Below are positions 1-45,424 of a DNA stretch of 45,424 nt, piece after piece; the stretch's first letter is position 1; each line of letters opens with the position of its first letter. The notes beneath the pieces are model-generated. The model was not told the origin of the DNA. It worked only from the letters and a program-made list of their open reading frames with translations, and ran no database searches. Source of the DNA: Terriglobia bacterium (GTDB lineage: Bacteria; Acidobacteriota; Terriglobia; Bryobacterales; Bryobacteraceae); NCBI GenBank assembly GCA_021324615.1, contig JAJPIT010000045.1, positions 1 to 45,424 on the forward strand. The letters run 5' to 3'. A program made the position numbers and the translations under genes.

Positions 1-143
1 CGGGCGGTATTGTTTTCTGTGGCACTTTCCGTAAAACTCGTTTGAGCGAGTTCCCCCGGCCGTTAGCCGGCATGCTGCCCTATGGAGACCGGACTTTCCT
101 CCCCGCGGGGATCCCGCGGGGCGATCGCCCATCCGGCAAGCCC
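1..143 (-). ncRNA. rnpB: RNase P RNA (bacterial class A), 3' part outside window
   Basis: This is the catalytic RNA of RNase P, which matures tRNA 5' ends. Read on the minus strand it starts near 143 with GGGCUUGCCGG. A GC hairpin around the BamHI-like GGGAUCCC (about 102-120) follows, then the hallmark conserved block GAGGAAAGUCCGG (about 90-102) and CUCCAUAGGGCAG. A GCCGGCUAACGGCC stem and the conserved ACGGAAAGUGCCACAGAAA (about 14-32) come next. These blocks and their order match the 5' half of class A RNase P RNA. The molecule continues past base 1, so P1 closure and the CR-IV/CR-V region cannot be checked. The exact 5' end is inferred from the promoter. Confidence 0.95.
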
Positions 144-150
144 ATAACCT

Positions 151-179
151 ATTATGGGGGGCGGCGCGGCTGGCGGCAA
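151..179 (-). promoter_or_regulatory. Putative sigma-70-type promoter of rnpB
   Basis: On the minus strand a -35 TTGCCG (179-174) is followed by a 17-bp spacer and a -10 CATAAT (156-151), five of six matches to TATAAT. The predicted start falls 7-10 nt downstream at about 141-144, where the RNase P sequence begins. Spacing and position both support it. Confidence 0.6.
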
Positions 180-447
180 GCGGGGTCGTTGGAAGCTTCA
201 GGCGCCCGGATGAAACGGTGAAACATTGATGACAAGTGGTGTATCCACAGTCAGTTGATGTATTCTGAACGGGGACGGCCTGTGGGTTGTGGGGCGGCTC
301 GTTTTTCGCACGCCGGGAGAGAAGTTACAGGGAACTGCTAGTCCCGCCGATCCCCCGGGAGACCAGTAAACCGGGCGGCAAGTGCAGGGCGCGCGGGACT
401 TAAACGTTTCGGAGGATGTTTGTTTTGCTTGTTTTTGGAGGATATCA
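180..447 (+). other. Divergent leader region, no gene; possibly structured 5' UTR
   Basis: No coding sequence is supported here; it is the space between the divergent rnpB promoter and the OmpA/PKD gene. Bases 320-400 are rich in potential pairing: CCCGG near 354 can pair with CCGGG near 371 around a GAGACCAGTAAA loop, with CCG/CGG outer pairs. I compared it by eye with cobalamin, c-di-GMP-I, c-di-AMP, glycine and fluoride riboswitch cores and found no match. The end holds two purine stretches: GGAGG at about 411, and TTGGAGG at 435-441, which is the ribosome binding site of the next gene. Confidence 0.3.
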
Positions 448-3400
448 ATGCTGAACGGAACCACCCGTCTGCTCGCCATCGCAGCGCTGGGCGCGCTGGC
501 GCTTTCCGCGCAGGGGCTGAACACCAACGCGAGCAAGGATGACTGGGAAGAGATCAATTTCGAGTTCAACTCCGCGGTGCTCTCGGACGGTTACCCGAGC
601 CTGCTTCGTCTGGCGGAGCTTCTGCAAAAGAATCCGGGCTACCACGTGCGGCTGGAAGGCCACACCGACGATATCGGCAGCGGCCAGTACAACGACAAGC
701 TCGGCCTGGCCCGCGCCAACACGGTGCGCGATTTTCTGATCAAGTACGGGGCGCGCGCCAGCCAGATCGAGGTGGCCACGCGCGGCAAGGCGGATCCCAA
801 GTATCCCGGCCAGAAGCCCACCTACAGCAAGACGGACGTTCCGCGCTGGATGAACCGGCGCGTGGTGATGACCGTCACCGACGATCAGGGCCGCACGGTC
901 AGCGCGGCGGGAGTGGGCGAGGCGATCCGGGCCATGGAGCCGGCCAAGCCGCAAGGCATGACCGACTGTTGCAGCGAAGTTCTGAAGCGGCTGGACAAGC
1001 TGGACGACATCGCCCGCATGCTGCAAAGCTTGCAGGATCAGAACGCGCAGTTGCGGCGCGATCTGGACGCGCTGAAACAGCAGCAGCAGGTGCTGGAATC
1101 CAAGGCCAACCAGCCGGTGACGCCGCCGCCGTCGGCCCCCGAAGTGGCCAAGGCGGTGGAGGAAGATCTGAACAAGAATAAACAGCCCAAGTTCCAGCTA
1201 TTGGGCGTGAACGTGGGCGCCGACGACACCGGCCACGTGACCGCCACCGGCCGGGGACGCTTCTTCGGCGTCTTCGAGGATCACTACGCGATTCAGGCGC
1301 AGGCCGAGTACATGTATTTCCACACGCAGAAGGAAGGCCAGTTCGATATCGGTCTGGTGGACCGCATCGGACGTTTTCAGGCGGGCTTGTTTTCGAGCAT
1401 CAAGAACGTTTCGCTCACGGTCGCCTCGCCCAACGGAGCGACTGTCGCGCCGGGGCTGAACATCGTGTCGGTGGGATCGCCCACTGGCGGCGTGCAGGGC
1501 AACGGAACGCTGGGGCAGGCGGCGTTCGTGATGGATTATATTTTCAAGCGCGGCAAGATTGGCGTTTTTGGCACCTACGGGTTTAAGAACACGGCGATCA
1601 TCAACAGCCAAAGGACGGTGCTGCCCAACGGCCTGCTCTCGCCGGACCTGTTTACGCAGACCTATCTGTCGATCGTGAACCAGGCGGGCGTCAGCGCCAC
1701 CGTGGGCCTGTGGGGCAACAACTATGTCGAAGGCACGCTGAGCTATCTGAAGAGCATGGCCTACGGCGACCGGGCCGGGGCGACGCTGCGCTTTGTGTTT
1801 CCGATCAACCAGCACGTGGGCATCAGCGTGGAAGGCGACCTGAACCCGACCATGGTCGGGCCGGGCAACAACGGCCAGGGACTGGTCGGCGTGATTTTCG
1901 GGAACGCGATGCGGCCCAAGGAGTTCGCGGCCGCGACCACGCCGGTTCCGATGACGGTTCCGCGCGTGCAGTGGGAGCAGGTGACGCGCACGGTGCGCAC
2001 CGGCCACACTGCGCCGGTGGCCGACGCGGGTCCCAATCAGATCGGCGTGCCGCCGGGACCGGTTACGCTCAACGGCTCGCGGTCCTATTCGCCGGATGAA
2101 CTTCCGCTGACCTACCAGTGGACGCAGGAGGGCGGCCCCAGCGCGACGCTGTCCAATCCGAGCGACGCGATCACGACCTTTGTGGCGCAGCCCAATTCGA
2201 GCTATCAGTTCCGCCTGACGGTCACCGACAGCCTGGGCGCTTCGGGCACGGCGCGGGTGATGGTGACCACCAGCGCCGGCAATCAGGTGAACATCAGCTA
2301 CTTCATCGCCAACCCGGCGACGATTCAGGCCGGCCAATCCTCGACGCTTTCCTGGAGCGTGGTGGGCGCCACCACCATCTCGATCAGCGGGATCGGCGCG
2401 GTGCAGGCCACCGGCAGCTCCTCGGTGGCTCCGACCGCCACCACCACGTACACGATGACCGCCTCCAATTCGCAGCAGACGGTGACGGCGCAGGTCACGG
2501 TGGTGGTCAACGGATCGACGACGCAGGTAACCTACTGCTACGTGTCGCCGGCGACCATCATCGCGGGTGAATCGGCCACGTTGTACTGGCAGACGATGAA
2601 CGCCAATTCGGTCTCCATCAATCCCGGCAGCGGGACCTACGCGGCCAACGGCAACACCGTGGTGACGCCGACCAGCAGCACGACCTACACGGTGATCGCC
2701 AACGGCGCCAACGGCAGCAGCAACTCGTGCAGCGCCTCGGTGACGGTCACCGCCGGCCAGCTTCCGCGCATCATCCAGTTCTCGGCTTCGCCGCAGAACA
2801 TCACGGCGGGCCAGTCCGCGACGCTGGTGTGGGCGGTGGAGAACGCCACCACGGTGAGCATCAACAACGGCGTCGGCAACAGCTTGTCGCTCGGCGGAAC
2901 GCAGTCCGTGTCGCCGGCGGCAACCACGACGTATACCTTAACCGCGACCAACGCGGCGGGCAGCGTCACCTCCACCACGACCATCAACGTCTCGCCGGCG
3001 GTGACCATCACTTCGTTCACGGCGAGTCCGAATCCGTCGCCATCGTCCGGCGCGAGCGTCACGCTCACCTGCCAGGCGGCCAACGCGGCTTCGGTCACGC
3101 TGAATGGAACCAACACCAACGGCAACAGCGCGACGGTCAATGTCGCGCCGCTGGCGACCACGACTTACACTTGTATCGCCACGGCGGCCAGCGGGCAGAC
3201 CGCGCAGCAATCGCTCACCGTCACCGTTCCGGCTCCGTCGGGCGGCGGCGGCACCAGTCCCAGCACGCCGGTCATCGTGATCCAGGGCGGAACGACGGTG
3301 AACACCAACTTCCGCTTCATCACGCTGAACGCGGCGGGCAGCTACAGCCCCACCGGCAACAATCCGCTGAGCTTTGTCTGGACCTCGCTCAACGACAAGG

Positions 3401-3540
3401 CGTTCATCACCAACCCCAATTCGCCGACGCCGAGCGTTACGCTGGGCTTAACCAGCGGCGTCTACCTGTTCCAGCTCACGGTCACCGACAGCAAGGGCAA
3501 CCAGGCGACGGCGATCGTGACGGTGAACTTCACGATTTAA
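448..3540 (+). CDS. OmpA-domain surface protein with PKD/Ig-like repeats
   Basis: A 1030-residue envelope protein, probably tying peptidoglycan to the outer membrane or cell surface. The start at 448 follows TTGGAGG at 6-nt spacing; the frame opens upstream at 382 but without a comparable RBS. Residues 1-22 form a signal peptide ending in ALALSAQG. An OmpA peptidoglycan-binding domain spans about 33-147, with the GHTDDIGS motif (D74) and the downstream LARA arginine (R89). A Gln-rich coiled coil is at 175-222, and about 248-490 resembles a beta-rich outer-membrane domain. A PKD/REJ-like domain (about 522-610), four or five Ig-like repeats of some 75 residues with a TTTYT strand motif, and a final PKD domain follow. 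OmpA domains usually lie at the C-terminus, so this order is unusual. Ligand unknown. Confidence 0.85.
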   Translation: MLNGTTRLLAIAALGALALSAQGLNTNASKDDWEEINFEFNSAVLSDGYPSLLRLAELLQKNPGYHVRLEGHTDDIGSGQYNDKLGLARANTVRDFLIKYGARASQIEVATRGKADPKYPGQKPTYSKTDVPRWMNRRVVMTVTDDQGRTVSAAGVGEAIRAMEPAKPQGMTDCCSEVLKRLDKLDDIARMLQSLQDQNAQLRRDLDALKQQQQVLESKANQPVTPPPSAPEVAKAVEEDLNKNKQPKFQLLGVNVGADDTGHVTATGRGRFFGVFEDHYAIQAQAEYMYFHTQKEGQFDIGLVDRIGRFQAGLFSSIKNVSLTVASPNGATVAPGLNIVSVGSPTGGVQGNGTLGQAAFVMDYIFKRGKIGVFGTYGFKNTAIINSQRTVLPNGLLSPDLFTQTYLSIVNQAGVSATVGLWGNNYVEGTLSYLKSMAYGDRAGATLRFVFPINQHVGISVEGDLNPTMVGPGNNGQGLVGVIFGNAMRPKEFAAATTPVPMTVPRVQWEQVTRTVRTGHTAPVADAGPNQIGVPPGPVTLNGSRSYSPDELPLTYQWTQEGGPSATLSNPSDAITTFVAQPNSSYQFRLTVTDSLGASGTARVMVTTSAGNQVNISYFIANPATIQAGQSSTLSWSVVGATTISISGIGAVQATGSSSVAPTATTTYTMTASNSQQTVTAQVTVVVNGSTTQVTYCYVSPATIIAGESATLYWQTMNANSVSINPGSGTYAANGNTVVTPTSSTTYTVIANGANGSSNSCSASVTVTAGQLPRIIQFSASPQNITAGQSATLVWAVENATTVSINNGVGNSLSLGGTQSVSPAATTTYTLTATNAAGSVTSTTTINVSPAVTITSFTASPNPSPSSGASVTLTCQAANAASVTLNGTNTNGNSATVNVAPLATTTYTCIATAASGQTAQQSLTVTVPAPSGGGGTSPSTPVIVIQGGTTVNTNFRFITLNAAGSYSPTGNNPLSFVWTSLNDKAFITNPNSPTPSVTLGLTSGVYLFQLTVTDSKGNQATAIVTVNFTI

Positions 3541-3560
3541 GAACGAATCGCCAAACAAAG

Positions 3561-3600
3561 ATGCGCTCCGGACTTGCAACTCCGGAGCGCATTATTTTTT
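3561..3600 (+). terminator. Rho-independent terminator after the OmpA/PKD gene
   Basis: A 12-bp stem ATGCGCTCCGGA / TCCGGAGCGCAT (3561-3572 and 3581-3592) with an 8-nt loop is followed by TATTTTTT. It lies 20 bp after the stop at 3540 and may also stop minus-strand transcripts coming from hpnE, although the T-run on that side is poor. Confidence 0.85.
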
Positions 3601-3622
3601 GGCGGGCAAGCCGCGCCAGGCT

Positions 3623-4924
3623 TCAGGCGATATCGGGGCGCAAATATTTCTGAGGCGATCCGGCCGCTTCGCTGACGGCTTCCGCGGCGAGATATCCGCT
3701 GCGCACGGCGCCTTCCATGATCGCGGGCCAACCGGTACGCGTCCAGTCGCCCGCCAGGAACAGGTTGCGATAGGGCGTTCGCGCGGCCGGACGCTTTTTT
3801 TCCAATCCGGGCTGGGGCGACAAAACCGCGCGGACTTCTTTCACTACATGCGCTTTTTCGAGCTTTGCCGCGCGGACGGCCGGAAAAAAATCGGCCAGCT
3901 CGCCGAGAGCCAGCGCGATCACCTCCGGGCGCGGCATCCCGACCAGCGAGTGCGACGCGCTCACCACCAGTTGAACGTAGCGGCCTTCGTGCTTGTTGAA
4001 GATCCACTGGATGGTCCGGTCGAGCAGCGTGGCCTGCGGAAAATCGATCACCGGCCGGTCGAACCACAGATGGATTCCGGTGATAGGCGCGTGCGTGAAT
4101 CCGGCGACATCGATTCCCAGATTCAACGGCGCGAGTTTTTCGAAGGGCAGCGCGCAAACGTAATAATCGGCGCGATGCTCCTGGCCGCCGGCGTGAATCG
4201 AACGAACGGCGCCGCTGCCGATCGCGATTCGCTCCACCGGGGCGCGCAGGCGCATCTCGACGCCGCCGATGTTCCGCCACGCCTCGGACGCATACAGCTC
4301 GCCCAACGGCACCGAGGGCACGCCCATCTGGTAGGCGTCGCGCGTGGCGAGAAAGGCCAGACGGAAGACCTGGAAGGCGTGCGCGGCGGCCGTGCGATCG
4401 AGCTCTTCGCTGATCGCGCTTACCAGGATTTGCCGCCAGAATCGTTCGATGGCGCGCGGCGGCTGGCGATGCTCGCCGAGCCATTGCGCCATGGTGATCT
4501 GATCCAGATCGCCGCGGCGAGCCTCGCGCCGGATGGCCGCAAGCCCGCGCATCACGGCGAGCTTCTCGGAAAAATTTAGAAACTGGAGCGAGAAGAACGA
4601 TCCGGTAAAATGCGCCGGAGCGGGCAATCGCCCGGCGCGCATCACGCCGCGGCGCCCGCCGGGTTCGATGAAAACGAATTCGTCATACCAGCGGATCTTG
4701 TCTGCCACGCCTAAGCGTTGATAGAAATCGATCAGGTTGACGCAGCATCGCAGCAGGACATGCTGGCAGTTGTCGATGGTTTCGCCGCCGGACTCGTAGC
4801 TGGTGGCGCGCCCGCCCAAAAACGGCCGCGCTTCAAACAGCCTCACGCGATGGCCGGATTGGCCGAGCGCCGCGGCCGCGGCCAGGCCGGCAAGCCCGCC
4901 GCCGAGCACGATCACCTCGGCCAT
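3623..4924 (-). CDS. hpnE: Hydroxysqualene dehydroxylase-type FAD desaturase HpnE
   Basis: A 433-residue FAD-dependent amine-oxidase-fold enzyme of the squalene-associated HpnE group, which in the HpnCDE pathway converts hydroxysqualene to squalene for hopanoids. The N-terminus holds the dinucleotide-binding motif VLGGGLAGLAAAAALG followed by FEARPFLGGRA, and the C-terminus carries LFLAGDWTRTGWPAIMEGAV, the FAD-contacting segment of this fold. The motif TIDNCQHVLLRCC near residue 55 is typical of HpnE and distinguishes it from phytoene desaturases. hpnC and hpnD are not in the window, so the pathway assignment relies on sequence resemblance alone. It is convergent with the OmpA gene across the terminator and has a small membrane ORF 9 nt upstream. 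A carotenoid-type desaturase is the main alternative. Confidence 0.8.
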   Translation of the reverse strand: MAEVIVLGGGLAGLAAAAALGQSGHRVRLFEARPFLGGRATSYESGGETIDNCQHVLLRCCVNLIDFYQRLGVADKIRWYDEFVFIEPGGRRGVMRAGRLPAPAHFTGSFFSLQFLNFSEKLAVMRGLAAIRREARRGDLDQITMAQWLGEHRQPPRAIERFWRQILVSAISEELDRTAAAHAFQVFRLAFLATRDAYQMGVPSVPLGELYASEAWRNIGGVEMRLRAPVERIAIGSGAVRSIHAGGQEHRADYYVCALPFEKLAPLNLGIDVAGFTHAPITGIHLWFDRPVIDFPQATLLDRTIQWIFNKHEGRYVQLVVSASHSLVGMPRPEVIALALGELADFFPAVRAAKLEKAHVVKEVRAVLSPQPGLEKKRPAARTPYRNLFLAGDWTRTGWPAIMEGAVRSGYLAAEAVSEAAGSPQKYLRPDIA

Positions 4925-4933
4925 TGCGCCCGC

Positions 4934-5050
4934 TTACGAACGGGCCGGAACTCGCGCGCGATGGCCGCCGCCCCAGTCCCCGTTGATGATCTCCAGAATG
5001 ATCCAGACAACGATGGCGATGAAGAGAACGTCGCTGGGTTCGACTCCCAT
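4934..5050 (-). CDS. Small single-TM protein (38 aa) upstream of hpnE
   Basis: A 38-codon ORF, ATG at 5050 to TAA at 4934, ends 9 nt before the hpnE start. It encodes MGVEPSDVLFIAIVVWII, then LEIINGDWGGG and an Arg-rich tail HRARVPARS. That is one transmembrane helix (about residues 7-23) followed by a Gly patch and a basic tail, a plausible membrane-protein topology and not the mixed composition of a shadow frame. No Shine-Dalgarno is visible before 5050, so translation is unproven. I recognise no named family. It may be co-transcribed with hpnE, whose product acts on membrane triterpenes; any link is inference. Confidence 0.5.
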   Translation of the reverse strand: MGVEPSDVLFIAIVVWIILEIINGDWGGGHRARVPARS

Positions 5051-5113
5051 AGTGGACTACGTGGTACAAGTATGACGGAAGCGCGGCGCATTCGGCAAGG
5101 TCTAAGCTGATTA

Positions 5114-5131
5114 TCCTAGAGTCCTAGGACT
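5114..5131. terminator. Short palindromic element between divergent/terminal ends
   Basis: A TCCTAG (5114-5119) and CTAGGA (5124-5129) pair closes over a 4-nt loop, and AGTCCTAGGACT (5120-5131) is itself a perfect 12-bp palindrome. CTTTTG follows on the plus strand. It lies just past the stop of the GGDEF-like gene (5147, minus strand), so it could be a weak terminator or a regulator site for the small ORF and hpnE. Evidence is limited to the symmetry. Confidence 0.25.
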
Positions 5132-5146
5132 TTTGAAAAGCCGGCG

Positions 5147-6031
5147 CTAGGCGACGGCCTCGGCGGGCGCCAGCCGTCCCTCGATGCTCACCTGCGCCGT
5201 CTCGCCGCTCTCCAGCAGGTAGGGGCCGGAAATCCACGGCGCGATCTGCTCCAGGCGCGCCTGCGCGATGTGGGGCGGGCCCTGAAACAGCACCAGGAAT
5301 TCGGTGTTGGTCCAGCGCGCGATGAGATCCTTGTGCCGGAAGTGGGAGCCGAGCCGCGTTGCCGCCTGCTTCATCACTTCCTCGTTCACCTGGCCGGCAA
5401 GCTGGAAGTGCAGCAGCACAAGGGGACCTCCCGCCGCCTTGCGCGACTCGATCTGCCGCTCCATCTCGCGCCGGTTCATCAGCCCGGTGAGCGGATCGGT
5501 CACTTCGGCTTCCCGCACCCGCAGCTCGACCGAGGCCAGTTCCTGATTCATGCGCGTGACCAGCGACTGCGCCTCGTGGGTCATGCTCTCGACGCAGCTC
5601 AGCAGCCCGGCAACCTGAAGGGCCACCACCTCATGCAAAGCTTCGGCGTGAGTGGGATATTCGGTGGCTTCCATTTGCGCGGCGAACTGCCGCAGGCGCG
5701 CGCCGTAGAAATCCTGGCGCTGGGCGAGCGAGCGGACGATCTCCTGAAGCGAGGCCACCGCCGCGTTCAGCTCCCGCCGGTGCCGCGCCAGGTATCCAGA
5801 GGCGCGCTGCGCGTATTCCCGCAGCGCCTCTTCGACGGCGGCGCAGCTTTCCTCCATCGCCGGCGTGGAAGCATCGAAGGCCAGGCGCGTGCGCAGCCGC
5901 CCCAGCCGGTGTTTGTAGATCCCGCCGATTTCCGGGCACGCCTCGCCCACGCAATCCCCCATGGCGCCGAGCGTGGACAGGTAGCAGTTTACCGCGGCGT
6001 GGAGAGCCTGAAGATGCGTCTCGTCGGGCAC
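5147..6031 (-). CDS. Degenerate GGDEF-domain protein
   Basis: A 294-residue cytosolic protein starting with GTG at 6031, with helical, coiled-coil-like character over residues 1-175 and a GGDEF-fold domain at about 175-285. The fold is marked by VTDPLTGLMNRREM (177-190), the usual entry to a diguanylate cyclase domain. The active-site signature RWGG(D/E)EF is replaced by ARWTNTEF (238-245), and the metal-binding aspartate of the first strand is absent (VLLHFQLAG). Known catalytic requirements for c-di-GMP synthesis are therefore missing, so it is probably a non-catalytic regulator or a nucleotide or protein binder. No signal peptide or TM helix is visible. It lies 63 nt downstream of the aminotransferase gene and may share its transcript. 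Confidence 0.7.
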   Translation of the reverse strand: MPDETHLQALHAAVNCYLSTLGAMGDCVGEACPEIGGIYKHRLGRLRTRLAFDASTPAMEESCAAVEEALREYAQRASGYLARHRRELNAAVASLQEIVRSLAQRQDFYGARLRQFAAQMEATEYPTHAEALHEVVALQVAGLLSCVESMTHEAQSLVTRMNQELASVELRVREAEVTDPLTGLMNRREMERQIESRKAAGGPLVLLHFQLAGQVNEEVMKQAATRLGSHFRHKDLIARWTNTEFLVLFQGPPHIAQARLEQIAPWISGPYLLESGETAQVSIEGRLAPAEAVA

Positions 6032-6094
6032 TCTTTTCTATCGGCGGGAGGGCCGCGCCGTGCATCCGGGAAACGCCTTAGCCCCGCGCGCAAC

Positions 6095-7219
6095 TCAGGC
6101 CCCGGCTGCAAGCGCCTTCAGCTCCTCGGCGACCCGCCGCAGCCCCTCTCTCAAATACTCCTCCCGGCCGCCCAGCCAGATCCGCAGGTGACCTTCGATC
6201 ACCAACTGCTTGCCGGGTACGACGAGCGTGCTTTGCCGGGTGCGGATCTTCTCGCACAGTTCCACCGACGCCACGGAGGAATGATACTTCATCAAGGCGA
6301 TCGCGCCGGCGCGCGGCTCGCGCCACTCCAGGAATCCGCCGAAGCCGCCAACCCACTGCCGCGCGATCTCGAGGTTCTTGCCCAGCAGCTCGCGCGTGCG
6401 CGCGTAACATTTTTCGCGATTGGCCGGCTCCACCGCGATGCGGGCCAGCCGGTCGGAGAGCTTGTTGGGGCCGATGGTCAGGTAATCGTGCTGCGCCCAG
6501 CATTCAGCGATTAACTTTTTCGGCCCCACGATCCAGCCGATGCGCACGCCGGGAATGCCCCAGGCCTTGGACAATCCGCTGGTGACGACCACGCGGTCGC
6601 TCATACCCCAAAAACTCTTCGTGCGCGGCCCGCTGATCTCCGCCCCCTGATAGACCTCATCGGCCAGCAGCCAGGCGCCGGCGCGCTCCACGCCTTCGAC
6701 GATTCGCTTCATAGCCGCCTCGGAGAGCACCGATCCGGTCGGATTATTGGGGTTGGACACATACACCATGCGCGCGCCGCCCTCGATCGCGCGATCGAAT
6801 TCGTCCCAATCAGGCTCCCAGCAGGCTTCCGGGCGCAGGCGGAAGGTCCGCGTCTCCGCGCCGAGCGCGCGGGGAACGCCCCAAAGCTGCATATAGTTCG
6901 GCGTCTCCAGCGCGAACCGGTCGCCGGCGCGGATCTGGCTGAGCGCCACCACGAAGTTCGCCTCCGAGGTGCCGTTGGTCACCTCAATGTGCTCGGCCGT
7001 CGAGCCCGGGTACAGCGCGGCGAGGGCCTCACGCAGCTCCGGGGTGCCGTTGGACTGGCTGTAGCCAAGCGGCACGTCGAGAAAGGCGTCCAGATCGAAG
7101 CCCATCTCCATCAGCTCGCGCAAGGTGAGCGGGCGCACCCCGCTCTCGCTCAAATCGTAGTCGACGACGTTTTCCCAGGTCGACTGCATCCGTTCCATTT
7201 CAAAAATTTCAAGGGGCAT
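6095..7219 (-). CDS. PLP-dependent class I/II aminotransferase
   Basis: A 374-residue fold-type I aminotransferase, presumably moving the amino group of an amino acid to a 2-oxo acid. Fold landmarks are all visible: SNPNNPTG (155-162), the ADEVYQG segment (186-192) with the PLP-pyridine aspartate, and SGLSKAWGIPGVRIGW with Schiff-base lysine K218. The C-terminal R of HLRIWLG fits the carboxylate-binding arginine. The ATG at 7219 is preceded by GAGGAG at good spacing. The substrate cannot be read from sequence; the opening DYDLSESGVRPLTLREL resembles a subgroup that includes capreomycidine-synthase-like proteins, but this is only recollection. It follows the PLP lyase and M20 peptidase on the same strand, which suggests amino-acid catabolism. 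Confidence 0.8.
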   Translation of the reverse strand: MPLEIFEMERMQSTWENVVDYDLSESGVRPLTLRELMEMGFDLDAFLDVPLGYSQSNGTPELREALAALYPGSTAEHIEVTNGTSEANFVVALSQIRAGDRFALETPNYMQLWGVPRALGAETRTFRLRPEACWEPDWDEFDRAIEGGARMVYVSNPNNPTGSVLSEAAMKRIVEGVERAGAWLLADEVYQGAEISGPRTKSFWGMSDRVVVTSGLSKAWGIPGVRIGWIVGPKKLIAECWAQHDYLTIGPNKLSDRLARIAVEPANREKCYARTRELLGKNLEIARQWVGGFGGFLEWREPRAGAIALMKYHSSVASVELCEKIRTRQSTLVVPGKQLVIEGHLRIWLGGREEYLREGLRRVAEELKALAAGA

Positions 7220-7275
7220 GAAAACTCCTCAAAAAATGACCGGTCCCGCCCTGCGCGGGCGAATTTCCTCCCGCG

Positions 7276-8238
7276 TCAGGGGCATAAAATTTTTCTCGCG
7301 TTGCCGATGCTCACATTGCGGCCCGAGACCACCACCGCCGCGGGATCCGGAATCCGGCCCACCCGCCCGCTCAAACAGGCGGCGATGGTCACGGCGGCGG
7401 TGGGCTCGATCAGATATTGATGATGTTCGATCATCCAGCGGACCGCGTTGAGAATCTCCTGTTCGGAAACCAGCGCCACGCGCCCGACGCGATTCGCCAG
7501 AACGCCGAATGTCAGCGCGCCGATGCCGCCTTCGACTCCGCCGGCCATGGTTTCAACCGCCGGTAATTTCGTGACCGCGCGGCCGGCCTCGAGCGACAGG
7601 CGGAGCGCCGGCGACAATTCGTGCTGGCATGCGATGATCAGCCCGCCTTCAGCCGCGAAGGCGAATCCCGCGGCCAAACCGCCTCCGCCGACCGGCAGGA
7701 TGAAGACGCGCGCCGCGGGCGCATCCTCGAAAACCTCCAGCGCCACGGTGCCGCCGTTGGCCGCCATGATGGCATCGTCGTCGAACGGCGAAAGGAACGG
7801 ACGGCCCTCGTCGCGAGCCATGGCCCGCGCCCACTCCTCGGTATCGTCGTAGCCGTCGAAGGCGGAAACGCGCACGTCGGCGTTCAGCGCGAGCATTCCT
7901 TCATACTTGGCCCGGTCGATCGAGCGCGGAACGCAGATGGTCGCGCGGACTTCGCATTTTCGCGCGGCGTACGCCACCGCTTTCCCATGATTTCCCGCCG
8001 AGCAGGTGACCACGCCCGCCGCGCGGGCGGCCTCACTCAGCCGCGACAGGGAAAACAGCGCGCCGCGGATCTTGAACGAGCCGGTCAACTGCATCGACTC
8101 CAGCTTCAGCCACACCGGCACGCCCAGCAGATCCGAAAGCCCCGGCGAAAACTCGACCGGCGTACGCCGGATCCGCCCGCGAAGAAACTCCGCGGCCTGC
8201 CGGATCAGATCGTGGCTGAGCTTATCCGCAGTAGGCAG
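7276..8238 (-). CDS. PLP-dependent threonine/serine ammonia-lyase or racemase-like protein
   Basis: A 320-residue fold-type II PLP enzyme of the serine/threonine dehydratase - serine racemase group, which deaminates hydroxy-amino acids to 2-oxo acids or racemises them. The PLP lysine lies in GSFKIRGA (K56), the substrate loop is CSAGNHGKAVAYAA, and the phosphate-binding Gly loop is PVGGGGLAAG. No ACT regulatory domain follows, as in short catabolic dehydratases. The frame has no ATG, GTG or TTG near the expected N-terminus. A CTG at 8238 is 6 nt after GGAGG and begins LPTADKLSHDLIRQ, which aligns with the usual family start, so I place it there, overlapping the M20 gene by 17 nt. The frame stays open further upstream, but only as a shadow of that gene. 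Confidence 0.75.
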   Translation of the reverse strand: MPTADKLSHDLIRQAAEFLRGRIRRTPVEFSPGLSDLLGVPVWLKLESMQLTGSFKIRGALFSLSRLSEAARAAGVVTCSAGNHGKAVAYAARKCEVRATICVPRSIDRAKYEGMLALNADVRVSAFDGYDDTEEWARAMARDEGRPFLSPFDDDAIMAANGGTVALEVFEDAPAARVFILPVGGGGLAAGFAFAAEGGLIIACQHELSPALRLSLEAGRAVTKLPAVETMAGGVEGGIGALTFGVLANRVGRVALVSEQEILNAVRWMIEHHQYLIEPTAAVTIAACLSGRVGRIPDPAAVVVSGRNVSIGNARKILCP

Positions 8239-9376
8239 CGGCGACCTCCGCCAGAACCGCGGCGACGTCCGCCACCGATTCCATCTCCACCCACTCGACG
8301 GCGGCGTGCGCGCCGCCGCCCGCCGGCCCGAACACCACGGTCTCAATTCCCGCGGCCGACAACAGCGCCGCGTCCATCCAGGGCGTGTCGCCCATGTAGC
8401 CCGGCTCGCGCCGGAGCGCGGTCTGGCAGGCGCGGTCGAGGGCGCGGACAATGCTTGCATCGCGGGCGACTTCAAACGGATCGCGCACAAAGAAACTGCG
8501 GGCGGTTGCGGCAAACGTCGGATCTTCGGCGCTCAGCCGGTCGACAATGGCCTGCACTTCGCCCATCACCTGAGCTTCGCTCTCGCCCGGGATGGTCCGC
8601 CGCTCGATCCGCAGCTTGCAGGAGGCCGCGTAGGTGCTCAGACCGTCTCCGCCGTGGATCATGGCGGCGTGCAGCGAAGGCGGCCCGACCAGGGGGTGCG
8701 GTTTGCGCGCCCGCAACTCCCGCTCCAGATGATCGAGCTGGGCGAGAAACCGGCCCATCCGCATGTTGGCGTCGATTCCCTGCTCGAAACGGCTGCCGTG
8801 GGCCGCGCGGCCTTTGGTTTCCACTTCGATCCAGACATAGCCTTTGTGCGCCAGGCAGATTTGCCCGGCGGTGGGCTCGGTGACGATCGCCGCGCTGGTC
8901 CGGACCTGCCGGATCAGGTCCATGGTGCCGATCGAGCCGTACTCTTCATCGGCCACGGCGGCGATCACCAGGTCCCCGCGCAGCCTCCGGCCGGAATCGA
9001 CCAGCGCCTTGACCGCCGCCATCTGCGCCGCCAGCGAGCCTTTCATGTCGTAGCTGCCGCGCCCGAACATTTTGCCCTCGCGCACCGCCGCCGAAAAAGG
9101 CTCCTCCATTCCTTCCACGCCGACCGTGTCGTAATGCGCGTTGAACATCAGGCTGCGGCCGCCGCCCGATCCGGCGAGCGTTCCGGCCACGCTGATCCGC
9201 CCCGGTTCCGGCTCGAATCTCCGGACCTCCAGCCCGAGCGCGCCGAGCGCAGCCGCGACGTACTCGGAGATTTCGCGCTCGCCCGGCCCGCCCGCGGCGA
9301 GCGTCGGGTTGATGGAATTGATGCGGATCAGATCCGCCAGCGTGGTGAACAGATAATCGCGGTCGATCCTGGGCAA
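8222..9376 (-). CDS. M20 family metallopeptidase (ArgE/DapE/CPG2 type)
   Basis: A 384-residue cytosolic zinc amidohydrolase that would release amino acids from N-acyl amino acids or dipeptides. The di-zinc ligands are in place: H81 in NAHYDTV, the bridging D110 in GRGSYDMKG, catalytic E144 and ligand E145 in ADEEYGS, a glutamate in TEPTAG (about 168), and the C-terminal histidine in GGGAHAAVEW. A lid domain carrying RAAHGS lies in the middle. No signal peptide is seen. The 3' end overlaps the PLP lyase start by 17 nt, indicating coupled translation. Together with the downstream lyase and aminotransferase it looks like an uptake-and-degradation module for an acylated amino acid. The exact substrate (acetylornithine, succinyl-diaminopimelate or other) cannot be assigned. 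Confidence 0.8.
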   Translation of the reverse strand: MPRIDRDYLFTTLADLIRINSINPTLAAGGPGEREISEYVAAALGALGLEVRRFEPEPGRISVAGTLAGSGGGRSLMFNAHYDTVGVEGMEEPFSAAVREGKMFGRGSYDMKGSLAAQMAAVKALVDSGRRLRGDLVIAAVADEEYGSIGTMDLIRQVRTSAAIVTEPTAGQICLAHKGYVWIEVETKGRAAHGSRFEQGIDANMRMGRFLAQLDHLERELRARKPHPLVGPPSLHAAMIHGGDGLSTYAASCKLRIERRTIPGESEAQVMGEVQAIVDRLSAEDPTFAATARSFFVRDPFEVARDASIVRALDRACQTALRREPGYMGDTPWMDAALLSAAGIETVVFGPAGGGAHAAVEWVEMESVADVAAVLAEVAAAYCG

Positions 9377-9453
9377 GCTCGCTCCGGAACATTCATTCTA
9401 CTTCGGCCAGGCATTCTGCTTCGGCCAGGAGTGTGTGCCCGCGGGCCGGCCGG

Positions 9454-11337
9454 TCACGGTTCGAGGTAGACCCGGACCCGGTTGCTCGCCTGGCCCCCGG
9501 CTTCGATATACAGTTCCGCCGGCCCGGAGTTGACGATCTTGGGCACCGCGATCTCGACCAGATAGAAGCCGATGTAGGGCGCCAGCACCGCGCGGGTCAC
9601 CTCCACCGGCTGGCGGTCGAGATAAGCGGTCACCGTGGCGGCCACCGAAGGCGGATGATCGAGCGGACCCGCGACGCCCGTGGGCCAATCCGGCGTCACG
9701 CGGCCCAAACCGGTGGCCAGAATCTGGATCCGGCTGTTGGAATGCGCCGGATGCATGGCGTCCAGCATCACCTGGCTGTCGCCGTCGAGCAGCAGCGGCG
9801 TGCCGTCGCGGTCGACGAAAATGACCGGCGCCGCGGGTTCCAGCGGAACCGGAGGAAGGGTCATCGCCGCCCCGCCGCCGCGGACCGAAAGCGCCAGCGC
9901 CGTTCCGGAGGCTTCAAACGGGACCTGGAGTTGGGTCTCCGTATCCGCCGAGGTCAACACCGGGATCGCCAGATCGCCGGAACGCGCCGCGTCCAGGCGC
10001 GCGCCCACCACGCTGATCAACGCGCCAGGCGCGGCGGCCCGCGCCATCCAATCCGCCGTGCTCACCACGCGCGGATCGCGCAAGCGATGCGGCGCCAGCA
10101 TCGAATAAACTCCATAGCCGTCAGTCGCCGCCCAGAGTTGATTCCCTTGCGGATCCAGCCGCACGTCCACCGCCCCGGCCGGCAGTCCCGCCACCGGCGT
10201 CCACTGCGGCGGCGCGCCGAGCACCCCCAGATCGGCGTACGTCATGAACACGCCTTGGTCGGTGGCAACGTAAATCGCGCCGCTCGGCTGGTCCACGGTA
10301 ACGCCGTGAACGCCCGTATCGGGCAGATTGGAGGTGAACGGATCCCAAAACATGCCGCCGTTTTCGGTACGGGCGACATGAACGCGCGGCGCCGGCACAG
10401 CCTCCGGCGCGGCGCCAAAAACCACCAGCGCGATACGCGGATCCTGCGGATCGACCCAAAATCCTTCCACCGGCCCGGCGGGAAACGAAAACGCGCTGCG
10501 CCAGCTCATCCCGCCGTCCTCGGACACCATCACCACGCCGTCCGCGCGGCCGGCATAGGTGAGCGATCCCGAGAGGGCTACGGCCGTCACCAGAACTCCC
10601 AGCCGCCGGCTCAGCGCCTCCCGCAGCGCCAGATCGGCCTCCGCCCGCGGATCGCTCGCCGGAGTCCAGGCGATTTTTTGCCCAGGCTGCCATTCCACCA
10701 CGCTGCCGTCGAGCAATTGAATTCGCGCGCCTTGTCCCCCGGCAGGAGTGCTCAACAGGCGCCGCGCGGGCAGATTCGGCAGCCCCTGATTCAGCCCGCT
10801 CCAGGATTTGCCGCCATCGGCCGAGCGAAAGACGCCGTCCGCGCCGGCGGCCACGATCTGATCGCTGTCCGCCGGAGAAACCGCCAGATCCAGAACCGTC
10901 CCGAGGATCGATTCGCCGCGATAGCCGGTCAGATTATCCCAGCTTGCGCCGCCGTTTTCCGAACGATACACGAATTTTCCAAACGCGTAAAGGACCGCAT
11001 CGGAGGCCACGCGCAGCCGCGCTCCCGGTTCGGGCAGAGAGGCGGCCGTCGCGGCGGGTTCGGCCGGGGGCCGCGCGCTGGACCGGCGCCACGTATCTAA
11101 ATCCTTGGTTTCAAATATCCTTCCGGAAGCCGTCCGGATCAGAATCGAGCCGGAATCCGAATACCAGACGCGATTAACCGCTCCCGTAGCGGGCGCGGCC
11201 AGGCCTCGATCCACCGCCCAGTTTCCCACCGGCCGCCAGCCGGATTGAGCGGCCAGTTCCGGCGCGCATAAACCTAGCAGCGTGAGTACTGTGGCGGCAA
11301 GGCGGGCCGCTGTGGCCTTGTGATACACCGGCGTCAC
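9454..11337 (-). CDS. Secreted BNR-repeat protein with Solibacter-type C-terminal domain
   Basis: A 627-residue exported protein, GTG start at 11337, with a signal peptide of about 30 residues ending near ELAAQS. Residues about 100-420 hold repeated BNR/Ycf48-like beta-propeller blades: YRSENGGASWDN, FRSADGGKSWSGL, MVSEDGGMSWRSA and ARTENGGMFWDP, each the S/T-x-D-G-G-x-x-W Asp-box pattern. The final 200 residues begin GALISVVGARLD and contain ILATGLGRVTPDWPTG and PSVAATVTAYLDRQPVEV, ending AELYIEAGGQASNRVRVYLEP; this matches the C-terminal domain catalogued as TIGR03437 in Solibacter. Function is unknown; a beta-propeller binding or surface role is likely. It is divergent from the FecR-domain gene across 186 bp. 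Confidence 0.75.
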   Translation of the reverse strand: MTPVYHKATAARLAATVLTLLGLCAPELAAQSGWRPVGNWAVDRGLAAPATGAVNRVWYSDSGSILIRTASGRIFETKDLDTWRRSSARPPAEPAATAASLPEPGARLRVASDAVLYAFGKFVYRSENGGASWDNLTGYRGESILGTVLDLAVSPADSDQIVAAGADGVFRSADGGKSWSGLNQGLPNLPARRLLSTPAGGQGARIQLLDGSVVEWQPGQKIAWTPASDPRAEADLALREALSRRLGVLVTAVALSGSLTYAGRADGVVMVSEDGGMSWRSAFSFPAGPVEGFWVDPQDPRIALVVFGAAPEAVPAPRVHVARTENGGMFWDPFTSNLPDTGVHGVTVDQPSGAIYVATDQGVFMTYADLGVLGAPPQWTPVAGLPAGAVDVRLDPQGNQLWAATDGYGVYSMLAPHRLRDPRVVSTADWMARAAAPGALISVVGARLDAARSGDLAIPVLTSADTETQLQVPFEASGTALALSVRGGGAAMTLPPVPLEPAAPVIFVDRDGTPLLLDGDSQVMLDAMHPAHSNSRIQILATGLGRVTPDWPTGVAGPLDHPPSVAATVTAYLDRQPVEVTRAVLAPYIGFYLVEIAVPKIVNSGPAELYIEAGGQASNRVRVYLEP

Positions 11338-11379
11338 TCCATTGTACTCTCTTTGATCGGCGGTTCGTGCCCGAAAGTG

Positions 11380-11409
11380 TTGATATTGCGATGAAAAGTC
11401 ATTTAGGAT
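11380..11409 (+). promoter_or_regulatory. Candidate promoter for the FecR-domain gene
   Basis: TTGATA (11380-11385) and TAGGAT (11404-11409) are separated by 18 bp, five and four matches to the sigma-70 hexamers. It sits in an AT-richer part of the divergent intergenic region (11338-11523), about 110 bp upstream of the start at 11524. Position and composition fit, but one such match is expected by chance in this much DNA. Confidence 0.3.
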
Positions 11410-11523
11410 TAACCCGGAGAGCTACTTGCTTTGCAATTTTGGTGTTAGACTATCCGGGAAGGGTTACGGGAGCAGGGGTTTCGCGGCCTGAACCGGACCA
11501 ACGATTTCGCCGATAGCGTTTCT

Positions 11524-12510
11524 ATGCGGAAGACTCGCAGCGCGCGCCCGGATTGGGTGAAGCTGTTACTGCTGGCGGCAGTGGCGGCCGGGGTGTGCCC
11601 GGCGCAGATGCCTCCCATCGACTCCTCCGGTTACGGCGCCCGGGTGATCGAGCTGAGCGGGCGGGTGTCGGTGCTGCGCGACGCGGCGGCCTGGGCGCTC
11701 AACCCCGGTGACGAAGTCAAGGTTCAGGAACTGATCATCACCGGACCCGACGGCCAGGCGAAATTCCAGGTATCGGACGGCTCCACGTTCGATGTTTATC
11801 CCAATTCCCGCGTGATTTTCCGCAAAAATCCGCCCAACTGGCGCGATTTGCTCGATGTTCTGGTGGGGCGCGTAAAAGTCCATATCGAGCATCTCTACGG
11901 CCCCAATCCCAATCGCGTGCAGACGCCGACCGCCGTGATCTCCGTCCGCGGCACCACTTTCGACGTGAGCGTCGACGACGATAGCGAAGCCACCGAGGTT
12001 GCGGTGGAGGAAGGCGTGGTGGACGTGCGCCACGCCATGCTGCCGGGCAGTGCGAAGACGCTGGCGGCGGGGGAAACCTACATTGTTTATCGCAACGTAC
12101 CGATCGCATCCAGCCGCCTGGACAAGGCCGCCATCGCGAAGCGCTCGGTGCGGATGATCGTGGACGCCATCAGCACCTGGGAGTCGCGGATTCCGCGCGC
12201 CGGGCCGATCGGCGGGAGCACGGGTCCGGCGTCGACTCCGGGGTCGGGCGATACGAAGAATCCGGTGCCCAGTCCTCCGCCCGCGCCCGCTCCACCGCCG
12301 CCGGTCGCTCCTCCGCCGCCCGCTCCTTCGGCGCCGCCGCCTCCGCATGGCTTCATCGACACGCCGGACGGTCCCGCGGTGCGGATTCTGGTGGTGGAGC
12401 AGCCGGAGGGGCGATGGCGGAAGTTCACCCACGCGGTTTGGAACGCGCTGGTCCGTTTCGCGCTCGGACCGGAACCGGGCGCCGACGTGATCGGCGCCAT
12501 CCCGCGTTAA
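11524..12510 (+). CDS. FecR-domain exported protein with Pro-rich tail
   Basis: A 328-residue protein with a signal peptide (residues 1-27, ending GVCPAQ) and a FecR domain over about 40-185. The characteristic stretch is VQTPTAVISVRGTTFDVSV followed by TEVAVEEGVVDVRH. In other proteins this domain forms a periplasmic beta structure, either signalling to an anti-sigma factor or acting as a structural module. Residues about 235-285 are Pro/Ala-rich (PPPAPAPPPPVAPPPP), probably a wall-spanning or flexible linker, and about 60 further residues lack a recognisable motif. No TonB receptor or sigma factor gene is adjacent, so a classical iron-signalling role is not supported. No clear RBS is seen; an ATG at 11524 is the first in frame and gives a good signal peptide. 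Confidence 0.75.
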   Translation: MRKTRSARPDWVKLLLLAAVAAGVCPAQMPPIDSSGYGARVIELSGRVSVLRDAAAWALNPGDEVKVQELIITGPDGQAKFQVSDGSTFDVYPNSRVIFRKNPPNWRDLLDVLVGRVKVHIEHLYGPNPNRVQTPTAVISVRGTTFDVSVDDDSEATEVAVEEGVVDVRHAMLPGSAKTLAAGETYIVYRNVPIASSRLDKAAIAKRSVRMIVDAISTWESRIPRAGPIGGSTGPASTPGSGDTKNPVPSPPPAPAPPPPVAPPPPAPSAPPPPHGFIDTPDGPAVRILVVEQPEGRWRKFTHAVWNALVRFALGPEPGADVIGAIPR

Positions 12511-12526
12511 ATCCTTAAAACCGGGC

Positions 12527-13495
12527 CTAAACGGGCCGCCACCACAACGCGCCGCCGCCGCCAGGCTCGGATGCGATTCGGCCGCGGCGTTCCAGGTACT
12601 CCAGGTGCGCCAGCACTTCGAAAACGGCGAAATGGTGATGAAACGGCGCGAGCCCGCGCGGCCAGAGCAGCCTTACCAGATCGTCGGCGGTGCGCGGCCC
12701 GCTGGCGGCGTGCCTTAAAATTTCGCCGCACCGGAGGCGGTGATGATCCGCGGTTTGGCGGATGCGCTCGCGATGGCCGCGGAAGGGGCGGCCGTGCGAA
12801 GGCACCACCAGGTCCACGTCGAAGCGTTCCAGGCTCTCCAGCGAATCCAGATAGCTGGCCAGCATGTCCGCGTTGGGATGCCAGCCGATATTCGGTGTGA
12901 TGAATTGCAGCAGGTGATCGCCGGAAATCAGATAACGGTGCTCAGCCGAATAGAGACAGATATGGCCGGGCGAATGGCCCGGCGTCCAGAGGACTTCGAG
13001 CGCGCCGCCGCGGACCGGAATCGTTTCGCCGCCTTCCAGCGGCCACTCCGGCGAATGCGCGCGGAAGTGCCGGCGGATGTCGCGCAGCGCGTGGTCCATG
13101 CGCTTCCGCAGAGGCTCCGGCACGCCGGCGCGGAGCAAGGCGTCGTCGAAAAAGGGCGGCCGCGACTCGCGCGCGACCTCGGCCAGAAATTTGACCTCCT
13201 CGCGATGCATGGCCAGACGCGCGCCGCTCAGCTCCAGGATCTTCCACGACAATCCAATATGATCGGGATGCAGATGGGTCAGGCACAGCAGGCGAATGTC
13301 GCGCCAGCCCATGCCGAGCTGCTCCAGCGAGGACTGGAGCGCGTCGAAACATTCCTGCGTGGCGATGCCGGAGTCGACCAGCAGAAAACCCTCGTCGAGC
13401 TCGATCAGATGAACATTCACCGATTCCAATTCCCAGGGCATGGGCAAGGTGAGCGTCGTCACGCCGGCGATCTGATCCCCCGCGCGATGGGTCAT
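12527..13495 (-). CDS. MBL-fold metallo-hydrolase
   Basis: A 322-residue metallo-beta-lactamase-fold hydrolase. The di-metal motif HxHxDH is THLHPDHIG (H74, H76, D78, H79). The later ligands lie in [20 protein letters not shown] and [12 protein letters not shown], in the correct order. The C-terminal 90 residues ([17 protein letters not shown] to [13 protein letters not shown]) form a winged-helix-like extension, as in LACTB2/RNase-Z-related hydrolases of this size. It acts in the cytosol on an unknown substrate, perhaps a thioester or phosphodiester. The ATG at 13495 overlaps the TGA of lipA (ATGA), so it is translated after lipA in the same operon. A role linked to lipoylation is possible but not shown. 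Confidence 0.8.
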
Positions 13496-14361
13496 TCAGA
13501 AACGGCGTCCGCTGCGTGATAGGAGCTGCGCACCAGCGGCCCGCTTTCGACGTGGCGGAATCCCATCTGGTAGCCGATACGCTTAAAATCGGCGAACTCT
13601 TCCGGCGTCGCGTAGCGCAGGATCGGCAGGTGCTTGGGAGACGGCCGCAGATATTGGCCGAGCGTCAGGATATCGACACTGGCGGCGCGGAGATCGCGCA
13701 TCACCTCAAGCACTTCTTCCTTGGTTTCGCCGAGGCCCAGCATCAGTCCCGATTTGGTGGGGATCTCCGGACGCCGGCGCTTGGCGTAGGCGAGCATGTC
13801 GAGCGAACGCTCATAGCGCGCGCCCAGCCGCACCTGGCGGTAGAGGCGCGGCACCGTTTCGGTGTTGTGGTTGAGCACGTCCGGCGAGGCCTCGAGAACC
13901 AGGTCCATGGCCGCGTGCGAGCCTTGAAAATCGGGCACCAGCACTTCGACGCCGCATCCGGGAAGGCGCTCGCGGATGGCCCGGATGGTGAGGGCAAACA
14001 GCTCGGCTCCGCCGTCCTTGCGGTCGTCCCGGTTGACGCTGGTGATCACGGCGAATTTCAAGCCGAGCGCGGCGCAGGCTTCCGCCACCCGGCGCGGCTC
14101 GTCGTAATCGACCGGAAGCGGCCCGCCTTTTTGCACCGCGCAGAATCCGCAGCGGCGCGTGCATACATTGCCCAGAATCATGAAGGTCGCGGTGCGGCGG
14201 TTCCAGCAGTCGCCGATGTTGGGGCAGGCGGCGCTTTCGCACACGGTGTGCAGGTGGAGGCTCTCCACCAGCCCCTTGAGCCCGCGATAGTTCTCCCCGA
14301 CCGGAGCCGGGGCGCGAAGCCAGGCCGGGCGCGGCGTTTTCGGTTCGATGGTGACGAGCAC
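13492..14361 (-). CDS. lipA: Lipoyl synthase
   Basis: A 289-residue radical-SAM enzyme that inserts two sulfurs into octanoyl groups on E2 and H proteins, using an auxiliary [4Fe-4S] cluster as sulfur donor. The auxiliary-cluster motif is [12 protein letters not shown] (C-x4-C-x5-C), the radical-SAM motif is CTRRCGFC (C-x3-C-x2-C), and the C-terminal RSSYHA contributes the serine ligand. All are intact, and the length is normal. The start is GTG at 14361; no Shine-Dalgarno is seen, but a TAAAAT element (14375-14370) lies 8 nt upstream, so a leaderless transcript is possible. It lies 38 nt downstream of infC and overlaps the MBL gene by 4 nt. lipB is not in the window. Confidence 0.95.
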
Positions 14362-14399
14362 TTAAGTCTATTTTAGCGGCCCCCGGCCGCGCAAGCCCG

Positions 14400-14990
14400 T
14401 TAGGGATTCGATTCCGTCTTGGGGGCGGGTTTTTCCTTCGGCGGAGCGGCGCCGGCTTTCACCGGGCTCAACAGCACGTGGGCGTTGCGGCCTTCCATGC
14501 GGGGCTGGCCTTCGGCCGTGCCGTAAGCGGCCAGATCTTCGGCAAAGCGCATCAGAAGCTTGCGGCCGAGCTCGGTGTGAGCGATTTCCCGCCCGCGGAA
14601 CTGCACCACGGCCTTCACCCGGTTGCCCTCCTTCAGGAACCGAATGGCGTGATTTTTCTTGAATTCGTAGTCGTGATCGTCGGTGTTGGGGCGGAATTTC
14701 AGCTCCTTGACCTGGATCACATGCTGTTTTTTCTTGGCCTCGTGCTGTTTCTTCTTGTTCTCATACTGCCACTGGCCGTAATCCATGGCTTTGGCCACGG
14801 GCGGCTCGGCGGTGGGAGCGATCAAAATGAGATCCAGGCCCAGGTCCTGCGCCTTGCGCACGGCGAGCGGAGTGGGCATGATCTCGACGGTGCCGTCGGG
14901 AAATACGGCGCGCACTCCACGCGCGCGGATCGCTTCGTTTACGTTTTCCCGGATCCTCGGCCGGCGGGGAGGGTAGCCTCTGGGGGTCAT
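14400..14990 (-). CDS. infC: Translation initiation factor IF-3
   Basis: A 196-residue IF-3, which binds the 30S subunit and proofreads initiator tRNA and start codons. The N-domain begins RIRENVNEAIRARGVRAVFP; the linker and C-domain contain APTAEPPVAKAMDYGQWQYE, VKELKFRPNTDDHDYEFK and VVQFRGREIAHTELG. A Pro/Lys-rich tail of some 20 residues follows. Many infC genes start with AUU or AUC for autoregulation. Here an ATG at 14990 directly follows an in-frame TAG, so nothing further upstream is possible, but no Shine-Dalgarno precedes it and a downstream non-AUG start cannot be excluded. rpmI and rplT, the usual partners, are absent; lipA follows instead. Confidence 0.95.
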   Translation of the reverse strand: MTPRGYPPRRPRIRENVNEAIRARGVRAVFPDGTVEIMPTPLAVRKAQDLGLDLILIAPTAEPPVAKAMDYGQWQYENKKKQHEAKKKQHVIQVKELKFRPNTDDHDYEFKKNHAIRFLKEGNRVKAVVQFRGREIAHTELGRKLLMRFAEDLAAYGTAEGQPRMEGRNAHVLLSPVKAGAAPPKEKPAPKTESNP

Positions 14991-15159
14991 CTAAGATAAT
15001 GGCCAGCGGGCCGGGCGGGGGACGGTCATGACCAAATAGTAGCAGATTTGACGGCCCGCGCAAATCGGTTTTCCATCCTGAAGATGGTTTTTCGGCGGGG
15101 AGCCTTTGCTGATCCTTTTGGCCGGCGGTTGGTGCGTATTTTTTTTTTAGGAGGTTGGA

Positions 15160-16776
15160 ATGCGAATCGTTGTACTGGCAGCCGCGCTTTCACCCGCGGC
15201 TTTACTGGCCCAGGAGATGCCGTTCACGGTTCAACTGACCACCGGCATCAGCACTTCGGCCAGCCATCCGGGCGATCCGGTGACGGCGAAGGTGCTGGAG
15301 CCGGCCGCGTTTTCCGGCGACACGATGCAGGGGCGCGTGACGGAGGCGAAATCGGGCAACAAGCTTCACGGATCGGCCTCGCTGCGCTTCAATTTTGACA
15401 CCATCCTGCACAACGGCGCGGCGGTGCCGGTCTCTTCGACCATCACCTCCATCGCCAATTCGAAGGGACAGCAGAACGTCGACGAAGAAGGGACGGCGGT
15501 AAGCCACTCCAGCAACATCGGGAAAGCGGCGCTGGGCACGGGAGCCGGCGCTCTGATCGGGGGATTGACCGGTGGGGGCAAGGGCGCGGCGATCGGCGCG
15601 GGCATCGGCGCGGCGGCGTCGATTGCGGCGATTGAAGTGGCGGCGAAAGGTCCCAAAGTCGAGTTCGCGCCGGGATCGACGGTGAGACTGTCGGTGAAGT
15701 CGCGCGGCGGCCCGGATCTGGCGAGCCTGCCGCCGAACACGGGCAATACGGCGACGGCGGCGGCTCCAGCGCCGTCTCCATCGAATGCTCCGTCCAACAC
15801 GACCGCTGCGGCGGCTGTTCCCGCGGCGCCGGGCGGGCAGCCGCAGTTGTCTTCCGTCAAAATCGAATTCATCCCCGGCGAACGGACCATTTTCTTCGAC
15901 GATTTCAGCGACATGGCTCAGGATGAGCCGCCGCCGCACTGGAAGCTGCGCGGCCATCCGGTCGAGCTGCGCATCGCTCCCGGGGTGCGTGAGCTCTATT
16001 CCGCCGAAAGCAATACACTCACCTCGCCTCCGGTCAGCGTTCCCGCGAATTTCACTTTCGAGCTGGTCTTCACCAACCAGGGTGAAATGCAATGGAGCAT
16101 GCGCGATAAGGACAACAACCGCATCCTTAACTTCACCGTGCGCGGCGAGCAGAACGGCCAGGAGATCAGCGCCAGAATCGATTGGCCGGGACACGGGGAC
16201 CTCGGCGACGGCTCCGTCAAAGCGGATAACAGCCAGCCGAACACATTTGCTCTGTGGGTTCAGCAAGGCCGCCTGCGCGCCTATCTCAACGGCACGCGCG
16301 TGGTTGACGTCAATCAGGTGATGCTCGCCGGCATCGATCATCTCGAGGTCGAAAACGCCCGCTATCGCCCGGTCGGTATCCGCAGCGTGCGCCTGGCCGA
16401 ATCGGCGCCGGATTTTTCGACGGTGATCGCGGCAGGCGGAAAATACGTAACTCACGGAATTTACTTCGATACCGACAGCGATCGTTTAAAGCCGGAGTCG
16501 GCGCCGGTGATCAAAATGGTGGCGCAGGGGCTGCAAAAGAATCCGAATCTGAAGCTGGAAATCGACGGCTACACCGATTCGACCGGCGACGCGCAGCATA
16601 ATCTGGATCTGTCGAAGCGGAGAGCCGAAGCGGTGCGCAGCGTGCTGGTTTCGCAGTTCGGAATCGACGCGGCGCGGCTGACGTCGGCGGGATTCGGCGC
16701 CGGCAAACCGGTCGCCTCCAATGACACGCCGGAGGGGCGGGCGCAGAACCGGCGGGTGGAGTTTGTCAAGCAGTAA
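15160..16776 (+). CDS. OmpA-family protein with Gly-zipper and LamG-like region
   Basis: A 538-residue envelope protein; ATG at 15160 is preceded by TAGGAGGTTGGA, a strong RBS. Residues 1-17 form a signal peptide. Residues about 115-150 form a glycine-zipper-like hydrophobic stretch (GAGALIGGLTGGGKGAAIGA), likely membrane-inserting. An Ala/Pro linker (about 190-230) precedes a beta-rich, LamG/DUF1080-like region (about 245-410; FFDDFSDMAQDEPPPHWKLRG, WVQQGRLRAYLNGTRVVDV). The C-terminal 115 residues are a standard OmpA peptidoglycan-binding domain: GIYFDTDSDRLKPES, IDGYTDSTGDAQHN, LSKRRAEAV, and ending in NRRVEFVKQ. It probably anchors an outer-membrane or surface module to peptidoglycan. It is convergent with the ADOP permease gene, with only 8 bp between stops. 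Confidence 0.8.
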   Translation: MRIVVLAAALSPAALLAQEMPFTVQLTTGISTSASHPGDPVTAKVLEPAAFSGDTMQGRVTEAKSGNKLHGSASLRFNFDTILHNGAAVPVSSTITSIANSKGQQNVDEEGTAVSHSSNIGKAALGTGAGALIGGLTGGGKGAAIGAGIGAAASIAAIEVAAKGPKVEFAPGSTVRLSVKSRGGPDLASLPPNTGNTATAAAPAPSPSNAPSNTTAAAAVPAAPGGQPQLSSVKIEFIPGERTIFFDDFSDMAQDEPPPHWKLRGHPVELRIAPGVRELYSAESNTLTSPPVSVPANFTFELVFTNQGEMQWSMRDKDNNRILNFTVRGEQNGQEISARIDWPGHGDLGDGSVKADNSQPNTFALWVQQGRLRAYLNGTRVVDVNQVMLAGIDHLEVENARYRPVGIRSVRLAESAPDFSTVIAAGGKYVTHGIYFDTDSDRLKPESAPVIKMVAQGLQKNPNLKLEIDGYTDSTGDAQHNLDLSKRRAEAVRSVLVSQFGIDAARLTSAGFGAGKPVASNDTPEGRAQNRRVEFVKQ

Positions 16777-16784
16777 GACGCCCG

Positions 16785-19184
16785 CTATTCCTCACGCAGC
16801 GCCTCCACCGGATCGATCCGGGTGGCGCGGCGCGCGGGCAGGTAGCTGGCGGCGATCGCCACGCCGACGAAGATCACGGCGGTGAAGGCGAACGTCGCCG
16901 GATCCCACGGGGTGACGCCATAGAGAAACGACGCGATCAGGCGCGTGGCGCCGAACGCGGCGGCGATTCCGATCAGCAGCCCGGCCACCGTCAGTTTCAG
17001 GCCGGATCGCAGGACCAGCGCGATCACCCGCTTTTGCGGCGCGCCCAGGGCCATGCGAATCCCGATCTCCTGCTTGCGTTCGGCCACCGCGCAGGCGATC
17101 ACGCCGTAAAGCCCGATGGCGGCGAGCACCAGCGCAAGCCCGGAAAACGCGCCCAGCAGCAGCAGCCGCAACCGGTGCTGCATCAGCGAGTCGCTCACCT
17201 GCTGCCGCATGGTGCGAACGTTATAGACCGGCACGTCGGGATCGATAGACGCCACGGCGCGGCGCACGGCGGCGATGTAGCCGGCCGGATCGCCGGTGGT
17301 CCGCAGCGCCAGCGTCTGGCCGGCGACAGTGGTTTGCGCAAGCGCCGTGAACAGCTCGGCTTTGGGCTCCTGGCCCAGACTGGTTTCACGGTAATTTCCC
17401 ACCACGCCGACGATTTCGGCGGTCCACATGGAGCCGGTGCCGACGTCGAGCGTCACCCGATGGCCCACCGCGCCTTGCGGATAAAACTGGCGCGCGAAAG
17501 CTTCGTTGACGATCAGGACGTGGGCGGTATCGGGCCGGTCGTTTTCATCGAACATGCGTCCGGCGATGAGCGGAATGCCCATGGCGCGGAAGTAGTTGGG
17601 AGTCACGACGCGGTTGTCCAGGCGGATCTTGGTCTGCTCGGAGCGGACGCTCTGGGTGTCCAGCCACAGGGAAGTGGAGTTGCCCTGCGCCTCGAGCGGC
17701 GCCAGGTTGACGCTGCCGGCGGATTGGACGCCGGGAATGCGCTCCAACTCCGGGATCAGACGATCGAAGAAGCGGCGCCAATCCTCCGGCCCGCGGTAGT
17801 GCGGGCCGATGGCCGCGATCGGCAGGATCAGAACGTCGCGCACGTTGTAGCCGGGACGGACGCCGGCCAGCGCCTGAAAGGTTCGCAAAAACAGCCCGGC
17901 AGCGGCCATGAGCACGACGCCGAGCGCGACCTCGACCACCACCAGGGCGGCGCGAAAGCGGTGGCTGGAGCGTCCCGCGGCGCCGGAGCGGCCGCCGTCC
18001 TTGATCGCCTCGGAAAGGTTCACGCGCGATCCGCGCAGCGCCGGGACGATGCCGAAGATCACGCCGGTGGCCAGCGCGGCAAACAGGGCGAACCACAGCA
18101 CGCCCGCGTCGATGCGGACATTGCCGCTGCGCGGCAGCGCCTTGGGAGCCGCGGCGATCAGCAGCCGCAGTCCGGCCCAGGCCAGCCCGACCCCGAGCGC
18201 GGCGCCGCCCAGGGCGAGCGCGACGCTTTCCACCAGCATCTGCCGGATCAGCACCGCGCGGCTCGCTCCCAGCGCCGACCGCACGGCCATTTCCCGGACC
18301 CGCGAGGCGCCGCGCGCCAGCAGCAGGCTGGCGACATTAGAACAGGCGATCAGCAGAACGCATCCCACCGCGGCGGCGAAAATCCACAGCATCTTCCGCA
18401 CCCCGCCCACTTCGCGATCGAGAAACGTCACCAGTTGCAGCCTGAAGCCTTCATCGTCGGGATTGCGCGCGGCCAGATCCGCCGCCAAAGCGTCGGCTTC
18501 CGCCTGCGCTTGGCGGAGCAGGACGCCGTCCTTCAGCCGGCCGATGACGCGGAGGTTGCGATAGCGCCGGCCGGCGATGAAGGGGCCGTCCATTTGCAGC
18601 GGCGCCCACATATCGAACTCCTCGGCCTCCGGAAAATCGGGCGGCGCGATCCCCACCACCTCATAAGGCCGCCCGTCCAGCGTCACCCGGCGGCCGATGA
18701 TGGCCGGATCGCCGCCGAATTTGCGCTGCCAGAGCCGGTAGCTGAAGATCACTTCCCATTCGTGGCCGAGCCACTGCTCCTGGGGTAAAAAGCCGCGTCC
18801 TAAAACCGGTGCGACGCCCAGCGTTTCAAAATAACCGGGACTTACGCGAACGCCGTTCAGGCTTTCTCCTTCGCCCGAGCCGCTTAAAATCCATAATCCC
18901 CGGCCATAGGCCGCCATTTTTTCAAAGGAACGGTTATGATCGCGAAATTCGATGAAATCGGGCCCGAACATTCCGGTGGTGCCCCCGCCGGAGTGCGGCG
19001 GAACGCCGCTGATAAAGATCAGGCGCTCGCTTTGTGGATACGGCAACGGCTCCAGCAGAATGGCGTGAACCAGCGTGAAAACGACGGCCGACGCCCCAAT
19101 TCCGAGGCCCAGAACGACCACCGCGGCGGCGGTGAAGGCCGGGTTCCGGAACAGCATCCGCAAGGCGTGCTTCCAGTCGGACAT
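16785..19184 (-). CDS. ADOP-type ABC transporter permease (FtsX/MacB family)
   Basis: A 799-residue inner-membrane protein of the acidobacterial duplicated orphan permease type. It starts WKHALRMLFRNPAFTAAAVVVLGLGIGASAVVF (first TM). A MacB-like periplasmic domain follows, then a three-helix FtsX core near 275-410, a second TM and periplasmic domain, and a final FtsX core ending in the typical ARRATRIDPVEALREE. The internal duplication and length (about 800) fit the family. The ATPase partner is not encoded nearby, which is usual for these orphan permeases. The exported substrate is unknown. It is downstream of the sulfatase-like gene (33-nt gap) on the same strand and may belong to that operon. 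The reverse strand has a long open frame here that is only a shadow. Confidence 0.88.
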   Translation of the reverse strand: MSDWKHALRMLFRNPAFTAAAVVVLGLGIGASAVVFTLVHAILLEPLPYPQSERLIFISGVPPHSGGGTTGMFGPDFIEFRDHNRSFEKMAAYGRGLWILSGSGEGESLNGVRVSPGYFETLGVAPVLGRGFLPQEQWLGHEWEVIFSYRLWQRKFGGDPAIIGRRVTLDGRPYEVVGIAPPDFPEAEEFDMWAPLQMDGPFIAGRRYRNLRVIGRLKDGVLLRQAQAEADALAADLAARNPDDEGFRLQLVTFLDREVGGVRKMLWIFAAAVGCVLLIACSNVASLLLARGASRVREMAVRSALGASRAVLIRQMLVESVALALGGAALGVGLAWAGLRLLIAAAPKALPRSGNVRIDAGVLWFALFAALATGVIFGIVPALRGSRVNLSEAIKDGGRSGAAGRSSHRFRAALVVVEVALGVVLMAAAGLFLRTFQALAGVRPGYNVRDVLILPIAAIGPHYRGPEDWRRFFDRLIPELERIPGVQSAGSVNLAPLEAQGNSTSLWLDTQSVRSEQTKIRLDNRVVTPNYFRAMGIPLIAGRMFDENDRPDTAHVLIVNEAFARQFYPQGAVGHRVTLDVGTGSMWTAEIVGVVGNYRETSLGQEPKAELFTALAQTTVAGQTLALRTTGDPAGYIAAVRRAVASIDPDVPVYNVRTMRQQVSDSLMQHRLRLLLLGAFSGLALVLAAIGLYGVIACAVAERKQEIGIRMALGAPQKRVIALVLRSGLKLTVAGLLIGIAAAFGATRLIASFLYGVTPWDPATFAFTAVIFVGVAIAASYLPARRATRIDPVEALREE

Positions 19185-19217
19185 GAAATACGGTCGAATT
19201 ATCGCACAATTTGCGGA

Positions 19218-20891
19218 TTAATGCGGCGATTGTGCGCGGGCTGCCGCGCTCCAGGCGTCCGGCGGGCGTCCGATCAGCGCGGCGACGTCGCGCGCCGAGT
19301 GGAGGCGGCCTTGCAGAGCGGCGAAGACGATCTCGCTTTCCACCACGCTCGAAAAGGCCCGGTCAAAGGCCAGGGAGTCGCGCGCGCCGGCCACTTTGAC
19401 GATCAAGGGCACCAGCGGGGACTGCTTGCCGCCGGTGAGCTGCTCCAGCTCGCTGGTCCAACCCATACGGCCGCGCCATACCGCGGGCCGAAGGCCGTGA
19501 TCGGAGGTGATGACGATGGTGGTCGAATCCCACTGGCCGGACCGCTCCAGAACGCGGCGCAGCTCGCCCACGGTGCGGTCGGCCAAAGCGAGATTGTCGG
19601 CGTAGCTGAGCGAGGAATCCAGGGTGAAGTCGCCGCGTCCGGCGTTGTAGATGGCAAACGGATGCGGGATGGGAAAGTGCGCGAACAAAAGGTCGATCTG
19701 CGGATCGGCGGCCAGGGAGTAAACCAGATCGCGGAGGTGGAAATACTGTTTCTGCTGCCTCCGCTGCACGTACTGATCGCGCCCGCCGGCCGAAACCGGT
19801 TCCGGCGTTCCGCGGCGAAAGATGTCGGCGAGGCTGGTCCATTGCAGAGCGAAGAGAAATGGAACCGACCGCGCCAGGCCCAGCTCCTCCACGCTGGTCT
19901 CGCGAAGCAGAGCCGCGGTGGGATAGCCGCTGGGCAGGTCGGCGCAGCGGACCAGCTCGTCGCCCAGCACCCGGCAGTAGGGATGATGCCAGCCGACCAG
20001 GGCGGAGTTGAATCCGGCGGCGCGCGCCCGTTTAAAAATATTGGGCTCGTCGCGCCAGCTCCGGCCATCCTGTGAACCCGGCGAATAGACGCGCAGGGTG
20101 GAGGCGTCCACCAGATCGGCGCGGGAAAAAAGTTTTCCTGAAAGCAGCGACGGTATGGCCAGCGTGGTCCAGGCGGCGGTCTGTTCGGCGGCCGAAGCGG
20201 TAAAGGACTCGGCGCGCAGCCGGTCGAGCTCCGGCAGAGCCGCTTTGGGGCGGCGCAGATCGAACGCCAGGCGCTGGTCGAACTCGTCGAACACCACCCA
20301 CAGGACGCGGTGGCCCGATCCGTGCCGGGCGAGCATGGGGGCGGGCGGTTTGGAGCGGAAAGCCGATTCAGGCTCGGCCGCGGGGCGGCCCCAGGTGAAA
20401 TCGATCAGCAGCGAGGGGAACAACAGCGTGAGCGCCAGCGTGATGCGCCGCGCCGCGCGCACCACCCTCGGATTGCCGGCCAGGGCCAGCGCCGCGCCGA
20501 TGGCGAGAATCGCTTCCACGCAGACGATTGCGGCGTTGGTGGCCCGATCGTAGGCGGCGCCCTCGGTGTTCCAGTATTGGCGGACCGATTCCAAAGGAAA
20601 CATCAGCGCCAGCAGGAATCCGCAGTAGCCGAATTTCAGCCTGCGCGGCGACGGATTCCGCTCCACCCACCGCCAGGCGGCGTAAAATGCCAGGCTCAGC
20701 AGGCAGCCAGCCGCAATGGTGGCGGCCAGCAGCGCCGGCGTCTCCGGCGCGGCGCGGTAATAATTCATGGAGCGTTCCTGCAAATGCTCCAGATCGTACC
20801 AGCGTCGGAGGAAGCAGAGATTTCCCGCGGAAAAACACAGCAGCAGATTTTTTAGCTGATGGCGCGCCGCCGGCGATATAGATAGATCCAT
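19218..20891 (-). CDS. Membrane-anchored sulfatase/alkaline-phosphatase-fold protein
   Basis: A 557-residue protein starting at ATG 20891, which overlaps the upstream methyltransferase gene by 40 nt and has GGAA just before it. The frame is open further upstream to 21203, but only inside the upstream gene. Five hydrophobic segments occupy the N-terminal third (about 12-30, 53-73, 87-104, 119-139, 149-167). A soluble domain follows with VLWVVFDEFDQ (metal ligand, about 196-206), the ASAAEQTAAWTTLAIPSLLSG nucleophile-loop region, FAHFPIPHPFAIY, and VITSDHGLRP (about residue 440), the hallmark Asp-His pair of the alkaline-phosphatase superfamily. This resembles LtaS/EptA-like enzymes with a membrane part and an extracytoplasmic catalytic domain. 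Substrate unknown; likely acts on a surface polymer. Confidence 0.7.
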   Translation of the reverse strand: MDLSISPAARHQLKNLLLCFSAGNLCFLRRWYDLEHLQERSMNYYRAAPETPALLAATIAAGCLLSLAFYAAWRWVERNPSPRRLKFGYCGFLLALMFPLESVRQYWNTEGAAYDRATNAAIVCVEAILAIGAALALAGNPRVVRAARRITLALTLLFPSLLIDFTWGRPAAEPESAFRSKPPAPMLARHGSGHRVLWVVFDEFDQRLAFDLRRPKAALPELDRLRAESFTASAAEQTAAWTTLAIPSLLSGKLFSRADLVDASTLRVYSPGSQDGRSWRDEPNIFKRARAAGFNSALVGWHHPYCRVLGDELVRCADLPSGYPTAALLRETSVEELGLARSVPFLFALQWTSLADIFRRGTPEPVSAGGRDQYVQRRQQKQYFHLRDLVYSLAADPQIDLLFAHFPIPHPFAIYNAGRGDFTLDSSLSYADNLALADRTVGELRRVLERSGQWDSTTIVITSDHGLRPAVWRGRMGWTSELEQLTGGKQSPLVPLIVKVAGARDSLAFDRAFSSVVESEIVFAALQGRLHSARDVAALIGRPPDAWSAAARAQSPH

Positions 20892-22264
20892 CGTTCCATT
20901 CCGTCGATTCTGGCCGAGCGGACCCGATCGAAGCGCTCGCTGGCGGCGGCTTCGAAGCGCTCGCGCGTCAAATGCGAGTACAGCGCGCCGCGCCCCCGCA
21001 CGATGCGCTTGAAACAAGGATCGTCGGAACCGACGAATTCGATTAGGAGATAGCCGCGGGTGAGCTCTTCGGCCAGGGCGAACAGCTCCTCCAGCGGGAT
21101 GCGCTCGGTTACCAAAATGTGATGAAGCACGGCCAGCATCATCACCAGATCGAAGCCGTGGCGCGCGCGGGCCAGGAACGACGCGCATTCGCGGTTGCGC
21201 CACCCCATGGCGGGGGTGGGGCGCGCCAGATCGACCACCAGCGGGAGCACGTTCAAGCTCCGCCGGGAAGCTTCGCGCCAGATCGCGCCGGCGCAGGTCT
21301 CATCGGAGTCGACCGCCACGACGGATGCGCCGGCCTCGGCGGCGAGAAAGCTGAAGTGTCCCTGATTGGCGCCGGCGTCGAGGACCTCGCCCGGGCGGGC
21401 GATGGCCAGGCAGTCGCGGACGATCTGTTCCTTTTGGGCGAATTGCGCGGGGGTGTAGGAAACCGCGGCGGCGCGCTCCGCCGGCAGGTAGCCGGACCAC
21501 TTCGAAACGCGCCGCGCCGGCTCCAGCGACCGCAACTGGCGGGCGCAGCCGCGCAGGATCCGGTGGAGAATGAACCGCGCCTGGCTGGCGGAAGCGGCCA
21601 GTTTGGGCCGATAGGTGAAGTCGGTTTCACGCCCGCTCAGCCAGGTGGGAATGGAGACCAGATTGAGATACGGCGGAAGCAGCCGGCGCAGCGGCCCGAT
21701 CGTGTGATACACGGCTTCCGGTTCCAGCCCATCGCGCTGCGCGGCGAAGATCGACGCCAGCGGCATCCGTGTTTGGCGATTCGCCAGAAGCGGCAGCAGA
21801 AAGGTCCGCGTGAACTGCCCGTAGGCGAGCCAGGTGGGGTCGCGCGGATCGCGCGGCTCGAAGGAAAGCACGTCCACAAACACCGGGCGGCTGCCGCGGA
21901 ACAAAACGTTGTACGGGGTCGCGTCTTTGATCCCGTAACCTTCCTCCAGCGCCGAGCAGGCCAGATCCAGGGTGAGCTGGCCGGCGGCATGGAGCATTTC
22001 GGGCGGCCACTCGCAGGGGTAGCTCGGAAACCGGATGCGCTCGTGCTCGTAGAGATGGTCGCCCAGCCGCTGCGAGCGGACCAGCGCGCCGCGCTCGATC
22101 GCCCGGGCCGCGGTTTGCGTCGCCAGAAACGCTTCCAGCCCGGCGGCATGGGCCGGATTCACCCGGCGCAAAATGCGCTCGCCGTCCTCAAAGAGCGTCC
22201 CCGCGGGATCGCGGAAGGACTGCGGAGAGAGAGTCCGCTCTTCCGCCGCTTCGCCGGTCCGCAT
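20852..22264 (-). CDS. Kinase-like N-domain fused to class I SAM methyltransferase
   Basis: A 470-residue cytosolic protein. Residues about 100-140 contain LEEGYGIKDATPYNVLF, then RPVFVDVLSFEPRDP, i.e. D114, N119 and D131, arranged as D-x4-N...D like the catalytic and metal loops of kinase-fold proteins such as aminoglycoside kinases. Residues about 290-450 form a Rossmann methyltransferase: VLDAGANQGHFSFLAAEAG (motif I), VVAVDSD, and MMLAVLHHIL. Proteins of this general layout are sometimes called NoeA-related. The ATG at 22264 lies 7 nt after the small membrane gene and the 3' end overlaps the sulfatase-like gene by 40 nt, so the three are one translational unit. Substrate unknown, perhaps a glycan precursor; the kinase-like reading is an inference from motif spacing. 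Confidence 0.65.
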   Translation of the reverse strand: MRTGEAAEERTLSPQSFRDPAGTLFEDGERILRRVNPAHAAGLEAFLATQTAARAIERGALVRSQRLGDHLYEHERIRFPSYPCEWPPEMLHAAGQLTLDLACSALEEGYGIKDATPYNVLFRGSRPVFVDVLSFEPRDPRDPTWLAYGQFTRTFLLPLLANRQTRMPLASIFAAQRDGLEPEAVYHTIGPLRRLLPPYLNLVSIPTWLSGRETDFTYRPKLAASASQARFILHRILRGCARQLRSLEPARRVSKWSGYLPAERAAAVSYTPAQFAQKEQIVRDCLAIARPGEVLDAGANQGHFSFLAAEAGASVVAVDSDETCAGAIWREASRRSLNVLPLVVDLARPTPAMGWRNRECASFLARARHGFDLVMMLAVLHHILVTERIPLEELFALAEELTRGYLLIEFVGSDDPCFKRIVRGRGALYSHLTRERFEAAASERFDRVRSARIDGMERWIYLYRRRRAIS

Positions 22265-22270
22265 GCCCGC

Positions 22271-22477
22271 TTAACGGCGGCGCTTCCAGACGCGGTCCAG
22301 GAACTTCCGGAAATAGAACGTTCCGCCGAGAAACGCCGCGTAAAACGCCTGGTACAAAAAGGCTCCCGTGCCCGGGTCGGCGTAGCCGTAGGCTTTGGCC
22401 GGCGTGGACAACAGCAGCGGCAGGCATGCCAGCAGCAGCGTCGTGGTCGCGTATTTGAAGGATTTCGGTGCAGTCAC
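22271..22477 (-). CDS. Small two-segment membrane protein with DPGTG motif
   Basis: A 68-residue protein from GTG 22477. An N-terminal hydrophobic segment (residues about 8-28, ending STPAKA, signal-peptide-like) is followed by YGYADPGTGAFLYQAFYAAF, a second membrane segment, and a basic tail FLDRVWKRRR. The DPGTG motif followed by a TM helix and Arg/Lys tail is something I recall as recurrent in small proteins next to surface-polymer genes, but I cannot confirm this here. It is first in a three-gene unit with the kinase-like methyltransferase (7 nt) and the sulfatase-fold protein. Only a weak purine run (AAGGG) precedes the start. Role unknown; a partner or scaffold for the membrane sulfatase is plausible. 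Confidence 0.65.
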   Translation of the reverse strand: MTAPKSFKYATTTLLLACLPLLLSTPAKAYGYADPGTGAFLYQAFYAAFLGGTFYFRKFLDRVWKRRR

Positions 22478-22656
22478 TTGAGGTTTGCCCTTTTCTTTGT
22501 TCAGCGTTCAGCGGTTCTGTTGAAGAATCCATCGTCGCCCGGGTGGCTTCCCGATAGGTCCCGGGGACTGGCTTAAGCGGTTTTTTTCGAGAGCCCTAGT
22601 ACGGACTCAGGGGAATGCCGGAGAACAGAAGTGGAAACAGTTCCGGCGGCCGCAGT

Positions 22657-22710
22657 TATCGCGGTCATTCAAAATTTCTATCGCGGTTACATCGGGCCGC
22701 GAACTATCAT
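22657..22710 (+). promoter_or_regulatory. Direct-repeat activator-type site and promoter for glnA
   Basis: Two exact TATCGCGGT copies at 22657-22665 and 22679-22687 are 22 bp apart (two helical turns). A -10-like TATCAT (22705-22710, five of six) follows, with the second copy occupying the expected -35 position. The predicted start is at about 22717, the A of the glnA ATG. This layout fits an activator-dependent promoter with a leaderless transcript. The binding protein is not known. Confidence 0.45.
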
Positions 22711-22716
22711 GTAGGG

Positions 22717-24141
22717 ATGAGCCACGCAGCTAAGACGCCCAAAGACGTTCTCGACTTTGCCAAGAAAAACGACGCCCGGCAGGTGGACCTGCGCTTCACC
22801 GATCTTCCCGGGTTGCAGCATCACGTTTCCTATCCCATCAGCGAGCTGGATGAGGATTCCTTCGAACAGGGCTTCGGAATGGACGGGTCGAGCATTCGCG
22901 GCTGGGCGGCCATCAATGAGAGCGACATGCTGCTCATCCCGGACGCCAGCACCGCTTTCATGGATCCGTTTTACGAGACGAAAACCCTTACGATGACCTG
23001 CGATGTGATCGATCCGATCACGCGGCAGCACTATGACCGCGATCCGCGCTGGATCGCGCGCAAGGCCGAGATGTACCTGAAAAACTCCGGGCTGGCCGAT
23101 ACGGCGTACTTCGGCGCGGAGGCGGAATTTTTCATCTTCGACAATGTCCGCTTCGACCAGAACGCGCACGAGGGCTACTACTTCATCGACGCGGAAGAAG
23201 GGCGCTGGAACTCCAGCCGCGAGACCAACAACCTGGGCTACCGGCCGCGGTATAAGGAAGGATATTTTCCGGTCCCGCCCACCGACCACTACCAGGACCT
23301 GCGCGCCGAGATGGTCGAAACCATGATCAAGTGCGGGCTGAACATCGAATGCCACCATCACGAGGTGGCTACCGGCGGGCAATGCGAGATCGATCAGCGC
23401 TTCGACACGCTGATCCGCTCGGCCGACAACATGATGATTTACAAGTACGCGATCCGCAACGTCGCCTATCAGTACGGCAAGAGCGTGACCTTCATGCCCA
23501 AGCCGCTGTTCGGCGATAACGGCAGCGGAATGCACACGCATCAGAGCCTGTGGAAGGGCGGCCAGCCGCTGTTTGCCGGCGATCTGTACGCGGGCCTGAG
23601 CCAGATGGCGCTGTGGTATATCGGCGGGCTGCTCAAGCACGCCCGCGCGCTGTCGGCCATCATCGCGCCCACCACCAACAGCTACAAACGTCTGGTGCCG
23701 GGCTATGAAGCGCCGGTGAATCTGGCGTATTCGCGGCGCAACCGGTCGGCCGCGGTGCGCATCCCGATGTATTCGGCCAGTCCGAAGGCCAAGCGCATCG
23801 AGTTCCGCCCGCCGGACCCCAGTTCGAATCCGTATCTGGCCTTCGCCGCAATGATGATGGCCGGTCTGGACGGCGTGATCAACAAGATCGATCCGGGCGA
23901 GCCGCTCGATAAGGATATCTACGATCTCTCCCCGGAGGAGATGAAGAGCGTTCCCTCCATGCCGGCCTCGCTCGAAGAAGCGCTGCAATGCCTGGAGGAC
24001 GATCACGCCTTCCTGCTGAAGGGAGACGTGTTCAGCGAGGAGCTGCTGGAGACGTTTATCGCCTACAAGCGCAAAAACGAGTCCGACGCGGTGCGGCTGC
24101 GGCCGCATCCCTACGAGTTCGCGCTGTATTACGACATTTAG
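22717..24141 (+). CDS. glnA: Glutamine synthetase type I
   Basis: A 474-residue GSI, which makes glutamine from glutamate, ammonia and ATP in the cytosol as a dodecamer. The open frame reaches 22615, but the ATG at 22717 gives the usual family N-terminus ([18 protein letters not shown]). Landmarks: [11 protein letters not shown] near residue 58, AEAEFFIFD metal ligands (about 130), the [18 protein letters not shown] signature (about 262), [18 protein letters not shown], and [28 protein letters not shown] contains the adenylylation-type tyrosine, placing it with GSI-beta enzymes that GlnE can modify; GlnE is not in the window. No Shine-Dalgarno is visible; the TATCGCGGT repeats and TATCAT element upstream suggest transcriptional control. 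It is convergent with the Ig-like gene at 24161. Confidence 0.96.
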
Positions 24142-24160
24142 ATCCGGGGGCTTGCGCGCC

Positions 24161-25009
24161 TCACTCCACGGAGAAGGGCTGCTTGACCTCAAATCTCTGA
24201 TTGCCGATTTTGTCTTCTACGGAAACCACCAGAGTGTAGGCGCCCTTGGCGACGTTGGGGTCGAGACTTACGCTGAGCACGCCGGGCACGTAGCGTTGCG
24301 GATAGAAAGACTCTTTGGTTTCGGAGGCGGCAGCGGGCTGGGCGAAGACCTGCCGGCCGGAGGCATCGAGAATCGCCAGTCCGTAAGACACCGAAAAGCG
24401 GTGATTTTCGCCAAATTTGTAGCCTACAATGTCAAATTTGGCCCATAACATCTCTCCCGGGCGGTACACCGGATTGCGCATCGGAAACGGATCGTTTTCC
24501 GCGCGCATCATGGCGAAATTTCGCACGGCGAGCGTGTCGCTCGGCTGCACCTCGTGCCCTTTGACTTTAAAGGCGAGGCTGGTGGAAATTTCCGATCCGG
24601 CGACTTCGTCGCGGACCGTGACGGCGACGTGATAATCCCCGGAGGGGGCAAAGGCGGGGATGACGAAGCTCGCCAAAAACTTCGGGCGCCAATCTTTATC
24701 CTGCGGCAGAACTTCTTCCTGGATTTTTCCGGAAAGATCCTCCTGCACCGGCACGCCCGCCGGATCGACGATGCGCATCCGCCAGGAAAGATCGACGCTC
24801 TGACGGTCCTCCTTGTGGAGCGTGGCGTATCCGCGGATGCGGCAACTGAAGTAGGCGGTTTCGCCGGGGACGAACTCGTAGTCGGGCGCGAGCACCGGGC
24901 CGTCCTCGAACTGGTGCAGGGCGACGCGGTCGAAGGCCAGCTTCGGCTGGGTGCGCAGGGCCGCCGCGGCGAACAACGCCAGCGCCAAACTGCGGACCGC
25001 GGCCGTCAA
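24161..25009 (-). CDS. Exported beta-rich protein of unknown function
   Basis: A 282-residue protein with a signal peptide of about 20 residues (MTAAVRSLALALFAAAALRT). The mature part is beta-rich with Ig-like spacing: two domains around YHVAVTVRDEVAGSEISTSLAF and FSVSYGLAILDASGRQVF, each ending with strands such as AYTLVVSVEDKIGNQRFEV. No catalytic motif was found. It starts 3 nt after the stop of the preceding lipoprotein gene on the same strand, so the two are probably one operon of envelope proteins. The protein is presumably periplasmic. I recognise no named family and do not propose a function beyond a binding or structural one. Confidence 0.6.
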   Translation of the reverse strand: MTAAVRSLALALFAAAALRTQPKLAFDRVALHQFEDGPVLAPDYEFVPGETAYFSCRIRGYATLHKEDRQSVDLSWRMRIVDPAGVPVQEDLSGKIQEEVLPQDKDWRPKFLASFVIPAFAPSGDYHVAVTVRDEVAGSEISTSLAFKVKGHEVQPSDTLAVRNFAMMRAENDPFPMRNPVYRPGEMLWAKFDIVGYKFGENHRFSVSYGLAILDASGRQVFAQPAAASETKESFYPQRYVPGVLSVSLDPNVAKGAYTLVVSVEDKIGNQRFEVKQPFSVE

Positions 25010-25012
25010 AAT

Positions 25013-25573
25013 CTACCTCTTGGGGGTTGGCGGAGCGCTGAAATCCTTGGACGGAGGCGCGGGCGCCGGCGTATCGACGCCGGTGTCGGTGTCCATGCGC
25101 AGGGGAAGCTCGATGTAGGCGACTTTCTCCAGGCCGGGGTCGCCGCCGTCGGTGATGCGCAACCGGTAGGATCCCAAGGGGACATCAAACACCAGCCGGC
25201 CTTGCAGCGTCTGCGCGGCGGAGAGCGTGCGAAGCAGCCCGAACCAGTTTTCCACGCCCTCGCCGTTATCCAGTTCCGGATAGGTCTGGCCCTTTTGATC
25301 CTCCAGCGTGAACAGCGGAACGGAGACCTCCTTGCCGCCGCCGTTGGTGACCGAAAGGGTGACCAGCAAGAAGCGCTGCTCGGGAAAGCGCATCTTGAAT
25401 TCGCTGCCCAATTGACTTCGCCAGCCGGTTTCGATGACATTGTATGTCAAGGGACCGACCGTGGCCCGCTCGCCCATCTGAAAATCCACCCGTGTCTGCT
25501 CCTGCTTGTTGGCGCACGCCGACAGGGCAAGGATGGCGGGCAACAGGGCCAACAATGGTACCGGTTTAAACAT
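25013..25573 (-). CDS. Lipoprotein, possibly DUF4352-like
   Basis: A 186-residue lipoprotein starting at ATG 25573, preceded by GGGGTG at suitable spacing. The lipobox is LSAC with C20 after a hydrophobic stretch. The mature part resembles DUF4352-type domains: GERATVGPLTYNVIETGW, FLLVTLSVTNGGGKEVSVPLF, and GRLVFDVPLGSYRLRITDGG, a beta-sandwich with the N-G-G spacing seen in those proteins. The C-terminal 30 residues are Pro/Thr-rich and disordered. It is the first gene of a two-gene unit with the exported beta-rich protein. Its start codon overlaps the divergent methyltransferase start in a shared CATG (25571-25574). Function unknown. Confidence 0.65.
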   Translation of the reverse strand: MFKPVPLLALLPAILALSACANKQEQTRVDFQMGERATVGPLTYNVIETGWRSQLGSEFKMRFPEQRFLLVTLSVTNGGGKEVSVPLFTLEDQKGQTYPELDNGEGVENWFGLLRTLSAAQTLQGRLVFDVPLGSYRLRITDGGDPGLEKVAYIELPLRMDTDTGVDTPAPAPPSKDFSAPPTPKR

Positions 25574-26285
25574 GAGGATCACCCCACAATCTAACGGTTC
25601 TCTCTGGCGAAGGCAATCCCTCACTGTACTATTGTTCTGGCTGGCCTGGGCGGCCGCGGCGGGGCCGTTTCAATCCGAGCATCCGCTGACCGGGCGCCGC
25701 ATCGCGCCGGTGATGGGCGCCGGGGGCGCCGATTGGCTGGAGCGCGGCGAGCGGGAAAGCGAAGAGCATCCCGACGAGGCTCTGGAGGCGATCGGCATCA
25801 AGCCGGGGATGGTGGTGGCCGACGTCGGCGCGGGCACCGGATACATGACGCTGCGGCTGGCGCGGCGCGTGGGGCCGTCGGGAAAGGTTTATGCCAACGA
25901 TATCCAGCCGGAGATGCTGCGGATGCTGCGGCAGAACGCGGCGCGCGCGGGGTGGAAGAGTATCGAAACCGTGCTCGGCACCGAAAGCGATCCGAAACTT
26001 CCCTCCGGCGCGCTGGATCTGATCTTGCTGGTTGACGTGTATCATGAATTTTCGCAGCCGCAAAAAATGCTGGAAAAGATGCGCGCCGATCTCAAGCCGG
26101 ACGGGCGGCTGGTGCTGCTGGAATACCGCAAGGAAGATCCTAGTATCCCCATCCGGCCGGAGCACAAAATGAGCGTCGGCGAGGCCAGGACGGAGCTCGA
26201 GGCGGAGGGTTTCCATCTGCACCAGGTTCTGGAAATTCTGCCGCGGCAGCACATTCTGATCTTCACCAAGGCGGCGGCGCAATGA
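25572..26285 (+). CDS. SAM-dependent methyltransferase with N-terminal signal-like segment
   Basis: A 237-residue class I methyltransferase fold: VVADVGAGTGYMTLRLARRV (motif I, about residues 80-100), VYANDIQPEMLRML (motif II), LDLILLVDVYHEF (motif IV) and RLVLLEYRKEDP. Before it lies an N-terminal WRRQSLTVLLFWLAWAAAAGPF, with a basic n-region, hydrophobic core and Ala-rich end, i.e. a signal peptide or membrane anchor. A similar exported-looking group with the H-P-L-T-G-R motif exists in my recollection. How a SAM enzyme would work outside the cytosol is not explained. The ATG at 25572 is the only standard ATG/GTG before the hydrophobic core; a TTG further in would remove the signal. It overlaps the next gene by 4 nt (ATGA). 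Confidence 0.7.
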   Translation: MRITPQSNGSLWRRQSLTVLLFWLAWAAAAGPFQSEHPLTGRRIAPVMGAGGADWLERGERESEEHPDEALEAIGIKPGMVVADVGAGTGYMTLRLARRVGPSGKVYANDIQPEMLRMLRQNAARAGWKSIETVLGTESDPKLPSGALDLILLVDVYHEFSQPQKMLEKMRADLKPDGRLVLLEYRKEDPSIPIRPEHKMSVGEARTELEAEGFHLHQVLEILPRQHILIFTKAAAQ

Positions 26286-26632
26286 ATCCCCAGACCGCCC
26301 CCGACAGCTTGCCCTATCTTCTGGAAGCCGTGGTGGGCGGCGCCATCGGCGCGTTTATCGCGATCGCCGCCAGCCTGCTGGGAAAGCGGGCGCTGAAATT
26401 TTCCCCGGACCTGTTGCTCGGCGCGGCGGGATACATCGCGGGCGTGGCGCTGACGCCGCACATCCCCTGGCATCAGAACACGATTCAATACCGGGTAGGC
26501 GACGCGGTGATCCGCAGCACCACCCGGCACATCCAGTATCCCTACCGCGTGGGCTTTCTCGCGGCGGTGCTGCTTCCGGCGATTTATGAAGTCATCCGGT
26601 ATTTCGTCGAACGCCGCAGCGCGAAGGCGTAA
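26282..26632 (+). CDS. Small membrane protein of unknown function
   Basis: A 116-residue protein whose ATG overlaps the methyltransferase stop (ATGA at 26282). There are two or three hydrophobic segments: LLEAVVGGAIGAFIAIAASLL (about 12-32), LLLGAAGYIAGVALTP (about 44-60) and FLAAVLLPAIYEVIRYFV (about 90-108). The middle carries a polar loop HIPWHQNTIQYRVGDAVIRS that could be periplasmic. I recognise no named family. Translational coupling to a methyltransferase with a signal-like N-terminus suggests a joint membrane function. The stop codon lies inside a perfect 24-bp palindrome. Confidence 0.6.
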   Translation: MNPQTAPDSLPYLLEAVVGGAIGAFIAIAASLLGKRALKFSPDLLLGAAGYIAGVALTPHIPWHQNTIQYRVGDAVIRSTTRHIQYPYRVGFLAAVLLPAIYEVIRYFVERRSAKA

Positions 26633-26649
26633 GCCGCGCGGCTTACGCC
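26626..26649. terminator. 24-bp perfect palindrome between convergent genes
   Basis: Half-site GGCGTAAGCCGC and its exact reverse complement abut at 26637/26638, and the stop codon of the small membrane gene lies within the left half. It sits between convergent stops (26632 and 26657). No T-tract follows on either strand, so it may be a rho-assisted or bidirectional terminator hairpin, or a protein site. Confidence 0.5.
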
Positions 26650-26656
26650 GCCCGGA

Positions 26657-28285
26657 CTACTGACCCGCGCCGGTTGCGCGCACGGTGGGATACTTGATGC
26701 CGAGCTGCTCCAGATAGGTGTCGTATTTCGACGGATCGTAGTAGAACTTCTTCATCTGGTCGCGGTACTTGGCCATGGTGGCGGCGTTGAGCCAGATGGC
26801 CGGCTTGTCTTCAGGCCGCAGCAGCGAAACGTATTTTTGATCCTTGGTTTGTACGTTGCGGAAATAATCCCAGGCCGCCTGAACCAGCTCGGGGTGCGTC
26901 AGGATGTCGATCATGGTCATCGCCTGGACTTTGGCGCCGGCGATCACGCCCTTGTGCGCGATGGGCGTGGCCATGGAGATCGCGTTGGCCCAGTTGTGGC
27001 CGGGACCGCCGGGAATATTCGACGGATAGCGAAGCGTGACGGTGGGAACGTTCCAGGAAACGTCGCCGATATCGTCGGAGCCTCCGCCCATCGGCTGATT
27101 CTGGCCGCCGCCTTCTTCGCCGGTGTTGTCGTTGGACTGCTCGCGCGGCGGGCGCAGCGGTGGAATTTTCGTCGCCAGGCCGCGCACCGGCTGCTTCAGC
27201 TCGGCCTGAAACGCCCTGGCGAGCTTTTGATCGTCCTCGGACCACTGCGGCAGCCCGACCTTCTGAATATTGGCGTACATCGCCTCGGCGATCGGTTTGT
27301 TGAAATAACCGGGCCAGGCGCTGCCGAGAACACGCTCGGTGTAGTCGGTGTCGGTCATCAGGGTCGCGGCTTTGGCCATGTTGTCGCCGATGCGCCACAG
27401 ATTCATGATGTGATCGTAGTCGGCTTCGCGGAAGTAGAACCAGATGGAGGCGTTGGGCGGAACGACGTTGGGCTGATCGCCGCCGTTGGTGATCACGTAG
27501 TGAACGCGCGTGGCCAGGCGCAGATGTTCGCGGCGGAACTCGTAGCCGATGCTCATCAGCTCCGCGGCGTCCAGCGCGCTGCGCCCGCGCCAGGGCGCGC
27601 CGGCCGCATGGGCGCTTTCCCCTTTAAAGTTGTACTCGACCGAGACCAGCCCGTTCTGCGGGCTCGGCCCGTAGGAAACCCCCAGATTACTGGCGACGTG
27701 GCAGAACAGGACGACATCGACGTCCTTGAACATCCCGGCGCGCACATAGTAGGCCTTGGTCCCCACCAGTTCTTCGGCGACCCCGGGCCACAGGCGGATG
27801 GTGCCCTGAAGGTGCTCGCGCTCCATCACCTTCTTCACGGCCAGCGCGGCGATGATATTGAGCGGCACGCCGGAGTTGTGGCCTTCACCGTGGCCGGGCG
27901 CGCCTTCGATCAGCGGGTCATGGTAGGCGACCCCGGGCTTTTGCGACGCCTGCGGGATATCGTCGATATCGGAGCCGAGCGAGATCACCGGCTTGCCGCT
28001 CCCCCAGGACGCGACCCACGCCGTGGGAATGCCGGCGTATCCGCGTTCGACTTTGAAGCCTTCCTTTTCGAGAATGCCGGTGAGATATTTCGACGTCTCG
28101 AATTCCTGAAAGCCCAATTCGCCGAAGCTGAAGACGCTGTCGACCATGACTTGCGCCTGCTTTTTCATATGATCGATTTCGCCCATCAGGTCGGCTTTGA
28201 TGGCGGCCTCTTTTTCGGGGGTCAGCTTATTCTGACCCCAGGCGCAGGCGGCCAGCAGCAGAAACGCGAGGGTGTTCTTGTACAT
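26657..28285 (-). CDS. Exported M20D amidohydrolase, AbgB-like
   Basis: A 542-residue metallo-amidohydrolase starting at ATG 28285 after AAAGGAGATCCG, a strong RBS; the frame extends upstream to 28522 without support. Residues 1-18 form a signal peptide (AFLLLAACAWGQ), so it is probably periplasmic. The metal-site region is visible in SLGSDIDDIPQ, GAPGHGEGHNSGVPL, the VAEELVGTKAYYVRAG segment, LFCHVASNLG and FKGESAHAAGAPW. These follow AbgB/M20D order, a family that cleaves p-aminobenzoyl-glutamate and related amides. A loop of some 20 Gly/Asn/Gln residues (about 430-455) is inserted before the C-terminal region. The export signal differs from cytosolic AbgB of E. coli. Substrate not assigned. 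Confidence 0.75.
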   Translation of the reverse strand: MYKNTLAFLLLAACAWGQNKLTPEKEAAIKADLMGEIDHMKKQAQVMVDSVFSFGELGFQEFETSKYLTGILEKEGFKVERGYAGIPTAWVASWGSGKPVISLGSDIDDIPQASQKPGVAYHDPLIEGAPGHGEGHNSGVPLNIIAALAVKKVMEREHLQGTIRLWPGVAEELVGTKAYYVRAGMFKDVDVVLFCHVASNLGVSYGPSPQNGLVSVEYNFKGESAHAAGAPWRGRSALDAAELMSIGYEFRREHLRLATRVHYVITNGGDQPNVVPPNASIWFYFREADYDHIMNLWRIGDNMAKAATLMTDTDYTERVLGSAWPGYFNKPIAEAMYANIQKVGLPQWSEDDQKLARAFQAELKQPVRGLATKIPPLRPPREQSNDNTGEEGGGQNQPMGGGSDDIGDVSWNVPTVTLRYPSNIPGGPGHNWANAISMATPIAHKGVIAGAKVQAMTMIDILTHPELVQAAWDYFRNVQTKDQKYVSLLRPEDKPAIWLNAATMAKYRDQMKKFYYDPSKYDTYLEQLGIKYPTVRATGAGQ

Positions 28286-28449
28286 CGGATCTCCTTTCGC
28301 GGGAAACTTCCAGCATATTGATTTGCGAGCCGGAGCGCAACCGGCGCGGGCCGCTCGCCCGTTCCCAAAACCTTGATAATATGCCGCTTGTAACGTACAC
28401 GTACCTTCTGTTACTTCCCTGCTTTGCGCCAACCGTGTAGCCTTTTCCC

Positions 28450-29526
28450 ATGATTGCCCCGAAACACTGCATCTCCGCAGCCCGGCTGATGGTTTTCCTG
28501 GCGCTCGGCGGGGGAACCGCATACGCGGGCTATATGTTCACCACGATCGACGACCCTAACGCGCAGTTCTATCCCGCCACGTTTGCCAATGCAGTGAACA
28601 ACAGCGGCCAAATCGTGGGCTCGTACTCGACTGCCGAGTTCACTTCGACCGGGTTCCTCTATAACAGCGGCTCGTTCTCTGACGTAACCGATACAAATTT
28701 TCAATTTGGAAGCCATACAAACAGCACCTTTCCCAATGGAATTAACAGTTCCGGCGTGATTGTGGGCAGCTATAACAATTTTTTCGGCAATCGCGGATTT
28801 GAGTACAATGCGGGCACTTTCACCGACATAACCGTCGCAGGCTCCTTTGGCACCTACGCGACCGGGATCAATGACTCCGGGCAAATCGTCGGGTATTCCT
28901 ACAACGGAACTATTGACAACGGTTTTCTGGATGCAAGCGGGGTTTTCAGCACGATCAGCGATCCCAACGCCGGCAGCTCTTTCGGGCAGGGCACCTTTCC
29001 GTGGGACATCAACAACTCGGGTGTGATTGTGGGCTACTACATCGACAGCAACAATATCGTTCACGGATTTATCGATCAGAACGGGGTTTTCACCACACTC
29101 GACGATCCTCAAGCCGGCCAGACCGCCGGCGAGGGCACGTATGCTTTGGGAATCAATAATCTGGGGCAGGTTTCGGGCTACTACGTGGTGCAGGGAACCG
29201 GTCAGGACTTGGGCCTGGATTATCACGGCTTTGTGTATAGTAACGGCGCTTTCACTCAGGTGGATGATCCGGACGCGCTGGCAACGGGCGGAACCGAAGT
29301 CTACAAGATCAATGACTCAGGTCAACTGGTCGGGAATTATACGTGCACCACATGCGGCGACAACTATCAGGGATTTCTGGCCACGCTGAATAATAGCGGA
29401 GGTTCGGCCACTCCGGAACCGTCAACCTGGGCCCTGCTTCTTCTTGGCCTGGTCATGGTAAAATTTTTCGACCATGTACACGGGTGCAGGCGTCGTTCAG
29501 GCCAGGCCCGGCCGGGAGGCGATTGA
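28450..29526 (+). CDS. PEP-CTERM surface protein with HAF-type repeats
   Basis: A 358-residue exported protein. A signal peptide occupies about residues 1-26 (ARLMVFLALGGGTAYAG). The body is six or seven repeats of some 40-45 residues built on N(D/N)SGQIVGSY(Y) and GF(L/I), the HAF type: NNSGQIVGSY, NSSGVIVGSY, NDSGQIVGYS, NNSGVIVGYY, NNLGQVSGYY and NDSGQLVGNY. The C-terminal ATPEPSTWALLLLGLVMV followed by RRR is a PEP-CTERM sorting signal, cleaved by exosortase before surface display. The coding sequence looks lower in GC than its neighbours. The 3' end overlaps the next gene by 53 nt. No clear -35/-10 pair was found in the 164-bp gap upstream. No exosortase gene is in the window. Confidence 0.8.
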   Translation: MIAPKHCISAARLMVFLALGGGTAYAGYMFTTIDDPNAQFYPATFANAVNNSGQIVGSYSTAEFTSTGFLYNSGSFSDVTDTNFQFGSHTNSTFPNGINSSGVIVGSYNNFFGNRGFEYNAGTFTDITVAGSFGTYATGINDSGQIVGYSYNGTIDNGFLDASGVFSTISDPNAGSSFGQGTFPWDINNSGVIVGYYIDSNNIVHGFIDQNGVFTTLDDPQAGQTAGEGTYALGINNLGQVSGYYVVQGTGQDLGLDYHGFVYSNGAFTQVDDPDALATGGTEVYKINDSGQLVGNYTCTTCGDNYQGFLATLNNSGGSATPEPSTWALLLLGLVMVKFFDHVHGCRRRSGQARPGGD

Positions 29527-31354
29527 AGCCCAACTTGCGCGGATTCTGGCGGGCAACGAATTCCGGCGTTCTGAACGGCGGCGCGCTTTGCTGCGCTGGA
29601 CGGTAAACCGCGCTCTCGACGGTAACGAAGATCCAATAAAAGAATACGAGATCGGCTTGGCCGTGTTTGGCAAGCCGAAGTCCTGGGATCCGCGCCTGGA
29701 TCCGATTGTCCGCGTCGAGTTCAGCCGCATGCGCCAGAAGCTCCGGGAATACTATGCGGGGCAAGGCGCCGCCGATCCGATTCTGATTGAGTTTCCCTTT
29801 CGCGGTTACCTTCCGGTGTTCCACGCGCGGGAGGCGGCTGCGGAGCAGGCCGCCGGCGAGCCCGCGCCCGCAACCACGGAGCCCTCGTTGTGGCGGAGCC
29901 GCGGGACGATTGCCTTGGCGCTCGTGCTGGCGCTGCTTTCCGGCGCCGGGATATTTCTCGCCTCGAGCCGACTCCGCACGGCGCCGCCGCTTCCGACCGT
30001 CGCCGTCCTGCCCTTCAAGGATCTTACTCCGAGAGGCCAAAGCCAATACCTGAGCAACGGGATCAGCGAGGAGTTGACCGATTTGCTCGCCATGGCCCCG
30101 GATTTGCGGGTCATCGCCCGCACCTCCGCCTTTCATTTTCAGGGGAAAAACACGGATGTGCGGGAGATTGGGCGCGAGCTGGGAGCGGGCTGGGTAATCG
30201 AGGGGAGCATTTTGAGCGAAGGCGACCGCATCCGCGTCCTGGTGGAGCTGGATCGCACCGCGGACGGCGCCCGCTTGTGGAAATCGCGATACGAACGCGC
30301 GGCCAAGGACCTTCCGGGGATTGAAGAGGAGATCACGCAGGCGGTGGCGGGCGTTTTGCAAGTGCCGCTTCCGCCGCGGAGAGAGGTTGCGTTCGATCCA
30401 GGCCTGGACGCGCGTGATGAGTTTTTAAAGGGCGTCGATGCGGAGAGCAAGGCCGATCCCGCTTCGCTGGATCTGGCCGAAGCGCATTACCAGAACGCGC
30501 TCCGGCTGGCGCCGCGCTACGCGCTCGCGCACGTCCGGTTGGGCAGCGTATACCTGGCGCGCTCCGGGCGGACCGGCCCATCGCAGAAGGCGGCGCTGGA
30601 GAAGGCCCGGCAGGAACTGGACGCGGCCGTTTCGCTGGACCCCAAGCTTTCGGGCGCCAACGCCGGCTTAGCGCTGGCGAATTATTTGCTGACTTGGGAT
30701 TGGCCGAGCGCCGAAGCCGGGTTCCGGCGCGCGCTCGCCTTGGGTTCCAGCAGCGCGGCGCATCAGACTTATGCCTGGGCGCTCATGACGCGGGGACGCT
30801 TTGCAGAATCGGAACGGCACTACCAGGAAGCCATCGAACGCGATCCGCTTGACTGCCTGCTTCGCTACAATTTGGCCACTTTGTACAGCCGCGAGGGCCG
30901 CGCCGCAGCCGCGCGCGGGGAATTAGAATCCTGCCTGGCGCGCGAACCCGACTGGTTTCTCGGGCGGATGGCGCTTGGATACTTCGAACTGTTTGACAAC
31001 CGTCCGGACCAGGGGCTGAAAGATCTGCGGCAGGCGCGGCTCATGGCGCCCGGCAGCCCGGCTCTCGATGCCGGTTTCGCCATCGCCGATGCGGAATTGG
31101 GCCGCCGCGGCGAGGCCTTGGCGCGCCTGCGGCGAATGGAATCCGAGGCGGATACCAGGAATTACGTGCGCTACCAGTTGGCCATCGCCTGGGCGTACCT
31201 GAAGGACCGGGACCGGCTGTTTTACTGGCTCGGCCAATCCGTGGATCTTCACGAGCAGCAGGCATTAAATATGCGGATCGATCCGGTGCTGGAGCCCTAT
31301 CAGCAGGATGCCCGCATGATCTCGCTCGAGCGGCGGACCGGCCTGCTTCCCTAG
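29474..31354 (+). CDS. Winged-helix-like/TolB-N/TPR membrane protein
   Basis: A 626-residue protein. The N-terminal 120 residues (ALLRWTVNRALDG, IKEYEIGLAVFGKP, PRLDPIVRVEFSRMRQ, ILIEFPFRGYLPVF) look like the winged-helix-like module found at the front of many Solibacter sensory proteins. One TM helix (about 144-167) follows, then a TolB-N/FlgO-like domain (about 174-285; VAVLPFKDL, ISEELTDLLA, LGAGWVIEGSI, ARLWKSRYER). The rest is TPR repeats (about 300-620), e.g. ALRLAPRYALAHVRLGSVYL. It is probably a membrane-bound regulator or scaffold. The start at 29474 overlaps the PEP-CTERM gene by 53 nt and lacks a clear RBS. Its TAG stop shares CTAG (31351-31354) with the stop of the opposing gene. 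Confidence 0.75.
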   Translation: MYTGAGVVQARPGREAIEAQLARILAGNEFRRSERRRALLRWTVNRALDGNEDPIKEYEIGLAVFGKPKSWDPRLDPIVRVEFSRMRQKLREYYAGQGAADPILIEFPFRGYLPVFHAREAAAEQAAGEPAPATTEPSLWRSRGTIALALVLALLSGAGIFLASSRLRTAPPLPTVAVLPFKDLTPRGQSQYLSNGISEELTDLLAMAPDLRVIARTSAFHFQGKNTDVREIGRELGAGWVIEGSILSEGDRIRVLVELDRTADGARLWKSRYERAAKDLPGIEEEITQAVAGVLQVPLPPRREVAFDPGLDARDEFLKGVDAESKADPASLDLAEAHYQNALRLAPRYALAHVRLGSVYLARSGRTGPSQKAALEKARQELDAAVSLDPKLSGANAGLALANYLLTWDWPSAEAGFRRALALGSSSAAHQTYAWALMTRGRFAESERHYQEAIERDPLDCLLRYNLATLYSREGRAAAARGELESCLAREPDWFLGRMALGYFELFDNRPDQGLKDLRQARLMAPGSPALDAGFAIADAELGRRGEALARLRRMESEADTRNYVRYQLAIAWAYLKDRDRLFYWLGQSVDLHEQQALNMRIDPVLEPYQQDARMISLERRTGLLP

Positions 31355-32526
31355 CGGTCCGCGGCGAGCTCTTTGCGGGCGCGCGCGCCCCAGGGGCGCA
31401 CCTCGGCCCGGCGATGAGGGGGCATGGTGTTGACGGATTCGATGGCGCGGCGGAACATCTCCCGCGCCTGGTCTTGCCGGCCGGTCCGCTTCAGAGCGAC
31501 GCCATGCCAATACAATCCTTCCGGATCGTAGGGACGGCGGGTGGTGAACTTTTCGAGCGCGGCAGCCGCCAGCCCGGCTTGCGATGCTCCCAGATACGCC
31601 GCGCCGAGCTCGCGCCAGACCTCGTTCTGGGCGAGCCTGTCGTCCAGCTCCGCCGCGGTTTTCAGATGACCAACCGCTTCGGCGAAGCGCTGCTGGCCGC
31701 GCGCGATCACCCCGAGCTGCATATGCGCGTCGGCGAACGAGGGATCGATTTCGACGGCGCGCGCAAATCGCGCGATCGCGTCGGTGTACTGCCGCCGCTT
31801 CTGATGAATCAAGCCGAGCTGGTACTGCGCGTCGTCGTCGTGTGGATTATTGGCCGCGATTTCCAGTTGCTGCTGAAAATGCTGCCGCGAGCGCAGGCCC
31901 GCGCCGAGATCGCGCAGGCGCGAAGCAAAAAGGAAATAGAGATAAATCAAAACCAGCGGCGACGCCAAAAAATACAGCGCGCCGCCAAGCAGCGCCATCA
32001 CCAGCATCCCGAGCACGCCCGCGCTCCAGCCGGCGAACGTGATGCCGATCGCCGATGCCGTTCCCGAGCCGTACATCGTCCGCACCCCGATCGCCAGCAG
32101 AAACGTGAAGTAGAGGTTGGCGGCGAGATAATACCAGGGATCGCCGAGCGGCAGGACGGTGAAGGCGCGCAAAACGGCGAGCGGGAGATATCCGGCGGCC
32201 CAGGCGCTCATCGCCAGCATCAGCAGCGGGACATAGTCGGTGTTGAGCAGCACGGCGAAGCCGCCGTGTCCGGCGGCGGCGCGGACCAGGAGCATCGCCG
32301 GGACCATCACCACCGCCACCGCCAGCAGCGGCGCCAGATACGCACCCGGCATCCAGGCGATGAATTCCAGCAGAGCGGAGGAGGGCGCGCGCAGCGGGAC
32401 GTCGCGCCAGTGCAGCAGCAGGGAGACACACAGCGCCGCAGCCGCCGCCATCCACAGCCGCCCGCGGTCGAGAACCCGGCCCATTGCCGCGGCGGGTTGA
32501 AGATAGATCAGGAAGAAATCAGCCAA
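31351..32526 (-). CDS. Membrane protein with C-terminal TPR repeats
   Basis: Up to 391 residues. The N-terminal half has five or six TM helices ([72 protein letters not shown], and two Gly-rich helices up to [10 protein letters not shown], about 30-205), resembling Yip1-type membrane domains. The cytosolic part holds three or four TPR repeats ([60 protein letters not shown]). The start at 32526 is TTG; an ATG at 32484 (377 residues) is the alternative. Neither has a good RBS. The gene is divergent from hslV, with little room for promoters. No catalytic function is proposed. Confidence 0.65.
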
Positions 32527-32549
32527 TCGTGTATGCCAAACTAAAATTT

Positions 32550-33093
32550 GTGACAGCCAGATCCAAGATCCGATCCACTACCATTTTGTCCGTTCGCCGC
32601 GATGGAAAGGTGGTGATGGCCGGCGACGGGCAAGTGACGGCGGGTTCGGAGGTGCTGAAAGCGTCGGCGAAGAAGCTGCGCCGGCTGTACGGGGGCAAGA
32701 TTATCGCCGGATTCGCAGGCGCAACCGCGGACGCCTTCGCGCTGTTTTCGCGGTTTGAAACCAAGCTCGAGCAGCACAACGGGAATCTGGCGCGCAGCGT
32801 GGTGGAACTGGCCAAGGACTGGCGCACGGACCGCACGCTGCGCCATCTGGAGGCGCTGCTGCTGGTGGCCGATCCCCACGACACCTACATCGTCAGCGGA
32901 ACCGGCGACGTCATCGAGCCCGACAACGACGTGGCCGCCATCGGCTCGGGCGGGCCGTTTGCCAAGGCCGCGGCCCGGCGCTGATCGAAAATACGAAACT
33001 TTCCGCGCGGCAGATCGTCGAAAAAGCCATGGCGATCGCCGGCCAGATCTGTATCTACACCAACGGCAACATCATATATGAGGAGCTCGGCTG

Positions 33094-33094
<1 letters not shown>
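32550..33094 (+). pseudogene. hslV: HslV protease subunit, single-base frameshift near the C-terminus
   Basis: HslV is the Ntn-type peptidase of the HslUV (ClpQY) ATP-dependent protease. A GTG at 32550 gives MTARSKIRS followed by [20 protein letters not shown], where the catalytic Thr of mature HslV would be exposed. A GTG at 32529 is an alternative. The chain runs normally through [19 protein letters not shown] and [14 protein letters not shown], where the frame stops at TGA 32982. From 32979 the -1 frame continues the family sequence as [20 protein letters not shown], then a [12 protein letters not shown] tail, ending in TGA 33092-33094. That TGA overlaps the ATG of hslU (TGATG). One base is missing around 32976-32980, in a GC-rich CCCGGCG run, which could be an assembly error or a real mutation. 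Without the final 36 residues HslV would probably not fold. Confidence 0.85.
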
Positions 33095-34448
<1,354 letters not shown>

Positions 34449-34452
<4 letters not shown>

Positions 34453-35426
34453 GCCGCCGGAGGGGCCTAAGCCGCCTGCCCGCCGTGGGGCTGGTTCTGG
34501 CCGGCTGCGGATACATCGGACCGCCGCAAGCGCCTTCGCTGGCGATCCCGCAGCGCGTCAGCGACCTTGCGGTGGCCGAGCGCGGCGATCAGATCCTGGC
34601 GCAGTTCACCATCCCCTCGATGAGCACGCAGGGGCTGCCGCTGAATTCTATTCGCTCGGTCGAGCTGCGCGCCGGCCCTACGCCGAATCCGTGGAATCAG
34701 GCGGCTTGGGAAGCCTCGGCGGCGCGAATCGAAATTCCGGCGTCCGCGCCCGGCGCGTTGAGCAAAGCAATTCCACTCCAAAAAGACTGGATCGGCAAAG
34801 AAGTGACCATTGGCGTGCGCGCCACCGGACCCAAGGGGAAAACTTCGGACTGGTCGAATCTGCGCCAGCTCACCATCGCGCCGCCGCTCGCCGCACCGGC
34901 CGATTTCAAGGCGGAAAACACGCCGCGCGGAATCGAGCTGTCCTGGCGCGGTTCGGCGCCGCACTATCATATTTTCCGCGCAACAGGCAACGCGGCGCCG
35001 GAGCCGCTGGCGGACTCGGATCAGACCAACTGGCTCGATTCCACCATCGAATACGGCACATCGTACCTCTACTACGTTCAGGGCTTCCGCGGGGAGCTCC
35101 AGCAGAGCCCGGTGGCCGGGCCGCAAGCGATCACCCCCGAGGACGTCTTCGCGCCCGCGATCCCCTCCGGCTTGACCGCCGAGCAGGGGACGAACGCCAT
35201 CGAGCTTTCCTGGGAGCGCAACACCGAGCCGCGGTTTCGAGGTTACAACGTCTATCGGTCCGTGGACGGCGGGCCGTTTGTAAAGATCGCATCGCTGATC
35301 ACGGCGCCGGCCTATTCCGACCGCGACATCGCCCCCGGGAAAAAATATCGTTATCAAGTCTCCGCCGTGGCCGTCAACGGCAAGGAAAGCGAGCGGTCCG
35401 CGGCGGTGGAAGTCGCCGCGCAGTAG
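34449..35426 (+). CDS. FN3-domain lipoprotein
   Basis: A 325-residue lipoprotein whose GTG start overlaps the hslU TGA. The lipobox LAGC (C20) follows a basic, hydrophobic N-terminus ([19 protein letters not shown]). The mature part begins [20 protein letters not shown] and holds three fibronectin type III-like domains: about 35-145 ([27 protein letters not shown]), 148-240 ([29 protein letters not shown]) and 245-325 ([35 protein letters not shown]). No catalytic motif was found. It is likely a periplasmic or outer-membrane binding protein. Co-transcription with hslU is implied, but a joint function is not. Confidence 0.7.
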
Positions 35427-35526
35427 GCTTCCGGACACTCCTGTAACCGGATGGCGCGGGAGAGGCGTCCAAACGCACAACACGCTCGGAAAAAGCATCG
35501 GAGGTGTATTACTGGTACCAGAGTCA

Positions 35527-36081
35527 ATGGCGCAAGCTCACCGGCGCGGACTGACGATTCTCACCGTCGGCCATTCCACGCATCCGCTTCCGGAATTTCT
35601 GTCGATCCTCCGGGCGAACGGCGTCGAACAGGTGGCTGATGTGCGGACCATCCCCAAGTCGCGGCGCAATCCGCAATTCAACCGTGATGCCCTGGCGAAG
35701 TCGCTGCCGGAACATGGGATCGCCTATCATCACCTGCCCGGCCTGGGCGGCCTGCGCCATCCGCGAAAAGATTCGATCAATCTCGGTTGGAAAAACGCGA
35801 GCTTCCGCGGCTACGCCGATTACATGCAAACGCCGGAGTTCGCAGAAAGTCTCGCGGAGCTGATCGGTCTTGCGCGCGGGCGCCGCACCGCGATGATGTG
35901 CGCGGAAGCGGTGCCGTGGCGATGCCATCGTTCGCTGATCGCCGACGCGCTGCGGGCCCGCGGCATCGAAGTGGAAGATATCCTGAGCGCCACCAGCCGC
36001 AAACCGCACCATTTCACCCCGTTCGCGAAAATCGACGGCGAATCCGTCACCTATCCGGGAATTTTAGCGGGCGGAGTCTGA
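35527..36081 (+). CDS. DUF488 family protein
   Basis: A 184-residue protein of the DUF488 family, whose biochemical role is not established. The usual motifs are present: ILTVGHSTHPLPEFLSIL at the start, VADVRTIPKSRRNPQF, HLPGLGGLRH, and the cysteine-containing MMCAEAVPWRCHRSLIADAL. The ATG at 35527 lacks a close RBS. An in-frame CTG at 35512 is 7 nt after GGAGG (35500-35504) and would add only five residues (LVPES), so that may be the real start. The 3' end faces otsA across a GC hairpin. Confidence 0.8.
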   Translation: MAQAHRRGLTILTVGHSTHPLPEFLSILRANGVEQVADVRTIPKSRRNPQFNRDALAKSLPEHGIAYHHLPGLGGLRHPRKDSINLGWKNASFRGYADYMQTPEFAESLAELIGLARGRRTAMMCAEAVPWRCHRSLIADALRARGIEVEDILSATSRKPHHFTPFAKIDGESVTYPGILAGGV

Positions 36082-36105
36082 CGCCGGCAGAGGCTTCAGC
36101 CGGCG
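36082..36105. terminator. GC-rich hairpin between convergent DUF488 and otsA genes
   Basis: CGCCGGC (36082-36088) and GCCGGCG (36099-36105) pair over a 10-nt loop, starting directly after the DUF488 stop and covering the otsA stop. No T-tract follows, as with the palindrome at 26626. It may be a bidirectional or rho-assisted terminator. Confidence 0.4.
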
Positions 36106-38345
36106 CGCGCCAGCAGCCTCGCCGGGGCGGGGCGGTCCTCGGGCCGGTCGAGGCGCAGCGAAATCAACTCGTGAATCAGGGTTCCGGCCCAGCGATAAAT
36201 GTTGTGTTCGCGCAGATAAGCGCGCATCCTTGCCATTCGCGCGCGCTTCTCTTCTGGTGGCATCGCCAGAGCCCGGTGGATCGCCTCGGCCAGTTCGCCG
36301 GTATCGTAGGGATTCACCACCAGGGCGTCCACCAGTTCGTGGCTTGCGCCGGCGAAGCGGGAAAGAATCAGGGCGCCCTGTTCGTCGGCGCGGGAGGCGA
36401 CAAATTCCTTAGCGACCAGATTCATGCCGTCGTGCAGCGAGGTCACCATGCATAAATCGGCCGCGCGGTAATACGGAAGAATTTCGCGGTGGCTGTGATG
36501 CCGCGGCAGAAAGACGATCGGCCGCCAGGCGCCGGCCTCGAAGCGGCCATTGATGCGCGCGGCTTCCTGCTCAACCTCCTCCAGCAGATCGTGATAGCGG
36601 CGGATGTGGGTGCGGCTCGGTGCGCCGATCTGCACAAAGGTGAACTGCCCCCGGTAGGACGGGAACTTTTCGAAAAACATCTCAATCGCGCGGAAGCGCT
36701 CCGGGATGCCCTTGGTGTAATCGACGCGATCGACGCCCACGCCGAGCATGGCCGCATCCACGCCCAGGTTGCGGAACAGCGCCAGGCGGTCCTCCACCGC
36801 CGCGGCCGGCGGGTCGCCGCAGGGAAATGTCACGCTGATGGGGAACGGGCGCACGGCGCTCAGATGCCCGTGGCGCGTCACCGCGAAGCGTTCGCGGTCG
36901 ATGCGCGATTCGAGCGCGCGGTCCACCGTCTCCAGAAAATTATTGCAGTGCGACTGGATATGAAACCCGATCAGGTCGGCGCCCAGCAACCCGTCCAGCA
37001 GCTCGCGCTGCCACGGGCAGATGCCGAACGCTTCGGGATTGGGCCACGGGATGTGCCAGAAAATCGCGACTCGCGCGTCCGGCCGCGCCTCCTTGATCAT
37101 GCGCGGAACCAGGGCGAAGTGGTAATCCTGCACCAGCACCAGCGGATTTGTCTCGCCGGCGGCTTCTTCAAGGAACACATCGGCGAAGCGGCGGTTCACC
37201 GCCTGATACTGCTCCCAATCCTGGGCGCGGAACAGCGGCCGGGTGTGCGCGATGTGGCACAGCGGCCACAGCCCCTCATTGGCGAAGCCGAGATAAAATC
37301 CGTGCTCCTCTTCCTCGGTCAGCCAGACTCGCCGCAGCGTATATTGCGGGGAATCGGGCGGCACGCGAATATGATCGCGCGCGTCCACCGTTTCCCGGTC
37401 GGCGCTGCCGGTGCCTTGCGCGATCCAGGTGCCGTCGGTCGAGCGGAGAATCGGCTCCAGCGCGGTCACCAGGCCGCTGGCCGGAATCGAACATTTCACT
37501 TCGCCATTGTTGCGGATGTGCTCATAGGGCTCGCGGTTGGAGATCGCGAAGATCCGGCAGTGCCCGGCCCTGCTTTCCACGAACGCGCGCAGGCGTTCGG
37601 CAGTCCACTGCGACTCGCCGGCGTCCCGCAGCCGCGCCTCTTCTTGCGCCGCGGCGCGCGCCGCGTGCAGAGTGGTCGCAAGCTGGGCCACTTCGCGGCT
37701 GAGCGGCCCGAAGGAGTCCTCCGGCGGAAGCTCCGGCGTTGCTCCGGCCGATCCGCGGCGAACCTCCCCCAGCCATTGCGTGAGCCGCCTGAGCGGCCGG
37801 CGCAGGCTCCATTGCAGGATCAGTAGAGTGAGGCAGATGATCAGCGCCGCCTGCATGGCCAGCCCGGTGAGGGCATTTTTCCAAAGCGCCCGCTGCCGCG
37901 CTTCGATATATGCCGCATCGTGAAAAAGGGCCAGCGTTCCGGCCGGCGCTCCATTCACCACGACCGGCAGCGCGTAGACGTGCATCAACTGGCCGCGCGA
38001 CCTGAAAAACCGGGAATGCAGATAGGCGCGCGGCGGCTCCTCCAGCCGCGCCGCCAGGCCCGAACTGGCCGCGATCGGCTGCGCCTGCTCGTTGTAGATG
38101 GCGACCCCGGCCAGCCGCTGCCGGTTCTGAAACGCGTTCACCAGAACCTGCAACGGCGCCGGCGAGACCGGAGCCATCAGCGGCGCGGCCGATTTTTCCA
38201 GGCTTTCGGCGAGCAACGCCGCGTGCCGTTCCAGGTCGCGCCGCAGGGCGCTGGTTTCGCTCTGCGTCTGATACAGGGCGATCCCCACCGACACCAGGGT
38301 CACTCCGGCGACAAGCGATAAATTCAAGCGGACGCTGAGGCGCAT
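36096..38345 (-). CDS. otsA: Trehalose-6-phosphate synthase with membrane sensor/HAMP N-terminus
   Basis: A 749-residue fusion. Residues 1-27 are a first TM/signal anchor (LNLSLVAGVTLVSVGIALY). About 28-155 form a periplasmic region with a sensor-like fold (LAGVAIYNEQAQPIAASS, VYALPVVVNGAPAGTLALFHD). A second TM at about 158-180 (ALTGLAMQAALIICLTLLIL) leads into a HAMP-like domain (about 180-235; RPLRRLTQWLGEVRRG). From about 270 comes GT20 OtsA: FAISNREPYEHI, PASGLVTALEP, VQDYHFALVPRM, WHIPWPNPEAF, GVDRVDYTKGIPERF, VQIGAPSR, and TSLHDGMNLVAKEF, retaining the donor and acceptor residues I can recognise. It makes trehalose-6-phosphate from a nucleotide-sugar and glucose-6-phosphate in the cytosol. 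No otsB is nearby. The layout suggests control by an external signal; this is inference. Confidence 0.85.
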   Translation of the reverse strand: MRLSVRLNLSLVAGVTLVSVGIALYQTQSETSALRRDLERHAALLAESLEKSAAPLMAPVSPAPLQVLVNAFQNRQRLAGVAIYNEQAQPIAASSGLAARLEEPPRAYLHSRFFRSRGQLMHVYALPVVVNGAPAGTLALFHDAAYIEARQRALWKNALTGLAMQAALIICLTLLILQWSLRRPLRRLTQWLGEVRRGSAGATPELPPEDSFGPLSREVAQLATTLHAARAAAQEEARLRDAGESQWTAERLRAFVESRAGHCRIFAISNREPYEHIRNNGEVKCSIPASGLVTALEPILRSTDGTWIAQGTGSADRETVDARDHIRVPPDSPQYTLRRVWLTEEEEHGFYLGFANEGLWPLCHIAHTRPLFRAQDWEQYQAVNRRFADVFLEEAAGETNPLVLVQDYHFALVPRMIKEARPDARVAIFWHIPWPNPEAFGICPWQRELLDGLLGADLIGFHIQSHCNNFLETVDRALESRIDRERFAVTRHGHLSAVRPFPISVTFPCGDPPAAAVEDRLALFRNLGVDAAMLGVGVDRVDYTKGIPERFRAIEMFFEKFPSYRGQFTFVQIGAPSRTHIRRYHDLLEEVEQEAARINGRFEAGAWRPIVFLPRHHSHREILPYYRAADLCMVTSLHDGMNLVAKEFVASRADEQGALILSRFAGASHELVDALVVNPYDTGELAEAIHRALAMPPEEKRARMARMRAYLREHNIYRWAGTLIHELISLRLDRPEDRPAPARLLARAG

Positions 38346-38432
38346 TTGCCGGCCTGTTCGTTGACCCTTGCAAGCCGAAGCCCATTCTCTGCTGCTTGAA
38401 CTTACCGTGTGGATTTTCAGCGCCGCCGGAAA

Positions 38433-38450
38433 GATTTACGCGATTTACGC
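38433..38450. repeat. Tandem 9-bp repeat upstream of otsA
   Basis: Two perfect adjacent GATTTACGC copies (38433-38441 and 38442-38450) lie in the 112-bp gap between rlmA-like stop (38458) and otsA start (38345), about 90 bp before the otsA ATG. They may be an operator; nothing else supports it. Confidence 0.3.
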
Positions 38451-38457
38451 AAACGTT

Positions 38458-39222
38458 TCAGGCCCGCGATTGGAACACCAGCACATCGGAGCTGAATGTT
38501 AACCGCGTCGCGCCCACCGGCGGGGACCGGAATGGTCGATAGATCGAGCGCAAAACGTCGCGCACCGCGGATGCGGACAGATCCGCCGCGTGAGTGACGC
38601 GCCGCCGGTCAATCAGACGGAATTGCGCAAATTGCTCGATGGTTCTGGCGGCGCGGTCGCGCCCGGCGCCGCGCAGCTCGATCAGGTCGCCGGGAGCGGG
38701 AACGGCGATCAGCACACGGCCGCCGGGAGCAAGAACGCGCTGGAATTCGGCCGCGTTCATCCGCGCATGAATCGACCAAACCAGATCGAATGAGCCTTCC
38801 GGATAGGGGATGAAGCGATCGGCGTTGGCCACGATCCATTCGCACTGCGGATAGCGGCGCGCGGCCAGAACGGCGGCGCGGGTGGAGATATCGATCCCAT
38901 GGCCGCAAAAGCCGATCTCGCCCGCCAGCGTTCCGAGGTAGAACCCATCGCCGCACCCGGCGTCGAGCACCCGGCGGGAGGAACCGGCGATGGAGGCAAT
39001 CGCATCGGCCAGCGGCCGCGTCACGCCCAGATCGTGCAGCCGCCGCCGCGCCGCCACCACCTCCGGGGAATCGCCCGGCTGGCGCGAGCGCCGGTCCTGC
39101 GGCTGGAGCAGATTTATGTAGCCGCTGCGGGCGATGTCAAAGCAGTGGCCTCGCGGGCAGACCACGCAGCGCTTTCCACGTTCAAGCGGAGCGCCGCAGC
39201 CGCGCACAGTACACAGCAGCAA
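38458..39222 (-). CDS. RlmA-like 23S rRNA (guanine-N1) methyltransferase
   Basis: A 254-residue protein of the RlmA (RrmA) family, which methylates a guanine N1 in hairpin 35 of 23S rRNA. The N-terminal Zn-binding region reads CTVRGCGAPL, CVVCPRGHCFDIARSGY, NLLQPQDR, typical of the family. The SAM domain contains VLDAGCGDGFYLGTLAG, GHGIDIST, ANADRFIPYPEGSFDLVWSI and FQRVLAPGGRVLIAVPAPG. The start is TTG at 39222, 6 nt after the stop of the small upstream gene, so the two are co-transcribed. RlmA-I and RlmA-II differ in target nucleotide, and I do not distinguish them. Confidence 0.75.
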   Translation of the reverse strand: MLLCTVRGCGAPLERGKRCVVCPRGHCFDIARSGYINLLQPQDRRSRQPGDSPEVVAARRRLHDLGVTRPLADAIASIAGSSRRVLDAGCGDGFYLGTLAGEIGFCGHGIDISTRAAVLAARRYPQCEWIVANADRFIPYPEGSFDLVWSIHARMNAAEFQRVLAPGGRVLIAVPAPGDLIELRGAGRDRAARTIEQFAQFRLIDRRRVTHAADLSASAVRDVLRSIYRPFRSPPVGATRLTFSSDVLVFQSRA

Positions 39223-39228
39223 TCCGGA

Positions 39229-39540
39229 TTATCGGCCTTCGTCTTCGATGGCGATTTTGAGCGCGCGCAAAAATTTCTGATCCTGCGATGTAAGTTTAAT
39301 CTTGCCCACCTTGCGCCGGCTGTTCTCCGGCGGCGAGTTGAGCTCCACGGTATCGCCTTCCTCGGTTTCCTCGGCGTCTTCGCGCTTATTGAAACCGATG
39401 GTGGCCTCCAGAACCAGGAACACATCGTAGCCGGCGCGTTTAATTTCACCCATCGCCGCGGCAATCCGGTCGGAATCGGAGAGCGATTCGTTGATGGCGT
39501 TGCCGAGTTCCTGCATGAGCTCCTTCAATCGATCTTCCAA
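39229..39540 (-). CDS. Small hypothetical protein (103 aa)
   Basis: A 103-residue protein starting at TTG 39540, preceded by AGAGGA at about 5 nt; the frame stays open up to 39735 but the extra residues look like a shadow. It begins with a helix LEDRLKELMQELGNAINESL, continues SDRIAAAMGEIKRAGYDVFLVLEAT and an acidic loop (EDAEETEEGDTVEL), and ends in KIKLTSQDQKFLRALKIAIE. It is helical and acidic, with no catalytic motif and no TM segment. It is the first gene of a unit with the RlmA-like gene. The 221 bp between 39540 and 39762 hold no gene that I can support. Confidence 0.55.
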   Translation of the reverse strand: MEDRLKELMQELGNAINESLSDSDRIAAAMGEIKRAGYDVFLVLEATIGFNKREDAEETEEGDTVELNSPPENSRRKVGKIKLTSQDQKFLRALKIAIEDEGR

Positions 39541-39761
39541 GTGATTCCTCTTTTCTCCGCTGGGGGCGACCCTCCGATCCATCCCGCTGCAACCGCCTGT
39601 CCAAACCAGTCCGCCAACGGCCGCCCGCAGCGAACCACCTTCAGCATAACATCTGATGTCGCCGCCGGCGTTTCGGTTCCCTCCCTGGCCGCACTCTTCT
39701 TCTTCCTTCTTATCGGCCGCCGTCACGTTTCCCATCAGCGATGTTTTCCGGGTTTGTTAGC

Positions 39762-40040
39762 ATGAGTATACAACCGATGGGGCGGCTCATCCAGCGCTTT
39801 TTCGCTCACGTGCTGCCGGGCGTGATCCGGCCGCTGCACGCGCTGTGGAACCAGATGATCGGCTTCGTTTTTCTGGTGCTGGCGGCGAGCCCGGTACCCT
39901 CAATCGTCCGCGGCATCCGGACCTATCGTTCCGACAGCGAGAGCCTGTTTCGAATCGTGCTCTCGGCTGTTTTCTCCCTGATCATGCTCTATTTCGGAAT
40001 TACTTCCCTGTGGCGCGCGCGCAAAATTTCCCGCTCATGA
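39762..40040 (+). CDS. Small two-TM membrane protein preceding methylmalonyl-CoA mutase
   Basis: A 92-residue protein from ATG 39762 (alternatives at 39741 and 39777, none with a convincing RBS). Two hydrophobic segments, [17 protein letters not shown] (about 32-48) and [20 protein letters not shown] (about 63-82), are joined by a basic loop [12 protein letters not shown], with a short basic C-terminus. The TGA at 40038 overlaps the ATG of the mutase gene (ATGA at 40037), so translation is coupled. Family and function are unknown. Confidence 0.6.
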
Positions 40041-41533
40041 CCAATCCCAACGAACGTCCCGGCCAATATCCTTTCACCCGCGGAATCTATCCGGAGATGT
40101 ACCGCGCCCGCCCCTGGACCATGCGCCAGTACGCCGGATTCGGCACCGCCGAGGAAAGCAACCGCCGCTACCGCTACCTGCTCTCGCAAGGCACCACGGG
40201 ATTATCGGTGGCCTTCGATCTGCCCACCCAGATGGGCATGGACTCCGATCATCCCCTCGCCAAGGGCGAAGTGGGACGGGTGGGCGTGGCCATCTGCTCG
40301 CTCGCCGACATGGAGCGGCTCTTCGACGGCATCCGCCTGGATCAAGTCAGCACGTCGATGACCATCAATTCGACGGCGGCAATCCTGCTTTCGCTCTACG
40401 TTCTGGTCGCCCGGCGGCAGGGCGCCGATACGCGCAAGCTTTCCGGAACCGTGCAGAACGACATTTTGAAGGAATATATCGCGCGCGGGACGTATATTTA
40501 TCCGCCGCGTCCGGCCATGCGGATCATCACCGATCTGTTCGCCTGGGCCGGACGGGAACTGCCGGAGTGGAACACGATCTCGATCAGCGGATATCACATC
40601 CGCGAGGCGGGCTCGACGGCGACTCAGGAGGTCGCCTTCACCCTGGCCAACGCCATCGCCTATGTCCGCGCGGCGGTCGACGCCGGCCTGGAGGTGGATG
40701 CGTTCGCGCCGCGCCTGTCGTTCTTTTTTAACGCGCACAACAACTTCCTGGAGGAGATCGCAAAATACCGCGCGGCGCGGCGGCTGTGGGCAAAGATCAT
40801 GAAGGAGCGCTTCGGCGCGCAAAATCCGAAATCGATGATGCTGCGCTTCCATACCCAGACCGCCGGCTCGACCCTGACCGCACAGCAGCCCGACGTGAAC
40901 GTGATTCGCGTGGCGCTACAGGCGCTGGCGGCGGTGCTGGGCGGGACGCAGTCGCTGCACACCAATGCGCGCGACGAGGCGCTGGCGCTGCCCACCGAGG
41001 AGTCCGCGCGGCTGGCCCTGCGCACCCAGCAGATCCTCGCCTATGAGACCGGCGTGACCAAGGTCGCCGATCCGGTGGGAGGAAGTTTCGCCATCGAACA
41101 GATGACCGATGAGATCGAGCGCGGCGCCTCCGATTACATCGCCCGCATCGATGCCATGGGCGGAACGCTCGCCGCCATCGAGCAGGGCTATATTCAATCC
41201 GAGATTCAGAACGCGGCCTACGCCGATCAGCAGGCCGTGGAGCGCGGCGAAAAGATCGTCGTCGGCGTCAATAAATTTCGACTCGGCGAGGAGCACCCGC
41301 CTTCGACCTTCCGCGTCGATCCCGAGTTGGAGCGCTTGCAAATCGAACGGCTGCGCCAGTTGCGCGCCTCGCGCGGAGCCGGGGTGAACGCGAAGCTCGA
41401 CGATCTGGAACGCGCCGCGCGCGGCGCCGAAAATCTCATGCCAAAAATTCTGGCCGCCTGCGAGGCGATGGCCACGGTCGGGGAGATCTCGGACCGGCTG
41501 AGAAAAGTCTTCGGAGAGTACCGGGAGCCGTAG
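40037..41533 (+). CDS. Methylmalonyl-CoA mutase catalytic (large) subunit, no B12 domain
   Basis: A 498-residue TIM-barrel mutase domain, which interconverts methylmalonyl-CoA and succinyl-CoA with adenosylcobalamin. Landmarks: [118 protein letters not shown] and [19 protein letters not shown]. The C-terminal B12-binding domain (DxHxxG) of long mutases is absent, so a separate small subunit should exist elsewhere, as in split mutases. The ATG at 40037 overlaps the preceding small membrane gene. Propionate or branched-chain acid metabolism is the likely context. No B12 chaperone gene (meaB) or epimerase is in the window. Isobutyryl-CoA or ethylmalonyl-CoA mutase relatives are the main alternatives. 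Confidence 0.88.
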
Positions 41534-41574
41534 CGGACGCCCGGCGGTTTGCCGCGGGCCGGAGAACAGGCGAC

Positions 41575-42882
41575 ATGCGCGAGATTCACATCGTCGGCGG
41601 CGGGTTGGCCGGATGCGAAGCGGCCTGGCAGGTGGCGCGCGCCGGCGGCCGCGCGATCCTTTACGAGATGCGCCCGCAGCAGCAGACGCCGGCGCATAAA
41701 ACCGCGGAGCTGGCCGAGCTGGTGTGCAGCAATTCGCTCAAAACCGAGCAGGAAAATTCGGCGCCCTGGCTGCTCAAAGAGGAACTGCGTCGGCTGGGAT
41801 CGTTGCTGATGAGCATCGCCGCGCGGACCCGCGTCCCGGCCGGCCATGCCCTGACCGTCGACCGGGAGCGGTTCGCGGCCGAGGTCACCCGCGCCATCCA
41901 GGCGGAGCCGCGGATTGAAGTCCGCCGCCAGGAAGTGGCCTCGCTCGATCCGAAGCGCACCTGGATCATCGCCAGCGGGCCGTTGACTTCCGACGCGCTG
42001 GCCGCCGAGATCGCCCGCCTCACCGGAAGCGGGCGGCTGTTTTTCTACGACAGCATCAGCCCCATTGTGGACGCCGAAACCGTCGATACATCCATCGCCT
42101 TCCGCGCCTCGCGCTATGGAAAATCGCTCGACGGAAGCGGCGATTATCTGAACTGCCCGCTCGACCGGGCCCAGTATGAGGCGTTCGTCGACGCCCTGCT
42201 GGCGGCGCAAAGCGTTCCCGCGCATATCGAGCAGGATCAGTGCCGCTATTTCGAAGCGTGCCTGCCCATTGAAGAGCTGGCGCGGCGCGGCCGCGACACG
42301 CTGCGCTTCGGCCCCATGAAGCCCACCGGGCTGATCGATCCGCGCACCGGCAGGCGGCCCTACGCGGTGGTGCAGCTTCGCGCCGAAAACGCGCGCGCCG
42401 GAAGCTACAATCTGGTGGGGTTTCAGAATCACATGCGGTTTGCCGAGCAGGCGCGCGTGCTGAGGATGATCCCCGGCCTGGAGCACGCCGAATTCCTGCG
42501 CTACGGCCAGGTGCATCGCAACACCTATATCAACGCGCCCGCGCTGCTCACCCCGGCGCTTCAGTTGCGGACCGCGCCGAATGTTTTTTTCGCCGGCCAG
42601 ATCTGCGGCGTCGAAGGCTACGTGGAATCGATCGCCACCGGGCTGGCCGCGGGCCGCGCGGCGATGGAAGATGCTCCGCGGCCCTTCCCGCGCGAAACCG
42701 CGATCGGTTCCCTCTGCGCCTACGTTTCTTCTGCCGACGCGCGCGATTATCAACCCGCCAACATCACCTTCGATCTGCTGCCGAAGCTCGAAAATCCGCC
42801 GCGCGACAAAAAGCGGCGGCACGCCGAAATTTGCCGGCGCGCCGCGGCCGCGCTCGAGGAATTCCTGTGCGCGCATGTCTGA
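41575..42882 (+). CDS. trmFO: TrmFO, folate/FAD-dependent tRNA m5U54 methyltransferase
   Basis: A 435-residue flavoprotein that methylates U54 of tRNA with CH2-THF and FADH2. The N-terminal FAD motif is IHIVGGGLAGCEAAWQVA; ELVCSNSLKTE carries C51, matching the catalytic-region cysteine known from B. subtilis TrmFO. FEACLPIEELARRG, RFGPMKPTGLIDPRTG and FAGQICGVEGYVESIATG follow in family order. The length is typical. The gene starts 41 nt after the mutase stop and its 3' end overlaps xerC by 8 nt. The trmFO-xerC pair is the same order as in Firmicutes, where hslVU follows; here hslVU lies 8 kb upstream. Confidence 0.95.
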   Translation: MREIHIVGGGLAGCEAAWQVARAGGRAILYEMRPQQQTPAHKTAELAELVCSNSLKTEQENSAPWLLKEELRRLGSLLMSIAARTRVPAGHALTVDRERFAAEVTRAIQAEPRIEVRRQEVASLDPKRTWIIASGPLTSDALAAEIARLTGSGRLFFYDSISPIVDAETVDTSIAFRASRYGKSLDGSGDYLNCPLDRAQYEAFVDALLAAQSVPAHIEQDQCRYFEACLPIEELARRGRDTLRFGPMKPTGLIDPRTGRRPYAVVQLRAENARAGSYNLVGFQNHMRFAEQARVLRMIPGLEHAEFLRYGQVHRNTYINAPALLTPALQLRTAPNVFFAGQICGVEGYVESIATGLAAGRAAMEDAPRPFPRETAIGSLCAYVSSADARDYQPANITFDLLPKLENPPRDKKRRHAEICRRAAAALEEFLCAHV

Positions 42883-43774
42883 GCTGAAGGCCGCCGCGGA
42901 TCGCTATCTCGCGTCGCTCGCCCGCGAAAACGCTTCGCCGCACACGCTGCGCAATTACCGGACCGACTTAGAGGATTTCATCGAATATTTTTCGCCGCCG
43001 GAGGCCGCGCCCGCCCGGCCCGGACAGATCGACGCGCCGGCGCTGCGGGAGTGGCTCTCCTCGCTCTACGATCGGCGGCTTGCGGTGGTCACGATCCGCA
43101 GAAAGCTCGCCGCGGTGCGTTCGTTTTTCTCATTCCTGCTGCGCCAGGGAGCCGTGCGCGGCAACCCCGCCAGGCTGGTGCGGACGCCCAGGGCTCCGAA
43201 ACGTATTCCGCTGGTGCCGACGGCGGAGCAGACCAATTCGCTGCTGGACGCCATCGCCGCCGGCCGCCTGGAACGGCCGCATCCCCAGCGCGATCTGCTG
43301 CTGTTTGAGCTGCTCTACGGCTGCGGGCTGCGGGTGAGCGAGCTGGCCGGATTGAATCTGGACGACTTCGATTTTTCCGGGCGATGGATTCGCGTGCGCG
43401 GCAAGGGCCGCAAGGAGCGCCAGGTGCCCTACGGCGCGAAGGCGGCGGCCGCGCTGGAACAATATCTGCCCAAGCGCCAAAGCAGGCCGGGCGAGCGGGC
43501 GCTGCTGGTGAATCATCGCGGCTCCCGGTTGAGCGATCGCGGAGCGCGCGGCATCGTGAAACTCTACGCGCGGATTTTATCGGGCGATTCGTCGCTGCAT
43601 CCGCACAGCCTGCGGCATGCCTTCGCCACGCACTTGCTGGCCGACGGAGCCGATCTGCGCGCGATCCAGGAGTTGCTGGGCCATGCGCGGCTGTCGACCA
43701 CGCAGAAGTACACGCAGGTGTCGCTGGCGGATCTGCTGGCGGTTTATGACCGCGCCCACCCCCGAGCCAAATAA
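42875..43774 (+). CDS. xerC: XerC/XerD-type tyrosine recombinase
   Basis: A 299-residue tyrosine recombinase, probably resolving chromosome dimers at dif with or without a partner. It starts at ATG 42875 inside the trmFO 3' end; the longer frame is not supported. The N-terminal SAM-like DNA-binding domain (RYLASLARENASPHTLRNYR) is followed by the catalytic set R153 (GCGLRVSELAGL), K180 (GKGRKERQVP), H244 and R247 (HPHSLRHAFATHLL), H270 (LGHARLST) and Y279 (TTQKYTQVS). All six catalytic positions are present. XerC and XerD cannot be separated by eye; the location beside trmFO favours XerC/CodV naming. No dif-like site was found in the window. Confidence 0.92.
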   Translation: MSELKAAADRYLASLARENASPHTLRNYRTDLEDFIEYFSPPEAAPARPGQIDAPALREWLSSLYDRRLAVVTIRRKLAAVRSFFSFLLRQGAVRGNPARLVRTPRAPKRIPLVPTAEQTNSLLDAIAAGRLERPHPQRDLLLFELLYGCGLRVSELAGLNLDDFDFSGRWIRVRGKGRKERQVPYGAKAAAALEQYLPKRQSRPGERALLVNHRGSRLSDRGARGIVKLYARILSGDSSLHPHSLRHAFATHLLADGADLRAIQELLGHARLSTTQKYTQVSLADLLAVYDRAHPRAK

Positions 43775-43818
43775 CGTTGCTCAGCCGCCCGCCCGCGATC
43801 CCCTATGATGAAAGCTGA

Positions 43819-45129
43819 ATGCCGGCCGGACTTCGGAAGTTGCCCTCCGTCGAGGAAATCGCCGCGAGCCTGCCGGACGTGGAGGCGCCGCGGGCCCTGA
43901 TCGTCTCCGAGGCGCGCCGCGTTCTGGCGGAGATGCGCGCCCAATGGCGCGCCGGACAGGAGCCCGATGCCGCGCAAGCCGCCGCGCACGTCCGTGAATC
44001 GGTCGCCCGGCTCGCCCGGCCGTCGCTCCGGCGGGTGATCAACGCCACGGGCGTGATTCTGCACACCAATCTCGGCCGCGCGCCGGCCGTTCCCTTCACT
44101 CCGCTGGAAGGCTACTCGAATCTGGAATACGACCTCGCGGCCGGACAGCGCGGCAAACGCGATTCTCACCTTGCGCCGCTCATCGAGCGGCTCCTCGGTA
44201 AATCCGGAATCGCGGTGAATAACAACGCGGCGGCGGTGCTTCTGGTGTTGAACGAGCTGGCGCGCGGCGGCGAAGCCATCGTTTCCCGCGGCGAGCTGAT
44301 TGAAATCGGCGACGGCTTCCGCATCCCCGAGATCATGGCCGCCGCCGGCGCGGAGCTGCGCGAAGTGGGCACCACCAACCGGACCCATATCGACGATTAC
44401 CGCGCCGCCGCCGGCCCGCGCACCCGCCTCATCCTGCGCGTCCATCCCAGCAATTTCCGCATCCGGGGATTCACTTCCAGGCCGCGCCTTCCGGAACTGG
44501 CCGCGCTGGCCCGCGAGCGCGGGCTGCCGCTCTACGAAGATCTGGGCAGCGGCTGCCTCGCCGATCTGCGGCCGTTCGGAATCGACGAGCCGCGCGTCTC
44601 GGAAAGCCTGGATGCCGGCGTCAATCTTGTCTCCTTCAGCGGCGACAAGCTTCTCGGCGGCCCGCAAGCCGGACTGATCGCCGGCGACCCGGAGCTGGTG
44701 GCGCGGCTCAGGCGGAATCCGCTGTTCCGCGCGCTAAGGCTGGATAAGCTGATCACGCAGGCGCTCGAACAAGCCCTGCGCCACATGCTCTTCGAGCGAT
44801 GGAGTGAAATTCCCGCGCTGCGCATGATCCGCGCCACCGCGCAGGAGATTCGCCAGCGCGCCGAACGCATTCGCGCGGCAATTCCCGCTTTGGAAATTCT
44901 CGAAGGCCGCAGCGTCGCCGGCGGCGGATCGGCTCCCGAGCAGTCCCTGCCGACTTGGCTGCTGGCGGTCCCCGGCGATGCGATGGCAAGGGAACAGGCG
45001 CTGCGCGCCAGCCAGCCGCCGGTCATCGGCCGCATCGAGGACGACCGGCTGGTGCTCGACCTGCGAACTGTTTTAGAGGAAGAAGAAGATTTGCTGACGC
45101 GGGCGCTGCGCGGATTAGGCGCGCTCTAA
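43819..45129 (+). CDS. selA: L-seryl-tRNA(Sec) selenium transferase
   Basis: A 436-residue PLP enzyme that converts Ser-tRNA(Sec) to Sec-tRNA(Sec) with selenophosphate, in the cytosol. The N-terminal tRNA-binding helical part ([16 protein letters not shown]) precedes [61 protein letters not shown], and [14 protein letters not shown] with the PLP lysine K277. The C-terminus ([20 protein letters not shown]) is complete, so the protein is full-length. It implies that the genome also carries selB, selC and selD, none of which is here, and that selenoproteins are made. The 3' end overlaps efp on the opposite strand by 15 bp. No RBS is obvious before the ATG. Confidence 0.95.
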
Positions 45130-45424
45130 ATAAGTCGCTTCCGAGGTCGATACGCGGATCTTTTCGCCTTCGTTAATAAACGGCGGCACTTGCACCACCA
45201 GACCCGTTTCGAGCTTGGCCGGCTTGGTCACGTTGGAAACCGTGGCGCCCTTCAATCCCGGCTCGGTTTCCACCACCGTCAGGGTCACCGACGGGGGAAG
45301 CTCCACGCTGATCGGCTTGCCTTCGTAGAACTCAACGTTCACCTTCAACTGCGGAATCAAAAAACTGGTGGCGTCGCCGAGAATGTCCTTGGTCAGGTGC
45401 ATCTGCTCGAAGGTCTCGGTGTTC
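45115..45424 (-). CDS. efp: Elongation factor P, C-terminal part (gene enters from the right)
   Basis: The last 103 codons of EF-P, which helps ribosomes through polyproline stretches. The segment covers most of domain II and domain [81 protein letters not shown] and [13 protein letters not shown] at the C-terminus. The domain I loop with the modified lysine is outside the window. The stop at 45115 overlaps the 3' end of selA by 15 bp in convergent orientation. EF-P fits the unusually proline-rich FecR-like protein and other PPP-containing genes here, but it is universal. Confidence 0.95.

What the first reader, a model, noticed from the sequence alone, without database searches (positions are those of the whole stretch)
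19218..22477. Three-gene unit: DPGTG mini-protein, kinase-like/methyltransferase fusion, membrane sulfatase-fold protein
The three genes are packed with a 6-nt gap and a 40-nt overlap, so they are translationally coupled. The fusion protein pairs a D-x4-N...D motif of kinase-fold type (D114, N119, D131) with a Rossmann methyltransferase. The sulfatase-fold protein has about five N-terminal TM helices, and the small protein has a DPGTG motif and a basic tail. I recall similar small DPGTG proteins near surface-polymer genes but know no description of this trio as a system. It may phosphorylate, methylate and decorate a surface glycan. An ADOP permease follows.
Basis: partly seen in the sequence, partly recalled or inferred. 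Interest (0 to 1): 0.65.

Follow-up and report, generated by a model that had tools for sequence, protein, structure and literature searches.

The report
NoeA-NoeB cassette with a mini-protein
Three adjacent genes in a probable acidobacterium form a compact unit found in many bacterial phyla: two are relatives of the rhizobial host-range genes noeA and noeB, and the third is a tiny membrane protein that nearly always travels with them, which suggests what these long-unexplained genes may do.

Summary
In detail: a 68-aa membrane mini-protein (Y-x-DPGTG), a kinase-like/methyltransferase fusion and a membrane alkaline-phosphatase-superfamily enzyme lie in one tight run. The last two are relatives of NoeA and NoeB from the Sinorhizobium nodL-noeA-noeB operon; a 2022 Legionella kinome paper already calls the NoeA family kinase+methyltransferase with conserved neighbours, so the trio is not wholly new. 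New here: (1) the mini-protein is the most faithful third member, present in 76 of 83 noeA-like loci, also between nodL and noeA; genome-wide it occurs mostly with NoeA (35 of 37 in the window's class, 15 of 15 Planctomycetota, 7 of 10 Pseudomonadota, the other 3 weak). (2) No other gene family recurs in more than 9 of 113 loci; those that do are sugar genes. (3) Gene order varies, and five genomes with scattered genes keep all three. (4) Residues WbdD needs to methylate a phosphate (two His, one Arg) align with invariant NoeA residues. Best reading: a membrane-bound cassette in which NoeA phosphorylates and methyl-caps an envelope or secreted glycan (or lipid), NoeB works on phosphoesters outside, and the mini-protein couples them. 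The unit is shown; chemistry and coupling are inferred.

The parts
22271..22477 (-). Gene D: 68-aa DPG mini-protein (signal-like N-segment, Y-x-DPGTG motif, one membrane helix, basic tail)
   Evidence: Family profile finds it in 76 of 83 noeA-like loci; no Pfam or NCBIfam match for the window protein, only chance-level hits in 46 members; purifying selection
22364..22378 (-). DPGTG motif of gene D (residues 34-38)
   Evidence: Read directly; Y, D, P and G each in 90 of 95 distinct cores
22385..22477 (-). Signal-peptide-like N-segment of gene D (about residues 1-31)
   Evidence: Hydrophobic N-segment in 92 of 120 family members; A or G immediately before the Tyr of the motif in 102 of 120; cleavage inferred
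20852..22264 (-). Gene A: NoeA-family kinase-like/methyltransferase fusion, 470 aa
   Evidence: AF2 pLDDT 93.4
21515..22219 (-). Kinase-like N-domain of gene A (about residues 16-250)
   Evidence: Secondary-structure order; R33, D114, N119, D131 invariant; boundary approximate
21872..21925 (-). Catalytic-loop/DFG-equivalent stretch D114...N119...D131
   Evidence: Invariant in 33 of 33 and 28 of 28 rows not selected on this motif
20852..21514 (-). Methyltransferase domain of gene A (about residues 251-470, with stop codon)
   Evidence: PF13489 33.6 bits, cut-off 27; WbdD hhalign probability 97.0
21119..21124 (-). H381-H382, aligned with WbdD H132-H133
   Evidence: invariant
20891..20893 (-). 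R458, aligned with WbdD R203
   Evidence: 6 of 6 alignment runs; invariant
19218..20891 (-). Gene B: NoeB-like membrane enzyme, alkaline-phosphatase superfamily, 557 aa
   Evidence: PF00884 45.6 bits and PF01663 38 bits, both above cut-off; AF2 pLDDT 89.8; best VIA Z 25.2, 299 residues, rmsd 3.7
20286..20288 (-). D202 of gene B, metal-ligand position
   Evidence: 41 of 41; role inferred
20166..20168 (-). T242 of gene B, nucleophile position
   Evidence: T in 40 of 41, S in 1; role inferred
19497..19502 (-). D464-H465 of gene B, metal-ligand position
   Evidence: 41 of 41 each; role inferred

Best explanation
The three genes are one functional cassette (D = DPG mini-protein, A = NoeA family, B = NoeB-like). 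A works in the cytoplasm as a WbdD-like pair of activities: its kinase domain phosphorylates a sugar (or lipid headgroup) of an envelope or secreted molecule and its methyltransferase domain methylates that phosphate, leaving a methyl-phosphodiester cap. B, anchored by about five membrane helices with its catalytic domain outside, breaks or transfers phosphoesters on the same or a partner molecule with a Thr nucleophile. D sits in the inner membrane with the Y-x-DPG[ST]G end outside and the basic tail inside, and holds A at the membrane next to B. Shown: the genes, their conservation and linkage, the invariant residues, the predicted fold of B. Inferred: kinase activity, phosphate as methyl acceptor, B's chemistry, all topologies, D's role, and the substrate.
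For: Linkage: D in 76, B in 64, both in 63 of 83 loci with A, D directly upstream in 73; D in 26 of 30 loci from Pseudomonadota, Bacteroidota and Planctomycetota. Orders DAB, DBA, BDA, ADB and BAD all occur. Genome level, in 151 genomes of the window's class: full-length A in 37 and D in 37, 35 shared; close B (best E 2.2e-40 or better; the next genome has 2.4e-30) in 25, all 25 with A and D. Pseudomonadota: A in 7 of 249, all 7 with D. Planctomycetota: D in 15 of 199, all 15 with A. Five genomes with the genes scattered keep all three. No other family of ORFs of 100 aa or more recurs in more than 9 of 113 loci; two of the recurring ones, tested by five of their genes, are nucleotide-sugar epimerases/dehydratases (9 loci) and family-2 glycosyltransferases (6 loci), together 10 loci, which points to glycans. 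Chemistry: WbdD is the best PDB profile match, over the methyltransferase part only (E 3.8e-7; 1.4e-6). Its H132A, H133A and R203A mutants phosphorylate but do not methylate (PMC3482155 section 6); these residues align with invariant H381, H382 and R458. D: one hydrophobic stretch after the motif in 114 of 120, positive tail in 119 of 120.
Against: No measured activity of a family member was found in the passages I read. The D and B profiles were built from copies beside A, so divergent D or B in genomes without A may be under-counted, and 'close B' is close partly by construction. The phylum samples include their centre genome, which was chosen for having A. Counts are not corrected for kinship. 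The His pair does not single out phosphate methylases: NodS and RebM carry two His or two Tyr there. WbdD's fourth residue, Y16, did not align with invariant Y259 in any of 6 runs. The kinase domain gave no significant match to WbdD (probability 0.3), PDB or Pfam. B is missing from 19 of 83 loci, four of them (L054, L077, L083, L100) cut by contig ends, and in some phyla a distant superfamily member stands in. Of 16 D hits examined away from the main A locus, 8 stood alone, 6 were beside B, 1 beside a weak A match, 1 looked spurious; three weak ones (G035, G056, G268) were not examined. D without A occurs in 2 genomes of the class (plus 2 at E 0.003-0.009) and weakly in 3 Pseudomonadota. A without D: 2 of 37 in the class, 4 of 19 in Planctomycetota (one at a contig edge, three with weaker, divergent or partial A).
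Confidence: 0.42

Rival explanations
1. The DPG mini-protein is the substrate: a small exported membrane peptide that A and B modify (for example at its Tyr or Ser/Thr), which then acts at the surface.
For: It is the most faithful partner of A and also pairs with B alone; its motif is strongly conserved and lies where a mature N-terminus could be: A or G precedes the Tyr in 102 of 120, and some forms without a signal-like segment could start a few residues before it.
Against: The obvious hydroxyl acceptor is not fixed: the fourth motif position is S 51, T 31, A 6 of 95. The motif is predicted outside while A is predicted cytoplasmic. The membrane helix and basic tail are conserved too, more like a structural part.
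Confidence: 0.2
2. The cassette modifies a dedicated signal molecule as proposed for Nod factors; its use in rhizobia is the original function.
For: In Rhizobium sp. T136 the trio directly follows nodL; papers describe noeA/noeB as host-specific nodulation genes (passages), and a strain with truncated noeA did not nodulate 17 of 27 Medicago truncatula genotypes (PMC4053727 passage).
Against: The carriers found include many acidobacteria, planctomycetes and other lineages not known to me as rhizobia. The acetyltransferase family at the nodL position recurs in 3 of 113 loci; other nod genes were not searched for. PMC3899959 notes a noeA orthologue in a non-symbiont (passage).
Confidence: 0.1
3. 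The methyltransferase does not act on a phosphate but on a sugar amine, hydroxyl or carboxyl, and the kinase-like domain is a substrate-binding or regulatory pseudokinase.
For: Foldseek's first hit for the model is the N-methyltransferase NodS (E 4.5e-8); the kinase-like domain seems to have Arg in place of the usual Lys (R33 here by inference; PMC9758233 says so of R38 in its relative).
Against: D114, N119 and D131 are invariant in 61 of 61 rows not selected on the motif, unusual for a pseudokinase; [quoted passage not shown]
Confidence: 0.23
4. The genes are only habitual neighbours without a common function.
For: Tight packing is common in bacterial genomes; B is absent from 19 of 83 loci.
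Against: Linkage survives order changes and phyla, the genes co-occur even when scattered, and little else nearby recurs. Distances in the A and B gene trees correlate (Mantel r 0.75, 0 of 999 permutations as high, 82 loci), though shared descent alone could give that.
Confidence: 0.04

Closest known systems
NoeA/NoeB of Sinorhizobium meliloti (nodL-noeA-noeB operon)
   Same: A is a full-length homologue of the protein encoded downstream of nodL in rhizobia (about 31% over 95-96% of its length), and the trio D-A-B stands there in the same order
   Different: No nodL beside it here; B is only distantly similar to the rhizobial protein (14-15%); the small gene D between nodL and noeA is not named in the passages I read
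Lani_1194 family and neighbours Lani_1193/Lani_1195 (PMC9758233)
   Same: Same kinase+methyltransferase family (NoeA named as homologue) with an alkaline-phosphatase-fold neighbour; the paper proposes a conserved unit
   Different: Section 8 does not describe Lani_1193, the neighbour in 65% of 816 loci; by its place between an acetylase and the kinase it is probably the DPG mini-protein, but I could not open the supplement. In the text seen, the WbdD comparison is drawn for another family (Lcin_0519) and phosphate methylation is not discussed for this one
WbdD of E. coli O9/O9a
   Same: Kinase and methyltransferase in one protein; phosphate-methylation residues H132, H133, R203 align with invariant H381, H382, R458
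   Different: Domain order reversed (methyltransferase first in WbdD); WbdD has a C-terminal coiled coil and stands in an O-antigen export cluster; D and B profiles find nothing in 49 kb around it in E. coli HS
LTA synthase / phosphoethanolamine transferase-like membrane enzymes of the alkaline phosphatase superfamily
   Same: N-terminal membrane helices plus external domain with conserved D, T, H, D, H (comparison recalled); the Singulisphaera homologue is annotated 'LTA synthase family protein'
   Different: No NCBIfam model reaches its cut-off; substrate unknown
PbgA/YejM
   Same: First Foldseek hit for B (6xlp, E 2.8e-9): membrane helices plus sulfatase-type domain
   Different: From recall PbgA lacks a catalytic site; B keeps D202, T242, H410, D464, H465

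Membership tests
NoeA family | Full-length homology to the protein downstream of nodL (kinase-like + methyltransferase) | tested here: met
   residues 14-465 of 470 align with Rhizobium sp. T136, where annotated nodL lies upstream. The name NoeA comes from papers and position, not from an annotation in the records seen
NoeA family | Catalytic D/N/D of the kinase domain conserved | tested here: met
   33 of 33 and 28 of 28
NoeB family | Membrane alkaline-phosphatase-superfamily protein encoded next to noeA | tested here: met
   membership is superfamily-level because identity to the rhizobial protein is 14-15%
Protein-kinase-like fold | Order beta2-beta3-alphaC-beta4-beta5-alphaE-beta6-catalytic loop-beta7-beta8-DFG | tested here: inconclusive
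   Secondary-structure order of the model fits (assignment is mine) and PMC9758233 reports a kinase-fold model for the family, but no fold search of the N-domain alone was run and sequence profiles found no kinase
WbdD family | Methyltransferase residues needed for phosphate methylation (Y16, H132, H133, R203) | tested here: inconclusive
   H132, H133, R203 aligned with invariant residues in 6 of 6 runs; Y16 did not align with Y259
WbdD family | Domain order methyltransferase-kinase-coiled coil | tested here: not met
   Order is kinase-like then methyltransferase, no C-terminal extension (WbdD order from PMC3482155 section 5)
S1 formylglycine sulfatase | Cys or Ser converted to formylglycine in a C/S-x-P-x-R motif | tested here: not met
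   Nucleophile position is Thr in 40 of 41, Ser in 1; motif definition recalled
LTA synthase / EptA-like transferases | Transfer of a phospholipid headgroup to an acceptor | not testable with these tools
   Residue pattern compatible; activity needs an assay

The most novel reading that the evidence does not exclude
A widespread, self-contained three-protein machine that spans the inner membrane: a cytoplasmic kinase/phosphate-methyltransferase puts methyl-phosphate caps on a glycan or lipid, an external Thr-nucleophile enzyme finishes or transfers the phosphoester, and a protein of roughly 40 to 90 residues, from a family without a Pfam or NCBIfam model, ties the two together. Rhizobia recruited it as noeA-noeB to set host range.
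Probability: 0.27. Interest if true: 0.78.

Novelty: new variant of a known kind. Interest (0 to 1): 0.56.

Why it matters
noeA and noeB have been cited as host-range genes since a 1995 paper (reference seen; paper itself not held). In the passages I read their biochemistry is only hypothesised, and PMC9758233 calls its family member functionally uncharacterised. If the mini-protein is a required third part, work on noeA and noeB alone could have missed it. The WbdD alignment gives a concrete assay: look for a methyl-phosphate on Nod factor, lipid or envelope glycan. The spread over many phyla that, as far as I recall, hold no rhizobia says the function is general and was borrowed for symbiosis.

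Tried and rejected
Fusion as proof of partnership: one ORF in L077 seemed to join the mini-protein to the NoeA-like protein, but unknown residues (XX) sit at the junction, i.e. an assembly gap; rejected as a fusion, though L077 is one of the 76 loci counted with D. Kinase fold by sequence: N-domain profile against PDB (2 hits, best E 0.9, two small proteins without relevance), 40 N-domains against Pfam (no kinase family), hhalign with WbdD (probability 0.3): no support. Solved structure for the mini-protein: none. Signature invariance: the genome-contig scan used a pattern containing the catalytic motif, so D114/N119 conservation in those 80 loci is biased; I used instead. P20 looked invariant but is P in only 18 of 28 rows elsewhere. 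Further operon partners: none above 9 of 113 loci; no background rate was computed for the sugar genes near 10 of 113. S. meliloti 1021 pSymA: the stretch fetched carries no annotation and was not used. Papers: 'DPGTG' 0, 'DPGSG' 0, 'DPGTG'+'methyltransferase' 0, 'Lani_1194' 1 paper, 'noeA'+'noeB' 7 papers: of these I read one section and passages in PMC9758233, passages in PMC10945364, PMC4053727, PMC3899959 and PMC9048898, and saw only the listing of the other 2. Of PMC3482155 I read the abstract and sections 5-7. The 1995 paper is not held. Supplements could not be read, so the identity of Lani_1193 stays open. Rows dropped: the centre G151; G519 (weak) and the centre G152; G688 (weak) and the centre G153, before the 30 loci; one search used 28 of those 30 (350-aa filter); A2 left out motif variants such as L064, L072, L074, L102 and L109.
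Full report
What is there. On the minus strand lie three packed genes: a 68-aa protein (22271-22477), a 470-aa protein (20852-22264) after a 6-nt gap, and a 557-aa protein (19218-20891) overlapping it by 40 nt. I call them D, A and B. An ADOP permease follows. The window is contig 58 of a 3.9-Mb assembly with one copy each of A, B and D found. Its organism is not told; the nearest named relatives of A (62-65% identical) are Acidobacteriota. Family scans: D nothing; A a class I methyltransferase in its C-terminal half only; B the Sulfatase and Phosphodiest families.

What A is. tblastn against plasmids finds relatives in 65 records, 57 of them Sinorhizobium. In Rhizobium sp. T136 the order is nodL, a 71-aa hypothetical protein, an A homologue and a sulfatase-like protein; in S. 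meliloti a hexapeptide acetyltransferase stands at the nodL place. This is the nodL-noeA-noeB arrangement named in papers (passages). PMC9758233 (section 8 read in full) describes the same family in Legionella as kinase plus methyltransferase, names NoeA as homologue, reports neighbours in 65% and 38% of 816 loci and suggests a conserved functional unit. So A and B are members of families in print whose chemistry is unknown in the text I saw.

The third member. A profile of D finds it in 76 of 83 loci (80 from a genome scan, 3 plasmids), in 73 of them directly upstream of A; B is in 64, both in 63; the order D-A-B occurs in 56. These 80 loci were the best-scoring of 580 and lean to Acidobacteriota. 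In samples drawn without that bias, 30 loci from Pseudomonadota (6), Bacteroidota (7) and Planctomycetota (17) hold D in 26 and a B-type gene in 22, one of these on the opposite strand only; orders include D-A-B, D-B-A, B-A-D and A-D-B. The small ORFs of Rhizobium and S. meliloti are D.

Genome-level test. In 151 genomes of the window's class, full-length A (E below 1e-40) is in 37 and D (E below 1e-8) in 37, 35 shared; A without D in 2, D without A in 2; 6 further genomes have weak partial A matches and 2 weak D matches (Fisher p 1.7e-29, not corrected for kinship). Close B (best E 2.2e-40 or better) is in 25 genomes, all with A and D. Five genomes of one genus carry A apart from D and B, yet keep all three; in one of them D and B are adjacent. 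In 249 Pseudomonadota, A is in 7, D in those 7 and, weakly (E 5e-5 to 6e-4), in 3 others, one of which has a B-type gene next to D. In 199 Planctomycetota, A is in 19 (some weak or partial), D in 15, all 15 with A. D was not searched genome-wide in Bacteroidota. The phylum samples include the centre genome, chosen for having A. The D and B profiles were built from copies beside A, so divergent copies elsewhere may be missed. Clustering of neighbouring ORFs of 100 aa or more in 113 loci shows no other family in more than 9 loci. Two of the recurring ones, judged by five of their genes, are nucleotide-sugar epimerases/dehydratases (9 loci) and family-2 glycosyltransferases (6 loci), together 10 loci. 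So the cassette is self-contained, with a minority near envelope-sugar genes; no background rate was computed. A Singulisphaera plasmid carries it. In the A tree several phyla are split, which would fit transfer but does not prove it.

Anatomy of D. In 120 distinct members that match the motif expression (one more did not), 92 have a hydrophobic N-segment, 102 have A or G just before the Tyr of Y-x-DPG (a signal-peptidase-like site), 114 have a hydrophobic stretch after the motif, and 119 a net positive tail. Some members without the N-segment could begin a few residues before the Tyr, for example M-Y-I-DPGSG in L099. Both forms would put the motif at the outer N-terminus and the tail inside; this is inference. 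Motif types: DPGSG 52, DPGTG 36, the other 32 variants. No Pfam or NCBIfam family and no solved structure matches meaningfully. Third-position bias and low dN against dS show a real gene.

Chemistry of A. The model is confident (pLDDT 93.4). The N-domain shows strands, helices, the D114-N119 loop, two strands and D131 in the order expected of a kinase; R33 would stand for the usual Lys. Searches with the N-domain alone gave no kinase, so this rests on secondary structure, the fixed residues (33 of 33 and 28 of 28) and the published model of a relative. The methyltransferase profile hits WbdD first in the PDB, and hhalign with WbdD gives probability 97.0. In WbdD, H132A, H133A, R203A and Y16F keep phosphorylation but lose methylation of the phosphate (PMC3482155 section 6 read). 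H132, H133 and R203 fall on H381, H382 and R458 in 6 of 6 runs, all invariant in 61 of 61 rows, the window's own included. Y16 was not resolved; Y259, also invariant, is a candidate by position. The two His alone do not identify a phosphate methylase, as NodS and RebM have His or Tyr pairs there, but the Arg is reported as not structurally conserved in them.

Chemistry of B. The model (pLDDT 89.8) has about five membrane-length helices, then a sulfatase/alkaline-phosphatase fold (Z 22.8 to 25.2 in the 50 rows shown; first Foldseek hit PbgA). D202, H410, Y430, D464 and H465 are in 41 of 41, T242 in 40 of 41. That looks like a catalytically complete Thr enzyme, compatible with headgroup transferases or phosphodiesterases, and not a formylglycine sulfatase. 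In several loci, mostly outside Acidobacteriota, a more distant superfamily member takes the place.

Mechanism. Best reading: A phosphorylates and methyl-caps a glycan or lipid on the inner face, B acts on phosphoesters outside, D couples them. D stands with A but without B in 11 of 83 and 5 of 30 loci (some cut by contig ends), and with B but apart from A in five same-strand pairs (L148, L149, L150, L243, L245) plus one opposite-strand neighbour (L241), whereas A with B but without D was seen in L040 and, at a contig edge, L227. This makes D the common partner. But 8 of 16 off-locus D genes examined stood alone, and nothing shows contact. Rivals: D as substrate; non-phosphate methylation with a pseudokinase; a Nod-factor-like signal only; mere neighbours.

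Verdict. Two members belong to families in print. The third member, its faithful co-occurrence, the self-contained nature of the unit and the phosphate-methylation residues are, as far as my searches go, not described, with the reservation that Lani_1193 of PMC9758233 may be the mini-protein in a supplement I could not read.

Noticed in passing
L032 6751-6966; L033 6709-6957: The small ORF between nodL and noeA of rhizobia is annotated only as a hypothetical protein (71 aa) in one record, and the S. meliloti record shows no annotation there; it is a member of the DPG family.
   Followed up: yes
L039 7498-8133; L004 3071-3760: In two acidobacterial loci the DPG mini-protein continues in frame into a further stretch of about 120 residues, in L039 visibly hydrophobic with several membrane-like segments.
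   Followed up: no
L064, L072, L074, L102: Loci labelled Bdellovibrionota or Myxococcota carry a variant motif (YINPSSG or YIDPSSG) and no B hit in the locus; a pair of ORFs of about 350 to 390 aa lies on the other strand downstream.
   Followed up: no
L255, L256: Two genomes of one genus have D-A with two or three more distant alkaline-phosphatase-superfamily genes nearby, most on the opposite strand.
   Followed up: no
L031: The trio lies on a 55-kb Singulisphaera acidiphila plasmid near parA/parB, a replication gene and an IS4 transposase; D is not in the listed gene table.
   Followed up: partly
L150-L154, L247-L250: In five genomes of one genus the cassette has broken up, with A, D and B at separate places but none lost; D keeps B beside it in one genome.
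   Followed up: partly
L052, L214, L218, L223 and six other loci: Ten of 113 loci have nucleotide-sugar epimerase/dehydratase-type or family-2 glycosyltransferase-type genes within the fetched flanks.
   Followed up: partly
window 382-3540: A 1052-aa ORF combines an OmpA domain with PKD domains.
   Followed up: no
window 36096-38345: A 749-aa protein has a C-terminal glycosyltransferase family 20 domain and an unassigned N-terminal part of about 260 residues.
   Followed up: no
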